Part shown: positions 1 through 64,000 of the stretch, piece after piece | Position numbering within the stretch: the stretch's first letter is position 1 | Layout: the number at the start of each line of letters is the position of its first letter | Source: Lineus longissimus | Lineage: Eukaryota > Nemertea > Pilidiophora > Heteronemertea > Lineidae | NCBI RefSeq assembly: GCF_910592395.1 | Contig: NC_088318.1 | Coordinates: 12,896,349-12,960,348, forward strand | DNA: 64,000 bases | Direction of reading: 5' to 3' | Program-made: the position numbers and the translations under genes | The notes under the pieces: model-generated | What the model was told of the DNA's origin: nothing | The model's input: only the letters and a program-made list of their open reading frames with translations | Databases searched by the model: none

Positions 1-1436
1 TGATGTGAGACAACAGACTGTGCCTCTTAATGAGTACATTTAGGAACCGGAGATGATAAGGAATTGATCTCGCTGTGAGAACTTGGTGAGCCCCGAGTCT
101 TTTAAAGACTCTGGTGAGCCGAGCCTTTATGGAAACAGTATAAGCCTGCTTTATTAGCTATTCGCTCGGAAACAATGGCGTAGTAATATGTCTCCGCCAG
201 GATGATTAAGCATCGGTGATTATTGGTGGTCGTGTTTTATTATGTATATTATAGTATCATGAATATAAATCCAAGATGTTTGTCAGTGTCTAAATGGCTG
301 TCCTTGGTTGCAGGTAGTGTTTCCCATAGAAATAATGGAAACGTCACGATAATGTTCTCTACTCTCTTCTCTACCCATTTGCGGGCAACTATACAGCAAA
401 TACCACAGATTACCCGCCCCTATTATTGGGGTCCCTGGGCCGTTCTTGATGCGTGAATTTGGGCACCAAGTTGGACCTCTTAACTTTAAACACTTTAAAA
501 AAATCTTGAACTAAAGCACCTACTGATTTATCATGATTTAAAGGGCAGATTTTCCTCTTGAAAACGGCAGATTCAAATGCTACAAAAAGGCTGCCAGACA
601 GGCAATCATCATTGACATACATAACCGAATATTATTGGTAAATTGGAAGTGACTATTGAATTTCTGGTGCAAATTGCACTGTTTGATAACATTTTGGCCG
701 TGTCCATGATAAATTAATTTTGTACTAATTCTCATCCAAGTGCACAGAACACATTATTTGCAGAGAACGATTCATTTCATAACTACGCCATTCTCACAAA
801 ATCCTGCTATAGGGAAGTGCTTAATGTCAAAATTTGTCATCATACATCAATTAAATCGCAAACTTTCCATTTACATATCAAGCCGATAATGGTCTTCTAA
901 TGGTAGTCTGAAACGTTACAGTTAACCAGCTTGTCAGCAATCGCTTTTCTGGTGTATAGCAGGGATTTGTGGAAGTGTTTACACCTCTTTATCTTATAAG
1001 TTTGAGGTTCATGTCAAATAATTTGTACCAGGTTTTATATCAAAAAGAAGTATTTTAAACAGTTCTGGATCATTGAAATGCCTTTTTTAGCTTCTATTGC
1101 GTTCGCGTCAGTGCGATCGTACTAAAGACGGCCGTGGCTGCAGATTCGCACTCACTTTGGGATCAAATTACAAACCCCTTTGTCGTTTAAAGTTAAATAG
1201 TTTCAACCAAACTGCTTTTATGTCACAATATCAGACTAGTCGACGCCATTCGGAGGCAGTGGCGGCCATTCAAGCAGAGACGGAACGACGTCATCAATAA
1301 ATAGAGTTCCGGTCCTGCGCAAGGACGATAACTATGTGTATAAGTATATCCCACATCTGAAATAAGTCAAGCAAACGGATTGCCCTCGAAAACAGAATCC
1401 AGCACCGTATATAGGCTACATAGGGCTATACTGCAG

Positions 1437-1549
1437 AAGCTGACGGTTTGCCGTCGACTTCGATAGCTGCCGGAGTTGGCAATCAAGGCAATTGTCAGCC
1501 TCTGGTTAACCGTGAAATTGACTCGCTCCATCGAGTGATAGATGATTAA
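1437..1549 (+). CDS. Weak candidate terminal exon
   Basis: A ctatactgcag acceptor at phase 1 is followed by ADGLPSTSIAAGVGNQGNCQ then PLVNREIDSLHRVIDD and TAA. Base composition differs from the flanks. Short coding-like frames also lie at 1207-1299 and 1310-1369, so this could be a decayed retroelement rather than a gene. Confidence 0.2.
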
Positions 1550-2639
1550 GCATTCTGTCACAGTTAAAGTGGTGGCTGGTAAACTTTATACTATCACTGC
1601 CATCCAAAGCCGCGGACTGCAGCCGAAGAGAGAGGGACGTGTCACGTGCATATACATGTATCTAGCTAGTACAAAATCAGTTACCAGTCCAAATAGAATA
1701 AGGCTATAATTGGTATTTTTAGAATTTCAAGAATAAGTATTAGTCTTCAACTCCAAAGTCAAGATATTTTTCAACTGCAGTTTTCTGTGTGAAATCACGA
1801 AAAATCTTAGCGCCATATTCTTGCGGAATGGTCAGTAATCATTGCTGCGATGCGAACATGACGTTCCCCAGATAGGTTCAACAGATTGATGAAACAAGTG
1901 GAATTGGATTTGTACTGTCATTAGTTGTATGTATGTACTCAATGCTCCATGAAGATTCTAACATATCTTACTGTAAAATAGATTGTTCCAGAGATCGTGT
2001 AAGAAATCACGCACTATCAGTGCTAAAATGCTGTAATCCTTACCCAAATAAACTTCTCATTTTCTCCTGAACAAAGCAGGACTAATAGCAACATAGCGAA
2101 GGTAAAGTATCTTGCTTGCACATACAGCAGAGTTCAAACCAACCAGATTGCTTTGTCGAGCATTTAGGGCAAGTTCGGCGTGCTTGTTTCAATGAAATCA
2201 GGTGGACTGGAAGAAAACGCTTGGAAAAAAGCCACATGCACTGATGCCAACTTCAAAGAAAGCTTTATACAAGTACACAGTGCTTCGGGTAACCGATAGT
2301 TACTTTAAAGAATTAAGTAAAAATATTTTAGTAAAGAAATCTTCTAACACAACGTACCACACTTCACCAGGCGCTTCGGCGAGAGACCTTGCTTTGGAAC
2401 GACAAAGACTGATGTCATCTTCACAACATATCCGGTAGCAAATCGTTTTACAGTATAATGATGGAGATAGCAGAGTGACGCCATATCACCATGATCCCAG
2501 GCAGTGCCAGGACAGGACGACTTATAGCGAATGGCAGGTAATCCGAAAACCAAAAGAAAGAATGCTGTTTTGAACTTGATTGGCAGCTTCATGCAAAGAC
2601 ACGACAAAAGTACAACGACAAAATGAAAACACTCCTTAC

Positions 2640-2753
2640 CACTCTCTCCCGTGTGGCCAGGTCCGCAGTTTCGTAGGCCTCATACCAATGTCTATGCGAC
2701 GGAGTGGTGCGGTTCGTCGCCACTGCGTCCATCGCAGTCATCCCGGGGTCCAT
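2640..2753 (-). CDS. Possible coding exon of an unidentified gene
   Basis: Minus-strand ATG at 2753 opens MDPGMTAMDAVATNRTTPSH then RHWYEAYETADLATRERV, ending at a gtaagg donor (phase 0). GC content and third-position pattern are coding-like. The frame is also open upstream to about 2846. I recognise no family and found no convincing next exon in 1-2.6 kb. Confidence 0.35.
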
Positions 2754-3023
2754 CGTGCCCCAACTCCAGTCACAACGCCGCAACAATAGTCCGGAAAGCC
2801 ACGGGGCACATGGATTGAACTCGGAGGTTGTGTAACCTCGCTGCTCTCATAACCAACTGAAGAGCCGTTGGTTGTTGTTATTTGGTTTCAGTGCTTACGC
2901 AACTCGCATCGATTCTCCTTGCGGACTATCAGTGAGTTATCCATAGTCATTATCTGGCAAGTCATCCCGAGTCGCAATCATATATACTGCCAGTGATCCA
3001 AGTTCCAATCCTTTTATGCTTAC

Positions 3024-3214
3024 ATTCCGATATACGTCCCCGCCACTACCGCATTGAACAACTGCAAGTGGTCTGCTTGAGCGAGTGAACTGCACGCCTC
3101 CTCCTTCGCCTGCCGCTGGATCTCCCGTGGAGTCGTGGGAAGATCAGTACGTGGTGATTGTACGCTTACGCGTGTCTCTACGCCTCCCCAAGCCACGAAT
3201 GTAAGCGATCTCAA
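3024..3214 (-). CDS. Possible coding exon of an unidentified gene
   Basis: Minus-strand frame with SPRTDLPTTPREIQRQAKEE then ACSSLAQADHLQLFNAVVAG and TYIG ends at a gtaagc donor (phase 2). Amphipathic, coding-like composition. The donor phase does not match a simple join to the 2.64-2.75 kb candidate, so they may belong to different units or one may be spurious. Confidence 0.3.
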
Positions 3215-4325
3215 TCGACCTTCTCGGAGCGTTGCCGGTGATTTTGTGAGAACTTGTTAGCGTGCTGCTTCCTCCTCCTCAGTGTACGTAGTAGACACAC
3301 CAGAGATCAGCGACGGGTTTCATAAGCTAGTTCGGAGTATCGATTTTATCTAAGGAGTGATCCGTTATAGAGCTGCTATTGGTTGGGTATTGGCAGCTCC
3401 GAGTCATTGACCGATTTGGTTGACAGGGAGGTAGATGGTGTGCTGAGAAACGACTCTTGTCCGTGATATTTTAAAAGGGGTTCAAGAGGGTGTTCATGTC
3501 CGGCTAGATGGTCAAGTTAATGACTTAAGCTAACTCTTACGTCACATTTCACGCTGATGGCTTGGCACACAGGTACTATTTGGATCAGTTATTATCCTTT
3601 TTTTAAAGACATCTCACTGAGCGTTTTTCTATTCCCAGCCTGACTTGGTCTTCGAGAGGAACCTGATTGCCATATTGCCTGATGCATGCGTAGGCGTCCC
3701 CAGAAAGCATTTAGTAATTCCTGACTTGGTCGTCGGAAGAAAGATAATCAATTATTGATTATTTTTCACCCGAAATATATCACAACTTATATCGAATCAC
3801 ATTGTATTGGTTGTTTTTATTGACCTAAAATACCAATTTATTGATTTGTAATCAACAGAAAGCGGGTTGGAGGATGCTTGGAGCTATACGAATACATGAC
3901 TGAAGACAAGAAAGAACGCCGTTTTGTTAAATCCAGTTTGACATTTACGCATAAACATGTAGCTACAAAGCGATACGTATGAATTTGAATGATTAATTAC
4001 AAAATTGAGACACATTGCTAAAAAATCATCGTATGTACTATCAAACTGTCAGAATAATATTTGAATAAATAAATGGACGAGAAAAGGTTATGTTTCAAAC
4101 AACTACTGAAAATAACAATCAAACACTCTGTTGATTGAGTGGGCGTACTTGTATTTTTTGCTTCAAAGTTTTCACTACAACAACACAAAACATGCAGGTT
4201 TTATTTAGTGGTGCTATTATCTGACATTATCAACAAATAATCACCACATTCAAACATTCATCAAGACAAAACACAGAAGTCTACCCTTGATGATATCTAA
4301 TATATGAAGGCCACACACATGCACT

Positions 4326-4384
4326 TACCCAACTATATGAGGGTCTAATGATAGTTTGCCAACTATATGAGGGTCTAATGATAA
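4326..4384. repeat. 30-bp direct duplication
   Basis: Two copies of caactatatgagggtctaa plus tgata. Confidence 0.8.
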
Positions 4385-5664
4385 TGATCCGATAGAAATT
4401 AGAAAAATTGGGTCTGCATGATAAACGATAGAACTACACGTTTGGTTGATGGCCTGAAAATTGCAAAAATCTCCTTCATCAGCAGATAAAGTACTTTTCT
4501 TCAGTGGATGAGGTGCCCTTCTTCACTGGAGGTAACATTTTTCAGCAAGTGGCCGAAATCCCAGACTTTGCAGTAGCCGAATCTGCGGGAGAAAGGCGAA
4601 ACTGCCAGATTTTCCGAACACTCGCAGTTATGGGATTCTTGCCTCACTGGTAACACCTTCGCGTGATGGATCTGATGTGACACCTCAGTAATGTGCCAAG
4701 GTGATTCCCAGGTCGGGTGGCTATAAAATGGCGATATATCACACGCCCCCGCGCGATGAAAAAGTGCAAGATACCCTTTTCGTGGCATGTCAATTTCATG
4801 CTGTCATTTTGATGTAACATTACGTTAGTGAGATCAGAGAAGACGAAAAACACACCTGAAAAAAGGCTGACTGCGTTAAATAGTTACATTCCCTTTCATA
4901 GTTCGTATATTTCAACCAAGGGTTGAAGACAAAAAAGACTACTATACATGCATGCGCAGTACTGAAGGGAAAACTGCACAGCAGCCAACATACTTTTTCA
5001 GTTAAGACAATCTGTATACAGAATTGGCCAGTGAAATGGATTTCTATCATCCATCCTCTTGCAAACAAACCTAGCCTATAGCATGACTCCTCCTTACGCA
5101 TGTTTGAGGGAGTAAGTATATATCGAGTGAAGTGGCCTGATATGTCAGCATAGATTTCTATGGAACCATGAAGTAAGGATGTATTAGTAATCCATGTAAT
5201 CCAAACTCTTTATTATATCTCAGAATCAACAGTACAAAGTAGATTATCGAATATTGTCAATATTTCTAATCACTGGCGCCATATTTATCCGCTGAGAACA
5301 TGCCAGCTTTCTCTGAAGAGACAGCTGAGAAGAAATCCTTCCCTGCTCCCATTTCATCAATACAAAACAAATTTCGTGCACAACTGACACAGATCACACA
5401 CAGCCATCTAAAGTCTAGTTTGACTGAAAGCTGCAGAAAGCCATGTTGAATCACGCCATTCTTTCCAGATTACAAATGCGATTGATGACGTCACATGCCG
5501 CTGCGATGGGCTTGATTACGACGGAAATAAATCGGATAACAATGAAACTGGAATTTCACCAAGGGCGACCATAGTCATTTCTAGGAAATATCGACAACCA
5601 GCGTTCGTGGGCGGCGATCACGGCGCCCTGATTAATTGAAACTGGGAAGGCACAATAGACTGCT

Positions 5665-5990
5665 GACGAAACTTCCGTCGATCAAGGACATTTTATAGAA
5701 CTCGTCCTTGCTTCGATGCTCTAGATACATTTGGCTTGATATTGTCAACAGCCTCAACGTTTGTAACTGTAGTTTCAGGGTTTTTTCTGTTATCCGGTTT
5801 CTGGTAGAAACTGGAAACAAATGGGATGACGAAACTTCCGTCGATCAAGGACATTTTATAGAACTTGTCCTTGCTTCGATGCTCTAGATACATTTGGCTT
5901 GATATTGTCAACAGCCTCAACGTTTGTAACTGTAGTTTCAGGGTTTTTTCTGTTTTCCGGTTTCTGGTAGAAACTGGAAACAAATGGGAT
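5665..5990. repeat. 163-bp tandem duplication
   Basis: Two adjacent copies starting gacgaaacttccgtcgatca and ending gaaactggaaacaaatggga, differing at only a few bases (for example cgtcc/tgtcc, tatcc/ttccg). Confidence 0.95.
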
Positions 5991-7696
5991 GCTTATAAAA
6001 CTCCCTTTAATGTAACAAAAAGAGAATCAAAGATACTGGGTAATTGATATTTGAAATATGATGGGTATATCACCCACGACCGTTCTTGCCCTCTAAACTT
6101 GAACAAAATTCGATTGGCGATAGAAAATCGGATGCAGTGCAATCAAAACTTGACGAATGTTTGAACGAACCAATACTTCCAAGAATCGACCATCCCCAAA
6201 CCAGCAAATGGCAGAGAGCGCCAATTCACGAACAACATCACGTCAAAGCAAATCGACTTAGACGCCCACGAACCATTCTCCAAACGCGAGATTATGCTGC
6301 AAATGGCACTGGTTTTTGCAATTTTGCAGGTCTTCTTTTGGAGATAACATCATATCGCGGTTTATTCCCTAACAACTCTTCGATCATATTGTCTGATATT
6401 ATTAACGTTGATCCATCAAAGTGATAATGGCGACCTTTTCTACGAAGCTTGTCATCAAACGGCTGATTATCATGAACAAAGTTTGATTGCAAGAGCGATG
6501 AGACAATATTCCCTTAGGTAAGTTTGTTGCGGCGTGAGTATGTCGGTGTAATGTTTTTGAGGGTTTCCGTTTCTGAGAAACGAAACTTAAAGACATAGAT
6601 TGAAACGTGTTTCAGTGTTTCCCCCTGATGAAAAGTCATTGCCTCGCTAGCTGTCTTTTGTATGGAAACACTGAAATATGGAGGACAACCACAGACGTTA
6701 CACCAGGAGAAAGTGAATGAGCAATGTCAATGAACTCGAAGAGTGCTAGCCAGCTAAATTCATGTGCAGGAATTCCTCTATAGGACCAAAAAAACTGACA
6801 CGATAGGGCCTACCGGAAAACCAGCGGAACTGTCGAGAACTCTTGATTTTTGAAAGTCGCTCCACCTTATTCGTTTCCCAAATAAGGTGAGAAGCCTTTC
6901 AGCGCGAGCGTTTCCACTTTCAGCACAGGATCATAAGATCCGGGGTGAAATGCCTCGCGATGAAAAAGCCGCAGCTGATGACCCTACCGACCTTGATCGA
7001 TGCAGAAGTCATTGGTGGTGTTTCCGTTCCTGTCAGTGCCAAGCAAGGGTGCCGATGCATTAACTATATTTGATTGCTTCATTGAGCTAGAGTGATTGGA
7101 TAGTTCGGATTGGACGAACCAATAAATCACTGGTGCATTCCATCTCGTTCAGTGCCAGGAATTCTCCGACTGGATAGCTTCTGTTGAAAGTCATGATTTG
7201 GTTGGGAAATTCGACGGCGGCTGTGAGTGGCAAAATGGCATCAATATGCCTCTTTTTATATATGTGTATTCATCAAATTCTTGCTCATTTATACGCAAAG
7301 CATGCAATCAATTAGCCACTTTACTGATCTTATTTAAACCAATTGATGATGCAGATCAGTCTACACGAATGCACAGTATTTTGATGTTCTTCCTTTCTAT
7401 CATGCTCTCAGATTCAGACGCATGGCCATGAAAAATAGAAGCAAATTAAATGAGTCACTGCATCAGGCCAGTTGGCGTTGGACTGATTCACGTCCTGATG
7501 ACGGCTTCCGGTTTACTTCCAAAGGTCATATTTATTCCTGCCTACTGCTTTTGACCCGGTTTCAACTTGTTCCTTCTTCTTGATTGCGTTCGATAGTAGT
7601 TCAATTAAATACGTATACCCCGTTCTGGTATATTAAGTAAACAGTTGAATAGAGCTTCCTCTTATTCCTCCAGTGTTTGGCTGTCTGGTCTGAGAC

Positions 7697-8160
7697 AGCC
7701 AAACCAGTCTTGAACAATATGGCCAGGAGTATGTTCCTGGTAAATGTCGATCAAAGCGACAGTCTGGTGTACCTCCGCTATACCGTTGTTATTGAGGTGG
7801 CTGTGAGACAATATCCGGTACAAGCATCTTGCCGAGACCAAAGAAGACGTCCAGCCAAACCAGTCTTGAACAATATGACCAGGAGTCTGCTCCTAGTAAA
7901 TGTCGATCAAAGCGACAGTCTGGTGTACCTCCGCTATACCGTTGTGATTGAGGTGGCTGTGAGACAATATCCGGTACAAGCATCTTGCCGAGACCAAAGA
8001 AGACGTCCAGCCAAACCAGTCTTGAACAATATGACCAGGAGTCTGCTCCTGGTAAATGTCGATCAAAGCGACAGTCTGGTGTACCTCCGCTATACCGTTG
8101 TGATTGAGGTGGCTGTGAGACAATATCCGGTACAAGCATCTTGCCGAGACCAAAGAAGCA
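7697..8160. repeat. 156-bp tandem repeat, 3 copies, open in several frames
   Basis: agccaaaccagtcttgaaca recurs at 7697, 7853 and 8009. Copies are about 97% identical. Because 156 is divisible by three, stop-free frames run across the array on both strands (183 codons plus, 154 codons minus). I see no splice logic or recognisable domain, so I treat it as non-coding satellite. Confidence 0.9.
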
Positions 8161-9020
8161 GCAATTACATATTACTTCTCCTACGGTGCCTCCAAATGCC
8201 GGCGTGTTACCTCTCCATCTCCCAGTGACACTTCGGAGTAGGGAAACGAGCAACCGAGCCGGCGGCGCAGCGCAGTCTTCTCAATCACAGAAACTGTATC
8301 TAAGAATGAGATTGACGATCCATGGGGCTATAGACCGATCAGTATTCTGACAAAAATGAGTTATGAGTGCAAGCTGCGGAATAAAGAACATTGCCGGAGA
8401 GACACTGCCCTTTCTGTCCAATTGCCGTTCTGAATATAACGTGACATCAAGGATTTACTTTCATCCCGTGGTAAAGTAATGGTGAAAAGCCCGCGCCTAT
8501 CAGTAAGTAAACTGCCGTAAAGAATAAAATAGCGACATTTATTCGACAGTTCGGCTCTCTTGGATGCAAGGCGAGCCTGGGAATTGTCTGCCACAACATA
8601 CACAGCGACAAACTGGCTGGGTCGTTACGTCTTGTCCCAGAGTCGGTTTTTTAACAAGCGCATGGGCGGCGCTTAGGCATGCACTGCATGTCCATCATCT
8701 TCAAATAAATGAGAATGTTCACAACTGACTCCTACTTGGGCTCACTTGGGCGCATGAATAACATTTGACGTAAACTGGCCTCAAAAGATTCCGTGTCAAG
8801 AACAAAGTAAAGGCCAAGAACGCGATGGGGGAAATTCCCATCATCTCCGGCCAATCTTTTCTCACTCATTTGAAAGGCAAATGCCGATATTGGTCGATAT
8901 GTCGTCCACCTCAGTAAACATTGCATCATTCAGGGGCTAGCATACATCACGGAGCCGAATTTGTAACAAATTGGTTGACAGTATGGAGATATCGTCAAAC
9001 TTTCTTTTATATTTTTTGTA

Positions 9021-9112
9021 GGACATGCCGATCTATCGGCGTTGAGCGTATGTATCACTCTGGAGGCGAAGACTGGAATGACGCACACCGCTGATAAATC
9101 GGCATGTTTGTG
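9021..9112. other. Inverted repeat of ~20 bp around a 50-bp loop
   Basis: acatgccgatctatcggcg and the inverse of cgctgataaatcggcatgt form a stem with a couple of mismatches. Its role is unknown. Confidence 0.5.
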
Positions 9113-12100
9113 GGACAAGGAGACTTTAGGCCGGATTTCGTCTATATATTCTTTTGCGTGAACGTTGCCATTTGGCAAGGAGAGAGGTTGTCATGGCTGT
9201 TTCCAGTGCGCACAGTTTCCTTATTTTAAGATACCGCACTGTATTCATAGTCACAGGCTGACAAGATTTAGAAGTTGGATTTAATTTGCAGATAAAAAGA
9301 CGAATCGTGTATTTTAACATCACCCGGAAAACAGGGTGTGAATATTGAGCTTCAGTTTATTTGAACTCTTTATAAAATCTGCCTGGGGAAAGTTTTATTG
9401 GGAGTGGCATCTGATTCTGGCCAACTTAACCTGCAAAAATGCCCTTGGATAACGGATAGCCGGCCTCTTTATTCATTTCCGGTTCCCGGCTTACAAAATG
9501 CAACACCTGAACAGACATCGCACCATTGATCTTCAACAACCCCACCAAAGAAAAGGGTGAAAATCATGCTGTGTTACACCCAACGGACCATTTTGGCTTC
9601 AGTTTGCCTCCAATTTGCTTCCAGAATCTTTCATTATCTCTCATTATGCGATACTCGTTCCTGCAGCTTGATTTCTGCTTCTAAGATGCATTATTTATCA
9701 ACCAGTAACGGTCGTATCATTCTTCTATCTAGCAGCCGCCACATTTCTCATCCATCATACGCCTAATAAAGAATTGTCAAGTATTTGCTATGAGCTGAAT
9801 TTCGTATTGCGTCTTGACTAGCATAACACGAATATTCGTCATGTTCGGAGATTGCACCAACAAAAGTGTATAAAGGACGATAAGGCAATGGCATACCAGT
9901 GAACACTCATGCTACGTTTTTACGAAATGGCCTGTGTTCTGCTGCCATTCCTCTTAGTTACATCGTTGTACGTTTGACTGAGGACCAGGTGCGACATCTT
10001 AAGACACTGCAATGTCCCCAAATCTGAACAATAGCGCGTAGTCTACGTTCCAGTAGATCCGGTAAGTTTTCTTGACTCGTTTCGAAACGCTTCTTTTCAC
10101 AACCGGAATGACCGCGCTTCCCCGATAGATCTATAGCAGAACGCAGGTTACATGTACGCTCTATGTTCAGATTTGAGACATACATGTACACAATGTGTTA
10201 TAGATCCCGACCAGTCAGATATATTGTACGTCATTGATTCGCCATCCTTCCAATAATGAAACATCGATTAGCTAGTAGGATATTGGAAACAAAGACGAAT
10301 TACTGATATTTTTGGTATTTGTGGATATTTCAAGAAATCGACATGACCCTTTACCCTGCAGCTGCTCACCCAAATCTCGACTAGGAGTTTAAATGGGCAA
10401 CGGTAGGAAAGGGTCAATTGAGCGCGGTATAATCAGCGAGATACTTCTTGAGATCCACTGAAGACTTTCAGGAGAGGTTGTGATGAGGTAGAATGTCACC
10501 TGATCTGGCTAAAGAAGGTGCTAGAAACAATTACCCGTTTTTATACAGAACAATCAACTTGACTTGGTGACGCCAAGCGGAGAAAAAAAATCACCTTGTT
10601 CTCCTATCAAAATCGGAACCTCTTTGGTATCTTTTCTGATTTACGCTCCTCAGACCGTATTCTCTATAAACAAAAATTTAACGCCCGGAAAGTAATACTG
10701 GAGCCAAAGCAAATTGTAACAACTCTTACGTAACGTTATCGACTGACGTTTTTGTAGCTTATACTGCTCGGCCGTATGTCAAGAGAGTAATGTAAATACA
10801 TGTACATGTAAATGCACACAAGTTAACTTCTCTGCGATTATTGTCTTACAATGGTTTATGTAATAATCCCAACCATCTCGTCTCAGAATCCACAGATCGA
10901 TATTAGGTCGAGATATTGACCGATCATAAGACTGAGACGTGTGACCTTGGGGTGACATTGACCGGTCTTGAGACCTTAACGAGGGTCATGGTAATCATGG
11001 AAGTCGGGTATAAGAGAAGTGCTGTCGGCATGGGCTGCACCGTAATGTAAATGTCGTTTTCGGCATTTTGGCGAGTGATACCCCATCACCTGGTTATTGA
11101 CCAGCTAACTGATATATTACTTCAGCCTTATCAACCGGAGTATCTCTAAAACCAAGGCAAATACTATATAGTATATGCTACGGTTATTGATTTATTCGAA
11201 CGCCGCCTCGATGAACTAGCTAGAACTCGAAGAGCAGCTGAATAACCTACTGATAAAAGCCATCGCCATCCTCACTGTCCTTCCCATAAAAGAGGGGTTT
11301 CTATTGACAATCATTGGTGATACCTTATAGATCACTTCCTGGCAAGACCCTGGTGTTTCCGGTTAACAACGCACTTGCAAGACCCCATGCACGTGTTTAT
11401 CGTTAAAAAATTACTTCGCCATCGACAAGATACTGGTACAAGACAGCTCAAATAGTAAGATTCTTTTGCAACTCATTTTACTAGTAAAACCGATTCTGTT
11501 GAAAGAACCGTTATCGCTTATACTACATGGTAAGCAAGGTAGTTTGTTATTCCTGGTAAGCAGAATATCATAGTCTGAATACATGTGATATCTCACAACA
11601 GGAATGTGTTACAATGATGTGTTTGTGTAAGGAACACCTCAAGAAGATAGTTGGGTTAGGCTTCCGGGGATTAGTATTATTGTACTGTAAATGAATACTT
11701 CGCAATTGTTTTGAGGACATACCTAGAGTGAGACAGAGAACTGTGAAATCTCAAGAGTAAGGTGGGAGAGCCTCATATCCAAGTGTGAAAGAAGCCTAGC
11801 CAAGGACTACCTGTTAAGAATGTATACGGTACCGCACGGGAATACGTTCAGTCTCTGAATCAAGATCTGGATTAATTAGGTCTAATACCTACTGCTTTCT
11901 CACTCACATGAGAACATCTCACCTCTTGCGATCACAGAGTGAGGAAGGTGAAATATCGCGCAGAGTGCGTATAGGCATATACATGAGAAAATTGCTCATC
12001 ATTGCACAAACTGCATTGCAATATAGCAAACTATGTGATCTGGTTACCAGGTAGGTCACCTGAGGAAAGTGTTTTGGACAAGATTATCAAAATTTGTATG

Positions 12101-13849
12101 AATTTCACGAAAAGTCGATTATATCAGACGACTTGCAAAAGCGTGAACTAAAAAAACATTGATTCTGTTATCGGGAGAAATGTTTAGATGTATCATGTAG
12201 GAACGATTATCATCTTGTATCATTGGTTTCTGTACAGCCGTGTGCCTCCAATCCGTTTGAGATCAGACAAAAAGTGGGGCATTTTATGGGGGTTTTATGG
12301 AGGCCTGATAAATGGCAAAATACAGCATTCTTCCGGATATTACCGGGAGTCTGGGCAGGGTGTTCTGGGGCAATTTCCCCGATTGGTATTTTATGGCAGG
12401 CCTTTCAGGATGGGTTGATAGACCTCTCCTTGGCAGCAATCTCACAGGTTAAGTGGTGCCATGATGGGAAGGCAACTCCATCAACCACTATTTATATTGC
12501 GGATATGTACGGGTTGCTGGTAAATCACAGGTAAGACAGGCAGAAAGAAACCTGTTCGAACAATTTCTCATTTCTCCAAGATACTTAGGGAAGCATATGA
12601 GGAACATATAGCTTGACTACGTGCCAGCATATATACTGGGGTTGGGGGTTTCGCATATCGCACGGCACAGAAAATCATGTTAATCCTCATTGTAAATAAT
12701 TCACCACGATCAGCGCGATGCCCGAGTGTGAAGTACAGTCTTCCCCACACATGTCGAAACCGTATTTGTTGAATAACTGAATTCAAGTCGACTTGATGTC
12801 GAAATCCAAATTTATTCCAACGTTATTTCCAATACATTTTAGTGCATAACTCAACGTTTTAGAAGTCGAAATTCAGCAAATTATCTCATTTTCTCGTCCT
12901 ATTAAAATGATGACAATTCAATGATGTAGATCGAACTTATCAGGGGCAAAGTCCCTAAATATATATAAATCTGAAATAAAGTGATGTAAATTTAGTTGGG
13001 AATACAGTCCTATTGTTCACTTCAGATTATTCGGTGAAGGTTTAAAACAGAAAAAGTCGAACACCATACATTGCATACCCACAAGGAGATGAAATAAAGG
13101 TACTAAACTTACTATTGCCATGACATCCAAACTTGTGGTCACCGCCGAGGCATCAGGCCCGTTGGCCATAACCCTTTTTTGTCAATCCTCTTTTGAATAT
13201 TATTGTATATTTTGTCTTTCCTTCTAGAGAAACGACGGAGAGAAACAGCTACTGGTAGCTATTAAGGCAAACAGTTGCTTCACTGTGTAAGAAGGTTAAG
13301 GCAACGCAATGAAGTGCAGCCTTCACAGTGTAGAAATCGACAACCACCACTGCTGCAGGTAAGACTATAAAAGTTCCGAGAATTGGCATCGCAGGTTAAC
13401 TTTGAGGAAAGCGACAAGGCCATACCTTGAGGCCTACCTAACCGGCGCATGACTGAAACAATTGGGAAGTCAAGTGGCAAAGGAAAGATATAATTTCAGT
13501 TAGGGCTACCTTCCACCCTTTTTCAAGGACTGGGGCCCTTATCCATTCATATTACTGGAACCAATTAGTGCCTGTTTGAACCCAAAAAATTGTATTTCTT
13601 TTCGAAGTCAATTTGTTGATATCTTTTCTAGATTTATGAGGAAACGTAATTGGAATTCCTTTCATGCATACGCATCCTTTTATGCACACGCATGATCAAT
13701 TACATGTACTGTCATGTATTTGAAAGACTATTTCACATCTCTTCCGCTTCTGCCGCTAAGTGAATCCAGGGTTTTTGCCCCGGCTATAATCTGGGTGCAT
13801 GTAGTCAAAGGGTGTAGGGCCATAATAAAATAAGTTTCACAGTGCTAAA

Positions 13850-16448
13850 AATATTATGGTGACAATAATTAATACAGAAACTGCAAATGTAAACATCAAT
13901 TTGGTCTTTTAATTAAGCAAACTCAATGGTCTTTCACAAAAGTAACTTATTACACCTATATACAAATGATCTCCAAACAAGCGTACTCTAACAGACAATC
14001 ATATTCCTTGGATTTTCCTGGAGTACTGAGGTTGGATACATACAGAAGATACATGTACATACTTTTTTTCATATTCATGTGTGGTACAAGTGGATTGCTA
14101 CAGTGTTAATCTTACTGAGTGTTACAATTACTGAGTGCAATTTCGTTTTGGAATTCCAACACTGTCTCGCATCTCCAATAAAAACAAACATCTGCATACC
14201 TAAAACACCTACACTAGACATAGGGTCTCATATTACCGGTAATCTTCGAACAAAACCCTGCAACTGAAGATTTCACAAATGACTGGCTCTAAATGCAATC
14301 TTATAGACCTCACAACTAATGTTCTCAGTATTCCAGACATTTACATGAGTCACGGCTATGCATCCTGCCAACATTTTCTTTAAAAGCACAAATAATTGTG
14401 CAGTCAATGAACACAAAGCAAAGATTTTTTTCATTAGCAAAAAAATCTAACGACCAAACAATTATGACCATCAGTCAATGCACAATATATTTTCATACAC
14501 TTACAATTTATACATATTTTTAATAATATTGCAACCAAAATAATCTACAATCTATCAGTGATGACAATTTAGGATTCGATGAGTATCATTAGAAATACAT
14601 GTATGCTAGCACAAAGGATATGTCAATACCTGGACTTAGATATCTGCTCTTGATTTTTTATTCATGAGGCCTCATTGCAGTCGGCAGATACTTAGGGTCA
14701 TTTTCTTTTAGAAAAATTAGTCTCCCTTACCCCAAAAGTATACCTCCATTTTGTCCACTGAGACCAAAAGAAAAAGGGCAAGTTATTCATTCAGTTATTG
14801 CTGGGCACCACAAGTCAACCCTCATTTTTCTGATGAGTCTGATGGTCTACTTTGATATTTTGAAGAGCAACATTTGGTACATCTTCAGTGATATCCACCA
14901 ATCAGATGGACTAATTGAAGAATATTCCACAGACTTGCTTTTGGCATACCGGTACCTGTGTAAGGTAGTGGACCTATTTGACCATTCAGTTTATAAATAA
15001 GTAAGGGAGTATTACTAAATTTGGTTTGTGGCAACTTGCCACAGGGGTTAAAAAAGGAGTACGTCTGGTCGTATCACGCCATATTATATGTTGGTCAGAG
15101 CCAAGTCCTGATTGGGTATTTTGGGGAAGAGGGGATGACGTATGGTTGGTTACCAAGGGTGGTGTGCTTGTTGTAAAAAAAGACAGAGAGAGTTGGCATA
15201 GACATTCATGTTCATCCACAAAAAGGAGACTAAGAGATATATTATATTCACCATCATCACACAAAGTCGGCTGTGGATATTAGTTCTTATATTTCAACCC
15301 CACATAGACAGGGCAAGCCTTCCACCTGCACAAACCTCCACAGCAGATATATCTAAAGCCCAGATTCTAAGATATGGAATGTTTCTAACCAATCAGTCAT
15401 GCAACTTTGATAATGACATTAATAGAAATGACGTTCAAAAGCTAACAAATGCTAATCCATGGCTCACTATGTCTAGTGTGTTTATCTCACACCAGACGAC
15501 TCCAATAGTCAATGGCAGTCATGATGCATGCAAGCATTGTCTGTCCACAGTTGATATAGCGCAATGCATGTAAAAATATTCATAGGTATGTGTACACGAA
15601 AACACTCTACAAGTTGGGTTGCCATATCAATCTTTGCATCTCTGCCAAAAACTGCAAGTTTTCTCGGGTGCCGCTTCATAAGGCAATGACACGTGTCATT
15701 TTTATGGAACTGCAAAGGGATCAAATGACGTAGGCCTAGTTTAGGTATTTTGGGAGAAAAGACACTTTCCGCTCATCGAAAATTTCTTCAAATAAGACCT
15801 ATATTATTTTTTTACAAAGTCATTTACCTTTTGCTTCTCAAGGGTTTAAAATGGTCTCATGCACTTCACTTAAGTAATGAACAGTTGACAAGCTACTGAC
15901 AAGCGAGTGAACTTGTTTTTGAATAGAAAAATGACTATATGACAATTTATATACAACATAATGAACTTTTAACATCATGCAATTTATATCTACAAAAACA
16001 AGCATTGGTCACATATTATGATGAACATACATGTTGTTAAGTTCTGGATTGGGAACTTCAAACCAGTAACTTCAACAACTTGGCATTACTATACACTGCC
16101 AAACTTTTGCACGCATGTTATGTTAGCAGAAATCACCGAAAGCTGAAAGAAAATTTTCTAATGTCCACCCCGTAAAATCTTCACGACTGACCCTAGCTAT
16201 TTTCAACAACAGAAAATCGTAGAACGACTAAATATTCGATTTCATTTTCACTCTTTCAATTTCTCCAGCTGTGACTCAAATTCCCAACAGTTTCCAACAA
16301 ATCAACCTGTTTTCCATCAGTCTCCCTGGAGACAAACTACAGAAACTGCTTTGCATTATGACTGTCCACCTGGAATGGTCCCTTCTCATTCATAGCAACA
16401 GAAAGGATGATACTTTGGGCAGGATTGCAGATACCGTACACACTAGGT
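13850..16448 (-). other. Probable NDRG 3' UTR and downstream flank
   Basis: AT-rich DNA without convincing exons lies left of the NDRG stop. A minus-strand AATAAA is present at 14662-14657. The true cleavage site cannot be fixed without transcript data. Confidence 0.35.
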
Positions 16449-16534
16449 CTAGCAAACGGTCGCGGTTGCTTCCATTCCTGGCTTCCTAGCCGGTGAATCA
16501 AACGGAGTGGAATTCCTCCTGGCGGCATCCCTTT
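16449..16534 (-). CDS. NDRG: NDRG last coding exon
   Basis: Phase-1 acceptor (gtcgcag) opens 27 codons: ERDAARRNSTPFDSPARK, then PGMEATATVC and stop TAG at 16449-16451. The basic/Ser tail and terminal ...VC resemble the short tails of NDRG proteins that end in ...EVSC. This is the shortest and least conserved exon, so it is less certain than the rest. Confidence 0.75.
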
Positions 16535-19500
16535 CTGCGACAATTTTTGTTTGACTAAGTGACGGAACTGAAGAGGAAGTCAGAAAATATTTGGCAACGA
16601 TTTGAAGAAAACACTTCATGGGTTATTGAGAAATATCAGGGCTGAATTCAATTCTAGTGCTCATTTTTTGCCAAAACTATGGTTTGAAGGTGTGGAGAAG
16701 AGAGCCAAATGATAATTTCATGAAAGAATCATCAATAAGACATTTTAGTTTTTTACAGTGTAAAACAGCTGATAACCTACCATGACCCATGCCCTGTAAG
16801 AATAACCTAAATGCCTCCGCCACTTTCGCTGGTTGTTCTTCCAAGACCATACCACTGCAGTCGGATATCTGAAAACAAAACACAGACGAGTCATCTTTGA
16901 CCAGCAATCCTACATCCCAACTGCATAACAATATCATTTAAGCCTGATAACATTGTAATTTGTTGGAAAGTTCTCAAATGCCACCCTGAAATTCAAACAA
17001 AGCACTACCATAACCAATGGGCAAAGATATGTGGTTTGGTGTGAAACCTGCAAATACCATCAGTTTCAACTCATGTATAAAAGTGTGCAAATAAAATTCG
17101 ATAAACTCTTATTATCAGCTATAGTAATACTCACGTTCAACACATTCGAATTTGAAGGATCAAGTCTGCTATTCATTGCAACAACATCATCCAAATGGGG
17201 AGATCCAGCACTACCCACTAACATCACATTGCACCTAAAATTTGAAGAAATGTTTTTTTCATGATCTGATATAATGCTAAGTCTGCAAACCACAATATCA
17301 GCACAACTGTCAGTGTACCAGCATGGAAAGCCACTAGACTACTTCCAAAACCTAACAACACCAATCCCTTGCCCAGATATTTTATTGGATGAATTCCGTG
17401 ATGTGATTCCTGTACTCACTTTAGTGTTTTTGCATCTTTCTTCTTAGTTAGGTCAAGCTCTCTGCTAATTCCGAGGTCTGTTCGCCTACAAACAAGAGAG
17501 GAAATATGCGATTAAAGATTGAATAACTAAGTGACAATTAAACAATCTCTTTTTTCTATGTCACCTCCATGTGATATCCTAATTTGTTCTCTAGAATCTA
17601 CCACTGCTGTAAAACTTTGAGTTACACAAAGTGTAGTCGATTGAAAAAATAACTGGTAGGGAAATGACAGGATAACTCTCCTCTACTTAAGTACTTACTG
17701 AACATATGCATCGATGAAACTGGCCATGTTGTGCGGGTTAATCTGCTTGATGTTATCCTTGAACACATGGACAAGATCTGTGTTGCGCTCTTTGGCTTCC
17801 TGCAAGAAAAGTTATAAAGAATACATAGATCTGTTGTTGTGGTCCTTGCTTCCTGCAAGAAAGGTTATAAAGAATACATAGATCTGTGTTGTGGTCCTTG
17901 GCTTCCTGCAAGGAAGGTTATAATTAGAATACATAGATCTATTGTTGTGGTCCTTGGCTTCCTGCAAGGAAGGTTATAAAGAATACATAGATCTGTTGTT
18001 GTGGTCCTTGCTTCCTGCAAGAAAGGTTATAAAGAATACATAGATCTGTGTTGTGGTCCTTGCTTCCTGCAAGAAAGGTTATAAAGAATACATAGATCTG
18101 TTGTTGTGGTCCTTGGCTTCCTGCAAGGAAGATTATAAAGAATACATAGATCTGTTGTTGTGGTCCTTGCTTCCTGCAAGAAAGGTTATAAAGAATACAT
18201 AGATCTGTGTTGCGCTCTTTGGCTTCCTGCAAGAAAGGTTATAAAGAATACATAGATCTGTGTTGCGCTCTTTGGCTTCCTGCAAGAAAAGTTATAAAGA
18301 ATACATAGATCTGTTGTTGTGGTCCTTGGCTTCCTGCAAGAAAAGTTATAAAGAATACATAGATCTGTTGTTGTGGTCCTTGCTTCCTGCAAGAAAGGTT
18401 ATAAAGAATACATGGAGATCTGTGTTGCGGTCCCCGCTTTCTTACAAGAACATTCACAACAAGATCTGGGTCACTGTATTCTCGGGACATGAGTGATTAA
18501 GTTTAGCAAGATTTCATGTGTATGTTTCTGCATTTTCTTTTACAAAATCAGCAACAAACACAGAGGGCGAATATTGGACCTTGCCTCACCTTCCCAAACC
18601 AATGCCACAAGAGATATTCCTCCGTCGTAGCTGTGATCACGCCCATCTTGAGGTACCAGGAGTTCAGCTTCTGGTACCCCCATTCCGTCCAACCGGCAGC
18701 AGTCGCAGTACAATTCACCAGAAACAATGCATCACATTTCTCTGGGTGTTGGAGCTGGAAATACCAAAGGAATAAAATTAGTTTGTAATTTCTGGCGTGT
18801 CGAAATGAAATCCTACACAATCTGGATTTGGACAAAATTGACAACTATTCCATTGAGACTTACCGCAAATCTACAGAGAATGTTTGCCCCAGCACCAACA
18901 CCAAATCCAATTACTCTTTTCAATCTGAAAAATTTAAGTGACATAATTATTGGTTATTGCATAAAATTAGAGATCAATGAATTTTTAATCAATGCCAAGT
19001 GCAATTAATTCGACAATCCACTTTTTATTCTTTCTGATGGAAAGTTTAAATCATCTTGTTTCAACATCTATAGCACTTGCAGGAAAGATTTTAAATTCAT
19101 GATATGTGTGTGCTTGTTTCAGAAAAAAATCTTTATTTTTTACGAGAACTTCTGGATAAAGCTCTACTAATCGATGAAACATGAAAAGATTGCAGGCTTA
19201 CCCATAATACTGTAGAACTGGTAAGATCATTTCTCCAAGTTGATCCATGGTTGGGTAGCCAGTCCTAAATTGAAAATATTTATTGATAACACAGTCAAAT
19301 TTAGCACTTTCAAGTAGGTAATTATAACACATCCTAAAGACAGAAGGTAAAGTTGAATCACTAAATACATATATTTTTGTTTGTTTGTTTACTATGTAGG
19401 AAGTAAGGACTTCGCTTTGTCATATCTCTGTACTTACAATAGCCTACAGTAGCTCCAGAAAAATGCAATTCAGTCTATCAGCAACATTCACAGTGAAATG

Positions 19501-22500
19501 CCACAAGAAGAAACATGAAATATTAAAACAAAAATAATATCTGACAAGTCATAAATGTTAATTATTATTCAATTAATTTAATTAATTAATTTAATTAATT
19601 TTTTGTTAATCATTATTTTCTCTTACAGAACATTTTACATTACTACATTTTAAACTGACAGAATATCTGAAATGGACTTCAAAACGAACTTAAAAAAACA
19701 CATATATTGATGTACTAGTTCTACAAACATTGAAAGACCGGCACGAAATTGGAGCATGAGGAATAGTAATATCATTCATGCGCCTGAATTCGTGAAGAAC
19801 TATCTTAAAAGAAATGAACAGTGTTAGTCTCTACAAATGTCCAGACTTTAAGTAAAATTATAATGCCAACAGTCGTGTCATGTTAAACTGAATAACTGAG
19901 TTATGAAGCACTGAAAAATTCAATAACTGATAAACTTTAACCCCTTACTTCTTCGGAAACCTAGGACGTTCATCACTATAAAAACACAGCAAGATTCACA
20001 TAAATTGCACGGTAAAAACTATGACTGACAGTATAGGAGCACATTAAACATGTTAAGATGTAGAAAAATAACGTTTTGATACAATTATTATCTGCAAATT
20101 ATGTCTGAAACAAAAACAACTTAAATTTACAGAGACTGAAACCAATGGAAGTATACCTGTACTATGCATGCTTATTTAATTGCTAATTCTAAAACACCTT
20201 GGCTACAATGCTTCATTTTTGTAACAGATTATGTATAAGCCTCGTTTTGACCACAGAGGTTTTGGTGAGACAACCATAACCTGTTGGATTGGTATAAAAC
20301 GTTGAAGGCAGATTCTTGGAGGATTTAACTTTCAGGTGTTTTAGAAAAGAAATTGATACAGAACTCAAGTACATGCTATTATGATGGGAGATATTTACCC
20401 GTCAACCACAGGAGACGTGGGTGTGCTAAAAGGGACATGGGGAGAAAATAAGGGAGAGATCCAAATAAGTTCATTGGCTTAGGAACAAATTGGGTTATTT
20501 GATGATGGCGGAAACAAAAATAGGGTCCTTCACTCAAACAGGTCAACCCTTTTGGAAGAAACGGGTACAGAGGGCTCGTTCAGTGGTGGTAGTTGGACTA
20601 AATGTGATGAGAAACATTTCAATTAGAAAGGGTAGCTCAGATTTTCATTTGCTGTACCGTAGTAACCTGAAGGAATCAAAATATCATTGGCGTGGTTATT
20701 AATAGTGAAGATAAAGATTTTGAAGACCACAATCCCTTTAGGCAGAAGGATGAAGAACGTTTAGGGAAGAGGCCATGCAAATTCACCATTTCCAGAGAGG
20801 GGATTCGGGCAGTGAAATGCACAACAAATGGCAGGAATGTTGCAAGGTAGATTCAAGAACTGGGGCTTTTAGTTTTAGAGTGAAGTTACATGAGTACAGC
20901 CTTTATGGTCTGCACAGATTCTTGCCAAAGGCAAATCGTTGAAATCCAACTTGGGACACTGGTACATTGGTAGGTGCTATACGGTGGGATTTGCCACTGT
21001 TGAAATCACACTACACTATTAGCTGGAAAAAGCTTTTTCAAAATAGCACCCTACCTGTGCAATGAAAACCTGAAAGGAATGCATATATAGAAATTTTTAA
21101 AAATTGTGCATCATTTTGATTTATTGCAATACATACATATTGCTGATATCATACAAATCTAGCACATTCATCTATCTTTAGAAAATATCACCGCAAACGC
21201 CAAACTTTCACAGGTGTTTCATTGACCACTGCAAATGAGCGTTTTAGTCACATGCGATCGTGATTGCAGGTCGCAGCAATTTAAATGGCTTGTTTGCAGG
21301 CGCTTTACTTTACAACAACACTTTAACTGAAACTAACATACTAATCAGGAACTCCTGCCAACATCAATTTTAAACATGCAGACAATGACAGGGAGTGGGG
21401 GTGGGGGTCGTCAACGAGCATCAGGGCGGGGGTCTAGGCAAGAATTCAGGGTTGGGATATAAACAGGTCGCAATGCAGGTTGCCAGATCATTACCAAACC
21501 ACATGCCTTCTTGCTTGACGCAGCATTTGTCATCAAGAATCAGTTTGCTGACAGAGAATGACACTTTACTAAAACATGATGCTGCCTATCTCGAATATTG
21601 ACATCATAATTTATATTATCACAATATTAAGTATGTAATATCAATAATACAATAGATCACAACAAAAACATATTACGACAATAATATTATTACGGCAGTA
21701 ATGGATTACACTTATCTAGAGGGCATGAAAGAAACGTGTTAAGAAGGATGAAAATAAATCTGACAAAAGGAATTTCAACAATCCTTGGAGCTAGCAACAT
21801 CCAATCAGATATTGGACTGGGGAGGTTCTGAACTTTAACTTCCACAAAGCTATGGTTCTCCCTGTGATGCGTCCATTTTATTACAACACGAAACAACAAA
21901 ACAATGGATTGGCACAACAACGTCATAACAAAACTGAACATAGTTCAAGACAGGGTAAGTCTGAATTATCAAACCCTTAAAAGTCAGCTGAAAGTAACGT
22001 TTAGATATCTGGAAAGGTTTACTGAAAACGATTTCACTAGACATTACAACAGCACTAAAGGACCATTCAATTACATGTACCTTGGCAGCGACTTCTTTTC
22101 GTTGACTACAGGTTTGGCAGGGCTTTGCTGTTGTTGAGGACTGCAATCAGGGTACCGAAATATGAGAATTCAGACAAAATATAAAGGAGAGCTGAAGTCT
22201 TTTGGGGACACAATATTCAGAGACATAATTCAGCTCCAGCAAGCTATGGGTCTTGCTGGTTCTCTCAATTTCTTCTATGTTAAATCTTTTGAGACCCCAC
22301 CCAGGCCCTGAATTTGGAAGATAATTCCATCCCCAAATCCACAGCAGTAACTATAGGGATGCCAATGAGCTAAGGCAAAAAAGCTGAAATTTCTTTCTTG
22401 TAAAGATGTTGCCCTTTCACTCACTTGCACAAATATCCATCAGAAACGCTTAAATCTTTGGCCTAATTTTGAAATTTAAAGACCCACAGGTAGTTGAGAC

Positions 22501-25500
22501 TAGACCTTAACATGTCAGCTATCAATTTAGCATTCAATAAGAGGAAAAGTCTAAAATCTGCCTTGACATCCCTGTACTGAACTACTGTGACCGGATTTAT
22601 GAAATGTACTGAACACAACCGGACTGATTTTGCCCCAATCATAAATGTCATCCAATCGCAAATATCGATTCCCAATATTCACTTGCCGTTATCAATCATG
22701 TGCCCGCTAATTCATCAGGGCTCGAACAAGAAATATCAATAAGGTCTTTCTTATTATTGTTTGGCGAGGGCATAAATATCGGCATAGCAACATTTGGATG
22801 TTTACTCTTCTTGAAACATTGTTTTTTGGCATAGCAACATTTGAATGTTTACTCTTCTTGAAACATTATTTTTTCATCACTGTCGACGCGTTATCGGTTT
22901 TGCGATGGCTTCAAGGTGGCTGGCCCATTTGAACTTTGTTGTTCAAGTTCATCATAAGGTTGGCAAATGATAGTCTCTCGAGGCATCAAAACACTTCATA
23001 AGATATTAAGTCAAGAAGCAAGAATGAAAGGGACAGTTTTGCATGTTTCTGAAACTCTTACACTATAGCAGACGTCCTATCTTTAGAGAGTTGAAATACA
23101 AAATGTAGACGAAAACTAATAACATGCTTCAACAAGGAAGACTTGACTGAAACAGATAGAGATACAGAAAGAGTGAAAATTTGAAAGAGAAAAAGGGGTG
23201 AAAGTATCGCTTATATATGAAAATATTTTCAGAGGCAGGCCCACTGATTGAGTCCAGTTTTTTTGGTAAGCTTGGAGACATCACGAAATATCAACTTAAT
23301 TTCAAAATCATAATAAAATAGTATAGCAAGACCAACACATACAGGATTTCTAATCCGAAACATGCCTGAATTTTGAATGGTCTCACCTGGTGTTTCCATA
23401 AGAGTAGCCAGCCCTGCTCAAAATGCTTTCTGTCCAGGTGGCCGGCAAACTAGATGGTGACATTTTGAAAAATTGTGATTACTAGTAGGACCAGATTTAA
23501 GCAGTCATTCAAACCAAAAAGAAGGGCAATCACAAGGGTTCTGTATAGATGATCCCCAGGACATCAAGGCCGAACGATGTCAAAAACAAGGTAAATGTAA
23601 TGTCAAACACAGAGGTGGGTGCCAGGTGGGGGGGGGGGGGGCTAATTCCATAATGTCAGATGGGGAGAGCACACGCCGAAATTTACCCAACATGGCGGTT
23701 GGCATGGGAAATATGTAGAGCTTGTCTTGTACATTTGCTCGGGGATTGTGGCCCGAGAGTCAGACAAACCAAGAAGCTTCCAAATTGTCAACACACCGAA
23801 GATTGGCCATGGAATTCTATCTTTGGCTACAAATATATAAGATTTTCTGATTTAATGGCAAACACCATGGACTAATTAATTATTGATTAATGCTGAACCA
23901 TAAAATTTAATTACAAGGCCAAAGATCAAGCACATCCGTTGACACACAATACAGCTCAACTTTTTATTAATGTACTTGAAGAAAATAAACTAAGTGTATC
24001 AAGCTGCCCCATATCCCACGAGATGTGATATTAGGGCTGTATACACAACAAGAAAAAGACCCGAGGAGATTTGAATGCGGTCAGAATTTCCCTGGTGGAA
24101 ACTAAACAGAAACTAATCAGCACTGGTGTGGACTAGTCTGAATCTATCGAGCTGGTTCTATCAGGTCCAGTACGGATACATCCGGACCATTCACTTTTAA
24201 TTGTACATGTTGTAGGTCGACATGTCTGTGGCATCATGCAAGAATTAATATAATAATAAAGACGAGTTAAGTTAGTCTTTATTAAGATCTGGTTGACCAG
24301 GAGATGATCAGTCATGTATCATGGGGTCTATGAAACATTTCATATAAACATCAAACATGATGTAGGTGTACGTGTTTCATCAGTTTACAAGTAGCTTTAG
24401 GGGTTAATCTCATAAACCTCGCTAATTGACCCGAGATAAGACATTAATGACTTAATAGGTTTGGTGAACACTTCTGGCATTTGCTTCAGAACTAATGGTA
24501 GTTTGGGGATATTTCAAACATCAGAGCAAGCAATGATGCAAGAAATAACCAAGTATGAAGCCGGATGGGATGAGGTGAATTATCATGCAGATGCATGGCA
24601 ACAGAAAATCATACTTGTAGGGAGTACCGTCTTTTTAAATTTTTGTAGCCTGGTATAATAACCTACCACATCCCAAAGAGAAAATGTACCTATGGAAAAA
24701 ACCTGCATTCTGACCACAAGGGCACATTACATAGACATAAGGAGTTTATACCATATAATCTTTTCTGGAGACAAAATGGAAGATACAATACAACTACAAG
24801 ACAAATGCAACCTTATTAAACAAATGCAAAAACACATCCCATTTAAGTCAAACTTGAGGGAGCATTTTAAATTGTCTAGTACCAGCAGTTGCTGCACGAT
24901 CTGCACCTGAAATCAACTTTTGAACTTATCAATCATTCAAACAATGTTGGTGTTGCGTGAAAAACTGGTGCAAACTGCAACTGTAATCAGGCAAAGTAAA
25001 TTTTGTGAAGCTAAGTTAAGTAACTAGCACAGTGAGAAACACCCATTCAATGCCACCTAAAGATAGCTAGACTATAGACAGATGATTAAAAGTGAAGTGA
25101 AAATTGTGTAAAGGTGAAACAGGTAAAACATCTTTGTGAAACCAGGTATATTCAGCCATCAAATACATATTCCTTGCTGACCACATTGTTTTGCAAAATC
25201 CCAATCGATTAGGAATGAAATTTGAACATGAACATGCAGAATGTTCTGTTTGATGGCTGAATATTTACTGAAGGCTATTCTGCACTCTACACCAATCTGC
25301 TAAAAAAAGTGGAAAAAAAGTCATTGCCATTCTTGTAAGCATGGTGACATGATGATACCTCTGTGGTTCATGATTTTATACAGAAGCAATTGTTACTTGC
25401 AACTGGACACTCATGTCTGTCACCTCCTATGCAGTCACACCGAAGGACAGGTGAATTGAGCAACCCATTCACTAAAATAAATGACCTACGAGAGTGTGAC

Positions 25501-28500
25501 ATGAAAGAGCTTATTATCGTAAATGATGGCAATGTTTCCTCCACTACGATACTGTGCTGACATTTATTAACAAGGGGGAGTTTCCCCAGAAAAATCTGAC
25601 ATCTTTAATGCTCTAAGGTGCCATTTCAGCACATAGTTTTAGGATTCTTCATTCTATAAAGAATTCCCAATTTAAATTGGTTTTTCGGAAACTTCAATTC
25701 AACAAGATTGTGCTGAAGAAACTGGATCCCAACATGGGTAATCTGACTGCCAACCGGCTTAAAGACGTCAACACAGTATATTTCCAAACAATGTCATTTA
25801 GGAAAGGGAATTTGTTACCATGGTTGGACAACATGCAGGACTGGTGTCAAGTTGGTGAAGACATCCAAAGATTTTGATAGAATCACAAACCATGAAACTA
25901 TGCCATGTTTTACAGGTTGATTCTTTAGTTCTCATATCCATTATCATAAGTGTACTATCCTCTGGTTAATTTTCATCACATTGACACATCTGGTTACTGT
26001 ACAGCGTCTAGGTTTATTTCTACCTACCAGTGCCACAGGTAAAGACAATGTACACGAACAGCATGGGCCTTTGAGAGTTTTTGAGAAACAGAGACACAGT
26101 TCTATGCTTTGATATCTAAGTGTCTAATTCATGATTGATAGGTGCAATCCTATCACTGCAAGTTGTCCATAACTATATAAATCAGTTCATATTCCTACTT
26201 TCCAGGCTCAGTGAAAGCACAAGCTGAACAATCGACTTTTACATTGAAATCTACAACTAGAACGACCCCAAATTTCCATCCCATGCAAGATCTTTTGAAG
26301 TTTCATTACTAGTTTGTTTACCTGATGTACTCTGTCATTGGCTTCTCGCATCACCAATTTCAAAGATTTTTTTTAAAGCTCCATTCTTGTGATAAAGGTC
26401 CCCTAACCTGTCGATATTGTCAGCTGTATGCCTAGAGAGCCAAAATGGAATATGAACTGAATTATGCTACAAATGTTACATTGGATCAAACAATGGATGT
26501 AAGCATGGATGCTTGAGAGTGCTAGGAGAGGTGTCGGCACTAGAGAGAGATGTTCACCACCTAAAACATACACGGAGAGAGATGTCAACCACCTAAACGT
26601 GTAGAGAGTGTCCACTTTACCTGTTTCGTTTGGGAGACTCAGTGGAGGAATGCTCAGCTAACAACACTTCTCTCTCGTCTTTTTTCTCACTATAGGAAAT
26701 AGGAGGGAGGCGGCAAGTTTAGGTTTTAATCTAATGCAAATGAACAAGCGGGTATGTGACATGATTATGTATCAGCAATATGGCTAAATTAGCTTTGTTT
26801 CCTCAACTCTCAGAATCGTTGCCAACTCCCATGGACGGTTCAGCTTTTTATTTTCGACTGTTTCCAAGTTTCTGAAAACTGCAAAAAATTGCCCGCCAAA
26901 AAAGTAGCGGCTCACAGTGTGTAAACTTACCTGCAGTAAAAAAATATACCCCAAAGAAGATTTATGTGTATAACAATGTAGAATATTAAAATTATGATGG
27001 TTAGACAGCAGGAACTATTAAATGTCAAACCCACGCAATAATTAGATGGCGTAAAATATATAAAAATTTCGCCAAAGGCAAAGGTGAGACAATAAATCCC
27101 AAGAGCATAATAGGCCAAACTTAATAAGGCTGGTGAAGACCTGATGAAGCCTGGGCAACTAAAACCTAGCAGGCACTGTGGTCAAACTACTGAATGGTGT
27201 ACACATGCAGTAATTTTTAGAAAGCAGAATATTGTTTGGGACATACCATCCATAATTTGGGCTTCTTTTACCGTGAATTCATTGCATTCGTGCTATCATT
27301 CTTTCGTGCCGAAGTCAGCCTTTTTGGGCAAATTCATGACATTTTGAAATCGAATGTCAAAGGCGTATTTGACCATTTTACCCTTCAGAAAATATTTCAA
27401 GGGTATTTGAGGGTAAAGAAAACTTTTTTGAAAATTTTGATCCCCATAATTTTGCCACCCCTAGTTTGGGCACAAGCAACAAGCACTGTCAAATGTTGTG
27501 TACTTGGTGAAATTGAAGAGTCTGAAGCTCCAGTATGGAAACAGATGGGAAGAAAACACAAGAAACACTGGGGCAATGACAAAATAAGGATGACAGCAGA
27601 TAGAATATGTCAAAGGACTGGAACAGATCAGGGGGAGATATTCATTTGAGGGAGTTATGAACTTTAATAAAAACCAGCTGGACAGAATAGAGCAGCTCCA
27701 TTTTATCTGTGAATTTCTACCCTGAACGATTTCACTATTGTCACTTTAGTTTGAACATGGCTTGTTAGTAAATGTACATTTCAAGGGATGTAAGGGAAGG
27801 GAACAAACAAAACTGGATTAGTTTTAAAGTAATATCAAAATCTATCTAGCCCATGAAAGCTGGGAGTTAGGACACTCACCCTTGACCTTTATCACCCTCC
27901 ACGCTAGGGAAACAAAAAATCTAAGTACATGTAAAGGATGGAACGTAACAAACAACAAGATCAACAAATGGCTTTAAAACATGCTGTGGGCAGGAGGAGT
28001 ACTTCCAATTTTGAAAGGAAACCGAGAATCTGGGGGATATTATCCCCCTTAGCCTTTGCAGGCCTCAGAGAAAGGAAACTTTCTTTTAAAACCTGTGCAG
28101 TAAATGCAGTGTAAAAGACCACCAAGGGCAGGGTCCAGTCCTTGTGGAAGGGCAGGGTCCAGTCCTCGTGGAAGGGCAGGGTCCTGTCCTTGTGGCGTGA
28201 CTGAAGATCAGGATGAATCAAGAAATGCTTACAAATATTTGGGAGTTTTGCATCTGCCGGGCCATATACTTGACTGATGGACATTCATTGATAAATCTTC
28301 AGCAGATATACAGGCTTGTCAGCTGGCATCTGGGTATCATTTTAAACTCAACACCAAATGCGATGAATTTCTTATTTCTGAACTTTTATCTTACCAGTAC
28401 CACACTATTGTAATTGACAAAAAAATTATCTTCACTACGATTCCCAAATTTTACCAGTGGCTACTCCTCACATCAGCCTGCTTTTATGGTTAATCACGAT

Positions 28501-29858
28501 TAACTTGATGTTGTCCTCTTACAGTACAGACACCACATGGATGGGATTGTGATAGAAAAAATTGATTATCAATAACTTGCTTCTCAATCAATAATCAGTC
28601 AGTCAAGTTGATCAGCAGGCTGTCTTTGTCGCTGGTATCTGTTACTGATCACATACAACAGGCAGACAATACATAAAGCACTTCCTTATAATGTGATGTT
28701 ATGAATATGAGAGAATACTCCTATGCCTACACAGTGGCTAAAAGATATGTTTAGGAGTTAATTTTTTGTGAGGAAAAACTACTGTAGCTTTTGACCAATT
28801 TGAGCTGAGAAAAGGACGAGGTCAGTTCTCAAAAAGTGTCCTTCTTATGCTCTCCCGGGCTGAGAGTGTGAAGACAGATCAGTTTTTCATTTAGTTCATA
28901 TCATGTTGGTTTGAAAAACAACAAGACTCAAAGATTTACAATTTACAAGAAAGTGTCGGGCCTTGAATTCAAAAACTATTAGAGCACCCATTTTAGAGTC
29001 ATTTTGGCCTTGGGTGCTGGAAATTGTGAAAATGAGATTGAGAGGGCACGAAGACAATTTTGGAGGGCACCGACTGCCATGGCAGCGGTGGTGATGCTTA
29101 AATTCAAGCCCTGAGGTGTGCAAGCTGGCCAAGCAACCTTATAGGATTTGGCCTTTTTTGTGGAGCATGCTTACCTATGAGTAAGAGGTATGGCTCCCTC
29201 TTGCTGGCCGGGGGCATTCACATGGTAAACACAGAAGTGGCGCAGCAGAGGCTGCATGTCAGCAAAGTTGAAGAATCCTTGGAAACAGGTCATATCTGAA
29301 AAAGCAATTTGGGGAAGATGAAAATACCATTACTTTTACTTATTGTAGTACATGTACTTTCCCACACCCAAACAAATGCCTGCCCAAACACCCTGATCAG
29401 AATTTTCTGTAAGACTTACGATTCAATCCTAAGTCATGGTATGTGAGGATGGCTGGCTTTGATCGGTCACCCTGGACAGCAACGTGCAGTACACCAACAG
29501 CTGTATCAATATCATCTTCCTGGAATAAAAGAAATAAAGGTCAATAGTCCATATCCAGCGAATGGTCTGCCAGTGGCAGTGGTTGGTGGAGAATGGCTCA
29601 ACTCAACTCTACATGTATGTCAGATTATGACTCGATCAGCCCTACTTAACTTAGGCAGTTATAGTCAATGTCACAATTACAGAGGAATAATCATTATTAG
29701 AGAGTTACAGTGCCTGGAGAAGAGGGCCTGAGGATTCCAATCCTTGCCTTAGACCTTACCTGCAGTATATTGTATGAAGGGTCCTTGGCCAAAGTACGAG
29801 GCTTCGATTCCTCCAACTGGATACCTGCCAATTCAATCTCAGTTAGTTTCTCCGCCAT
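16449..29858 (-). CDS. NDRG: NDRG-family protein (N-myc downstream-regulated gene), complete 11-exon coding region
   Basis: Eleven minus-strand exons join in phase to 1050 nt (349 aa plus stop): 29858-29760, 29519-29420, 29295-29175, 19264-19202, 18924-18864, 18754-18590, 17799-17699, 17485-17420, 17234-17135, 16868-16781, 16534-16449. All introns are GT-AG. Family hallmarks seen: PAILTYHDLGLN (about 55-66), HVNAPGQQEGA, YPTMDQLGEMILPVLQYYG, the nucleophile-elbow-like GVGAGANIL, HPEKCDALFLVN, VMLVGSAGSPHLDDVV, FRLFLQGMGH and a C-terminus ending MEATATVC. NDRG proteins are cytoplasmic alpha/beta-hydrolase-fold proteins generally regarded as lacking hydrolase activity, with roles in stress, differentiation and trafficking. 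The length is close to vertebrate NDRGs (about 340-395 aa), with a short tail lacking long phospho-repeats. Which vertebrate paralogue is closest cannot be decided by eye. Start chosen: first ATG after a cag acceptor, giving MAEKLTEIEL. Confidence 0.95.
16781..16868 (-). CDS. NDRG: NDRG coding exon 10
   Basis: Encodes ISDCSGMVLEEQPAKVAEAF and RLFLQGMGH, the conserved QPxKLxEAFKYFLQGMGY helix. Acceptor gttttcag, donor gtaggt, phase 1 out. Confidence 0.93.
17135..17234 (-). CDS. NDRG: NDRG coding exon 9
   Basis: Encodes CNVMLVGSAGSPHLDDVVAM then NSRLDPSNSNVLN, matching CPVMLVVGDxAPHxDAVVECNSKLDPT. Acceptor attttag, donor gtgagt, phase 2 in and phase 0 out. Confidence 0.93.
17420..17485 (-). 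CDS. NDRG: NDRG coding exon 8
   Basis: Encodes RTDLGISRELDLTKKKDAKTL, corresponding to the RRDLNFERGGDITLR region but with a Lys-rich insertion-like stretch. Acceptor gtttgtag, donor gtgagt, phase 2 both sides. Confidence 0.88.
17699..17799 (-). CDS. NDRG: NDRG coding exon 7 (source of the adjoining minisatellite)
   Basis: Encodes EAKERNTDLVHVFKD, NIKQINPHNMASFIDAY and VQ. Acceptor ttttcttgcag, donor gtaagt, phase 0 in and phase 2 out. The acceptor plus the first ~25 exon bases recur repeatedly just upstream in the transcript (17.80-18.45 kb). Confidence 0.92.
17800..18450 (-). repeat. Minisatellite of ~52-58 bp derived from an NDRG splice acceptor and exon start
   Basis: About 11 extra copies plus one degenerate copy of a unit with three parts. 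These are a ttataacctttcttgcag acceptor, the first ~22 bases of NDRG exon 7 (GAAGCCAA...AGATCT) and a linker (atgtattctttataa). The true exon sits at the left end, last in transcript order. Copies fall into two classes, gagcgcaacaca (exon-like) and gaccacaacaa. The array lies wholly inside an intron. Confidence 0.95.
18590..18754 (-). CDS. NDRG: NDRG coding exon 6
   Basis: 55 codons encoding LQHPEKCDALFLVNC, AAGWTEWGYQKL and a Trp-rich end (LLWHWFGK). Matches the NP(D/E)xVEGLVLIN...GWMDWA block. Donor is gtgagg, phase 0 both sides. Confidence 0.93.
18864..18924 (-). CDS. NDRG: NDRG coding exon 5
   Basis: Encodes LKRVIGFGVGAGANILCRFA, the nucleophile-elbow-like segment in which the catalytic Ser of true hydrolases is absent (G-A-G-A here). 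Acceptor tttttcag, donor gtaagt. Confidence 0.92.
19202..19264 (-). CDS. NDRG: NDRG coding exon 4
   Basis: Encodes GYPTMDQLGEMILPVLQYYG, the family's YPS(L/M)DQLA(D/E)M block. Acceptor atttag, donor gtaagc. Phases 2 in and 2 out agree with both neighbours. Confidence 0.92.
22353..22582 (+). repeat. Dispersed ~220-bp repeat, copy 1
   Basis: Shares caatgagctaaggcaaaaa, the block ttttgaaa(a/t)tt(c/t)aaaga(c/t)cca, and gaggaaaag...aaatc(a/t)gcct ending gacatccctg with a copy at 60.37-60.60 kb and, more weakly, one at 54.57-54.83 kb. It is probably a short non-autonomous mobile element. I see no coding capacity. Confidence 0.6.
22781..22874. repeat. 47-bp direct duplication in the NDRG large intron
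   Basis: Two adjacent copies beginning ggcatagcaacatttg and ending cttcttgaaacatt, differing at a few bases. Confidence 0.85.
24253..24283. other. Perfect 10-bp inverted repeat (hairpin)
   Basis: taataaagac and gtctttatta are separated by 11 bases inside the NDRG 9.9 kb intron. No further context. Confidence 0.6.
28124..28196. repeat. 26-bp tandem repeat, 3 copies
   Basis: Three copies of gggcagggtccagtcct plus (t/c)gtggaa, in an NDRG intron. Confidence 0.85.
29175..29295 (-). CDS. NDRG: NDRG coding exon 3
   Basis: Encodes MTCFQGFFNFADMQPLLRHF and HVNAPGQQEGA, matching the NDRG TCFQ and HVDAPGQQ/ME blocks. Acceptor tttttcag, donor gtaagc, phase 1 in and phase 2 out. A 9.9 kb intron follows. 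Confidence 0.93.
29420..29519 (-). CDS. NDRG: NDRG coding exon 2
   Basis: Encodes EDDIDTAVGVLHVAVQGDRS and PAILTYHDLGLN, the first beta-strands of the hydrolase-like fold and the diagnostic TYHD motif. Acceptor attccag, donor gtaagt, phase 0 in and phase 1 out. Confidence 0.93.
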
Positions 29859-29865
29859 CTTTGTC
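29760..29865 (-). CDS. NDRG: NDRG exon with start codon (ATG at 29858)
   Basis: Acceptor ttgcag leads into a 7-nt leader, then ATG, then 33 codons ending ...YNILQ at a gtaagg donor (phase 0). The acceptor just before the ATG implies at least one upstream non-coding exon, to the right of 29866. Confidence 0.9.
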
Positions 29866-30317
29866 CTGCAAGAGAAAAACAATCAGTATCAATTTGGATG
29901 AGAACCTTCGACCTGGTGCTGGCAGGCTACAGTTTAGCAATGCCAATCGTACAGTAGTACATACCGTACAAGCAGACATACCTGCCAGATCGCAGTGCAC
30001 GCACCTGCTGTATGTTGCAGTGCTGAGTGCATGCAGAAACATTTTTGACATCCGAATGAAAAGTCACCACGAACAAATTCACAAACTACATAGATGCCAC
30101 ACAATTATCTAACAAACTCATACCTATATCAGATAGACCGTAGCTTAAATTAATAATCTTCACTATCAAAAGTGCTTAGCACATTGAAAATTAGCAAGAA
30201 TTTCGGTAAAAGGCAGCGATTATTTGCTCGATTTACGCATTCTTTTAGCAGAATAACCTTGACCGGACGCAATTTCGTTGAAGTTCCGATGTTCACCAAT
30301 TTTGTGGGGATATCAAA

Positions 30318-30325
30318 TGACGTCA
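30318..30325. promoter_or_regulatory. Perfect palindromic CRE (TGACGTCA)
   Basis: It lies 460 bp upstream of the NDRG ATG, in the expected promoter or 5' UTR zone. The octamer is the CREB/ATF consensus. Function is inferred from position only. Confidence 0.35.
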
Positions 30326-30501
30326 CGGCGTGGAATTCCGTTCATTATCGTGTCAGTATCTATTTTAAGATCATACTCACGTGTTGTTGTTTACTTTTTG
30401 ATAGTTAATAAATATGGTTTCTTTATGACATGGGCAACAACCTTGGCCACGGCATATGGGGAAATAGATTCATAACACAAGGTTCATCATCTCCTTGCTC
30501 A

Positions 30502-31062
30502 TTTTTAGTTCTAGCGTCACCCGAAATCCAACCCATTTTCCATCTCTGTTCGTTTTAAAATGACAATGGCGGGAAAAAACGAGATCCGTGGGGGACGTGG
30601 CTGGTGTGAGGTGATAGGGGGCATCCTGAACTAACATGCCATACCAGTAGCTGCAGTAAACAACTTGAGTTTTTAGTTCCAGCTTCACCCGACCCCCCCC
30701 CCTCCCCATTTTCCATCTTTGTTCGTTTTAAAATGACAATGGCGGGAAAAGACGAGATCCAAGGGGGTGTGGTTGGTGTGAGGTGATAGGGGGCATCCTG
30801 GACTAATATGCCATACCAGTCACTACATTGAACAACTCGAATTTTTAGTTCCAGCCTCACCCGAACCCCCCTCCCCCATTTTCCATCTTTGTTCGTTTTA
30901 AAATGACAATGGCGGGAAAAGACGAGATCCAAGGGGGACTCGGTTGGTGTGAGGTGATAGGGGGCATCCTGAACTAACATGCCATACCAGTCACTACAAT
31001 GAACAACTCGAATTTTTAGTTCCAGCATCACCCGAAATCCACCCCATTTTCCATCTTTTTAG
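30502..31062. repeat. ~170-bp tandem repeat, 3.3 copies, upstream of NDRG
   Basis: The phrase tttttagttc recurs at about 30502, 30670, 30842 and 31012. Each full unit has gttcgttttaaaatgacaat, ggcgggaaaa, a G-rich block and gccataccag. Copies are about 90% alike by eye. Confidence 0.92.
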
Positions 31063-31083
31063 CGACTGGTATGGCATGTAGCC

Positions 31084-31170
31084 TATAGGAGAGACCATAT
31101 TGGCGATTTCGTGTAACTAAATCTTACCTATACCTGCCTATTTAGTCTCCCATTATGGGTCAGCTAAAAC
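31084..31170. repeat. Short MITE-like repeat, copy A
   Basis: Begins tataggagagacc, continues ttcgtgtaact and ends cctgcct...agtctccc. It matches the copy at 33274-33356 and the right end of the element at 55171-55375. Confidence 0.5.
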
Positions 31171-31970
31171 TGGCGTGACTGATTCCAAAATGTTTAATCC
31201 AGTGTGGTCAAATAAAAGTTTGGCAACAGTACAAAAGTTTTCAGTAAAAAACAATCTTTTTTGCAACCGGGAGATACATGGTAACACATTCCCAGATGGC
31301 AGGATCGGTCATTCTGATTCGGAGTCATCCTGAGATTCAGTTTTTTACGTCATCGCGAGCGACTATTGAAAACCACTGGTATCATACGAAGATGAAATTT
31401 TGTAAACAAAAGTGACAAATCAATCAATAAATCCGTTCTATAACAGGGCATGTGATTTCTTCTTTAGCCTATCATCGAGCAAGCTTATTTTTGGAAGCAT
31501 CACCGCCTATATAAATGTTCTGTAACTATTTAAAGCCTCAGCATACAATGGGAATTTCTCATCGGTGACAGTATCGACAGGGGACGCTGGATGTGATCAG
31601 TTTCTGATTGTACAGATTATGCACCTTTTGTTATTGAAAAGGATACGGCGACACTAAACCGTGAGTTTCATTGTTGTCATGTGTCCCGGGGAGAGCTACA
31701 ACTTCTATTTTCAATCTTATCATGTCTGATTAATTAAAATAACAGGGTCCAATAAAGCAAATGCCACACACTCAGTACAGGAATTCGACCCCCCCCCCCC
31801 CGCAATCTGAGCCCTGAAACTATACCCTAGCCATATCTTGATCTTCCAATGCGATAGGCAAGAATCCGGATCGGCGTACAGTACTAGTAGCCTATATCAT
31901 TTGGACTTTACTATATACGCCACCTCATCGTGGAGGCTACGGATTGTTTTGTCAAGAAGGAAGGAAGGCG

Positions 31971-32935
31971 AATAACACCATTCCGTTCACGAGACACGCA
32001 TGTTTCGCAGCCCATGGTGCGAAGAATTCTCGATCGGACGAACATAGCCCGATCAGACCATCGCCTACCGATCAGCCCCCCGATCAGCCTGCGTCAGTCT
32101 CTGCTCCGCGTCATGCCCAGGGAGCTTGATCAACGCGTACCTCGATCAACTCTATTCCAAAGAAAATAATGACCAATCTAAACGTTTTATTTATGTTTGA
32201 GTTTAATTTATACATGTTTATGGAAATCCATAGCCTGGGACATTCTAGTGATATTCTCGGATTGCAGTTGGACATTCTGTTCCTTGGACTGCGATTTCGT
32301 TTACATCGGTTTTCAATCCCCTGTCTGCACCTATTCTCTACACCCTTCTTTAACCACGACTCTAGTCAGTTATTCCCTGCACCTTCCTTTAATCACTATC
32401 CCGGTTATCATCCGGGGCTCTTGACAACTGAAGCAATTGCCTTTTTAGCCCCACCCAAGAAAGATCGTCGGCGTTTGCATACAATTATAATCGTCAGACA
32501 GACAATCGCATGAATCGGTCAAGGACATATTAATGTTTACTGCATCGTACCGCAAGACTCGTTTTCCAGCGGATTGAAAACTATTGATTGTTTGTGATCC
32601 TGGTCTCTGTGAAATCCCCATCACTTTTTGTTGCTGAAAAACCGGCGTATGTAACATTACGGTTATAATTTTGCTAATTTTGATGCGGTTTGTAGGCTAT
32701 ACTCCTGTTGCTGTGAAAAGGAGAAAATCTTCATTGAAATCGCTCCGAGCATATGAAGATGTGGGCTTTTTAGCGCAAAACCTTTTTCACGGAGAGTGCC
32801 CCGGACAAGACGGAGTATAGAGACTGACGCAAGCAGATCGGGCTACGATCGGCCCATCGGGGATCGAGGATCCTTATACCCTGTGGCCCTGGCCTGCATG
32901 GCTCGTGAACGGACAGGGGTATCATATTCCTTCAA
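31971..32935. mobile_element. Non-autonomous DNA element with ~150-bp imperfect terminal inverted repeats
   Basis: The left arm (31971-32123) and the reverse complement of the right arm (about 32799-32935) share tccgttcacgag, tagcccgatc, a run of cgatc words and tgcgtcagtctct, followed by ctccg and gtc. The interior of about 675 bp has no transposase-like reading frame. Coding-looking frames in the left arm (rich in Pro and SDEHSPIRPSPTDQ) are probably an effect of its cgatcag repeats. Confidence 0.6.
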
Positions 32936-33273
32936 ATCTAGCAGAACAGTCAGCGACACATATACTTTCTGATATTCAAACATGTGGTGATTGGTGTATC
33001 ATCTCTAATTGCAGTTGACCTTTGTCGAAAGCCTTTGGCTGCTTATGGCTCTGGGGAGACGTTGTCGTTGGGGTGAGTGAAATAAATTGTCCAGTTCGTT
33101 GCCAGTCGATCGAATACGTAGCAAATAGGCTTATGGTGATTGGGCAACAGCTCACTAAAAGATGGTACATATAATAATCAACAAATAATAAAGTATTGCT
33201 GTGATATGAGGTGTGTTTGTTTAAGCGATAATTATATTCCTCAATCAAGCGTGAACTGGTTCGATTTACAGTA

Positions 33274-33356
33274 AGATAGGAGAGACCCCTTGCGGCGACT
33301 TCGTGTAACTTTAATCTGACCCACCTAGCTCCTGCCTGTGTCTCCCTTTAAAACTT
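33274..33356. repeat. Short MITE-like repeat, copy B
   Basis: Carries gataggagagacc, cgacttcgtgtaact, ctgacccacc and tctccctttaaa, the same word order as copies A and C. Confidence 0.5.
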
Positions 33357-34546
33357 TGTGGTTGGCATCAGCTCACTGAAAGACTGGTACCAGTGTGAAT
33401 CTTGCTATGAGGAAGCTGAGGAGACGCGGTTCTCATGTCTTTTGAATTTCTTGGTGGCATTTAATATCCATCTTTCTTGAAATTTAAAACCTCAGAAACA
33501 AAATTACTTTGAAGATCGTTTTACACCCATGAAATGATGCCAGGAGCAACAACAGCCATGAGCAGATGACTGGGAAGCGCGTGATGATTGTCAACAACCG
33601 CGTTCCCTGGCTAATCCTCTGTAATCATGACAGTAGAAAACGGTATATGTAGCACCCATGTTGCTCAGGCTGTAAAGTTGCGCAACACGCTGTTGTTTTG
33701 TGATCCGATTTCAAAGTCACAAATCATTTGATAGTTGAATTGGAGTTGAATGTAATCAACGATCATACAGCACTGCAGTACGCTAGACGGGAACGGCGGC
33801 TACATGCACTGCCTCCGGTGTGTTGGGCGTTGCTTCAATATCGTGTGCTTGAATTGAGAGGCAGTCAATTGCTATCGAAATCAGTAGTTAGTGTGCTGAT
33901 CGAACATTGATGAGCTCTGGTTTAAATTCTCTGCTTTATTTCATTTACTTTCCAAATTTGATTCAAAAGTAATGTGAGGAGATTTCGTTCGCAAATTCAT
34001 GTGTGGATTTTGTTCGGATGGATTTGGGTGAAGAATGATGTTCATGATACATGTATATCCACATCCATTCAAAAGTAAGGAATCCCCATCATGCATCTCC
34101 CCAGTCCCTACACGCTTTCTGTTAATTCCTTTTTTGCGCTAATCGCCATAAAATCAACGGTCTTTTGATTGATCGATTGATTGATTTACTGTACAGGTTT
34201 TCTGTTGAATTTGACCAAAGTGTGTTGACCACGATGGCTTTTTGCCAACAAGGACTCCGTAAAGAAATCTTACCATGTGTTATCGCCCATTTCTTACGCC
34301 TGCTAATGAAACTATGTATGCTTATATCATAAAACGAAATGTGTACTTTTGGATTAAATTTCCTTTTCAGAGGAATGATAAAATCTTCACCACGTTCGAA
34401 GTTATACATGTAATGCCCAATAACCAACCTATAGCTGTGACCCCATGGAGATGTCATAAGGATGAGCTAATTAAGATGCGAAATACCGTGCTGGCTTCTC
34501 TGAGCATGACCCTGGAAATGAACCCCTTATTTTTGGTTACTTTCAG

Positions 34547-34693
34547 GCCACCGAAATTCCTCCTCCACCGATTACAGTAATGTCACCGACGCCATTCATA
34601 AGGTGCGCGTAATGATCACCCTCACTGTCCTTTGCGTTACCGGAGTCTTATTCCTTCTTCTTTTTGTTTATTGCATTCGTCGAAGATGTGATA
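34547..34693 (+). CDS. Variable exon V1: ectodomain stub plus transmembrane helix
   Basis: Acceptor ttactttcag (phase 1), then HRNSSSTDYSNVTDAIHKVR, a helix from VMITLTVLCV to FVYC, then IRRRCD and a phase-1 gtaagt donor. NSS and NVT are two N-glycosylation sequons on the predicted outer side. Unlike V2-V8 it is open to its acceptor and needs an upstream exon, so it may be the ancestral form with a signal peptide and ectodomain encoded further left. I could not find those exons in 31-34.5 kb. Confidence 0.6.
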
Positions 34694-37600
34694 GTAAGTT
34701 GCATTTCTGTAACTCCTATTTTTGTGATTTCTTATCCAGTGAATTAAGGGATGCTGACTACCGCATAAACACAATGGGCTTCCACTTCTACAGCTTTAGA
34801 ATGATTTTGTGTAGTGCGTTCATCATTGGGGGTGTAGTGCTCCTGGTCATATCATATATTTGCGACTGTACACAATGTATTCTCTGTTTTGTCAGCATGC
34901 CCGTCGTGGTGATAAAAACAACCGTTTAGGGCCAATTCCCGAAAGTAAAAACTTATGTGGGGTTAGTTCAGGTGGATCAATCGTCCAATCAAAAGTGCCG
35001 AATTCTGCATCCTCGGCTTGCCCGGTTTCCCAGAAGTGTTCAAGCCTTCGTCAACCGACAATTGGCAAATTGAGTGATTTTCACCTGTTTATCTAATACT
35101 AGGCATCAAGTTTCGGCATTTTTGTCAAAATATTTTATTTCAAAAATCTATTTCCCCCAAAGTGCATACAACCAGCGGTAAGTATGCCGATTCGGCCACT
35201 GCTGATGCATGGGGCGAGTTAATTCAAACTTAGGTCTACGTGTATACTGCCATTAGCCGTTGTCTTGTCTGCAAAAGTGCCGTTGCCTTGTCTGCGAAAG
35301 CAAAACGATTATGACAATACATACTATACCGTATGTACATGAATGAATAAAAAATTTAATGAAGAGAAAAAAGTGTTGGATACACGGAGAGTCGAACCCG
35401 TGACCACCAGATCGAAAGTCCAGCATTCTAACCGTTGAACCACAGAGTTCTTCATGTTAGAAATTTTCCTCGCCTGTAATAGCCAGGCTATGGCGATATG
35501 AACCTTGTGTGAAATAGAGCGAATTTATATTTCACACAAGCTTCAGATCACCATGATGTTGAATTCGTTGAGAATTGTGTGTGTGGTTGCCACTTGATGG
35601 AGGCCCTTTGCCAGCAATAAATTATACGTGTACAAAATTTGTCAATGCCCGACACCGCCAAGAAAATTATTCTCAGTTTCAAAAGCCCATAATGTCAATG
35701 CAGCATTCAGCATCACTTACCCGGAGAACTAAGAAATGACAAAGGAGTTATAGATTGCAACGACTCGAGTAGGCTATAAGGTACAATACTGAGATGGCGT
35801 TCCACGTGGGCTATCTTATGCAATATCGGTGATTGTGATGATAATTGTGAGACTGAGATGGCACACATCAAACGCCACCAACACACTAATGATTCCCCCT
35901 TATACTTATCCCCTTGTAATTTCTTATTCATACGTCGAAGATCTCATAGTTGCAATTTACTTAGTATATATTTTTTACGATTTTTTATCCAGTAGTTAAG
36001 TGGTGACTGCCGCATGACGAACAGTATGGCCTACTACAATTTCGGAAGATATTTTATCATAGCAATCAGCGTAGGGGGAGTTATATTAATATTCGTAATC
36101 TTAATTTGCCGCAAGTTTTGCAGACGACGTGACGGCACACGTAAGTTCAGGAGGATGTTGTCACTAACTGGTGTTAGTTTTGTTTAGTTACGCTACATAA
36201 AGTCATTTCAACTAATTGTCAGCAGAAAAGCGAAGTTAATGAAGGCGTCCATGAAGGCAAAAGTATAGAAGGCTCGCTCATATATCTCTTATGAAGGCAA
36301 AAGCATTTTAGGATATGATTAGAAGTATACAGTGGCATGTAACTTTCCTTATGCTGGATGTACTGCGAAGAAAGTTATTTTAACGTTGAAGAAGCCCGCG
36401 CATTCGATATGCGGTACCAAGCAGCGCTTTGCTGGAAAAGAAACCACAATAATAAAAACACAAAATCACAAAGTCATAAAACTCAACTTATCATCAAATC
36501 TTCGACCTTAAAGGGGATGCGTTCCCTGAGCTTGCATGAAAGCAAAATTAAAAAGAAATAGGAGTGTGACGCCACACTTCGCGTTAAAATGTCGGTGGCA
36601 TCACCGTTGTTTGTCATCCTGACTCTCATGCGTTTGCGTCACCACTATCGAGATCCACGTCAGTGATTTAGCGATCTCAAAACATTGCAAGGTCAAAATG
36701 TGTTGTTGGAAGCAGGGGTAATCCTTTCAAAGTCCCGCGCCGAGGTGCTCAGTCGGTGTTGAAAACGAACGCTATTTCCAATTAATTATTTGGCGATAAT
36801 ACGCACGATATCCTGATGACGTGGTCATATCTTGTCTTCTGACGTTACTGCTAACGTTATTTGAGCAACTGGGCCCTGTGCATTACCTCTTTTTGTCTTA
36901 CCTTTGTCGAAGATTTGATAGTTAGTTGTGTTTTATATCTCCTACAGTATGTTTGTGAATACTTATCCAGTAAAGTGATTGCCACAAGGACAGAATGGCC
37001 TTAAACGTAAGAGGGATTGCCATCGCAACGTCCGTATTGGGGGGATTTATACTCCTAATCTTAATCCGATATTTTTGCCTTCGTAGTGGACGGAACGGTA
37101 GTGCGCGTAAGTTCGCATGGTGTTGTCTCAGTACGTGTAACTGTTTTAGTAGGTACTGTTTTAGTAGATATTATGGGAGTAATTTAATTATCAAAAGAAG
37201 GAAAACATTTTGTATCACCTTGCATTTAGCATTGCCTGACACAAAGCTACTTCCCAACGTTGAATATTTCATTGAGCAACTCAAGTGTACTAATTACCAA
37301 TCGTTTATACGTCGTCTGCGAAAGCTACTAAAGATTTGATCTGGATCACAACTCCACAAGTGCTGGATGCTGCCATGACAGTCATTCCGAAGTCAATAAA
37401 ACCCTTGTCAAAGATGCGGCACTCGGCGATGCTGCTGACGATAAGAAAACAAAACGTTGTTCTATCAGCTATAGATGTTCGAATTTTAAAGACCTCTTCT
37501 GCACGGCATGATCTCGCCGCGGACATTCCTCTGTGTGTGCTCCCAGGGCCCGGGCTGTGTAGGTGATCATTTCGCGTTCCATGTGAGATCCCCCCCCCCC

Positions 37601-40600
37601 TCCTGCGAACGCTAACGAGGTCGAAAAATCTGGTATCTTTATTTTCCTTGGCCACCAGTAAATACAATGAACACACCACGGCGCATCCCTTTAAGGCCAG
37701 GTCCAGGACAGTGATAGTGATTCCGCGTCATGTCGACCAGGCACGTTAGTCGTGGCATCACTGTTGTTGTATGCCGGGGTTGTAAGTTCAAGAAATTACT
37801 GCACAAGGTGGGCATGCTCGCACGGCATTCGTCTTAGTAATGATAGTGAGGCTCATACTCCCATCTAATTTTGTGGTTTCTTATCTAGTAAACTGACTGC
37901 CTCATGGATAAAATGGAGTTTGGACTAGATATCGTCTTTGTAGCATTCGGTATTGTTGGAGCTATTATCATAATGGGTGGCTACTGTCTAATTCGCAGAC
38001 AGTTAAACGGCGGTACCTGTAAGTTTACATGATGTTGTCGTTTTTAGATTCTTTTTGGTTACATGTTTTTCTCAGTCAAACATCACAACAGCAACATAAT
38101 AGCAGTAGTTGAAACATTTCAACAGATGATGTACAGAAAGGGTGATGTGAATATAGATGGATATTAAATGCCTTTGCTTCAGTTTTTATTGAGGCGGCGT
38201 GGTACTGGTTAAAGCATTTGCCAATCTTGATTTCCCGATACATAATGAACGTCGTCTGCAAAAGCAAATAAAGGTTATGACTGTGAGAAAGACGGAATAC
38301 CAAAATTATTCCAAAATGTTCTGAACTTCCGCCTTGCTAATTCCAAGAAACGCGATTTTGGTAAGCCATCCTGTTCGCACGATTCATTGGATATGGAACA
38401 CACAAGGTATAGGAGTAAAAGGCAACTCACTGTATCAGATATTCGACGGATGCAATAAACGATGCTAAAAAGAGAAGTGATATATAGTGATTATTTCGGT
38501 CCCCTCATGGGCTATATCTAGGCGTGTTGTAGGTGATGTGAATGCAGTTGGTGTTCGTGGATTTAGCAGTTCAATGAATAACATAACATACATGGAGAGC
38601 AAATGATCACCATCACACCGATGTGCCAATGATTAACATAAAACCTAACTTTTTTCTTGTCTTTTGTTCTAAACATCGAAAATCTGATGATACATTATAG
38701 CTGAACGTTTTATAACTCCTTTTTTGTGGTTTCTTATCCAGTAAGCAGACCACCGCATAGACACAATGAACTTCTTCGATGGACTAAAGATTTTCTTCAT
38801 AGCATCGAGCATTGTTGGAGCTATCATCCTAATCGGTTGCTGTTGTAGCCTCCGCTGCCAACTTAACGGCGGAACATGTAAGTTCGACTGGTGTTGTCAT
38901 ATTTTGAATATTATTTTAGTTAATTCCCAGTCTGACTACACCTTCGCAAAGAAAAAATACTACTTGCCAAGTGTCAAGTGTCAACAAAATACTTACTACT
39001 AGCCAGGTTGGAAAAAAATCAGCTTAACCATGATGTACGGACATATTCCCATGCCAATAAAGATTATAATTTGAACAAGAAAGAATATGGCTATCATCGA
39101 AACTGCGCTCAATATCATTTCAAAGTCGCACCCTGATCTTCAGGCCATTTACACTTGTTATTTCACCTGAAAACGTGTTTACATCTGAAAAATATTGATC
39201 AATATTCCCCACTGACTCTGAGTGACCAAACCTTGCTGTAACAGCCTGTCAACAAAATAGCCAAGGTGAAAAGGTTAAGCTTACGTCTGCGAATGCAAAT
39301 ATCAAATGAAGATAATGATTGGGCATTGGGGCAATAATGATTATGGTAATGGACGCTGTTCCAAAGTACATCCTATCTTCGAGACATTTGGTGTCACTCG
39401 TACCTCCCTTCAAAAGTCGAAATGTGTTGGAGGGGAGGCGGTGTCTTCATATCGTAATCAGTATCAGTTCACTGGAGGAGTTATGAAATACATGCAGACC
39501 TTCTAAGATTTATTGCATAAGGTGGCCAACATGGGATGCGAAATGTGATGCGCCCTACCACTGCCTTTACGGGAGTCGCCTACTCCCATTTCTCATCATG
39601 CGTTTATGTTATTGCATTCGAAGAATTAATAGTAAGTTACTGAAAATAGAGTTCAATATCTAAATGTACTTTCAATTGCATTCGCAAATTTGAAAACTGT
39701 ACAACAGCCACGTCGTCTACGAAGGTAAATAAACGTTATGAAAGGGCATCCGTGACGCGGCCTTTCGGATAACATCCTCGGCGCAATTGCAGAAGCTCTC
39801 ATTAAATTAAAGTATCTCTTAACTGGATAAGAAACTACAAGGAGTTGAGATTCAGCTTACTAGAAAATCTTCGATGGATCCAAAAACGACAGGAAAATGG
39901 TGTATACGTGACTGGGATATAGTGGTCATTTTATGCATGGCCTGTCTGACAGACCACAGGTACATGAAGATCAACACGTTTTATTCCGTTCGTTGAAGAT
40001 TTGATAGTAATAGTTGCTAACAACTGCTGTATCTTGTGATTTTGTATTCAGTCAACTGACGTAGACAAAATGAGCCTCTGGGAGATTGGAACGATTATCT
40101 TCGCAGTATCCAGTATTGGTGGAGTTATGCTCCTACTATGTTTCTTTATTTGCTTCCTCAGACGAAGAAACGGCAGTTCATGTAAGTTCGCGTTATCGGT
40201 ATGTTGTCGAGTATATCATTTCCATGTGCGTGTAGCTATTTCCTAATCTGACTAAATGCTATGCCAATGACAGCTATGTAGAAGAAAACAAGAGAAGTTT
40301 CAATTTCAGCTTAAATGTTCAACCGTCACGTCGTCCACGAAGGCAAAAATAAAGTCTATGATTGCGAGCATGAACTCCCCGGGTCCATCGTTGAGGTCCA
40401 TGCGGCAGTCAGCATTCACGGCGTTATATGAATGTAACTTATCAAATCTTCGACATCTTACCACATAACAATAAGTTCAATAAGAGGTAAAGAGTCTCGG
40501 AGCCTTGTGTATCAAGGTGATAGGGGGATGAAATAAACGGCAAGAAATGTATATAGGAGTAGGACTCCGTCTGGCTTATGTCATCTCGCGCTCCGTGTGA

Positions 40601-42007
40601 CGCCATGCTGTTGAGGTGAAGTCGTGCTTCTTTTTTCTCAGAAATTGGATTCGTCATGGATTTGTTGTTATTAGGCGCTTTACAACTCCTGTTTTTTTTT
40701 GTGATTCCATATCAAGTAATCTGACTGCAGCATAGAATGGACGTCTTCGAAAGGGTGATGATTTTCTTCGCTGTGCCCATCATTGTGGGAGTAATGCTCT
40801 CAATTTGCTGCTTTGTTTGTCTTCGCAGACGCTGTGACAGTAAGTTGAAATGTTTAACTTCTCTTGATATGGAATTTTGCTTGCGCATGAACATTTTATT
40901 GTGCTCCAAACTGGGATGCTTTATTTGCCTTCGCAGACAACACGGTCATGATATAACGATAATTTTCAACTTATCTCCTTTTGACATGACAGGACTGCAT
41001 TGGTCCAGCTACTGACAAAACACAAAAACCCTCGAAGCCGCATGTTTGCGGATATTTTAAGCGGGAAAAGGTGTAGGAATGTAGAGCAGGGTTACGATGT
41101 GATTTTTGGCCTGTTGGTTGACTCGCTTGAAGCGAACTGGTATCTTTGCAACGTCTTCACGGTAGGACCGTGAGGTCATTCGTGTTTTCTCGGGGGGGGG
41201 GTTGAGAAAAAAATGTCCGGGAGGATTAGAGAAAATGGTGAAGATCACTCAGTTTGTAAGACCAAGGAGATTACGACCTAAAACAGCAGTCGACCTGTTG
41301 GTGTAGAAGAGTTACATTGTGTATTCTTTTGTTGAAACAGCCTTGCATTTTTAGGGAATGACTCCGTTTCTGAGGCCTCCAACCCAGAGGTTGTCAAGCC
41401 TCCACCAACCTACGAAGAGGTGGTCGGGTCGAATAACTTTCCCGTACGCCAGGATGGGGCGGCTAGTAATGGCTACACCATGAACGTTGCTACGATTGGA
41501 AACCTACAGGTACTTTTTGTATTCTGCGGCGGTGCAACATATTTTGGTTAAGGGATGCAGCATCTTATTTTGTTAATGCGATGTTTAAAACTATCACTTT
41601 GGTGCGGTTGCAGCCTAGCCACTACAACTGCCCGACATTTCGCTACCTGCCCACAGCTCCGACCAGCAACAGCGCCACTTGTCGATTTTATCGTTGATAA
41701 GCATCCATGTACTCTCTCTCTTTGACAGATGCAGGTACAACAGCCACCATCCTACGACAGTTTATCTGCAGTGACTACGGGACTGTCAGCACAACCAACC
41801 ACGCCAGAAAACACGTCCAGCAATCCGCCCAACCCTGCAGACAATCAAACCGAGACACGAGCCGAACCCAGTGTTGCTGAAACCCCACAGCCAACGAGCG
41901 GTGCTCCGGACTCGCCGGACGGAATCTGCGCTGTGACAATGCCGCCATCCTGCTCTGACCAAGTCCCATTAGCTGAACAGGAACAGGGGTCCGCACTGCC
42001 AGTTTAG
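34547..42007 (+). CDS. PPxY-tailed single-pass membrane protein with a tandem array of alternative transmembrane exons (5' end not found)
   Basis: Eight homologous variable exons (V1-V8, 34.5-40.84 kb) precede two shared exons (41355-41509, 41729-42007). Seven of the eight end in gtaagt donors at phase 1, matching the phase-1 acceptor of the first shared exon. The shared exons join at phase 0. A V6 transcript would encode 181 aa: a short acidic/neutral N-terminus, one helix of about 22 residues, a Cys/Arg juxtamembrane cluster and a Pro/Ser/Thr/Glu-rich tail with PPTY and PPSY. Positive-inside charge predicts N-out, C-in topology. PPxY motifs bind WW domains, notably of Nedd4-family ubiquitin ligases. 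The C-terminal ALPV fits a class II PDZ ligand. I do not recognise an orthologue. Overall layout resembles Shisa, WBP1 or NDFIP-like adaptors without clear homology. Roles are inferred; exon structure is read from the sequence. Confidence 0.75.
34740..34929 (+). pseudogene. Variable exon V2, probably degenerate
   Basis: After acceptor cttatccag, ATG at 34774 opens MGFHFYSFRMILCSAFIIGG and a helix like the other copies. The frame then diverges before the basic cluster, and the donor position (34904-34912 region) reads aaaaca instead of gtaagt. In the shifted frame the cluster survives as CQHARRGD and runs on to 35094. It is either a dead unit or a private-tail variant. Confidence 0.5.
35376..35452 (-). 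pseudogene. tRNA-Glu(TTC)-like sequence, likely tRNA pseudogene or SINE head
   Basis: On the minus strand there is a D-arm/A-box (tggttcaacgg), an anticodon arm ctgga-CTTTCGA-tctgg with anticodon TTC (35416-35414), and a B-box ggttcgactct. The acceptor halves do not pair and the T-stem has an extra base, so a functional tRNA is unlikely. It sits between V2 and V3 of the exon array. Confidence 0.6.
35993..36140 (+). CDS. Variable exon V3 (alternative membrane anchor)
   Basis: Acceptor ttttttatccag, then ATGs at 36014 and 36026 in frame (MTNSMAYYNFGRY), helix FIIAISVGGVILIFVILIC and basic RKFCRRRDGT, then gtaagt at phase 1. The junction codon with the shared exon gives Arg. Confidence 0.7.
36971..37106 (+). 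CDS. Variable exon V4 (alternative membrane anchor)
   Basis: Acceptor acttatccag, a 24-nt leader starting with taa, ATG at 36995, MALNVRGIAIATSVLGGFIL then LILIRYFCLRSGRNGSA, then gtaagt at phase 1. If the donor is skipped the frame stays open to a stop at 37339. Confidence 0.72.
37889..38018 (+). CDS. Variable exon V5 (alternative membrane anchor)
   Basis: Acceptor ttcttatctag, then in-frame ATGs at 37904 and 37913: MDKMEFGLDIVFVAFGIVGA, IIIMGGYCLIRRQLNGGT, then gtaagt at phase 1 (junction codon Trp). Confidence 0.72.
38742..38877 (+). CDS. Variable exon V6 (alternative membrane anchor)
   Basis: Acceptor ttcttatccag, a 24-nt leader, ATG at 38766, MNFFDGLKIFFIASSIVGAI then ILIGCCCSLRCQLNGGT, then gtaagt at phase 1. 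It is closest to V5 (shared IVGAII and QLNGGT). The CCC cluster at the inner face is a plausible palmitoylation site. Confidence 0.73.
40052..40181 (+). CDS. Variable exon V7 (alternative membrane anchor)
   Basis: Acceptor tttgtattcag, an 18-nt leader, ATG at 40070, MSLWEIGTIIFAVSSIGGVM then LLLCFFICFLRRRNGSS, then gtaagt at phase 1. Confidence 0.73.
40717..40839 (+). CDS. Variable exon V8 (alternative membrane anchor nearest the shared exons)
   Basis: Weaker acceptor atatcaag, ATG at 40737, MDVFERVMIFFAVPIIVGVM then LSICCFVCLRRRCD, then gtaagt at phase 1. A truncated extra copy of the helix end (GCFICLRRQHGHD) follows at about 40910-40950 without a donor. Confidence 0.72.
41355..41509 (+). 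CDS. Shared cytoplasmic exon C1 with first PPxY motif
   Basis: Phase-1 acceptor gcatttttag, then NDSVSEASNPEVVKPPPTYE, EVVGSNNFPVRQDGA and so on to GNLQ, with a gtactt donor at phase 0. PPTY is a WW-domain ligand and is preceded by a PEST-like stretch. Confidence 0.82.
41729..42007 (+). CDS. Shared terminal coding exon C2 with second PPxY motif
   Basis: Acceptor ctctttgacag, then MQVQQPPSYDSLSAVTTG... for 92 codons rich in Pro, Ser, Thr, Glu and Gln, ending EQGSALPV and TAG. PPSY is the second WW ligand. Low-complexity composition and clean phase-0 joining to C1 support it. Confidence 0.85.
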   Translation: MQVQQPPSYDSLSAVTTGLSAQPTTPENTSSNPPNPADNQTETRAEPSVAETPQPTSGAPDSPDGICAVTMPPSCSDQVPLAEQEQGSALPV

Positions 42008-42891
42008 GAGAAAAGGAACAACTTTCGGAAGCCGAAGCAAACCTCTGACACGTGCACTCGCTCCCTCTATATATATATATATATATTGGTAAAAACATTT
42101 CTTCAACGCGAGTACGTACTGAAAACATTTTACGGAGTCCACTCTTATATTCACCCGCTTAAGTATTGGAGTAAAAACGTGTTCGATTGGACTATTCACA
42201 TGTGAAGACACTTTTCTTAATATTGTACAACCATTCTTAGCCACGGATGAACGTTCAATGAGACAATAGTATCACAACTGTATGGAAGTACAGCTGCAGC
42301 AGTTTGCCTGTTATACTTCGCCCATACTTATAAAGTTTGATGCTAACAAATCCTATCAAAACAACTGAGGCTCAAGCACCAACCAACCTCGACAGTCTCA
42401 TCCATGGTTGTGACGACAAGGACGGTTTCGCTAACACAGGCTCTACAAATTAATATATAGCATTCGGATTCACAGGCATTAATTTCGTGTTAAATTATTT
42501 TTAGATGTAATTATTGTACATGTATGAGCAATTTATTCTTATCTAACCAGTATTATTAATTTTTCATCTGATGTCGTGTCACATTTTCCTGCCTGGTTAA
42601 ATTTTATAACTTTCCCGGGGTAAATTTGATCACTCTTTGTTTTTGTAATTATGATATTAAGGTAAGCGAATTTGGACGCTTTCTCAAAATTACTGTAAAA
42701 TACTGATAATCGTTCGATGAGGTGTATTGGATGTCGATGGATTGATGACATTGATAATGGCAGGAAGTCATGTGACCTGACGTCATCACGTTCTCCTCTG
42801 ACACCTCCCTTGAAGGAACAACCTGATTGCGCCCCTTAACGTAGGATTGTCGTGATATTATCATTACTAGAACTATTTTAATTGATTGATT

Positions 42892-42930
42892 TGTTGATTG
42901 ATTATTTATTTATTTATTTATTTATTTATA
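42892..42930. repeat. (TTTA)n microsatellite
   Basis: About eight tetranucleotide copies following several gattgatt words. Confidence 0.9.
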
Positions 42931-43104
42931 ACCTGGTAGGCTTAATATCGTTGACACTGAGTCAGTTCTGCGGACGTCAAAATGAGTAAAGTGATTTCGT
43001 TTAAATGAACACATGACTTTACTGTGATAAATTTCTATTAGTGTTGTATTTTATGATTTTGCTTCGTTTTGATGTTTATAATTCAACGTCCGGCTCAGAT
43101 ATTA

Positions 43105-43262
43105 AGGACTGACTGACCGTCTCAATATTGTCACAACCTCCGCACTAAAGAGCACAGATTGAGTGTCATTGGTTGAATGACTGACAGTCTTGATATTGTC
43201 ACAACCTCCTCAATATAGAGCATGGATTGAGTGTCATTGGTTGACTGACTGACCGTCTGAGG
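43105..43262. repeat. ~73-bp tandem duplication
   Basis: Two copies sharing gactgac(c/a)gtct, atattgtcacaacctcc and attgagtgtcattggttga, then a partial third start. Confidence 0.8.
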
Positions 43263-43740
43263 TTTTGCAACTGGCGGACTACGAACATGTTTCTTTATTT
43301 TAGTCGGCACCGAGAATAGTAACCTATAACCGGATATGTATTGTAAGGGGACATCAAATAGAGGAGGTACTTCATTATGTTACACCAGGAAGGTTCCGCT
43401 CGTGGCATTCATCAAACTACAGTACATGTACTAGTATCTATAAGGATACGACGTCGGTAATTTCAGGAAACTCCGAAAGGAGTTAACTTGAACTTTTTCT
43501 TGCTTAGTTCGAAGTCTCCCTAAGATGGTCTTGACACACCGTATGTATAAAATTCAATAAACTATTTTGATAAAGGGTTTGTTGTTACGTTGAGCTAATG
43601 ACCCATGTGCTCAGGTTGAAACCTTTCAGGTCAAGATGCCGAGAGAGCTAGCTCCAGGCTACCCCAGTTTCGGCCATACCCGTGATGATAAACATATTCT
43701 TGTCTCCAAGTAAACATTCAATCTAATGTACAGTGCCTCT

Positions 43741-46070
43741 ATGGACTTTTCTGAGACATCATGTGTAAAGCAAAGCAGATTACAGCCGTGCAGCGTGCTA
43801 GGTTGTGATTATGTCTTCATGACGGGCACTTGATTTAGAAGGCTTTATGCTGAATAGATCCTTTTCTGGACGACTCGTAGAAGCTGAGATGGTACAAATG
43901 TATGTCAAACTGGCTGCATTGTAGAAATGTTGTGATAATGTGGCTTCATACGGCCAACTGATGCGTGACCTAGGTTGTGACAATGTCTTCATGTCGACCG
44001 AGTCGTGGTGATGACTACGATTGTAACTTCGTTATGTCTTTAATTGCACTAGGTCAAATATACAGGTGGAATATCAATAAAGAAACATTCGTCAATTAGA
44101 TTGCTGATTGTGACCGTAGGAGTCCGACCCCTCCATTTTTTCTATAGGGCTTCTGCGGCCATGGTCAAGAATGTGGCTTGTTTTGCACTTTTTGAGTAGG
44201 ATGATCATTCCCAGCATCTGAGCCCCACCCTTCAATTTCATTACTACCTGGTGTTTCGTTACTACCTCATGGCAGTTGATGTTTGCTTCTTCAAGTCTGG
44301 TTACTCTAAGTTTAAATACATGTATTGATTGCGGTTCTGAACTGAGGGGCGGGGAACTTGTATAGTTGTATAGCCCTCGATTGCCTGTGGCGTGATAGTT
44401 GATTAAACCTATAGTTTTGACGCGCATGATCTCAGCTCGGGGCAAAAATTAATTTTTCCAATCGCATAATATATGAAAATTGGAAATATCACAGTCGGTC
44501 AAGCAAGAAAAGATCACTTTAAAAAAATGTCACCGTTTTTTCAGATTATGTTTAGTGTCAAAATCATGAACATCACACTGCATCACACCAACCGGAAGAC
44601 ACGGTCGACCCCCACGAGCATCCTTCCGCACTTGGGACCATCATATTGTCGAAGAGGTAAAAATTTCGAACGCTGATGGAGCTATCGTTTGCGGCATCGA
44701 CGACAGTTTTCGACAGTGTTCGCAACCCTTACGAAGGGCTATACCAACGACGGTTAATGTATCTTCTGAAAATTCCCCGATTCCTCTTATGACCACACCT
44801 CAATAAAAAGCCACAGAAATAGCAAGATCTGGCAACTGATCATAGACATTTATTGATACCTACCTGGATACGGTTGAGGCTGCAGCGGAAGCGTTTCTCA
44901 CGATATTGATCAGATTATGAGCCACACCTATACGGCACATGATGTATGACTACAGCGCTCCCGGCGATACGCGATTGTCTCGTTTCGAAGTTCCAGTATT
45001 AATTGTATATGTACCTTTTGACCTCCTTGTGATGTTTCCCCAGAATACCACAATGAAAGCAAAATACATCCCACTCCTAAGGGTGTATGCAACAAATTTG
45101 ACCCAAACCAACAGATCTTTAATTGGTAATTAAAGTAAAAAAATCCTCATGTACCTTAGGACTCGCACTGTTTTTCAATGACTAGAAGACAAGAAATTAT
45201 ATGGCCAGAAGTCAATAGTGAAGAAACTTAATCAAGCATTTGAGATCATACGAGACAGTTGATTCGAACATGAATGGTACATGAGAGCAAGACTGTGACA
45301 TTGTCTTTTTGTCAACACTTTGTCGCTCTATATAGCCTTTTCTGTTCTCTGTTTTGCAAGGAAGATTGTAACAGTATGTCTTACTGATAGGTTGTGACTA
45401 TGTCTCCATGTGTGGCCCTTTGTTTACGAGGCCTTATAAATCCTTTCTGAGACATCATGCGTAAAGCAAGGCAGATTACAGCAGTAGGTTGTGATCATGT
45501 CTTCATGTCGGGCACTTGATTCAGAAGTCCATGGATGCTGTTGAAGGTGTGAGGCTGGGGGAATCCGCAATCATGGTCCATAATCCGCCTCCCTTTTCAG
45601 GTGGTAGCCTTAAATCTGCCAACGATGCGCCTGGAAATATGATGGGATGTCAGAAATTTGACAGGTATCATAAAAAAGCGCCATGGGATCGTATCATGAT
45701 TTCAAGCTGCCACAAGATGCGACAAATCGAAATATCGAGGGGTAATCGCACTAAAAGAAAGGGACATCCTTCTGTAAAGTGGCTCAGGTGCCGTCACCCG
45801 CGAGTTGAGCATATTATATAAACAATATAGACATCAGTAAAGAGGCGCCTCTCCTGCTCCGTCTCCAGGAGCCCAAGGAAGTTATATATCTTCTCTAGAT
45901 TATGATGACGTCCGTTCGTCGAACCTTGGTTTGAAAATCTTTTTTATAGATTCTTTTCTGAGACATCCTGTATAGTAAGGCACCAGTATGTCTTCCTGAT
46001 GCGACAGAGCTAGGTTGTGACAATATCTTCATGCTTTTTGACGAGGTCTTCATGTAGGCTCCTTAATGCT
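43741..46070. repeat. Dispersed repeat family around taggttgtga(c/t)(a/t)atgtctt
   Basis: Copies near 43741-43830, 43970-43995, 45385-45530 and 46005-46060 share ttttctgagacatcatg, gtaaagca(a/g)(a/g)gcagattac and gtcttcatg. No coding exon is recognisable in 43.6-46.6 kb. Confidence 0.6.
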
Positions 46071-46960
46071 CTACAGATACTTTTCTGCGAAAGGACAATG
46101 TCACAACCAACTCAACGTCGCTTCTGGCGCATGGCCTACCATTTTATGGGCCCGTTGTTCAAGCCAAGAGAATGCCTGGCGAACAGAATTTCCGGGCAAC
46201 AAAGCATTTTTTTCTTGTGCTTTTGATCTGTGAGCTATTGATCATCATAGCCTCTAGAATCGTCAGAATACAACAGGGTCGGACTTTTTCCAAGGTGACA
46301 ATTTCTCCTTCTACACCGGGATGGTAAGAATATCATTTGTGTCATGTAAGATTAATAAAATTGAAATAGATAAACATTAATTAAATAAACCAATTTTAAA
46401 TTAGGTAATGATAAAAACGATTTTTCTGTTTTTTGTTGTTTTGTCCCAAAATTATTCTGTAGTATAGCCCCCCCCCCCCCCGAAGATGTCGTCATCACAA
46501 TGCTCGTCTGACCACGAGGAGGCTTTTACCGGCGGCAGCTTTAAAATTTCGAACCCCGGTATATCATTCGATTTCACGTTTTATTTCTCAAATAAAGACA
46601 TCTTTGGGCGGTAAGATCGTGAAAAAGATAGCACAGCACGTACTGGTTCTGATTTGAATGCGTTTCCTTCGGTATCGAGTGAATATAAACGATTTTTGTT
46701 CAGGTGTGCAAAAAATATTGACGGCGGCTTTGTGGCAAAATGGACGCATATTTGCAGCCCCGAAAAACATCAATTCTGCGTTCCACCGGCTTCACCAAGT
46801 TACACAAGCATTGTTTTTGTTTTCTATGTGTAATTTCATGTCGAATAATCTAGAGTGAGCGGGTGTTAACGGTATATTTGTGTGAAAATCGTCTTCAAAC
46901 TGTTCGTCTGTGTTAAGATAGTTCAATACATTGTACATCGTACATTGTTTCATCGTCCTT

Positions 46961-46990
46961 CGCGCATGCGCGAAAAGCACGTGCTTTTGT
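46961..46990. promoter_or_regulatory. NRF1-type site followed by a CACGTG E-box palindrome
   Basis: cgcgcatgcgcg matches the NRF1 consensus YGCGCAYGCGCR, and aaaagcacgtgctttt is a 16-bp perfect palindrome centred on CACGTG. About 90 bp downstream lies ggccaccATG (47065), a good Kozak context. Its short frame meets a gtaaat donor-like site after six codons. This is a possible plus-strand promoter of an unidentified unit. Confidence 0.4.
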
Positions 46991-47699
46991 GCGGTGTGCG
47001 GTACAGGGTGTGGTGTGTGGTTTGCGGGTGTGTGTGGCGGCGGGGGGGGGGGTACCCCGGCCACCATGTGCTTCTTCGCAAATGTAAATTACATATACTT
47101 TGTTCCCTATGCTGGGACAATGTGATGAGCTAAAAGTTTAGATGTATGTCCCTACAGGAAAGGCCAATGTCTCAACCTTAAAGAAAGATTTCTGGGTTGC
47201 AACCTCAGATGTCCCTCCAAAACAGGACAAAGAAGGCTAAAAATGATTCTCTGAGTTTGATCCCCAAACTCAAAACCTCAAAGTAGACCTGGAATGTTGT
47301 TCCAAAATAGGACGGAATTATAAAATGAAAATAGAGCTCACAGTTGAAACCTCAAATGTGCCTGAGCCAGAAGATGACAGTGTCATAAGCTCACAATGCA
47401 TCTAAGAGATGAGACTTCGAATCTCTCAACCTCAAAATAGATCTCACAAAAGGTGTCTCTCCAGAATAGGACAATAAGCTTACAATACATTTTGTAGTTG
47501 AGACCTGTATGTCCCCCCAGAATAGGATAATGATATAAGCTGTAGGACCTGGCGTCACAATTGTCTCCTAAGCCTGAAAGACCTGGCTATGTAACCATGG
47601 AGCAACTGCTCCATTATGTAACAGAGGTGACAAAAAACATATATAAGCTCACAATACCTGTCGAGTTGAGACCGCCAATGTCACAACTTCAAAATAGAA

Positions 47700-48290
47700 G
47701 TGAGTTTAGACCTTAGACGTGTTCCTCCAAGAAAGGGCACTGTTATAAGCTCAACATAGATCTCTGAGTTGAGACCTCAGACGTGTCCCTCCAAGAAAGG
47801 GCACTGTTATAAGCTCGACATAGATCTCTGAGTTGAGACCTCAGACGTGTCCCTCCAAGAAAGGACACTGTTATAAGCTCGACATAGATCTCTGAGTTGA
47901 GACCTCAGACGTGTCCCTCCAAGAAAGGACACTGTTATAAGCTCGACATAGATCTCCGAGTTGAGACCTCAGACGTGTCCCTCCAAGAAAGGGCACTGTT
48001 ATAAGCTGGACATAGATCTCTGAGTTGAGACCTCAGACGTGTCCCTCCAAGAAAGGACACTGTTATAAGCTCGACATAGATCTCCGAGTTGAGACCTCAG
48101 ACGTGTCCCTCCAAGAAAGGGCACTGTTATAAGCTGGACATAGATCTCTGAGTTGAGACCTCAGACGTGTCCCTCCAAGAAAGGACACTGTTATAAGCTC
48201 GACATAGATCTCCGAGTTGAGACCTCAGACGTGTCCCTCCAAGAAAGGGCACTGTTATAAGCTCGACGTAGATCTCTGAGTTGAGACCTG
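47700..48290 (+). repeat. 64-bp tandem repeat, 9 copies, each able to form two hairpins
   Basis: Each unit contains tctgag-ttgagac-ctcaga (stem 6, loop 7) and gtgtcc-ctccaagaaa-ggacac (stem 6, loop 10), then tgttataagctcgacat. Five copies have gggcac instead of ggacac, which keeps pairing through a G-U pair. Later copies alternate, giving a 128-bp higher-order repeat. Degenerate relatives extend left to about 47.15 kb. Confidence 0.93.
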
Positions 48291-49848
48291 AACTGTGGCT
48301 CCATAATGCTCACAATACATCTCTGAGTTCAGACTTGGGACCTCCAGTGTCACAACCTCAAAATTGATTCTACAGTTTTGATCTGAAATCAAATATCCCG
48401 CTATGTCCCCCTTTTTACAAATTTCTAGATCCCACTGAATATGTCTTAGGTGTTGCATTCTCATGGGCCCAGCAGGAGGAGGTGCCAACACTTGGCAACA
48501 GGAGAAATATCAAGGTGTTGTCATGTAAGGCTGCTATCACTAATCTTTGATATAAAATTGTCAGTTTGTGTCAAGAAGAGATTATTTCAAACTTGCCACA
48601 AACTTGATATAGAGGGCTCAGCATTTATCACAGCCATGTCAGTATAGATTCTAACTCTGACTCCCACATTTCAGGAAAACAGATTAAGCAACCAAACACT
48701 TCAATGGTCAACTGAAAGCACTCAATGAAGCAAGAAAAAGACCAGAGGATGACATTGGCAAATCCCTAGAGAGGACTTGGTTGATTTGCAGTATTCGTCT
48801 CATTAGTAGAACATGGTAAGGGCAATGATGAAAATGACTGACAGTCATCACCTTCAAATCAATCTTCAGGTCAGTAGGGAACACATACCGGGTAAAATTA
48901 TGATAGATCTGTAATTTTTTGGCACTCCATCAAAAGATGCAAAAATTTGTCTGACACCAGTCAAAATAGGGGATTAAGAAGCAGGTTCACATTACTGCCA
49001 AGAAACACGCAATTCTGTTTTGAACAAACACAGCCTGCAGAGATATGGGCAATTCCACAAAAGAACCAAGAAATCATCAGCAATTTGTGATGATTGATGC
49101 TTTGTGCAGCCTGAACCAAGCCCTGTAGAGCATACAGGATTTAACTACCAAAATCAATCACAATTGGGGCCCTTCTGGGACAATGTGTCCCGGTCCTTGT
49201 GGATAATGTGTCCTTTAGGAAAGACAATGATGGGCTTTGCCAGAACACTGTCTGTCAAACCAAATAAGGGATCGATGGCTGACAAAGACATGTCACACCA
49301 ATGCTTGGTTGTAGTTGAGAAGTTATTGTGATAACTGATGTCACCATCACACTTTTTTGAAGACCATTTGATGACAAATACTTCTATTGTTCTAACCTAT
49401 GACTTCTCTTACAGGAAAGCAAAAGATTTGGTTGTGGCAGGTCTCCATGTCCCAAGCTTCCAGTTGTGATTGAGATGACTTTGACAGAATCCAACCGAAC
49501 GCATTTATTGTTATGCTCAGGATATGTGCCTTGGAGTTCAAGACTGTTTTAGGTGTGAAATATGAGTTATAAGGGACTTGTAAAGGAGTTGGATTCCTAT
49601 TGGAACCTCAGGTTGACGTGTTACTGGGTCTGATCATTGGAAATGGGTTTTTGAGATGAACACAACTCTGTAAGGTACAGATACAGATGGCAACTATCAC
49701 ACTAGATAGCCGCAACTTTCTTGTTTATTTGATATTATTGCCCGCAATCATTATTTTTTAAATAACTTTTAGAAGGGTGTCTGATACATCATTATTATTC
49801 TTACAGGAATGCTGGGGATGTTGGCAGATACTTGCACCAAGGACTTAC

Positions 49849-51790
49849 TGGCAAATCTGCATACTAGTTATTATGTGCTGACTATGCTCTTAACTTTGGA
49901 CAATGTTGGAGCATAATTCCTGTTTGTATTTTCATAACTGCTCATGTCGGGCTTAAAAGGTATTTTGGTGCTCACTGGCACATCTGCATACCAGTAATTA
50001 TGTGCGGACTTAATTTGCTTTTAAGCAATATCATTGCTACACTCCTAAAGCAGTGGCAGTGTTCAGGGTCATTTCTGCCTCGCTAGCAAATCTGCACACC
50101 AGTAATTATGTGCAGACTTGGCTCTTTCTTTGGAGCAGTATAGTTGCAAGATAATCCTGTTTGTAATTTTATAAATTAATTGCTCATTAAGGGCTTACGA
50201 AGGTTTTGATGCCTCGCTGGCACATCTGCATACCAGTAATTATGTGCAGATAAATTTTCGCTTTGAAGCAATATCGTTGCTACACTCCTAAAGCCGTGGC
50301 AATGTTCAGGTTTTTTCTGCCTCGTGGGCAAATCTGCATACCAGTAATTATGTGCAGACTTGGCTCTTCCTGAGATTGTAGGACTGGGTCCATTGAATGT
50401 AACAAAAATAATCGATGCCTATTTACAAATGAAATGAAGAGTCTGCATTTTGGTGCAACTCCATATAACTGTCAGGTGATTTCGCTCTGAACTTGTGACA
50501 CTCTGATTGGTCTGAAATAATCATTATCCCGCCCCTCTGGGAAAATTTTGCAGCCAGATTGCACCATTTCTTGTTACCGTCTGAGAGATGGCGATGTCAA
50601 GGGCGCATGACGGTGGTTAAACCTATTGCGAATGGGCAGCACAATTGGGTGTAGGATATTCGGAAACCATTGCACACCCCTGAATCTGCGGTGGGTTGGT
50701 ACCCCACGCTACGTAATGAGTAGGTTGACGGGTAAAACTTGGTCCACGTGAATGGGTCGTGCCTAAAAAATGATGAGAAGTTGCGAATTGACGCCCTGTG
50801 AAGTGTCCCTCGACCAGCTAGTGCTAATACGGTCACTGTCTCCAGGTCACCATGCCTCGGTCAAGAGCGGGCGAAGCACCCAATGGCTCCGTCAGGAGTA
50901 CATCGTCAACTTCATCCCGTAGTCAAACCGGTACGCGCACAAATATCTTAGTTGAGAGTGGGGGACATCAGTAAAGTGCTTCTCATCGGGGTAATACAGT
51001 ACCACTGTATACAATGACCCCATTTTTTGTTGGATTCATTTCCACTGAGGAGTGGTCGATAATGAGAATTTCAGGCCAGTCTGATTATCACCAGTACAGA
51101 GGGCAATTATCTGATAGTTATGTGGCTTTCCCTCAAACTTTGCTTTGAAGCGATATCGTTGCTACACTCCTAAAGCAGTGGCTGTCTTCAGGTCTTTTCT
51201 GCCTCGTGGGCAAATCTGCATACCAGTGATTATATGCATACTTACGTTTTGCTTCGAAGCAATACCAGTGCTACACTTGTGAAGCAGTGGCAGTGTTCAG
51301 GTCTTGTCTGCCTCGCTGACATATCTGTATAACAGTAATTATGTGCAGACTTGGCTCTTTCTTTGGAGCAGTATAGTTGCAAGATAAATCCTGTTTGTAA
51401 ATTTATAAATGAATTGCTCATTAAGGGCTTACGAAGGTTTTGATGCCTTGCTGGCACATCTGCATACCAGTAAATATGTGCAGACTTGATTTTTGCTTTG
51501 AAGCAATATCGTTGTAACACTCCTGAAGCAGTGGCAGTGTTCAGATCTTTTCTGCCACCCTGGCACATCTGCATACCAGTAAATATGTGCAGACTTGATT
51601 TTTGCTTTGAAGCAATATCGTTGTAACACTCCTAAAGCAGTGGCAGTGTTCAGATCTTTTCTGCCACCCTGGCACATCTGCATACCAGTAATTATGTGCA
51701 GACTTAATTTTTGCTTTGGAGTAATTTCATTGCTAAACTCCTAAAGCAGTGGCAAGAGTAATTAACTTGCTACACTCTTGAGGCAGTGGT
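49849..51790 (+). repeat. ~109-115-bp interspersed/tandem repeat with conserved hairpins
   Basis: About ten copies in two clusters (49.85-50.38 and 51.10-51.79 kb). Clear copies start at 51453, 51562 and 51671 (period 109). Each has gcacat-ctgcataccagtaatt-atgtgc (perfect 6-bp stem), ttgctt-tg-aagcaa and cactcctaaagcagtgg. The clusters are separated by about 700 bp of unrelated GC-richer sequence. Confidence 0.9.
50852..50930 (+). CDS. Possible first coding exon of an unidentified gene
   Basis: ctgtctccag-gtcaccATG opens MPRSRAGEAPNGSVRSTSST then SSRSQT and reaches a gtacgc donor at phase 1. Composition is GC-richer than the flanks, with coding-like third positions and a good start context. 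No family is recognisable and no continuing exon was found up to 53.5 kb, so this stays tentative. Confidence 0.3.
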
Positions 51791-52079
51791 AGTGTTCAAA
51801 CACAAGTCTTCTAATTCTGAACTTTAAAATCGCCGTGTAAAGTGTTTAATGTTGCATGATGATAACAGTTCCTATTTGTATATATGGAATAAATCATTCT
51901 TGTACAGTGCGTTCTTCATTTTGTGGTATAACCACCTTTGGATTGGAGCTAAAGATCAGTCATATCAAAACATGATTTATAAAAATCCGCAAGAATCATA
52001 GGGAGCACCGTTATCATAAATTTGGAAGCAGAATTGCCTTGAAATTGTGCTCCATCCTGATTTGGTTATGCATTAGCGT

Positions 52080-52250
52080 AGGTCTTAAATGGTATCTTGT
52101 TGCAGTAATACAACTACATGTACCAGTATCATGATGCACAAATAAAATGGTATCTTGTTGCAGAAGTACAACTGCATATACCAGTATCATGATGCACAAA
52201 TTAAATGGTATCTTGTTGCAGTAGTACAACTGCATATACCAAATGTCAAA
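52080..52250. repeat. ~57-bp tandem repeat, 3 copies
   Basis: Copies of aaatggtatcttgttgcag followed by tacaactgcatataccag and tatcatgatgcac. Confidence 0.85.
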
Positions 52251-52429
52251 CTGAAGGGCCATGGTTTATAACGTGGAACAACCAGGCATGGGGCATTTAC
52301 ATCCGACGGGATGTAAACGATAAACGACTGAGCAAGTGAGGACCTACTCGTTGCATCTAAATCTGCAACCAAACTGCTAAAACCCATGAACGGGTCCTTT
52401 GGATATACAAGCGTGTAGAACCATGATAA

Positions 52430-53110
52430 TTTGTGTGGGGTACAATCATTATGTGATGGGTTGTCCTACCATCCTGAACAATTTGCAAAGTTACGACAAA
52501 GTCCTTACACAAGACCAGACCTCCCCATCGCTGTCCCACCCAATTTCAAAACCTTGTTGATCCCAGGTAAATCTGGCAAAATGATAGAAACCGATGCGAG
52601 TGTCTTGCTACAAAGCAAACTGCATGTTATCTTGTTGAAAGTGTGCAAACTGATCAAATTACAACCAGGTCATCACACAAGACAAGACCTCATCATCACC
52701 CACCCCATTTCAAAACCTATTGTTCCAAGGTAAAATCTGGCACAATGCTAGAAACCAATGTGCTTTGCTACTAATCAAACTGCATTGTTATAGTGTTGAA
52801 CATCTGAAAACCGATCAACTAATAAGATTTGTGGGAGGTCATAGTCTCTGATAGACTGTACCATCCCGAATTATTGGCAAAGTTACAATCGGGTTGTCGC
52901 ACAAGATAAGACCTCCCTATCACTGTCCCACCCAATATCAAAACCTTGATGATCCAAGGTAAACTGGCAAAATGCTAGAAACCAATGCGAGTGTCTTGCT
53001 ACAAATCAAACTGCATATGGTATCTCGTATATGCCATTTGTAAAGGGACTTGGACATGTCGGCATGCACCTGAGAAATAACTTCCTACCCAACCTACTAT
53101 TGGCAAAGTT
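52430..53110. repeat. Degenerate longer repeat
   Basis: The words gcaaagttac, acaagacaagacctc, cccaccca(a/t)t and ctagaaaccaatgc recur about three times at spacings of roughly 180-250 bp. No exon evident. Confidence 0.5.
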
Positions 53111-54569
53111 GCAACCTGGGCGTCACATTAGAGCATAGACATTCAACCCCTCTGTTCTATCTACCCTGCCGTTTATCTGGCAAAAATAAATGCGCAATCA
53201 TTCCATTGCATTTGACAACAGACATTATCTCCTTATTTCTGTACAAATGATGCCCTATCGTCTATACTTTATCGTTGCATCAACCCTTTGTATCATAAAG
53301 ACCCCTGTACTACTCCCAACTTCTCATAGGGGCAAAGACGTGTTCACTGCACATGCATGAATATCACTGTAATCGTAGACATTTGATGTAGACTGTGGCC
53401 TCAGGTAAAATTTCATACAAGTTACAATCGATGAAATTGTAGGATGTTTTGTAATATCAACATTGGTCATGTGACAATAACAGTAGGACTCAACAGAAAT
53501 GTAAAAGCCTCATTGAAAATGGTGCATTAAAGTATTTATTTCAGTTAAGTATTGTACATTTAATCTTCATACAGAATGTCAAAATAATCAAGATTGGTGA
53601 ACATAATCAACTGCTAAACACAATGTACATTTCATACTTCACAAAAGATAAGTAAACATTGGTACATTTCAAAACAATACAAAACTGATCAGATTAAACA
53701 CTACAATGGATTTTATGAATCTGGGCAGCCTTCTCAAGACACAGTGGCAATATGGCAATGCTTCTGGTTAATTTTAAACAGGGTGTACCAAAAAGTAGCA
53801 ACCTTGAAAACTTTGGTTTGCATTTCTGTCACCAAGTAATGAAAAAGATTCAACTGAGAATAAAAGGAAAAATATTGCAATCTTACTGACTGGAAAACAA
53901 TCACACAACTCTTCACAACCATAATTTTCACACATAAAATTATTTTCAGTCTGCTTATTTTAAACTTTAAATATATTCAGTGCATATTTACACAATAGGA
54001 ATTTTCAAATTCAAGTAAATATTCAAACTTTTTAACTGAAATAGTAGGCCTTAAGGCACCAAAGAGTCAATGACAAGTAACGAATCCTACCATGAATAAT
54101 TGTGATCCACATTTTGAAATGGGTGGAAAAACGATCACAGAACATCAACATTATTGACACAACATTGTCAACTTTTTAGAAGAATAGAGAAAGTTTTATG
54201 CCCCTCCCCCTCCCGAGATGAGTCGAGCAGACCCCATACATTAAGAAATAAACCACCCACACAAAATAATGTGTGAAACTATCATCACTCGCACTAACAA
54301 AACTATCAGTTAGTCAACTGCTTTTCTGATTTGGCTACAACAAAATACTAACTAAAGTTAGTAATGCCATCTATAAATACACAAATGAACTGTTTTGTAC
54401 ACTAACGCAAGTGTTTCTATCGGTGTGGTATAATTGCCTGTGTAAAAGGCACTAATTATGCATAAAATAAAAGACTATGAGCTTCTTTCTGCAAGTGTTC
54501 CAATTGGAAATTCAAAATGTCCATTTGTCAAAACTGACAAAGCCTTCATGGCAACCTGGTTTGATTTTA

Positions 54570-54832
54570 GAGCTTGGTGAAGGCAGGGATGCCAAAGACC
54601 GAGCGCTGTAGCAAAAAGTCGGCAAAAAATCCTGTTGAATTAGCACTTGTTTATTTTGATCCAATTCGAAAATTTAAAGATCCACTGAGAGGTGACACAA
54701 GAGATCCACTGAGAGGTGAGAAAGAGATCTTTCAATTTCAGTCATTAAATTTAGTATTTTGTATTCAGAGGAAAAGGTCTGAAATCTGCCTAAAATCCTC
54801 AATTCGACATCCCTGTGAAGACCCAACAATTC
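54570..54832 (+). repeat. Dispersed ~220-bp repeat, copy 3 (diverged)
   Basis: Shares aaaatttaaagatccactgag, gaggaaaaggtctgaaatct and gacatccctg with the two other copies, and holds an internal short duplication of agatccactgagaggtga. Confidence 0.5.
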
Positions 54833-55170
54833 CTTCAAGTTGTGGCTCATCTCTGTTGAGGATTATACCATACCAGGGATATTCTTACCAAGCTGAAGTA
54901 CCAGCGCTATAATAACAACTGCTCACACCACATCACTATTCGGTTTCACTAACATTACAAGCACTCTCTCCAGATCAACCAAACACAAATGCAATAGTGA
55001 TGGCCAGACTCAAAACAAAAATAAATTGACAATATGACTGAACTTTTCTTTCAAAAAAGCAGTACATGTACACAGGGTCACTGTTGCTGTGGATGCAATC
55101 TAAGTTTAAAGAGTCTAGATTAATCAAAATGTCAACACTGAACATGCTGAAGGCATAATCAATAAACCCC

Positions 55171-55375
55171 TTAAAGGGGGACTATAGGCAGAAGCTAGGG
55201 GTCCACTGTGATTTTCAGGCATCTTATATATGCAGTTAGGGAACAGGGTTTGGTTTGACTGACTGATCAGAATACTCCGCATTAAGCTTGAATAGTACTA
55301 TTCACCTATTGGTCAATTCTTGTACATGTAACTTGACTTGGCCCACCCGGTTTCCTTCCTATAGTCTCCCTTTAA
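55171..55375. mobile_element. 205-bp MITE with 18-bp terminal inverted repeats, copy C
   Basis: ttaaagggggactatagg at the left end and cctatagtctccctttaa at the right are inverted repeats with one mismatch. The right half resembles copies A and B at 31.1 and 33.3 kb. No reading frame. Confidence 0.7.
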
Positions 55376-57845
55376 ACCTCAGGTCTAGGTAGGACACAGA
55401 AAACCACACTTGCGGTACCAAAGTTTGAAATGTTGCTATAAGAGGAAAACTATTTTCTTCTGAATCTTTCCAAAAATATCCCTCTGAAATTTGAAAGGGT
55501 AGAATTCCTATATCTGGTCATTTCTCCACAGAAAACAACATTCTATATACAATTTACACTAGTTGCTACACATACTGCACCATTATGCTATTAAGTAAGC
55601 AAAGACACCAAAATTCATGTAAAAACTGTTTTGTTCACAACTACAAATCACCAAGGAAGCTACAAATCATATCACACATGTACCAACAGTCGTCCTCTAG
55701 CAAAGGGGCAGGACTTGTCGAGTTACTGCTACATCAAATTTCGTGGACATTTTCAATGTCGGAACAGACACCTGCATAGAATGAACAAGGCCCAAAGTAA
55801 AAATAGCTTTTTGGGAGGATAATTTTTTTGAAAGTTATAACTCATTGTGCATTTGTTTTGGCGACTCTAAAACCATGTTATGTAGAATATGGAATCAGTC
55901 TTGGCTGGGCCCAGTTGTTCAAAACAAGTTTGTCACGAACGCTGGCATTAACTTGGTGTGGACTTCTTCAGTTTATGGTTTGCTAGAGTGACACATTTTA
56001 CAAAGTAAATGGCACCCTTTTTAATTTCAACCAACAAATTCTCAAATACAAAATACACAAATATCATTGGTGTGATCTGGTTTAACAATAGAATGTAACT
56101 CTCCCAAATGATATAGGATTAAATAAACATGTCATCAACAGCTGTACATAGATGTATATCTAGAAAAAAATAGCTTTTTTATAAATTCTAATATTTATAT
56201 TGTATGTGGGAAGTTTTAAATTAGTGAAGTCTGATCTGTTAGAGCAGTTATAAAGACTGCTGGGAAATTAAGCTAAGAAAATTAGATTGTGAGTTTATTA
56301 TGCAATAGGGAATGCTGATTAATTCCTAAATCTGCAAACTTTAAAATGGTATATTGTGTATGAAACACCAGTGTTCTGCTCTATGAATAGGACAAACCAA
56401 TAACCGGCAATCTGAAAAATAGCCTTCAAACTATTGTTTATGGTCACCGAAAAATAGTTACAGCATTTCTTTATTGCGGCTCACAGAAACGAGCATGAAG
56501 CTGATACATTTCTAACCTATTATCAGATGTCTAAGAGTCTCTACCAAACCGCTAACAGCCGCTATAGTTATGTGTTCAACGATGAGATTCATTCATGGTG
56601 GACGCAACAAGTACAGTATGTCAATTCTTTAAGGGCTCAAATAGGAGGCTTTGGTGGCCCATTGTTATTAAAGTTTAGCCTTATGTTTTTGTGTAATATA
56701 AGATTATAGTTAGGTAGATAAGAATAGGTATCTAAACTCTATCTTAGAAACTATTTCTCAGCCTACAATTGACGTTTCATGGTCTAAAACATCGTGGCAT
56801 AATCATGCAATGACATCCGCTTACACAGGCTGGAATGGTGGCGATTCAAATCAATAAGCAGGTGTTGGACCAAAATAAATTTGCTGGAATCTTTTGGGGA
56901 CAAAGGCACTACTTCCAGTTTGATTCGCCCCAAATTTCACCAGGCAAAAACCGAATTTCACCAGGCAAAAGAGAATCTGACGAGTCTATTGTGACCCTTA
57001 ACTGATATATATTCATCTGAATCACCACTGTGGTCAGGACTGTGTTGTCAGAATCGGATGTTGCACGGACTGGGGATGAGCTATAAAAGCTGGGTGCTGT
57101 ACCGAAGTCGGTAACCTCAATCGTATCCGACTATGATTGTATCGATTTTAAAACAGGCGTCATATTTTCCTGACTGTGTTAGAAAACTGGACTACTTGCC
57201 TACATACAAATTTTTTCACATCACTCAATGTCACTAACAGATCTTTTTTACACCACTAGGAAGAACAACCAGTGTAAAATACGGGGAAGCGTATAATAAT
57301 ATACATATATCATGAAAAAGTACAACAACTTTACTTTTCTTGGAAAGAGGACGATGAAATTCGGCATAAAAAAAGACCATCCAACCATGGCATCTTAACA
57401 TATAAACAACAACACATTAAGTGAATTTCTCTTACTGGTAATTTTCGTTTGGTTTTCAAGTAAGAAAATCAACTATGCTGACTTAAAGGGCTTTTTAAAC
57501 ACCACTTAAATGTGCACAAGCCGTCCAATTTCCTTTCCTTGTAACTGTATCAATCTGTGAACCATTGACATTTCTCATTTTTCATTATTCAAATCTGGTT
57601 TTATATCCTTTAAGCTCAGGGGATGAGGTCCCATTTTGCTTGCATTTTTTGCTCAGTCTGCGAAGGCCTTGACTTGAGGTTGGCCAGACACACAGCAGGG
57701 AACACAAGCTCAGTAACATAGAAAAGAATCACTCGATGAAAAGTTGTAGTGCTGCACCATCAAATTGTTACAAGTCAACGTAAAAGTCTGTAAAATATAG
57801 CTAAGCAGGACTATTTTATTTGAAGTCGACTAAAAAAATCGTACA

Positions 57846-58330
57846 CATACCACCTTCAGCGCCGAACCACGTATATCAACGTGGCCCAAATCCCCCTCCC
57901 CTTTGAGCTGGTTATCGGAGTCTCATGGACTTCATGAAAGAACTACGCCATCGCCATCTTCAGGGCAATGCAGGAACTGAAACGGTCTTTTCAGTTCCTA
58001 CCGTGCCCTACGCCATCGCCATCTTCAGGGCAAGGTAGGAACTGAAAGGACCTTTTCTTGTCTTTTCAGTTCCAGCCTTGCCCTGAAGATGGCGATGGTG
58101 TAGTTCTTTCATATAGTCATTTAGTTCTGAACTACGCCATCGCCATTTTCAGAGCACGGTAGGAACTGAAAGAACCTTTTCTTGTCTTTTCAGTTCCAGC
58201 CTTACCCTGAAGATGGCGATGGTGTAGTTCTTTCATGAAGTCCATGAGACTCCGACAACCAGCTCAAAGTCAAAGGAGAGGGGGGATTTGGGCCACGTAG
58301 ATCTACGTGGTTCGGCGCTGAAGGTGATAC
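57846..58330. mobile_element. Nested foldback element, ~485 bp
   Basis: Outer arms of about 120 bp (57846-57970 and 58209-58330) are near-perfect inverted repeats running from gtatcaccttcagcgccgaa to the phrase atggacttcatgaaagaact. Inside, ctacgccatcgccatcttca and its inverse alternate with ggaactgaa motifs, giving at least two nested stems (for example 58007-58112). The right arm includes an 18-bp perfect palindrome, ccacgtagatctacgtgg. No coding capacity. Confidence 0.9.
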
Positions 58331-58914
58331 ATATCAATTCTCCAATAAAATACGTGCAATTTTTCTGGGCAAACTTGGTACGATATGAAGTATAAACAAC
58401 AGCTATAACTGAGTACAAGAAGAACAGTTGATGAGAATCAGCAGGACGTCCTGACAAGCGCGTGTCGGGAGACTCAAGGGAAAGAAGTCATGGTTAAACG
58501 ACAACTTGCTTCCCAATCATAGCCGCGAGAGCGTAGCAATACACTCATCCTGTCCATACACCTTTCAGCAGGTCTCATCTAAGAGTCCGACATTAATCTC
58601 AAAGCTGACGAAGATCGACAGTTCCACAGAGAAAATGTGACAAACAGGGTTTTTTATCATCAAATGGCTGGTTTAGATTTCTTTTTCTTGCAAAATATAC
58701 CAAGCGTGTTAGAAATACTTTGAGGACTGACATCTTCTAAAGCTGTCAAAGGGACTCATTGAGACGAGACCAACTAATGGCACATGTTCACACCGTCAAA
58801 ACGTCCTGCGCCACATTTAAAAGATTTGTACTGTAGTTACACCTCTGATGACAATTTAAACAGGGAACTCTACGCCTGAATTTCCTGTGTCAAATAATTA
58901 CGGTTGGCCTCATG

Positions 58915-59114
58915 TCAATCTGTCTTGGTGATGCCTGGTGCCATAATATTGCAGTTGGCATTGGCGTTCATTTTCTTCATTTTTCGCATCTTCAGGCCAC
59001 CGTTGCCGTTGTCTGGGATGTCGAGAGATTCATCAGCCCTTGCTCGAAGTTCACGGTACGTCGTGAACAGCCGGGCATATTCTGGTTTCTTCACTGCATA
59101 TGCCTTGAACTCGT
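58915..59114 (-). CDS. LPCAT2-like: LPCAT last coding exon
   Basis: Acceptor tattttcag, then DEFKAYAVKKPEYARLFTTY (LPCAT2 pattern FALKHPEYAKxFTTY), RELRARADESLDIPDN and a Met/Lys/Asn-rich tail to TGA at 58915-58917. Confidence 0.94.
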
Positions 59115-62100
59115 CTGAAAATAACAAATTGTTCGCTAGTGAAAGTTACTGTAATCACACTTGGAACAAACTGACATGGTTGATTATATGAGAGACTAGA
59201 CACAATAATCCAGCTGTACCATAAATTTTATGACAACTAGAGAACATTTCTTTTCTTACCATAGGTGATTTTCTAAATTTTATGACAACTAGAGAACATT
59301 TCTTTTCTTACCATAGGTGATTTTCTAAATTTTATGACAACTAGAGAACATTTCTTTTCTTACCATAGGTGATTTTCTCGTCTTTGTTGGCGTCAACCTC
59401 ATTGAACAATTTCAAGATCTCAATGTCCTCCATGTTGAAGGAGTGGTGTAGGATTGACGTCAGCTCTGGTAGGGTGATGTAGCCATCACCATGGACATCG
59501 AACAGCTACAATCAAAAGAGAAAAAATAAGATACAACCTGAGAACCTATACTGTCAGAGATCTAGAGTTTTGGTATAACCTACTGATGTATAGAGGATGT
59601 ACCAAACAACCCAAAAGGTCCTATGCAGTTAAGCCAAAGGCAAATCTCTGTAGTTGTTTACCAAAAACAATGCTTGATATGGGAGAAAACTGACATTTAC
59701 TTACCCTGAAAGCGAGCTGTAAGGTTTCATCAGTATTGGCTGGCATCGAGATGAGTGACAACCCGATCACATACTCTCGGAAATCAATGGTGCCGGAACC
59801 ATCCTTGGGGAAACAAAAAGGACGACTACAAACATGTTGCCCAACATCAATACAAGAAATTTTAATCATTCTCTTTCACCAGTGCTGATTCCCTTATGTG
59901 TATTATCCTGACCCTATCATACATATGGACATTTTTGACTATTGGTTTATAGTTTCCGTTTTTATCCTCAAAAATAGCATAGTTAGATCAGCATGATGTG
60001 ACAAGACTGAAATCATCATGCATCATCACTGTGACCATGATCACATGCCATCACAAGTCAAGAGGATGCCACAATAAGGTAGGGGTGCAGAGGAGAACCT
60101 TTCTGCTCAAATGTACATTTGCTTCTTGGGCTTTTTCTACTCATTGACACAATCAGAATCCAAAGAAAGACAGGCCATGTCTTGGCTCACAAACTTGTCA
60201 GAAAAGGCCAATCTTTATATGTACATGTAATGATGTCCTACATGACACTGCAGACTCCACCTGCACATGAAGCGACTAGGACTCCATTAAACTGCATGCT
60301 TCCTGCGAATGAGGACTAGGTGACCTAAGGCCAAGGCATGTTCTAAAGGACTGCCCTTGATGAAAACAGGCATAACAATGAGCTAAGGCAAAAAGTTGGA
60401 CATATTTTCTTCGTAAAATCATCTCCTTAGATCAGCACTCACTTACACAAATTATTTTTGCTCCAATTTTGAAAATTCAAAGATCCACAGAGATTTGAGG
60501 CAGATATCAACCAGCTGACAAATTGAGCATCCATTATTAGAGGAAAAGGGCTGAAATCAGCCTAAAATCAGAAATTTGACATCCCTGCTGAAAAGAAGAT
60601 GTAACTGAAAACGAAATGTGAGGCCAACAGACCTGCAGCCAACACCCAAACTTTGCCGTGGCGCACAACTTGAGGATGACGGTTACAAAAATCTGAAAAC
60701 CGACGAATACTACTCATCTGAAAATCTTACCCGATCGTACATATCGAAGACTTCTTTGACGGTGTCGTTGACTGGTAGACCAAGATGATTGGCAAACACC
60801 TCGAGGGTGATGTGACCCTTCTCATCAGTGATTGAGGAAAATTTGTCCAGCAGTTCTTTCATGTTGTCGAAGTTGATGCTGGAACGAGTAAAAGAAACGT
60901 TTTAGATTAAAGCGCTTTATACTGGACAACCGGTCTGTCTCAACAGGCTTTGTATTCATTCCCAAGCCTATTTCAGAAACCTTTCAGCAGAAACCAACAC
61001 AAACTGTGCTGTACTTGGCAATTTCAGACCAGTTGAAAGGACCAAGTGTTGCCAAACCCACAACTTCCAATCATAAGTCCGATACACCTCCACTGTGCAA
61101 CTGCACTTACCCAAGTTTCCTGCTCAGTTTCTGGAACTCGACCAACCCTGATGTCATGGGCATATTACGCTTGGCTGCATACATCATCAGCCTGCAGTCG
61201 TCGTAGGTATGGTCAGTGGCCGGCACACCAAGGTTTCTGTGATGAGAAAAGATCAAGTTATCAAAGGTCAACTACAATAGACAGATCAACAACAGATACA
61301 TGTTTCATTAAACCTGCTTAAAATCTCTATAAAGTTTGCATTAGACTTTATGGCCATTCATGATGACTGTAAACCCCATGAATGGTCCTAATATTGATGT
61401 TATACTTTACTCTGACAGGTATGACCTGACTGGACCCTTAACTTTAAAAGGAGCAAATTATATCAACTTACTCTGCCATCAATGCACGCACATTGTGTGC
61501 ATACAGCTTCGGATCAGCTATCTCTTCATCACTCGGATTATACACGGGAAGAAACTGAAGGTGGAACAAAATAACAATCAAGGTAAGGTCCTGTAAAACT
61601 TTCTGATGAACTTGTGATCAGGTAACCTTACAAATAAATTTCATTGCCGACTACATGAAAATTTCAACGAGGCATCATAATTTGTGTTCCACTCTTAATG
61701 CAAACCTAAATATTCATGTCCATTTCAAGAAAATTCTATTTCAAAGAGAATCTGAACCAACTAAAACCAAAAGATTTTCTACTTAATGGGTATTGCCAAC
61801 ATTTTCACTGTCAAAAATACATAGAGTCTGTTTTGACTGTTTACAAAATGTCTTGCTTGTGTTTTGACTCTCTCGGGGACAACTGTCACAGACACTCAAC
61901 GGTTAAAATACACCACACTGTTAGAATGTCACCACAACACTATCAAGTGTCACTCATTACTCTTTCATGCTAACATGATTTTCTCTCTCCCAATATCGGA
62001 TCCACGGCATTACATATTCATGATAAACATGTCTCCCTCAACTCCACCGGGTCTAGTCATAGCCGCCATGGACTGTCATTGTTGAGTGGTCGTTACCTGT

Positions 62101-63442
62101 TGGTACTGAATGCCTGTCAATATCTATCATGTTAACCCCTCGAGGAAGAATTATTTCAGAGTTGTTGGTAGTTGCAGAGAAACACAGCCAAGCAAGCTAC
62201 TGATGAGCACTCTTAAGCCCTTGGCCATCCAAATGTAAGTAGTGGGCTGTTTTTTCCAGCAGGGCTCAAATTTACGATATGAATTTCATACTTGTTTATA
62301 AATGGACCTACCTCAACTTCCATGTAATTGTGAAATTGACACAACGTCAACCAGAACACCAGCAGCCTGAAATTAAAGCAAAATATAAACCATTGGAAAG
62401 TCCTAATGGAAAAAGGGCCATGGCCAAGGAAGAGAGCCCTATAAAGGAAAAAGGGCCGTGGCCAAGGAAGAGAGCCCTAAGGGAAAAGGGCCGTGGTCAA
62501 GGAAGAGAGCCCTAAGGGAAAAGGGCCATGGCCAAGGAAGAGAGCCCGAAGGGAAAAGGGTCATGGCCAAGGAAGAGAGCCCTAAGGGAAAAGGGCCATG
62601 GCCAAGGAAGAGAGCCCTAAGGGAAAAGAACTTATCTCTGAAATCTGCAATTACACCAGTTTGAAGTGCAATACAAGCATAATATCACAACCTTCATTTA
62701 TTATTGATCACCAAAGTTGACATGATAAAGACGAATGAAGAGAATTTTCCTATCTTGTGCAGACAGTGCCAAGACCAATATCAGAGCCCATTTTGTTGAA
62801 GTACTTACGCTCCAGGGCCGTCCCATGTCCAAGTCACTGTGTCCTGTAAAGGAAAACATGAGTGAATGGCCAGCAGAATGTTGAATGAATGAATCAGAAT
62901 TCTATGCTGTGAGCAGAACTTGTAAGAACTTTATAACAGGCCATGATGAGTATACCGGTCCAGAGTCCTTGCCCAGAGGGGTGAGCCAAATTTAGGTTAT
63001 TTTTGACTACCCCATCTCTGACCTGGGTAAAGGACCCCATCACAAGCTACTCATCTTTGTTACAGGGACACCCCTGTCAGCAGGACACCCTCTCCATTAA
63101 GGACACTGATTTTGGTCCAAAATTGGCCAATTCAATTCAGTTTGACCTGATTAATCAGGACACCTATATCAAGAAAAGCATTTGTCAGTCCCGAGGGTGT
63201 CGGCCTAGTTCTACTGTATTTTAATGGGTTATTTTGTCTTTTGATTGCCCAGCCAGGCACCAGGTAAGGAAGCCAAGTAAAGAGACTTTAGCCAAGGCTA
63301 TACAACTGATGAGTGTCGTCACGTTGGGAGTCCTGGGGACAAGTTTTGAACCAAGGGTCTAAGACTGTTGACTTTATACTTACGAATCTATTAGGATACC
63401 TGATACAGACCGGCTGTACAGGAACACCAGGGTAGAAGGCAC
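58915..63442 (-). CDS. LPCAT2-like: Lysophosphatidylcholine acyltransferase (LPCAT1/2 family), C-terminal nine exons; 5' part outside window
   Basis: Nine minus-strand exons join in phase to 947 nt (314 aa): 63442-63384, 62843-62809, 62366-62312, 61554-61472, 61236-61111, 60878-60731, 59803-59705, 59505-59364, 59114-58915. The order matches LPCAT1/2: acyltransferase motif IV (PGVPVQPVCIRYPN), DTVTWTWDGPGA, TLCQFHNYMEVEFLPVY, SDEEIADPKLYAHNVRALMA, VPATDHTYDDCRLM, then three EF-hands. Loops are DRDGSGTIDFRE (canonical), DVHGDGYITLPE (His at position 3) and DANKDEKITYDE (canonical). The enzyme transfers acyl chains to lyso-PC or lyso-PAF at ER or lipid-droplet membranes. VPATDHTYDDCRL resembles LPCAT2 more than LPCAT1. 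The His-X4-Asp catalytic motif must lie right of 64000. The C-terminus ends TKTD, lacking a standard KKxx signal. Confidence 0.95.
59229..59384 (-). repeat. 52-bp triplication that copies an LPCAT splice donor
   Basis: tgacaactagagaacatttc recurs at 59231, 59283 and 59335. Each unit carries the exon 3' end (agaaaatcacctatg) and its gtaaga donor, so two decoy donors lie 52 and 104 bp into the intron. Confidence 0.95.
59364..59505 (-). CDS. LPCAT2-like: LPCAT exon EF-hands 2 and 3
   Basis: Encodes LFDVHGDGYITLPELTSILH then HSFNMEDIEILKLFNEVDAN and KDEKITY. Acceptor ttgattgtag, donor gtaaga, phase 1. The exon end and donor are duplicated twice downstream. Confidence 0.94.
59705..59803 (-). CDS. 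LPCAT2-like: LPCAT exon EF-hand 1
   Basis: 33 codons: DGSGTIDFREYVIGLSLISM then PANTDETLQLAFR, nearly identical in pattern to LPCAT2 (DGSIDFREYVIGL). Acceptor ccccaag, donor gtaagt, phase 0 both sides. Confidence 0.95.
60372..60598 (+). repeat. Dispersed ~220-bp repeat, copy 2
   Basis: Same word order as the copy at 22353-22582 (caatgagctaaggcaaaaa, cactcactt(a/g)cacaaat, gaggaaaag, gacatccctg), located in an LPCAT intron. Confidence 0.6.
60731..60878 (-). CDS. LPCAT2-like: LPCAT exon before and into EF-hand 1
   Basis: Encodes INFDNMKELLDKFSSITDEK, GHITLEVFANHLGLPVNDTV and KEVFDMYDR. The last two residues begin the first EF-hand loop. Donor gtaaga, phase 0. Confidence 0.92.
61111..61236 (-). 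CDS. LPCAT2-like: LPCAT exon NLGVPATDHTYDDCRL
   Basis: Encodes NLGVPATDHTYDDCRLMMYA, then AKRNMPMTSGLVEFQKLSRK and LG. The TDHTY(D/E)DCRLM string is the strongest link to LPCAT2. Acceptor catcacag, donor gtaagt. Confidence 0.93.
61472..61554 (-). CDS. LPCAT2-like: LPCAT exon FLPVYNPSDEE
   Basis: Encodes FLPVYNPSDEEIADPKLYAH then NVRALMAE, matching FLPVYSPSEEE...YASNVRRVMAE. Acceptor accttcag, donor gtaagt, phase 2 out. Confidence 0.93.
62312..62366 (-). CDS. LPCAT2-like: LPCAT exon LLVFWLTLCQFHNYMEVE
   Basis: Hydrophobic segment followed by MEVE, matching LTLCQFHNxVEIE of LPCAT1. Acceptor atttcag, donor gtaggt, phase 2 in and phase 0 out. Confidence 0.9.
62405..62632. repeat. 37-40-bp minisatellite, 6 copies, in an LPCAT intron
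   Basis: Units of aaaagggcc(a/g)tgg(c/t)caagg followed by aagagagccctaaggg. The period is not a multiple of three, and the array lies immediately 5' (in transcript order) of exon 62366-62312. Confidence 0.93.
62809..62843 (-). CDS. LPCAT2-like: LPCAT micro-exon DTVTWTWDGPGA
   Basis: A 35-nt exon encoding DTVTWTWDGPG plus a split codon, invariant in the family (DTVTWTWQG). Acceptor tttacag, donor gtaagt. Confidence 0.9.
63384..63442 (-). CDS. LPCAT2-like: LPCAT exon: acyltransferase motif IV
   Basis: Encodes GAFYPGVPVQPVCIRYPNRF. Acceptor ctgtttcag, donor gtaagt, phase 1 in and phase 0 out. It is the most upstream exon seen in the window. Confidence 0.93.
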
Positions 63443-64000
63443 CTGAAACAGCAAATACATTACATTTTATCAAGTGCTTAGTCCTGAGTTCAGCATATGT
63501 AATCCACATAGGTTTTTTTGGTTGTTTTTGCTGATGGCTGGCCAATATATTATTAGGCCTAACATATCAAATGTCTTGTTTCCTGTATTGCCGGTTTTTT
63601 CTAGATATATACAATGATAGTATTCAGCATAGTGTTAGGTCTAGTTCATGCATGGTAGTATTGGAAGAGGTGAAGATGGAAGCTAACTCTATCCTAAGTG
63701 AGGGAAATTTGGGGTGGGGCAGTTTCAGGGTGATTCCTGCCTCCTCAAACCTCTAATTTTATGGGGTATTCAGAATCATTGTATGCACTTTTGAGGTGAG
63801 AAAAAGGAATCGGGGTAATACTTTTTTGGGAGGGGGAGCTTAGTGTAGGCGCAGGGGGCAGGGTCAGGCAAGTGTCTGGAATGATATTTATGCCATAAGG
63901 CCTCATGATGCATATCATTTTGAGCAGTTTGAAATGCGACATTGGCCCACATAGACCTATCACAACAGTATCAACTATTAAACCCAAAGCACATACAATT

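Follow-up and report, generated by a model that had tools for sequence, protein, structure and literature searches.

The window analysed here, a single stretch of 64 kb, contains the gene LOC135496245 of Lineus longissimus (bootlace worm; Nemertea, Lineidae). The locus was identified by a protein search whose query joined one membrane-anchor exon of the array described below (V7) to the downstream tail. This search led to two clusters among 29 candidates, both of them LOC135496245, namely isoforms X2 (P0001, 215 aa) and X4 (P0002, 182 aa). Isoform X2 is the exact translation of the spliced segments 33045-33072, 34547-34602, 40052-40181, 41355-41509 and 41729-42007, and isoform X4, compared by eye, corresponds to the exon V4 read from its ATG at 37904 and followed by the same tail. 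V4 and V6 (the 40052-40181 segment) are annotated at NCBI as alternative anchors on a common tail, and the sequence-only reading, that one gene joins different anchor exons to one PPxY tail, is in this respect supported. The clusters, formed at 90% identity, comprise 5 and 3 sequences, among which isoforms with further V exons could sit; the label X4 implies, from the way NCBI numbers isoforms, at least four annotated isoforms including X1 and X3, two isoforms having been seen. Since the genome is described as having 79-fold long-read coverage and chromosome-level scaffolds (PMC8593623), an assembly artefact at the array is unlikely.

All exons of the gene lie on the plus strand. The first coding exon of X2 (33045-33072) encodes MALGRRCRW and ends in a phase-1 donor; it is placed by the exact spliced match to P0001, and its start ATG has a weak context with C at -3. 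An acceptor-like sequence, ctctaattgcag, precedes this exon at 33015-33044, and from this point onward the frame stays open (LTFVESLWLL-MALG); a longer X2 N-terminus with a signal-like stretch, supplied by a further upstream exon, is possible. The second exon used in X2, exon E (34547-34602), ends AAG|GTGCGC in phase 0 and encodes the glycosylation motifs NSS and NVT. The tail begins at 41355, directly after TTTTTAG, is entered in phase 1 and offers a single acceptor that fits the GTAAGT donors of the V exons. Tail exon 1 (41355-41509), present in both P0001 and P0002, runs from phase 1 to phase 0 and encodes PPPTYEEVV, and tail exon 2 (41729-42007) encodes QQPPSYDSL and the stop codon. The two PPxY motifs that had been predicted for the common tail are PPTY and PPSY, one per tail exon and 41 residues apart; both follow the Arg-rich flank of the membrane helix, and it is this flank that suggests a cytoplasmic location for them.

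Elsewhere in the window there are several tandem repeats: 9.2 copies of a 64-base unit with 96% matches (47701-48289), a higher-order repeat with periods of 53 and 213 bases (17774-18433), a 171-base repeat that is open over several copies (30501-31058; minus strand 30555-31058), a 156-base repeat likewise open over several copies (7696-8158; plus strand 7653-8228, minus strand 7789-8280), and repeats of 242, 109 and 37 bases (49851-51789), the last region containing minus-strand open frames of 103 and 129 codons at 51242-51740.

Between the upstream exons and the tail lies an array of 6.3 kb (34547-40839) with eight exon-like units, each encoding one membrane helix. The number, extent and relatedness of these units are as the sequence-only reading had described them, except that the first is of a different form. 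V1 (34547-34693) is an alternative-donor extension of exon E, that is, its long form, recognised from the sequence: it continues the E coding sequence into the membrane helix VRVMITLTVLCVTGVLFLLLFVYCIRRRCD, lacks an ATG-type start, and ends in a GTAAGT donor in phase 1. The other seven units have starts of their own. V1b (34740-34876, its end placed by eye) has the acceptor TTATCCAG and an ATG at 34774; it has lost its GTAAGT donor, a weak phase-1 GTATTC following position 34876, and its acceptor is separated from the V1 donor by 46 bases, a gap perhaps too short for splicing. The remaining units, all with a phase-1 GTAAGT donor, are V2 (35993-36140; ATG at 36026 and also at 36014), V3 (36971-37106; ATG 36995), V4 (37889-38018; ATG 37904 or 37913; used in X4), V5 (38742-38877; ATG 38766), V6 (40052-40181; ATG 40070; used in X2) and V7 (40717-40839; ATG 40737), the last with the acceptor-like ATATCAAG and the others with acceptors. 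An AG after a T-rich stretch is found in all seven ATG-type units, although in V7 it takes the odd form ATCAAG, and GTAAGT is found in six of the seven. Including that of V1, there are seven phase-1 GTAAGT donors (last exon bases 34693, 36140, 37106, 38018, 38877, 40181 and 40839), which match the single downstream exon at 41355 just as had been proposed. The expected unit length of 34-38 codons also holds, V2-V7 having 38, 37, 35, 37, 37 and 34 codons from the start codon, as does the small-residue core of the helix (VGGVIL, LGGFIL, VGAIII, VGAIIL, GGVMLL, VGVMLS).

The array is not due to chance. A profile was built from the seven ATG-type sense units and used to search the 64-kb window. Above the inclusion line it placed, besides these seven units, six copies in antisense orientation (E 2.4e-12 to 1.4e-7) and a single sense remnant of the 3' end of a further V unit (40901-40941, plus strand; E 0.002). 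The next rows also fell within the array, at 35318-35278 (E 0.037), at 39598-39640 (E 0.54; a weak plus-strand sense remnant like the V1 end, with GTAAGT) and at 39303-39284 (E 3). No convincing V unit was found outside the array in the 64 kb, where four rows had E values of 3.9-9. In leave-one-out searches each of the seven ATG-type units was recovered by the profile of the others, with E values of 3.1e-21 to 1.7e-41 (70.6-137.1 bits); when the full model was run on 20 dinucleotide-shuffled versions of the window, its best score was 13.2 bits.

The reading frames across these junctions constrain how the units may be combined. The lengths of V2-V6 are 1 mod 3, and these units are entered in phase 0 and left in phase 1, whereas V7 has a length of 0 mod 3. 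Because exon E ends in phase 0 and the tail is entered in phase 1, a frame begun at the upstream start breaks if all V exons are skipped or if two of V2-V6 are joined. A start at the V exon's own ATG, on the other hand, tolerates an extra V exon upstream, and thus the phases favour a single V exon without fully enforcing it. Read from the E junction, the first codon of the unit is TGA in V1b, TAG in V2, TAA in V3, V4, V5 and V7, and TCA in V6, which means that five of the six units V2-V7 close the E frame at once and V6 alone reads through. The sequence-only reading had supposed that the products differ only in their anchor and juxtamembrane Cys/Arg cluster, and this has to be given up: the V6 isoform, which is seen, and the V1 isoform, which is predicted, add an N-terminal segment of 28 residues with two N-glycosylation motifs, a segment that would be cut off by the stop codon in V1b, V2-V5 and V7.

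The explanation we favour, with somewhat better than even confidence, is that LOC135496245 is a single gene whose transcripts each use one exon out of an array of alternative anchor exons. The exon anatomy and the joins of V4 to the tail, of V6 to the tail and of E to V6 are established, the joins by the NCBI proteins; the use of the other V exons, the restriction to one per transcript, the start at V ATGs, the topology and the ligase binding are what we infer. Under this scheme one anchor exon would be spliced in from up to eight alternatives, V1 being chosen when the inner donor of exon E is ignored and the other V exons when E, or another leader, is spliced to their acceptors. The V1 and V6 products would retain the glycosylatable N-terminal segment. 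For V2-V5 and V7 the stop at the junction would end the upstream frame and translation from the V ATG would yield a protein with hardly anything outside the membrane, by leaky scanning, reinitiation or a different leader, as we infer for these stop-first isoforms; the alternative is nonsense-mediated decay. In this respect, splicing of E to a stop-first exon would place a stop upstream of later junctions, which is a setting for nonsense-mediated decay. The PPxY tail would lie next to the Arg/Cys cluster on the cytosolic side, where it would recruit NEDD4-type WW-domain ligases, and the anchor would set the location, the partners or the self-association of the protein. Points against this explanation are this early stop in five of the six units V2-V7, the lost donor of V1b, in V7 both the ATCAAG acceptor and the length of 0 mod 3, and the paralogue dN/dS near 1 set out below.

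Another way to read the same exons, of lower probability though deserving serious consideration, is that they are variable first exons, each with its own promoter and spliced straight to the tail, and V6 would be the only unit whose acceptor-like motif is more than a relic. The V ATGs are in good context (A at -3 in all seven, G at +4 in five of the seven), the upstream frame is stopped in V2-V5 and V7, and the X4 protein begins at the V4 ATG, all of which such a scheme would explain. The polypyrimidine-AG motif, however, is the best kept of 23 windows along the sense units, with 18.4 of 22 matches to a consensus that includes the units themselves, and the V6 acceptor is in use in X2. The likeness to variable-first-exon loci drawn in the sequence-only reading is for these reasons less apt than it seemed: V2-V7 have acceptor motifs, and X2 splices the acceptor of V6 to upstream coding exons.

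One might also ask whether most of the array is used at all. The sequence-only reading had suggested a dN/dS for each V exon from related species; what was computed is the ratio between V paralogues within the array, and at about 0.8 it is indistinguishable from 1. On a codon-model tree of the seven units omega was 0.813 in the log and 0.85 at the best point of the grid, with a log-likelihood of -771.1 against -771.6 at omega 1 (twice the difference being about 0.9), and six units alone gave the same picture (-667.4 against -667.7). Differences per site at codon positions 1, 2 and 3 were 0.477, 0.369 and 0.465, position 3 not exceeding position 1. Pairwise dN/dS estimates were rejected in favour of the tree-based fit, as the null optimisation had not converged and two pairs reached absurd lengths. 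There is no evidence, then, of residue-level purifying selection among the V paralogues. What the sense units do keep is their frame, their hydrophobicity and their splice sites. All seven ATG-type sense units are open, and the 19-residue hydropathy of V2-V7 is 2.16-3.16. Neutral evolution was simulated 3,000 times along the fitted tree, with substitutions only, a consensus root and a 19-residue mean of at least 1.6 counted as hydrophobic. All seven units were open in 5 runs, all seven hydrophobic in 3, and both in none; at 0.6 times the rate the corresponding numbers, again of 3,000, were 38, 24 and 1.

These results bear on an explanation that we regard as unlikely, in which only V1, V4 and V6 (or fewer) are used and the stop-first V exons are poison exons or slowly decaying relics. 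It would accommodate the stop in the E frame that opens five of the six units V2-V7, the lost donor of V1b and the dN/dS near 1. It does not sit well with V4, itself a stop-first exon and yet present in an NCBI isoform, nor with seven open frames and intact helices, which are improbable under neutral drift as far as a simulation with substitutions only and a consensus root can show.

Between the sense V units there are, on the minus strand, six antisense V copies and one weak antisense fragment. M1 (35278-35756) is a decayed copy in two parts, and M3 (37308-37451) and M7 (40303-40456) are decayed as well; M2 (36237-36506), also decayed, keeps the acceptor motif, and the head of the decayed M4 (38249-38472) shows 89% complementarity with the final 28 bases of V1 (34666-34693). 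M5 (39275-39303; E = 3) is a fragment of the 3' end only, without ATG or helix, in which GTAAGC immediately follows the Arg codons. In M6 (39697-39891) the acceptor motif has survived and the frame that follows an ATG is still open, but the helix (hydropathy 0.57) and the donor are lost. Not one of the seven antisense copies retains the full set of ATG, open V frame, hydrophobic stretch and donor; the open ATG frame of M6 and the GTAAGC donor of M5 indicate that single features can persist without function. The best 19-residue hydropathy in the four scorable antisense copies was 0.57, against 2.16-3.16 in V2-V7, the open V-frame parts of M1, M2 and M4 (6, 10 and 17 residues) being too short for scoring. 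Pairwise local scores are 48-156 for sense units and 25-59 for antisense copies. The neighbouring V unit is the best match for two of the seven, M1 (V1/V1b) and M2 (V3); M4, M5 and M6 match V1/V1b best, M3 matches V5 and M7 matches V3. Between the two parts of M1 there is a tRNA-like stretch on the minus strand (35384-35442; Rfam tRNA, 26.8 bits, below the gathering score of 29 bits), possibly a tRNA-derived repeat; Rfam at the gathering threshold and ARAGORN gave no match in the window.

It has been considered whether the antisense copies are kept as RNA tools that pair with the transcript to pick the anchor exon, combined with a junction-stop switch of the ectodomain. The copies, whose helix frames are gone, would retain two islands, a 22-mer at the Arg/Cys end and the head TCGAAGATTTGATAG, with complementarity to the ends of the V exons and to the region of the V1 donor. 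Through the junction stop, most products would have a bare anchor in place of the glycosylated N-terminus. If this were true, a single splice choice would fix anchor and ectodomain together. The ends of the antisense copies do pair with V ends more stably than shuffled sequence (mean of 56 pairs -25.4, against -18.1 with s.d. 0.7 kcal/mol in 100 shuffles), though descent alone predicts such pairing. Hairpins in five intron pieces, each compared with 30 single-base shuffles, were more stable by 2.0-2.8 s.d. in two cases and by 1.6 in one, and less stable in two. As a joint proposition we consider this quite doubtful. Finally, the array might consist of copies of a mobile or recombination-prone element that lie in either direction and have not been maintained as exons. 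This is suggested by the alternation of sense and antisense copies and by the tRNA-like stretch in the locus, but is very improbable given that no convincing unit lies outside the array within 64 kb and that two units are used by NCBI isoforms.

Whatever the mechanism by which anchors are chosen, the origin of the protein can be approached through its relatives. The one match outside Lineus, among the best 7993 candidates by shared words that were scored, is a scallop protein (E 0.037), which leads to 48 rows; the 32 that carry an organism name are all from molluscs, and the other 16 carry none. In the alignment of 24 of the 48 rows, four Cys are nearly invariant, and the molluscan proteins share one conserved helix and a pair of PPxY motifs. 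Profile comparison with this family gave 97.4% and E 1.1e-11 over 62 columns covering the helix and PPPTYEEVV, and common descent is probable, with the qualification that a helix and a PPxY motif can match by composition. The likeness between LOC135496245 and the molluscan single-pass PPxY protein (P0003 and relatives) consists of the helix, the Cys/Arg flank, PPPTYEEVV and the second PPxY; the molluscan protein differs in having one strongly conserved helix and four nearly invariant outside Cys that are absent from X2 and X4. With TMEM51 (Pfam PF15345; cut-off 25.5), a hypothetical V1 plus tail protein scored 26.6 bits through the tail region only, and X2 (23.7 bits) and X4 (22.1 bits) fell below the cut-off. 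A role as ubiquitin-ligase adaptor is suggested by the PPxY motifs and by the weak similarity to the molluscan PPxY membrane protein. A comparable layout is known in ENTREP/FAM189A2, which like NDFIP1 is described as a membrane-bound ITCH activator with PPxY motifs (PMC8811627). Two such motifs, both cytoplasmic, are reported, and in this layout, with a spacing of 42 residues in ENTREP against 41 in LOC135496245, the proteins are alike; the portion of its description consulted here (PMC8811627) mentions no anchor array.

As to the array itself, three known systems offer comparisons. In the clustered protocadherins, variable exons that each include a membrane anchor are described as joined to constant exons (PMC8787164), but there promoter choice selects the exon and each encodes six ectodomains, whereas the V exons show acceptor motifs and encode hardly any ectodomain. 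LOC135496245 is closer in kind to the internal, mutually exclusive anchor exons of Dscam1 (exon 17) and N-cadherin (exon 18), and these are the better comparison. In insects, exon 17 of Dscam1 likewise comprises mutually exclusive exons that exchange the membrane anchor, with a reported role in subcellular localisation (PMC8787164, PMC3364881, PMC8042237). It has two alternatives against the eight units of LOC135496245, and Dscam1 is a large Ig receptor, the L. longissimus protein having some 180-215 residues; unlike in Dscam1, most V exons close the upstream frame at their first codon and contain a start codon themselves. The arthropod N-cadherin exons 18a and 18b, also mutually exclusive and carrying part of the membrane helix, are reported as a pair of alternatives, 68-70 residues long, within a large cadherin and without start codons of their own, and the two anchors are said to differ in homophilic adhesion with no visible difference in location (PMC2655722). 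That those anchors showed no difference in location speaks against assuming a routing role for the anchors of LOC135496245.

In the papers searched on alternative transmembrane exons a comparable eight-exon anchor array was not found; these dealt for the most part with Dscam, and otherwise with N-cadherin, a survey of insects, the ryanodine receptor, synaptotagmins and immunoglobulins. The swapping of a helix by splicing is known from the two-exon cases, and what sets LOC135496245 apart from these is the larger array on a small PPxY protein. Such an eight-member array would provide a natural series of anchors on a constant tail, through which the contributions of the helix and of the juxtamembrane cluster to location, self-association and ligase recruitment could be asked directly, and the helix that is strongly conserved in the probable molluscan relative would in LOC135496245 be the variable part.
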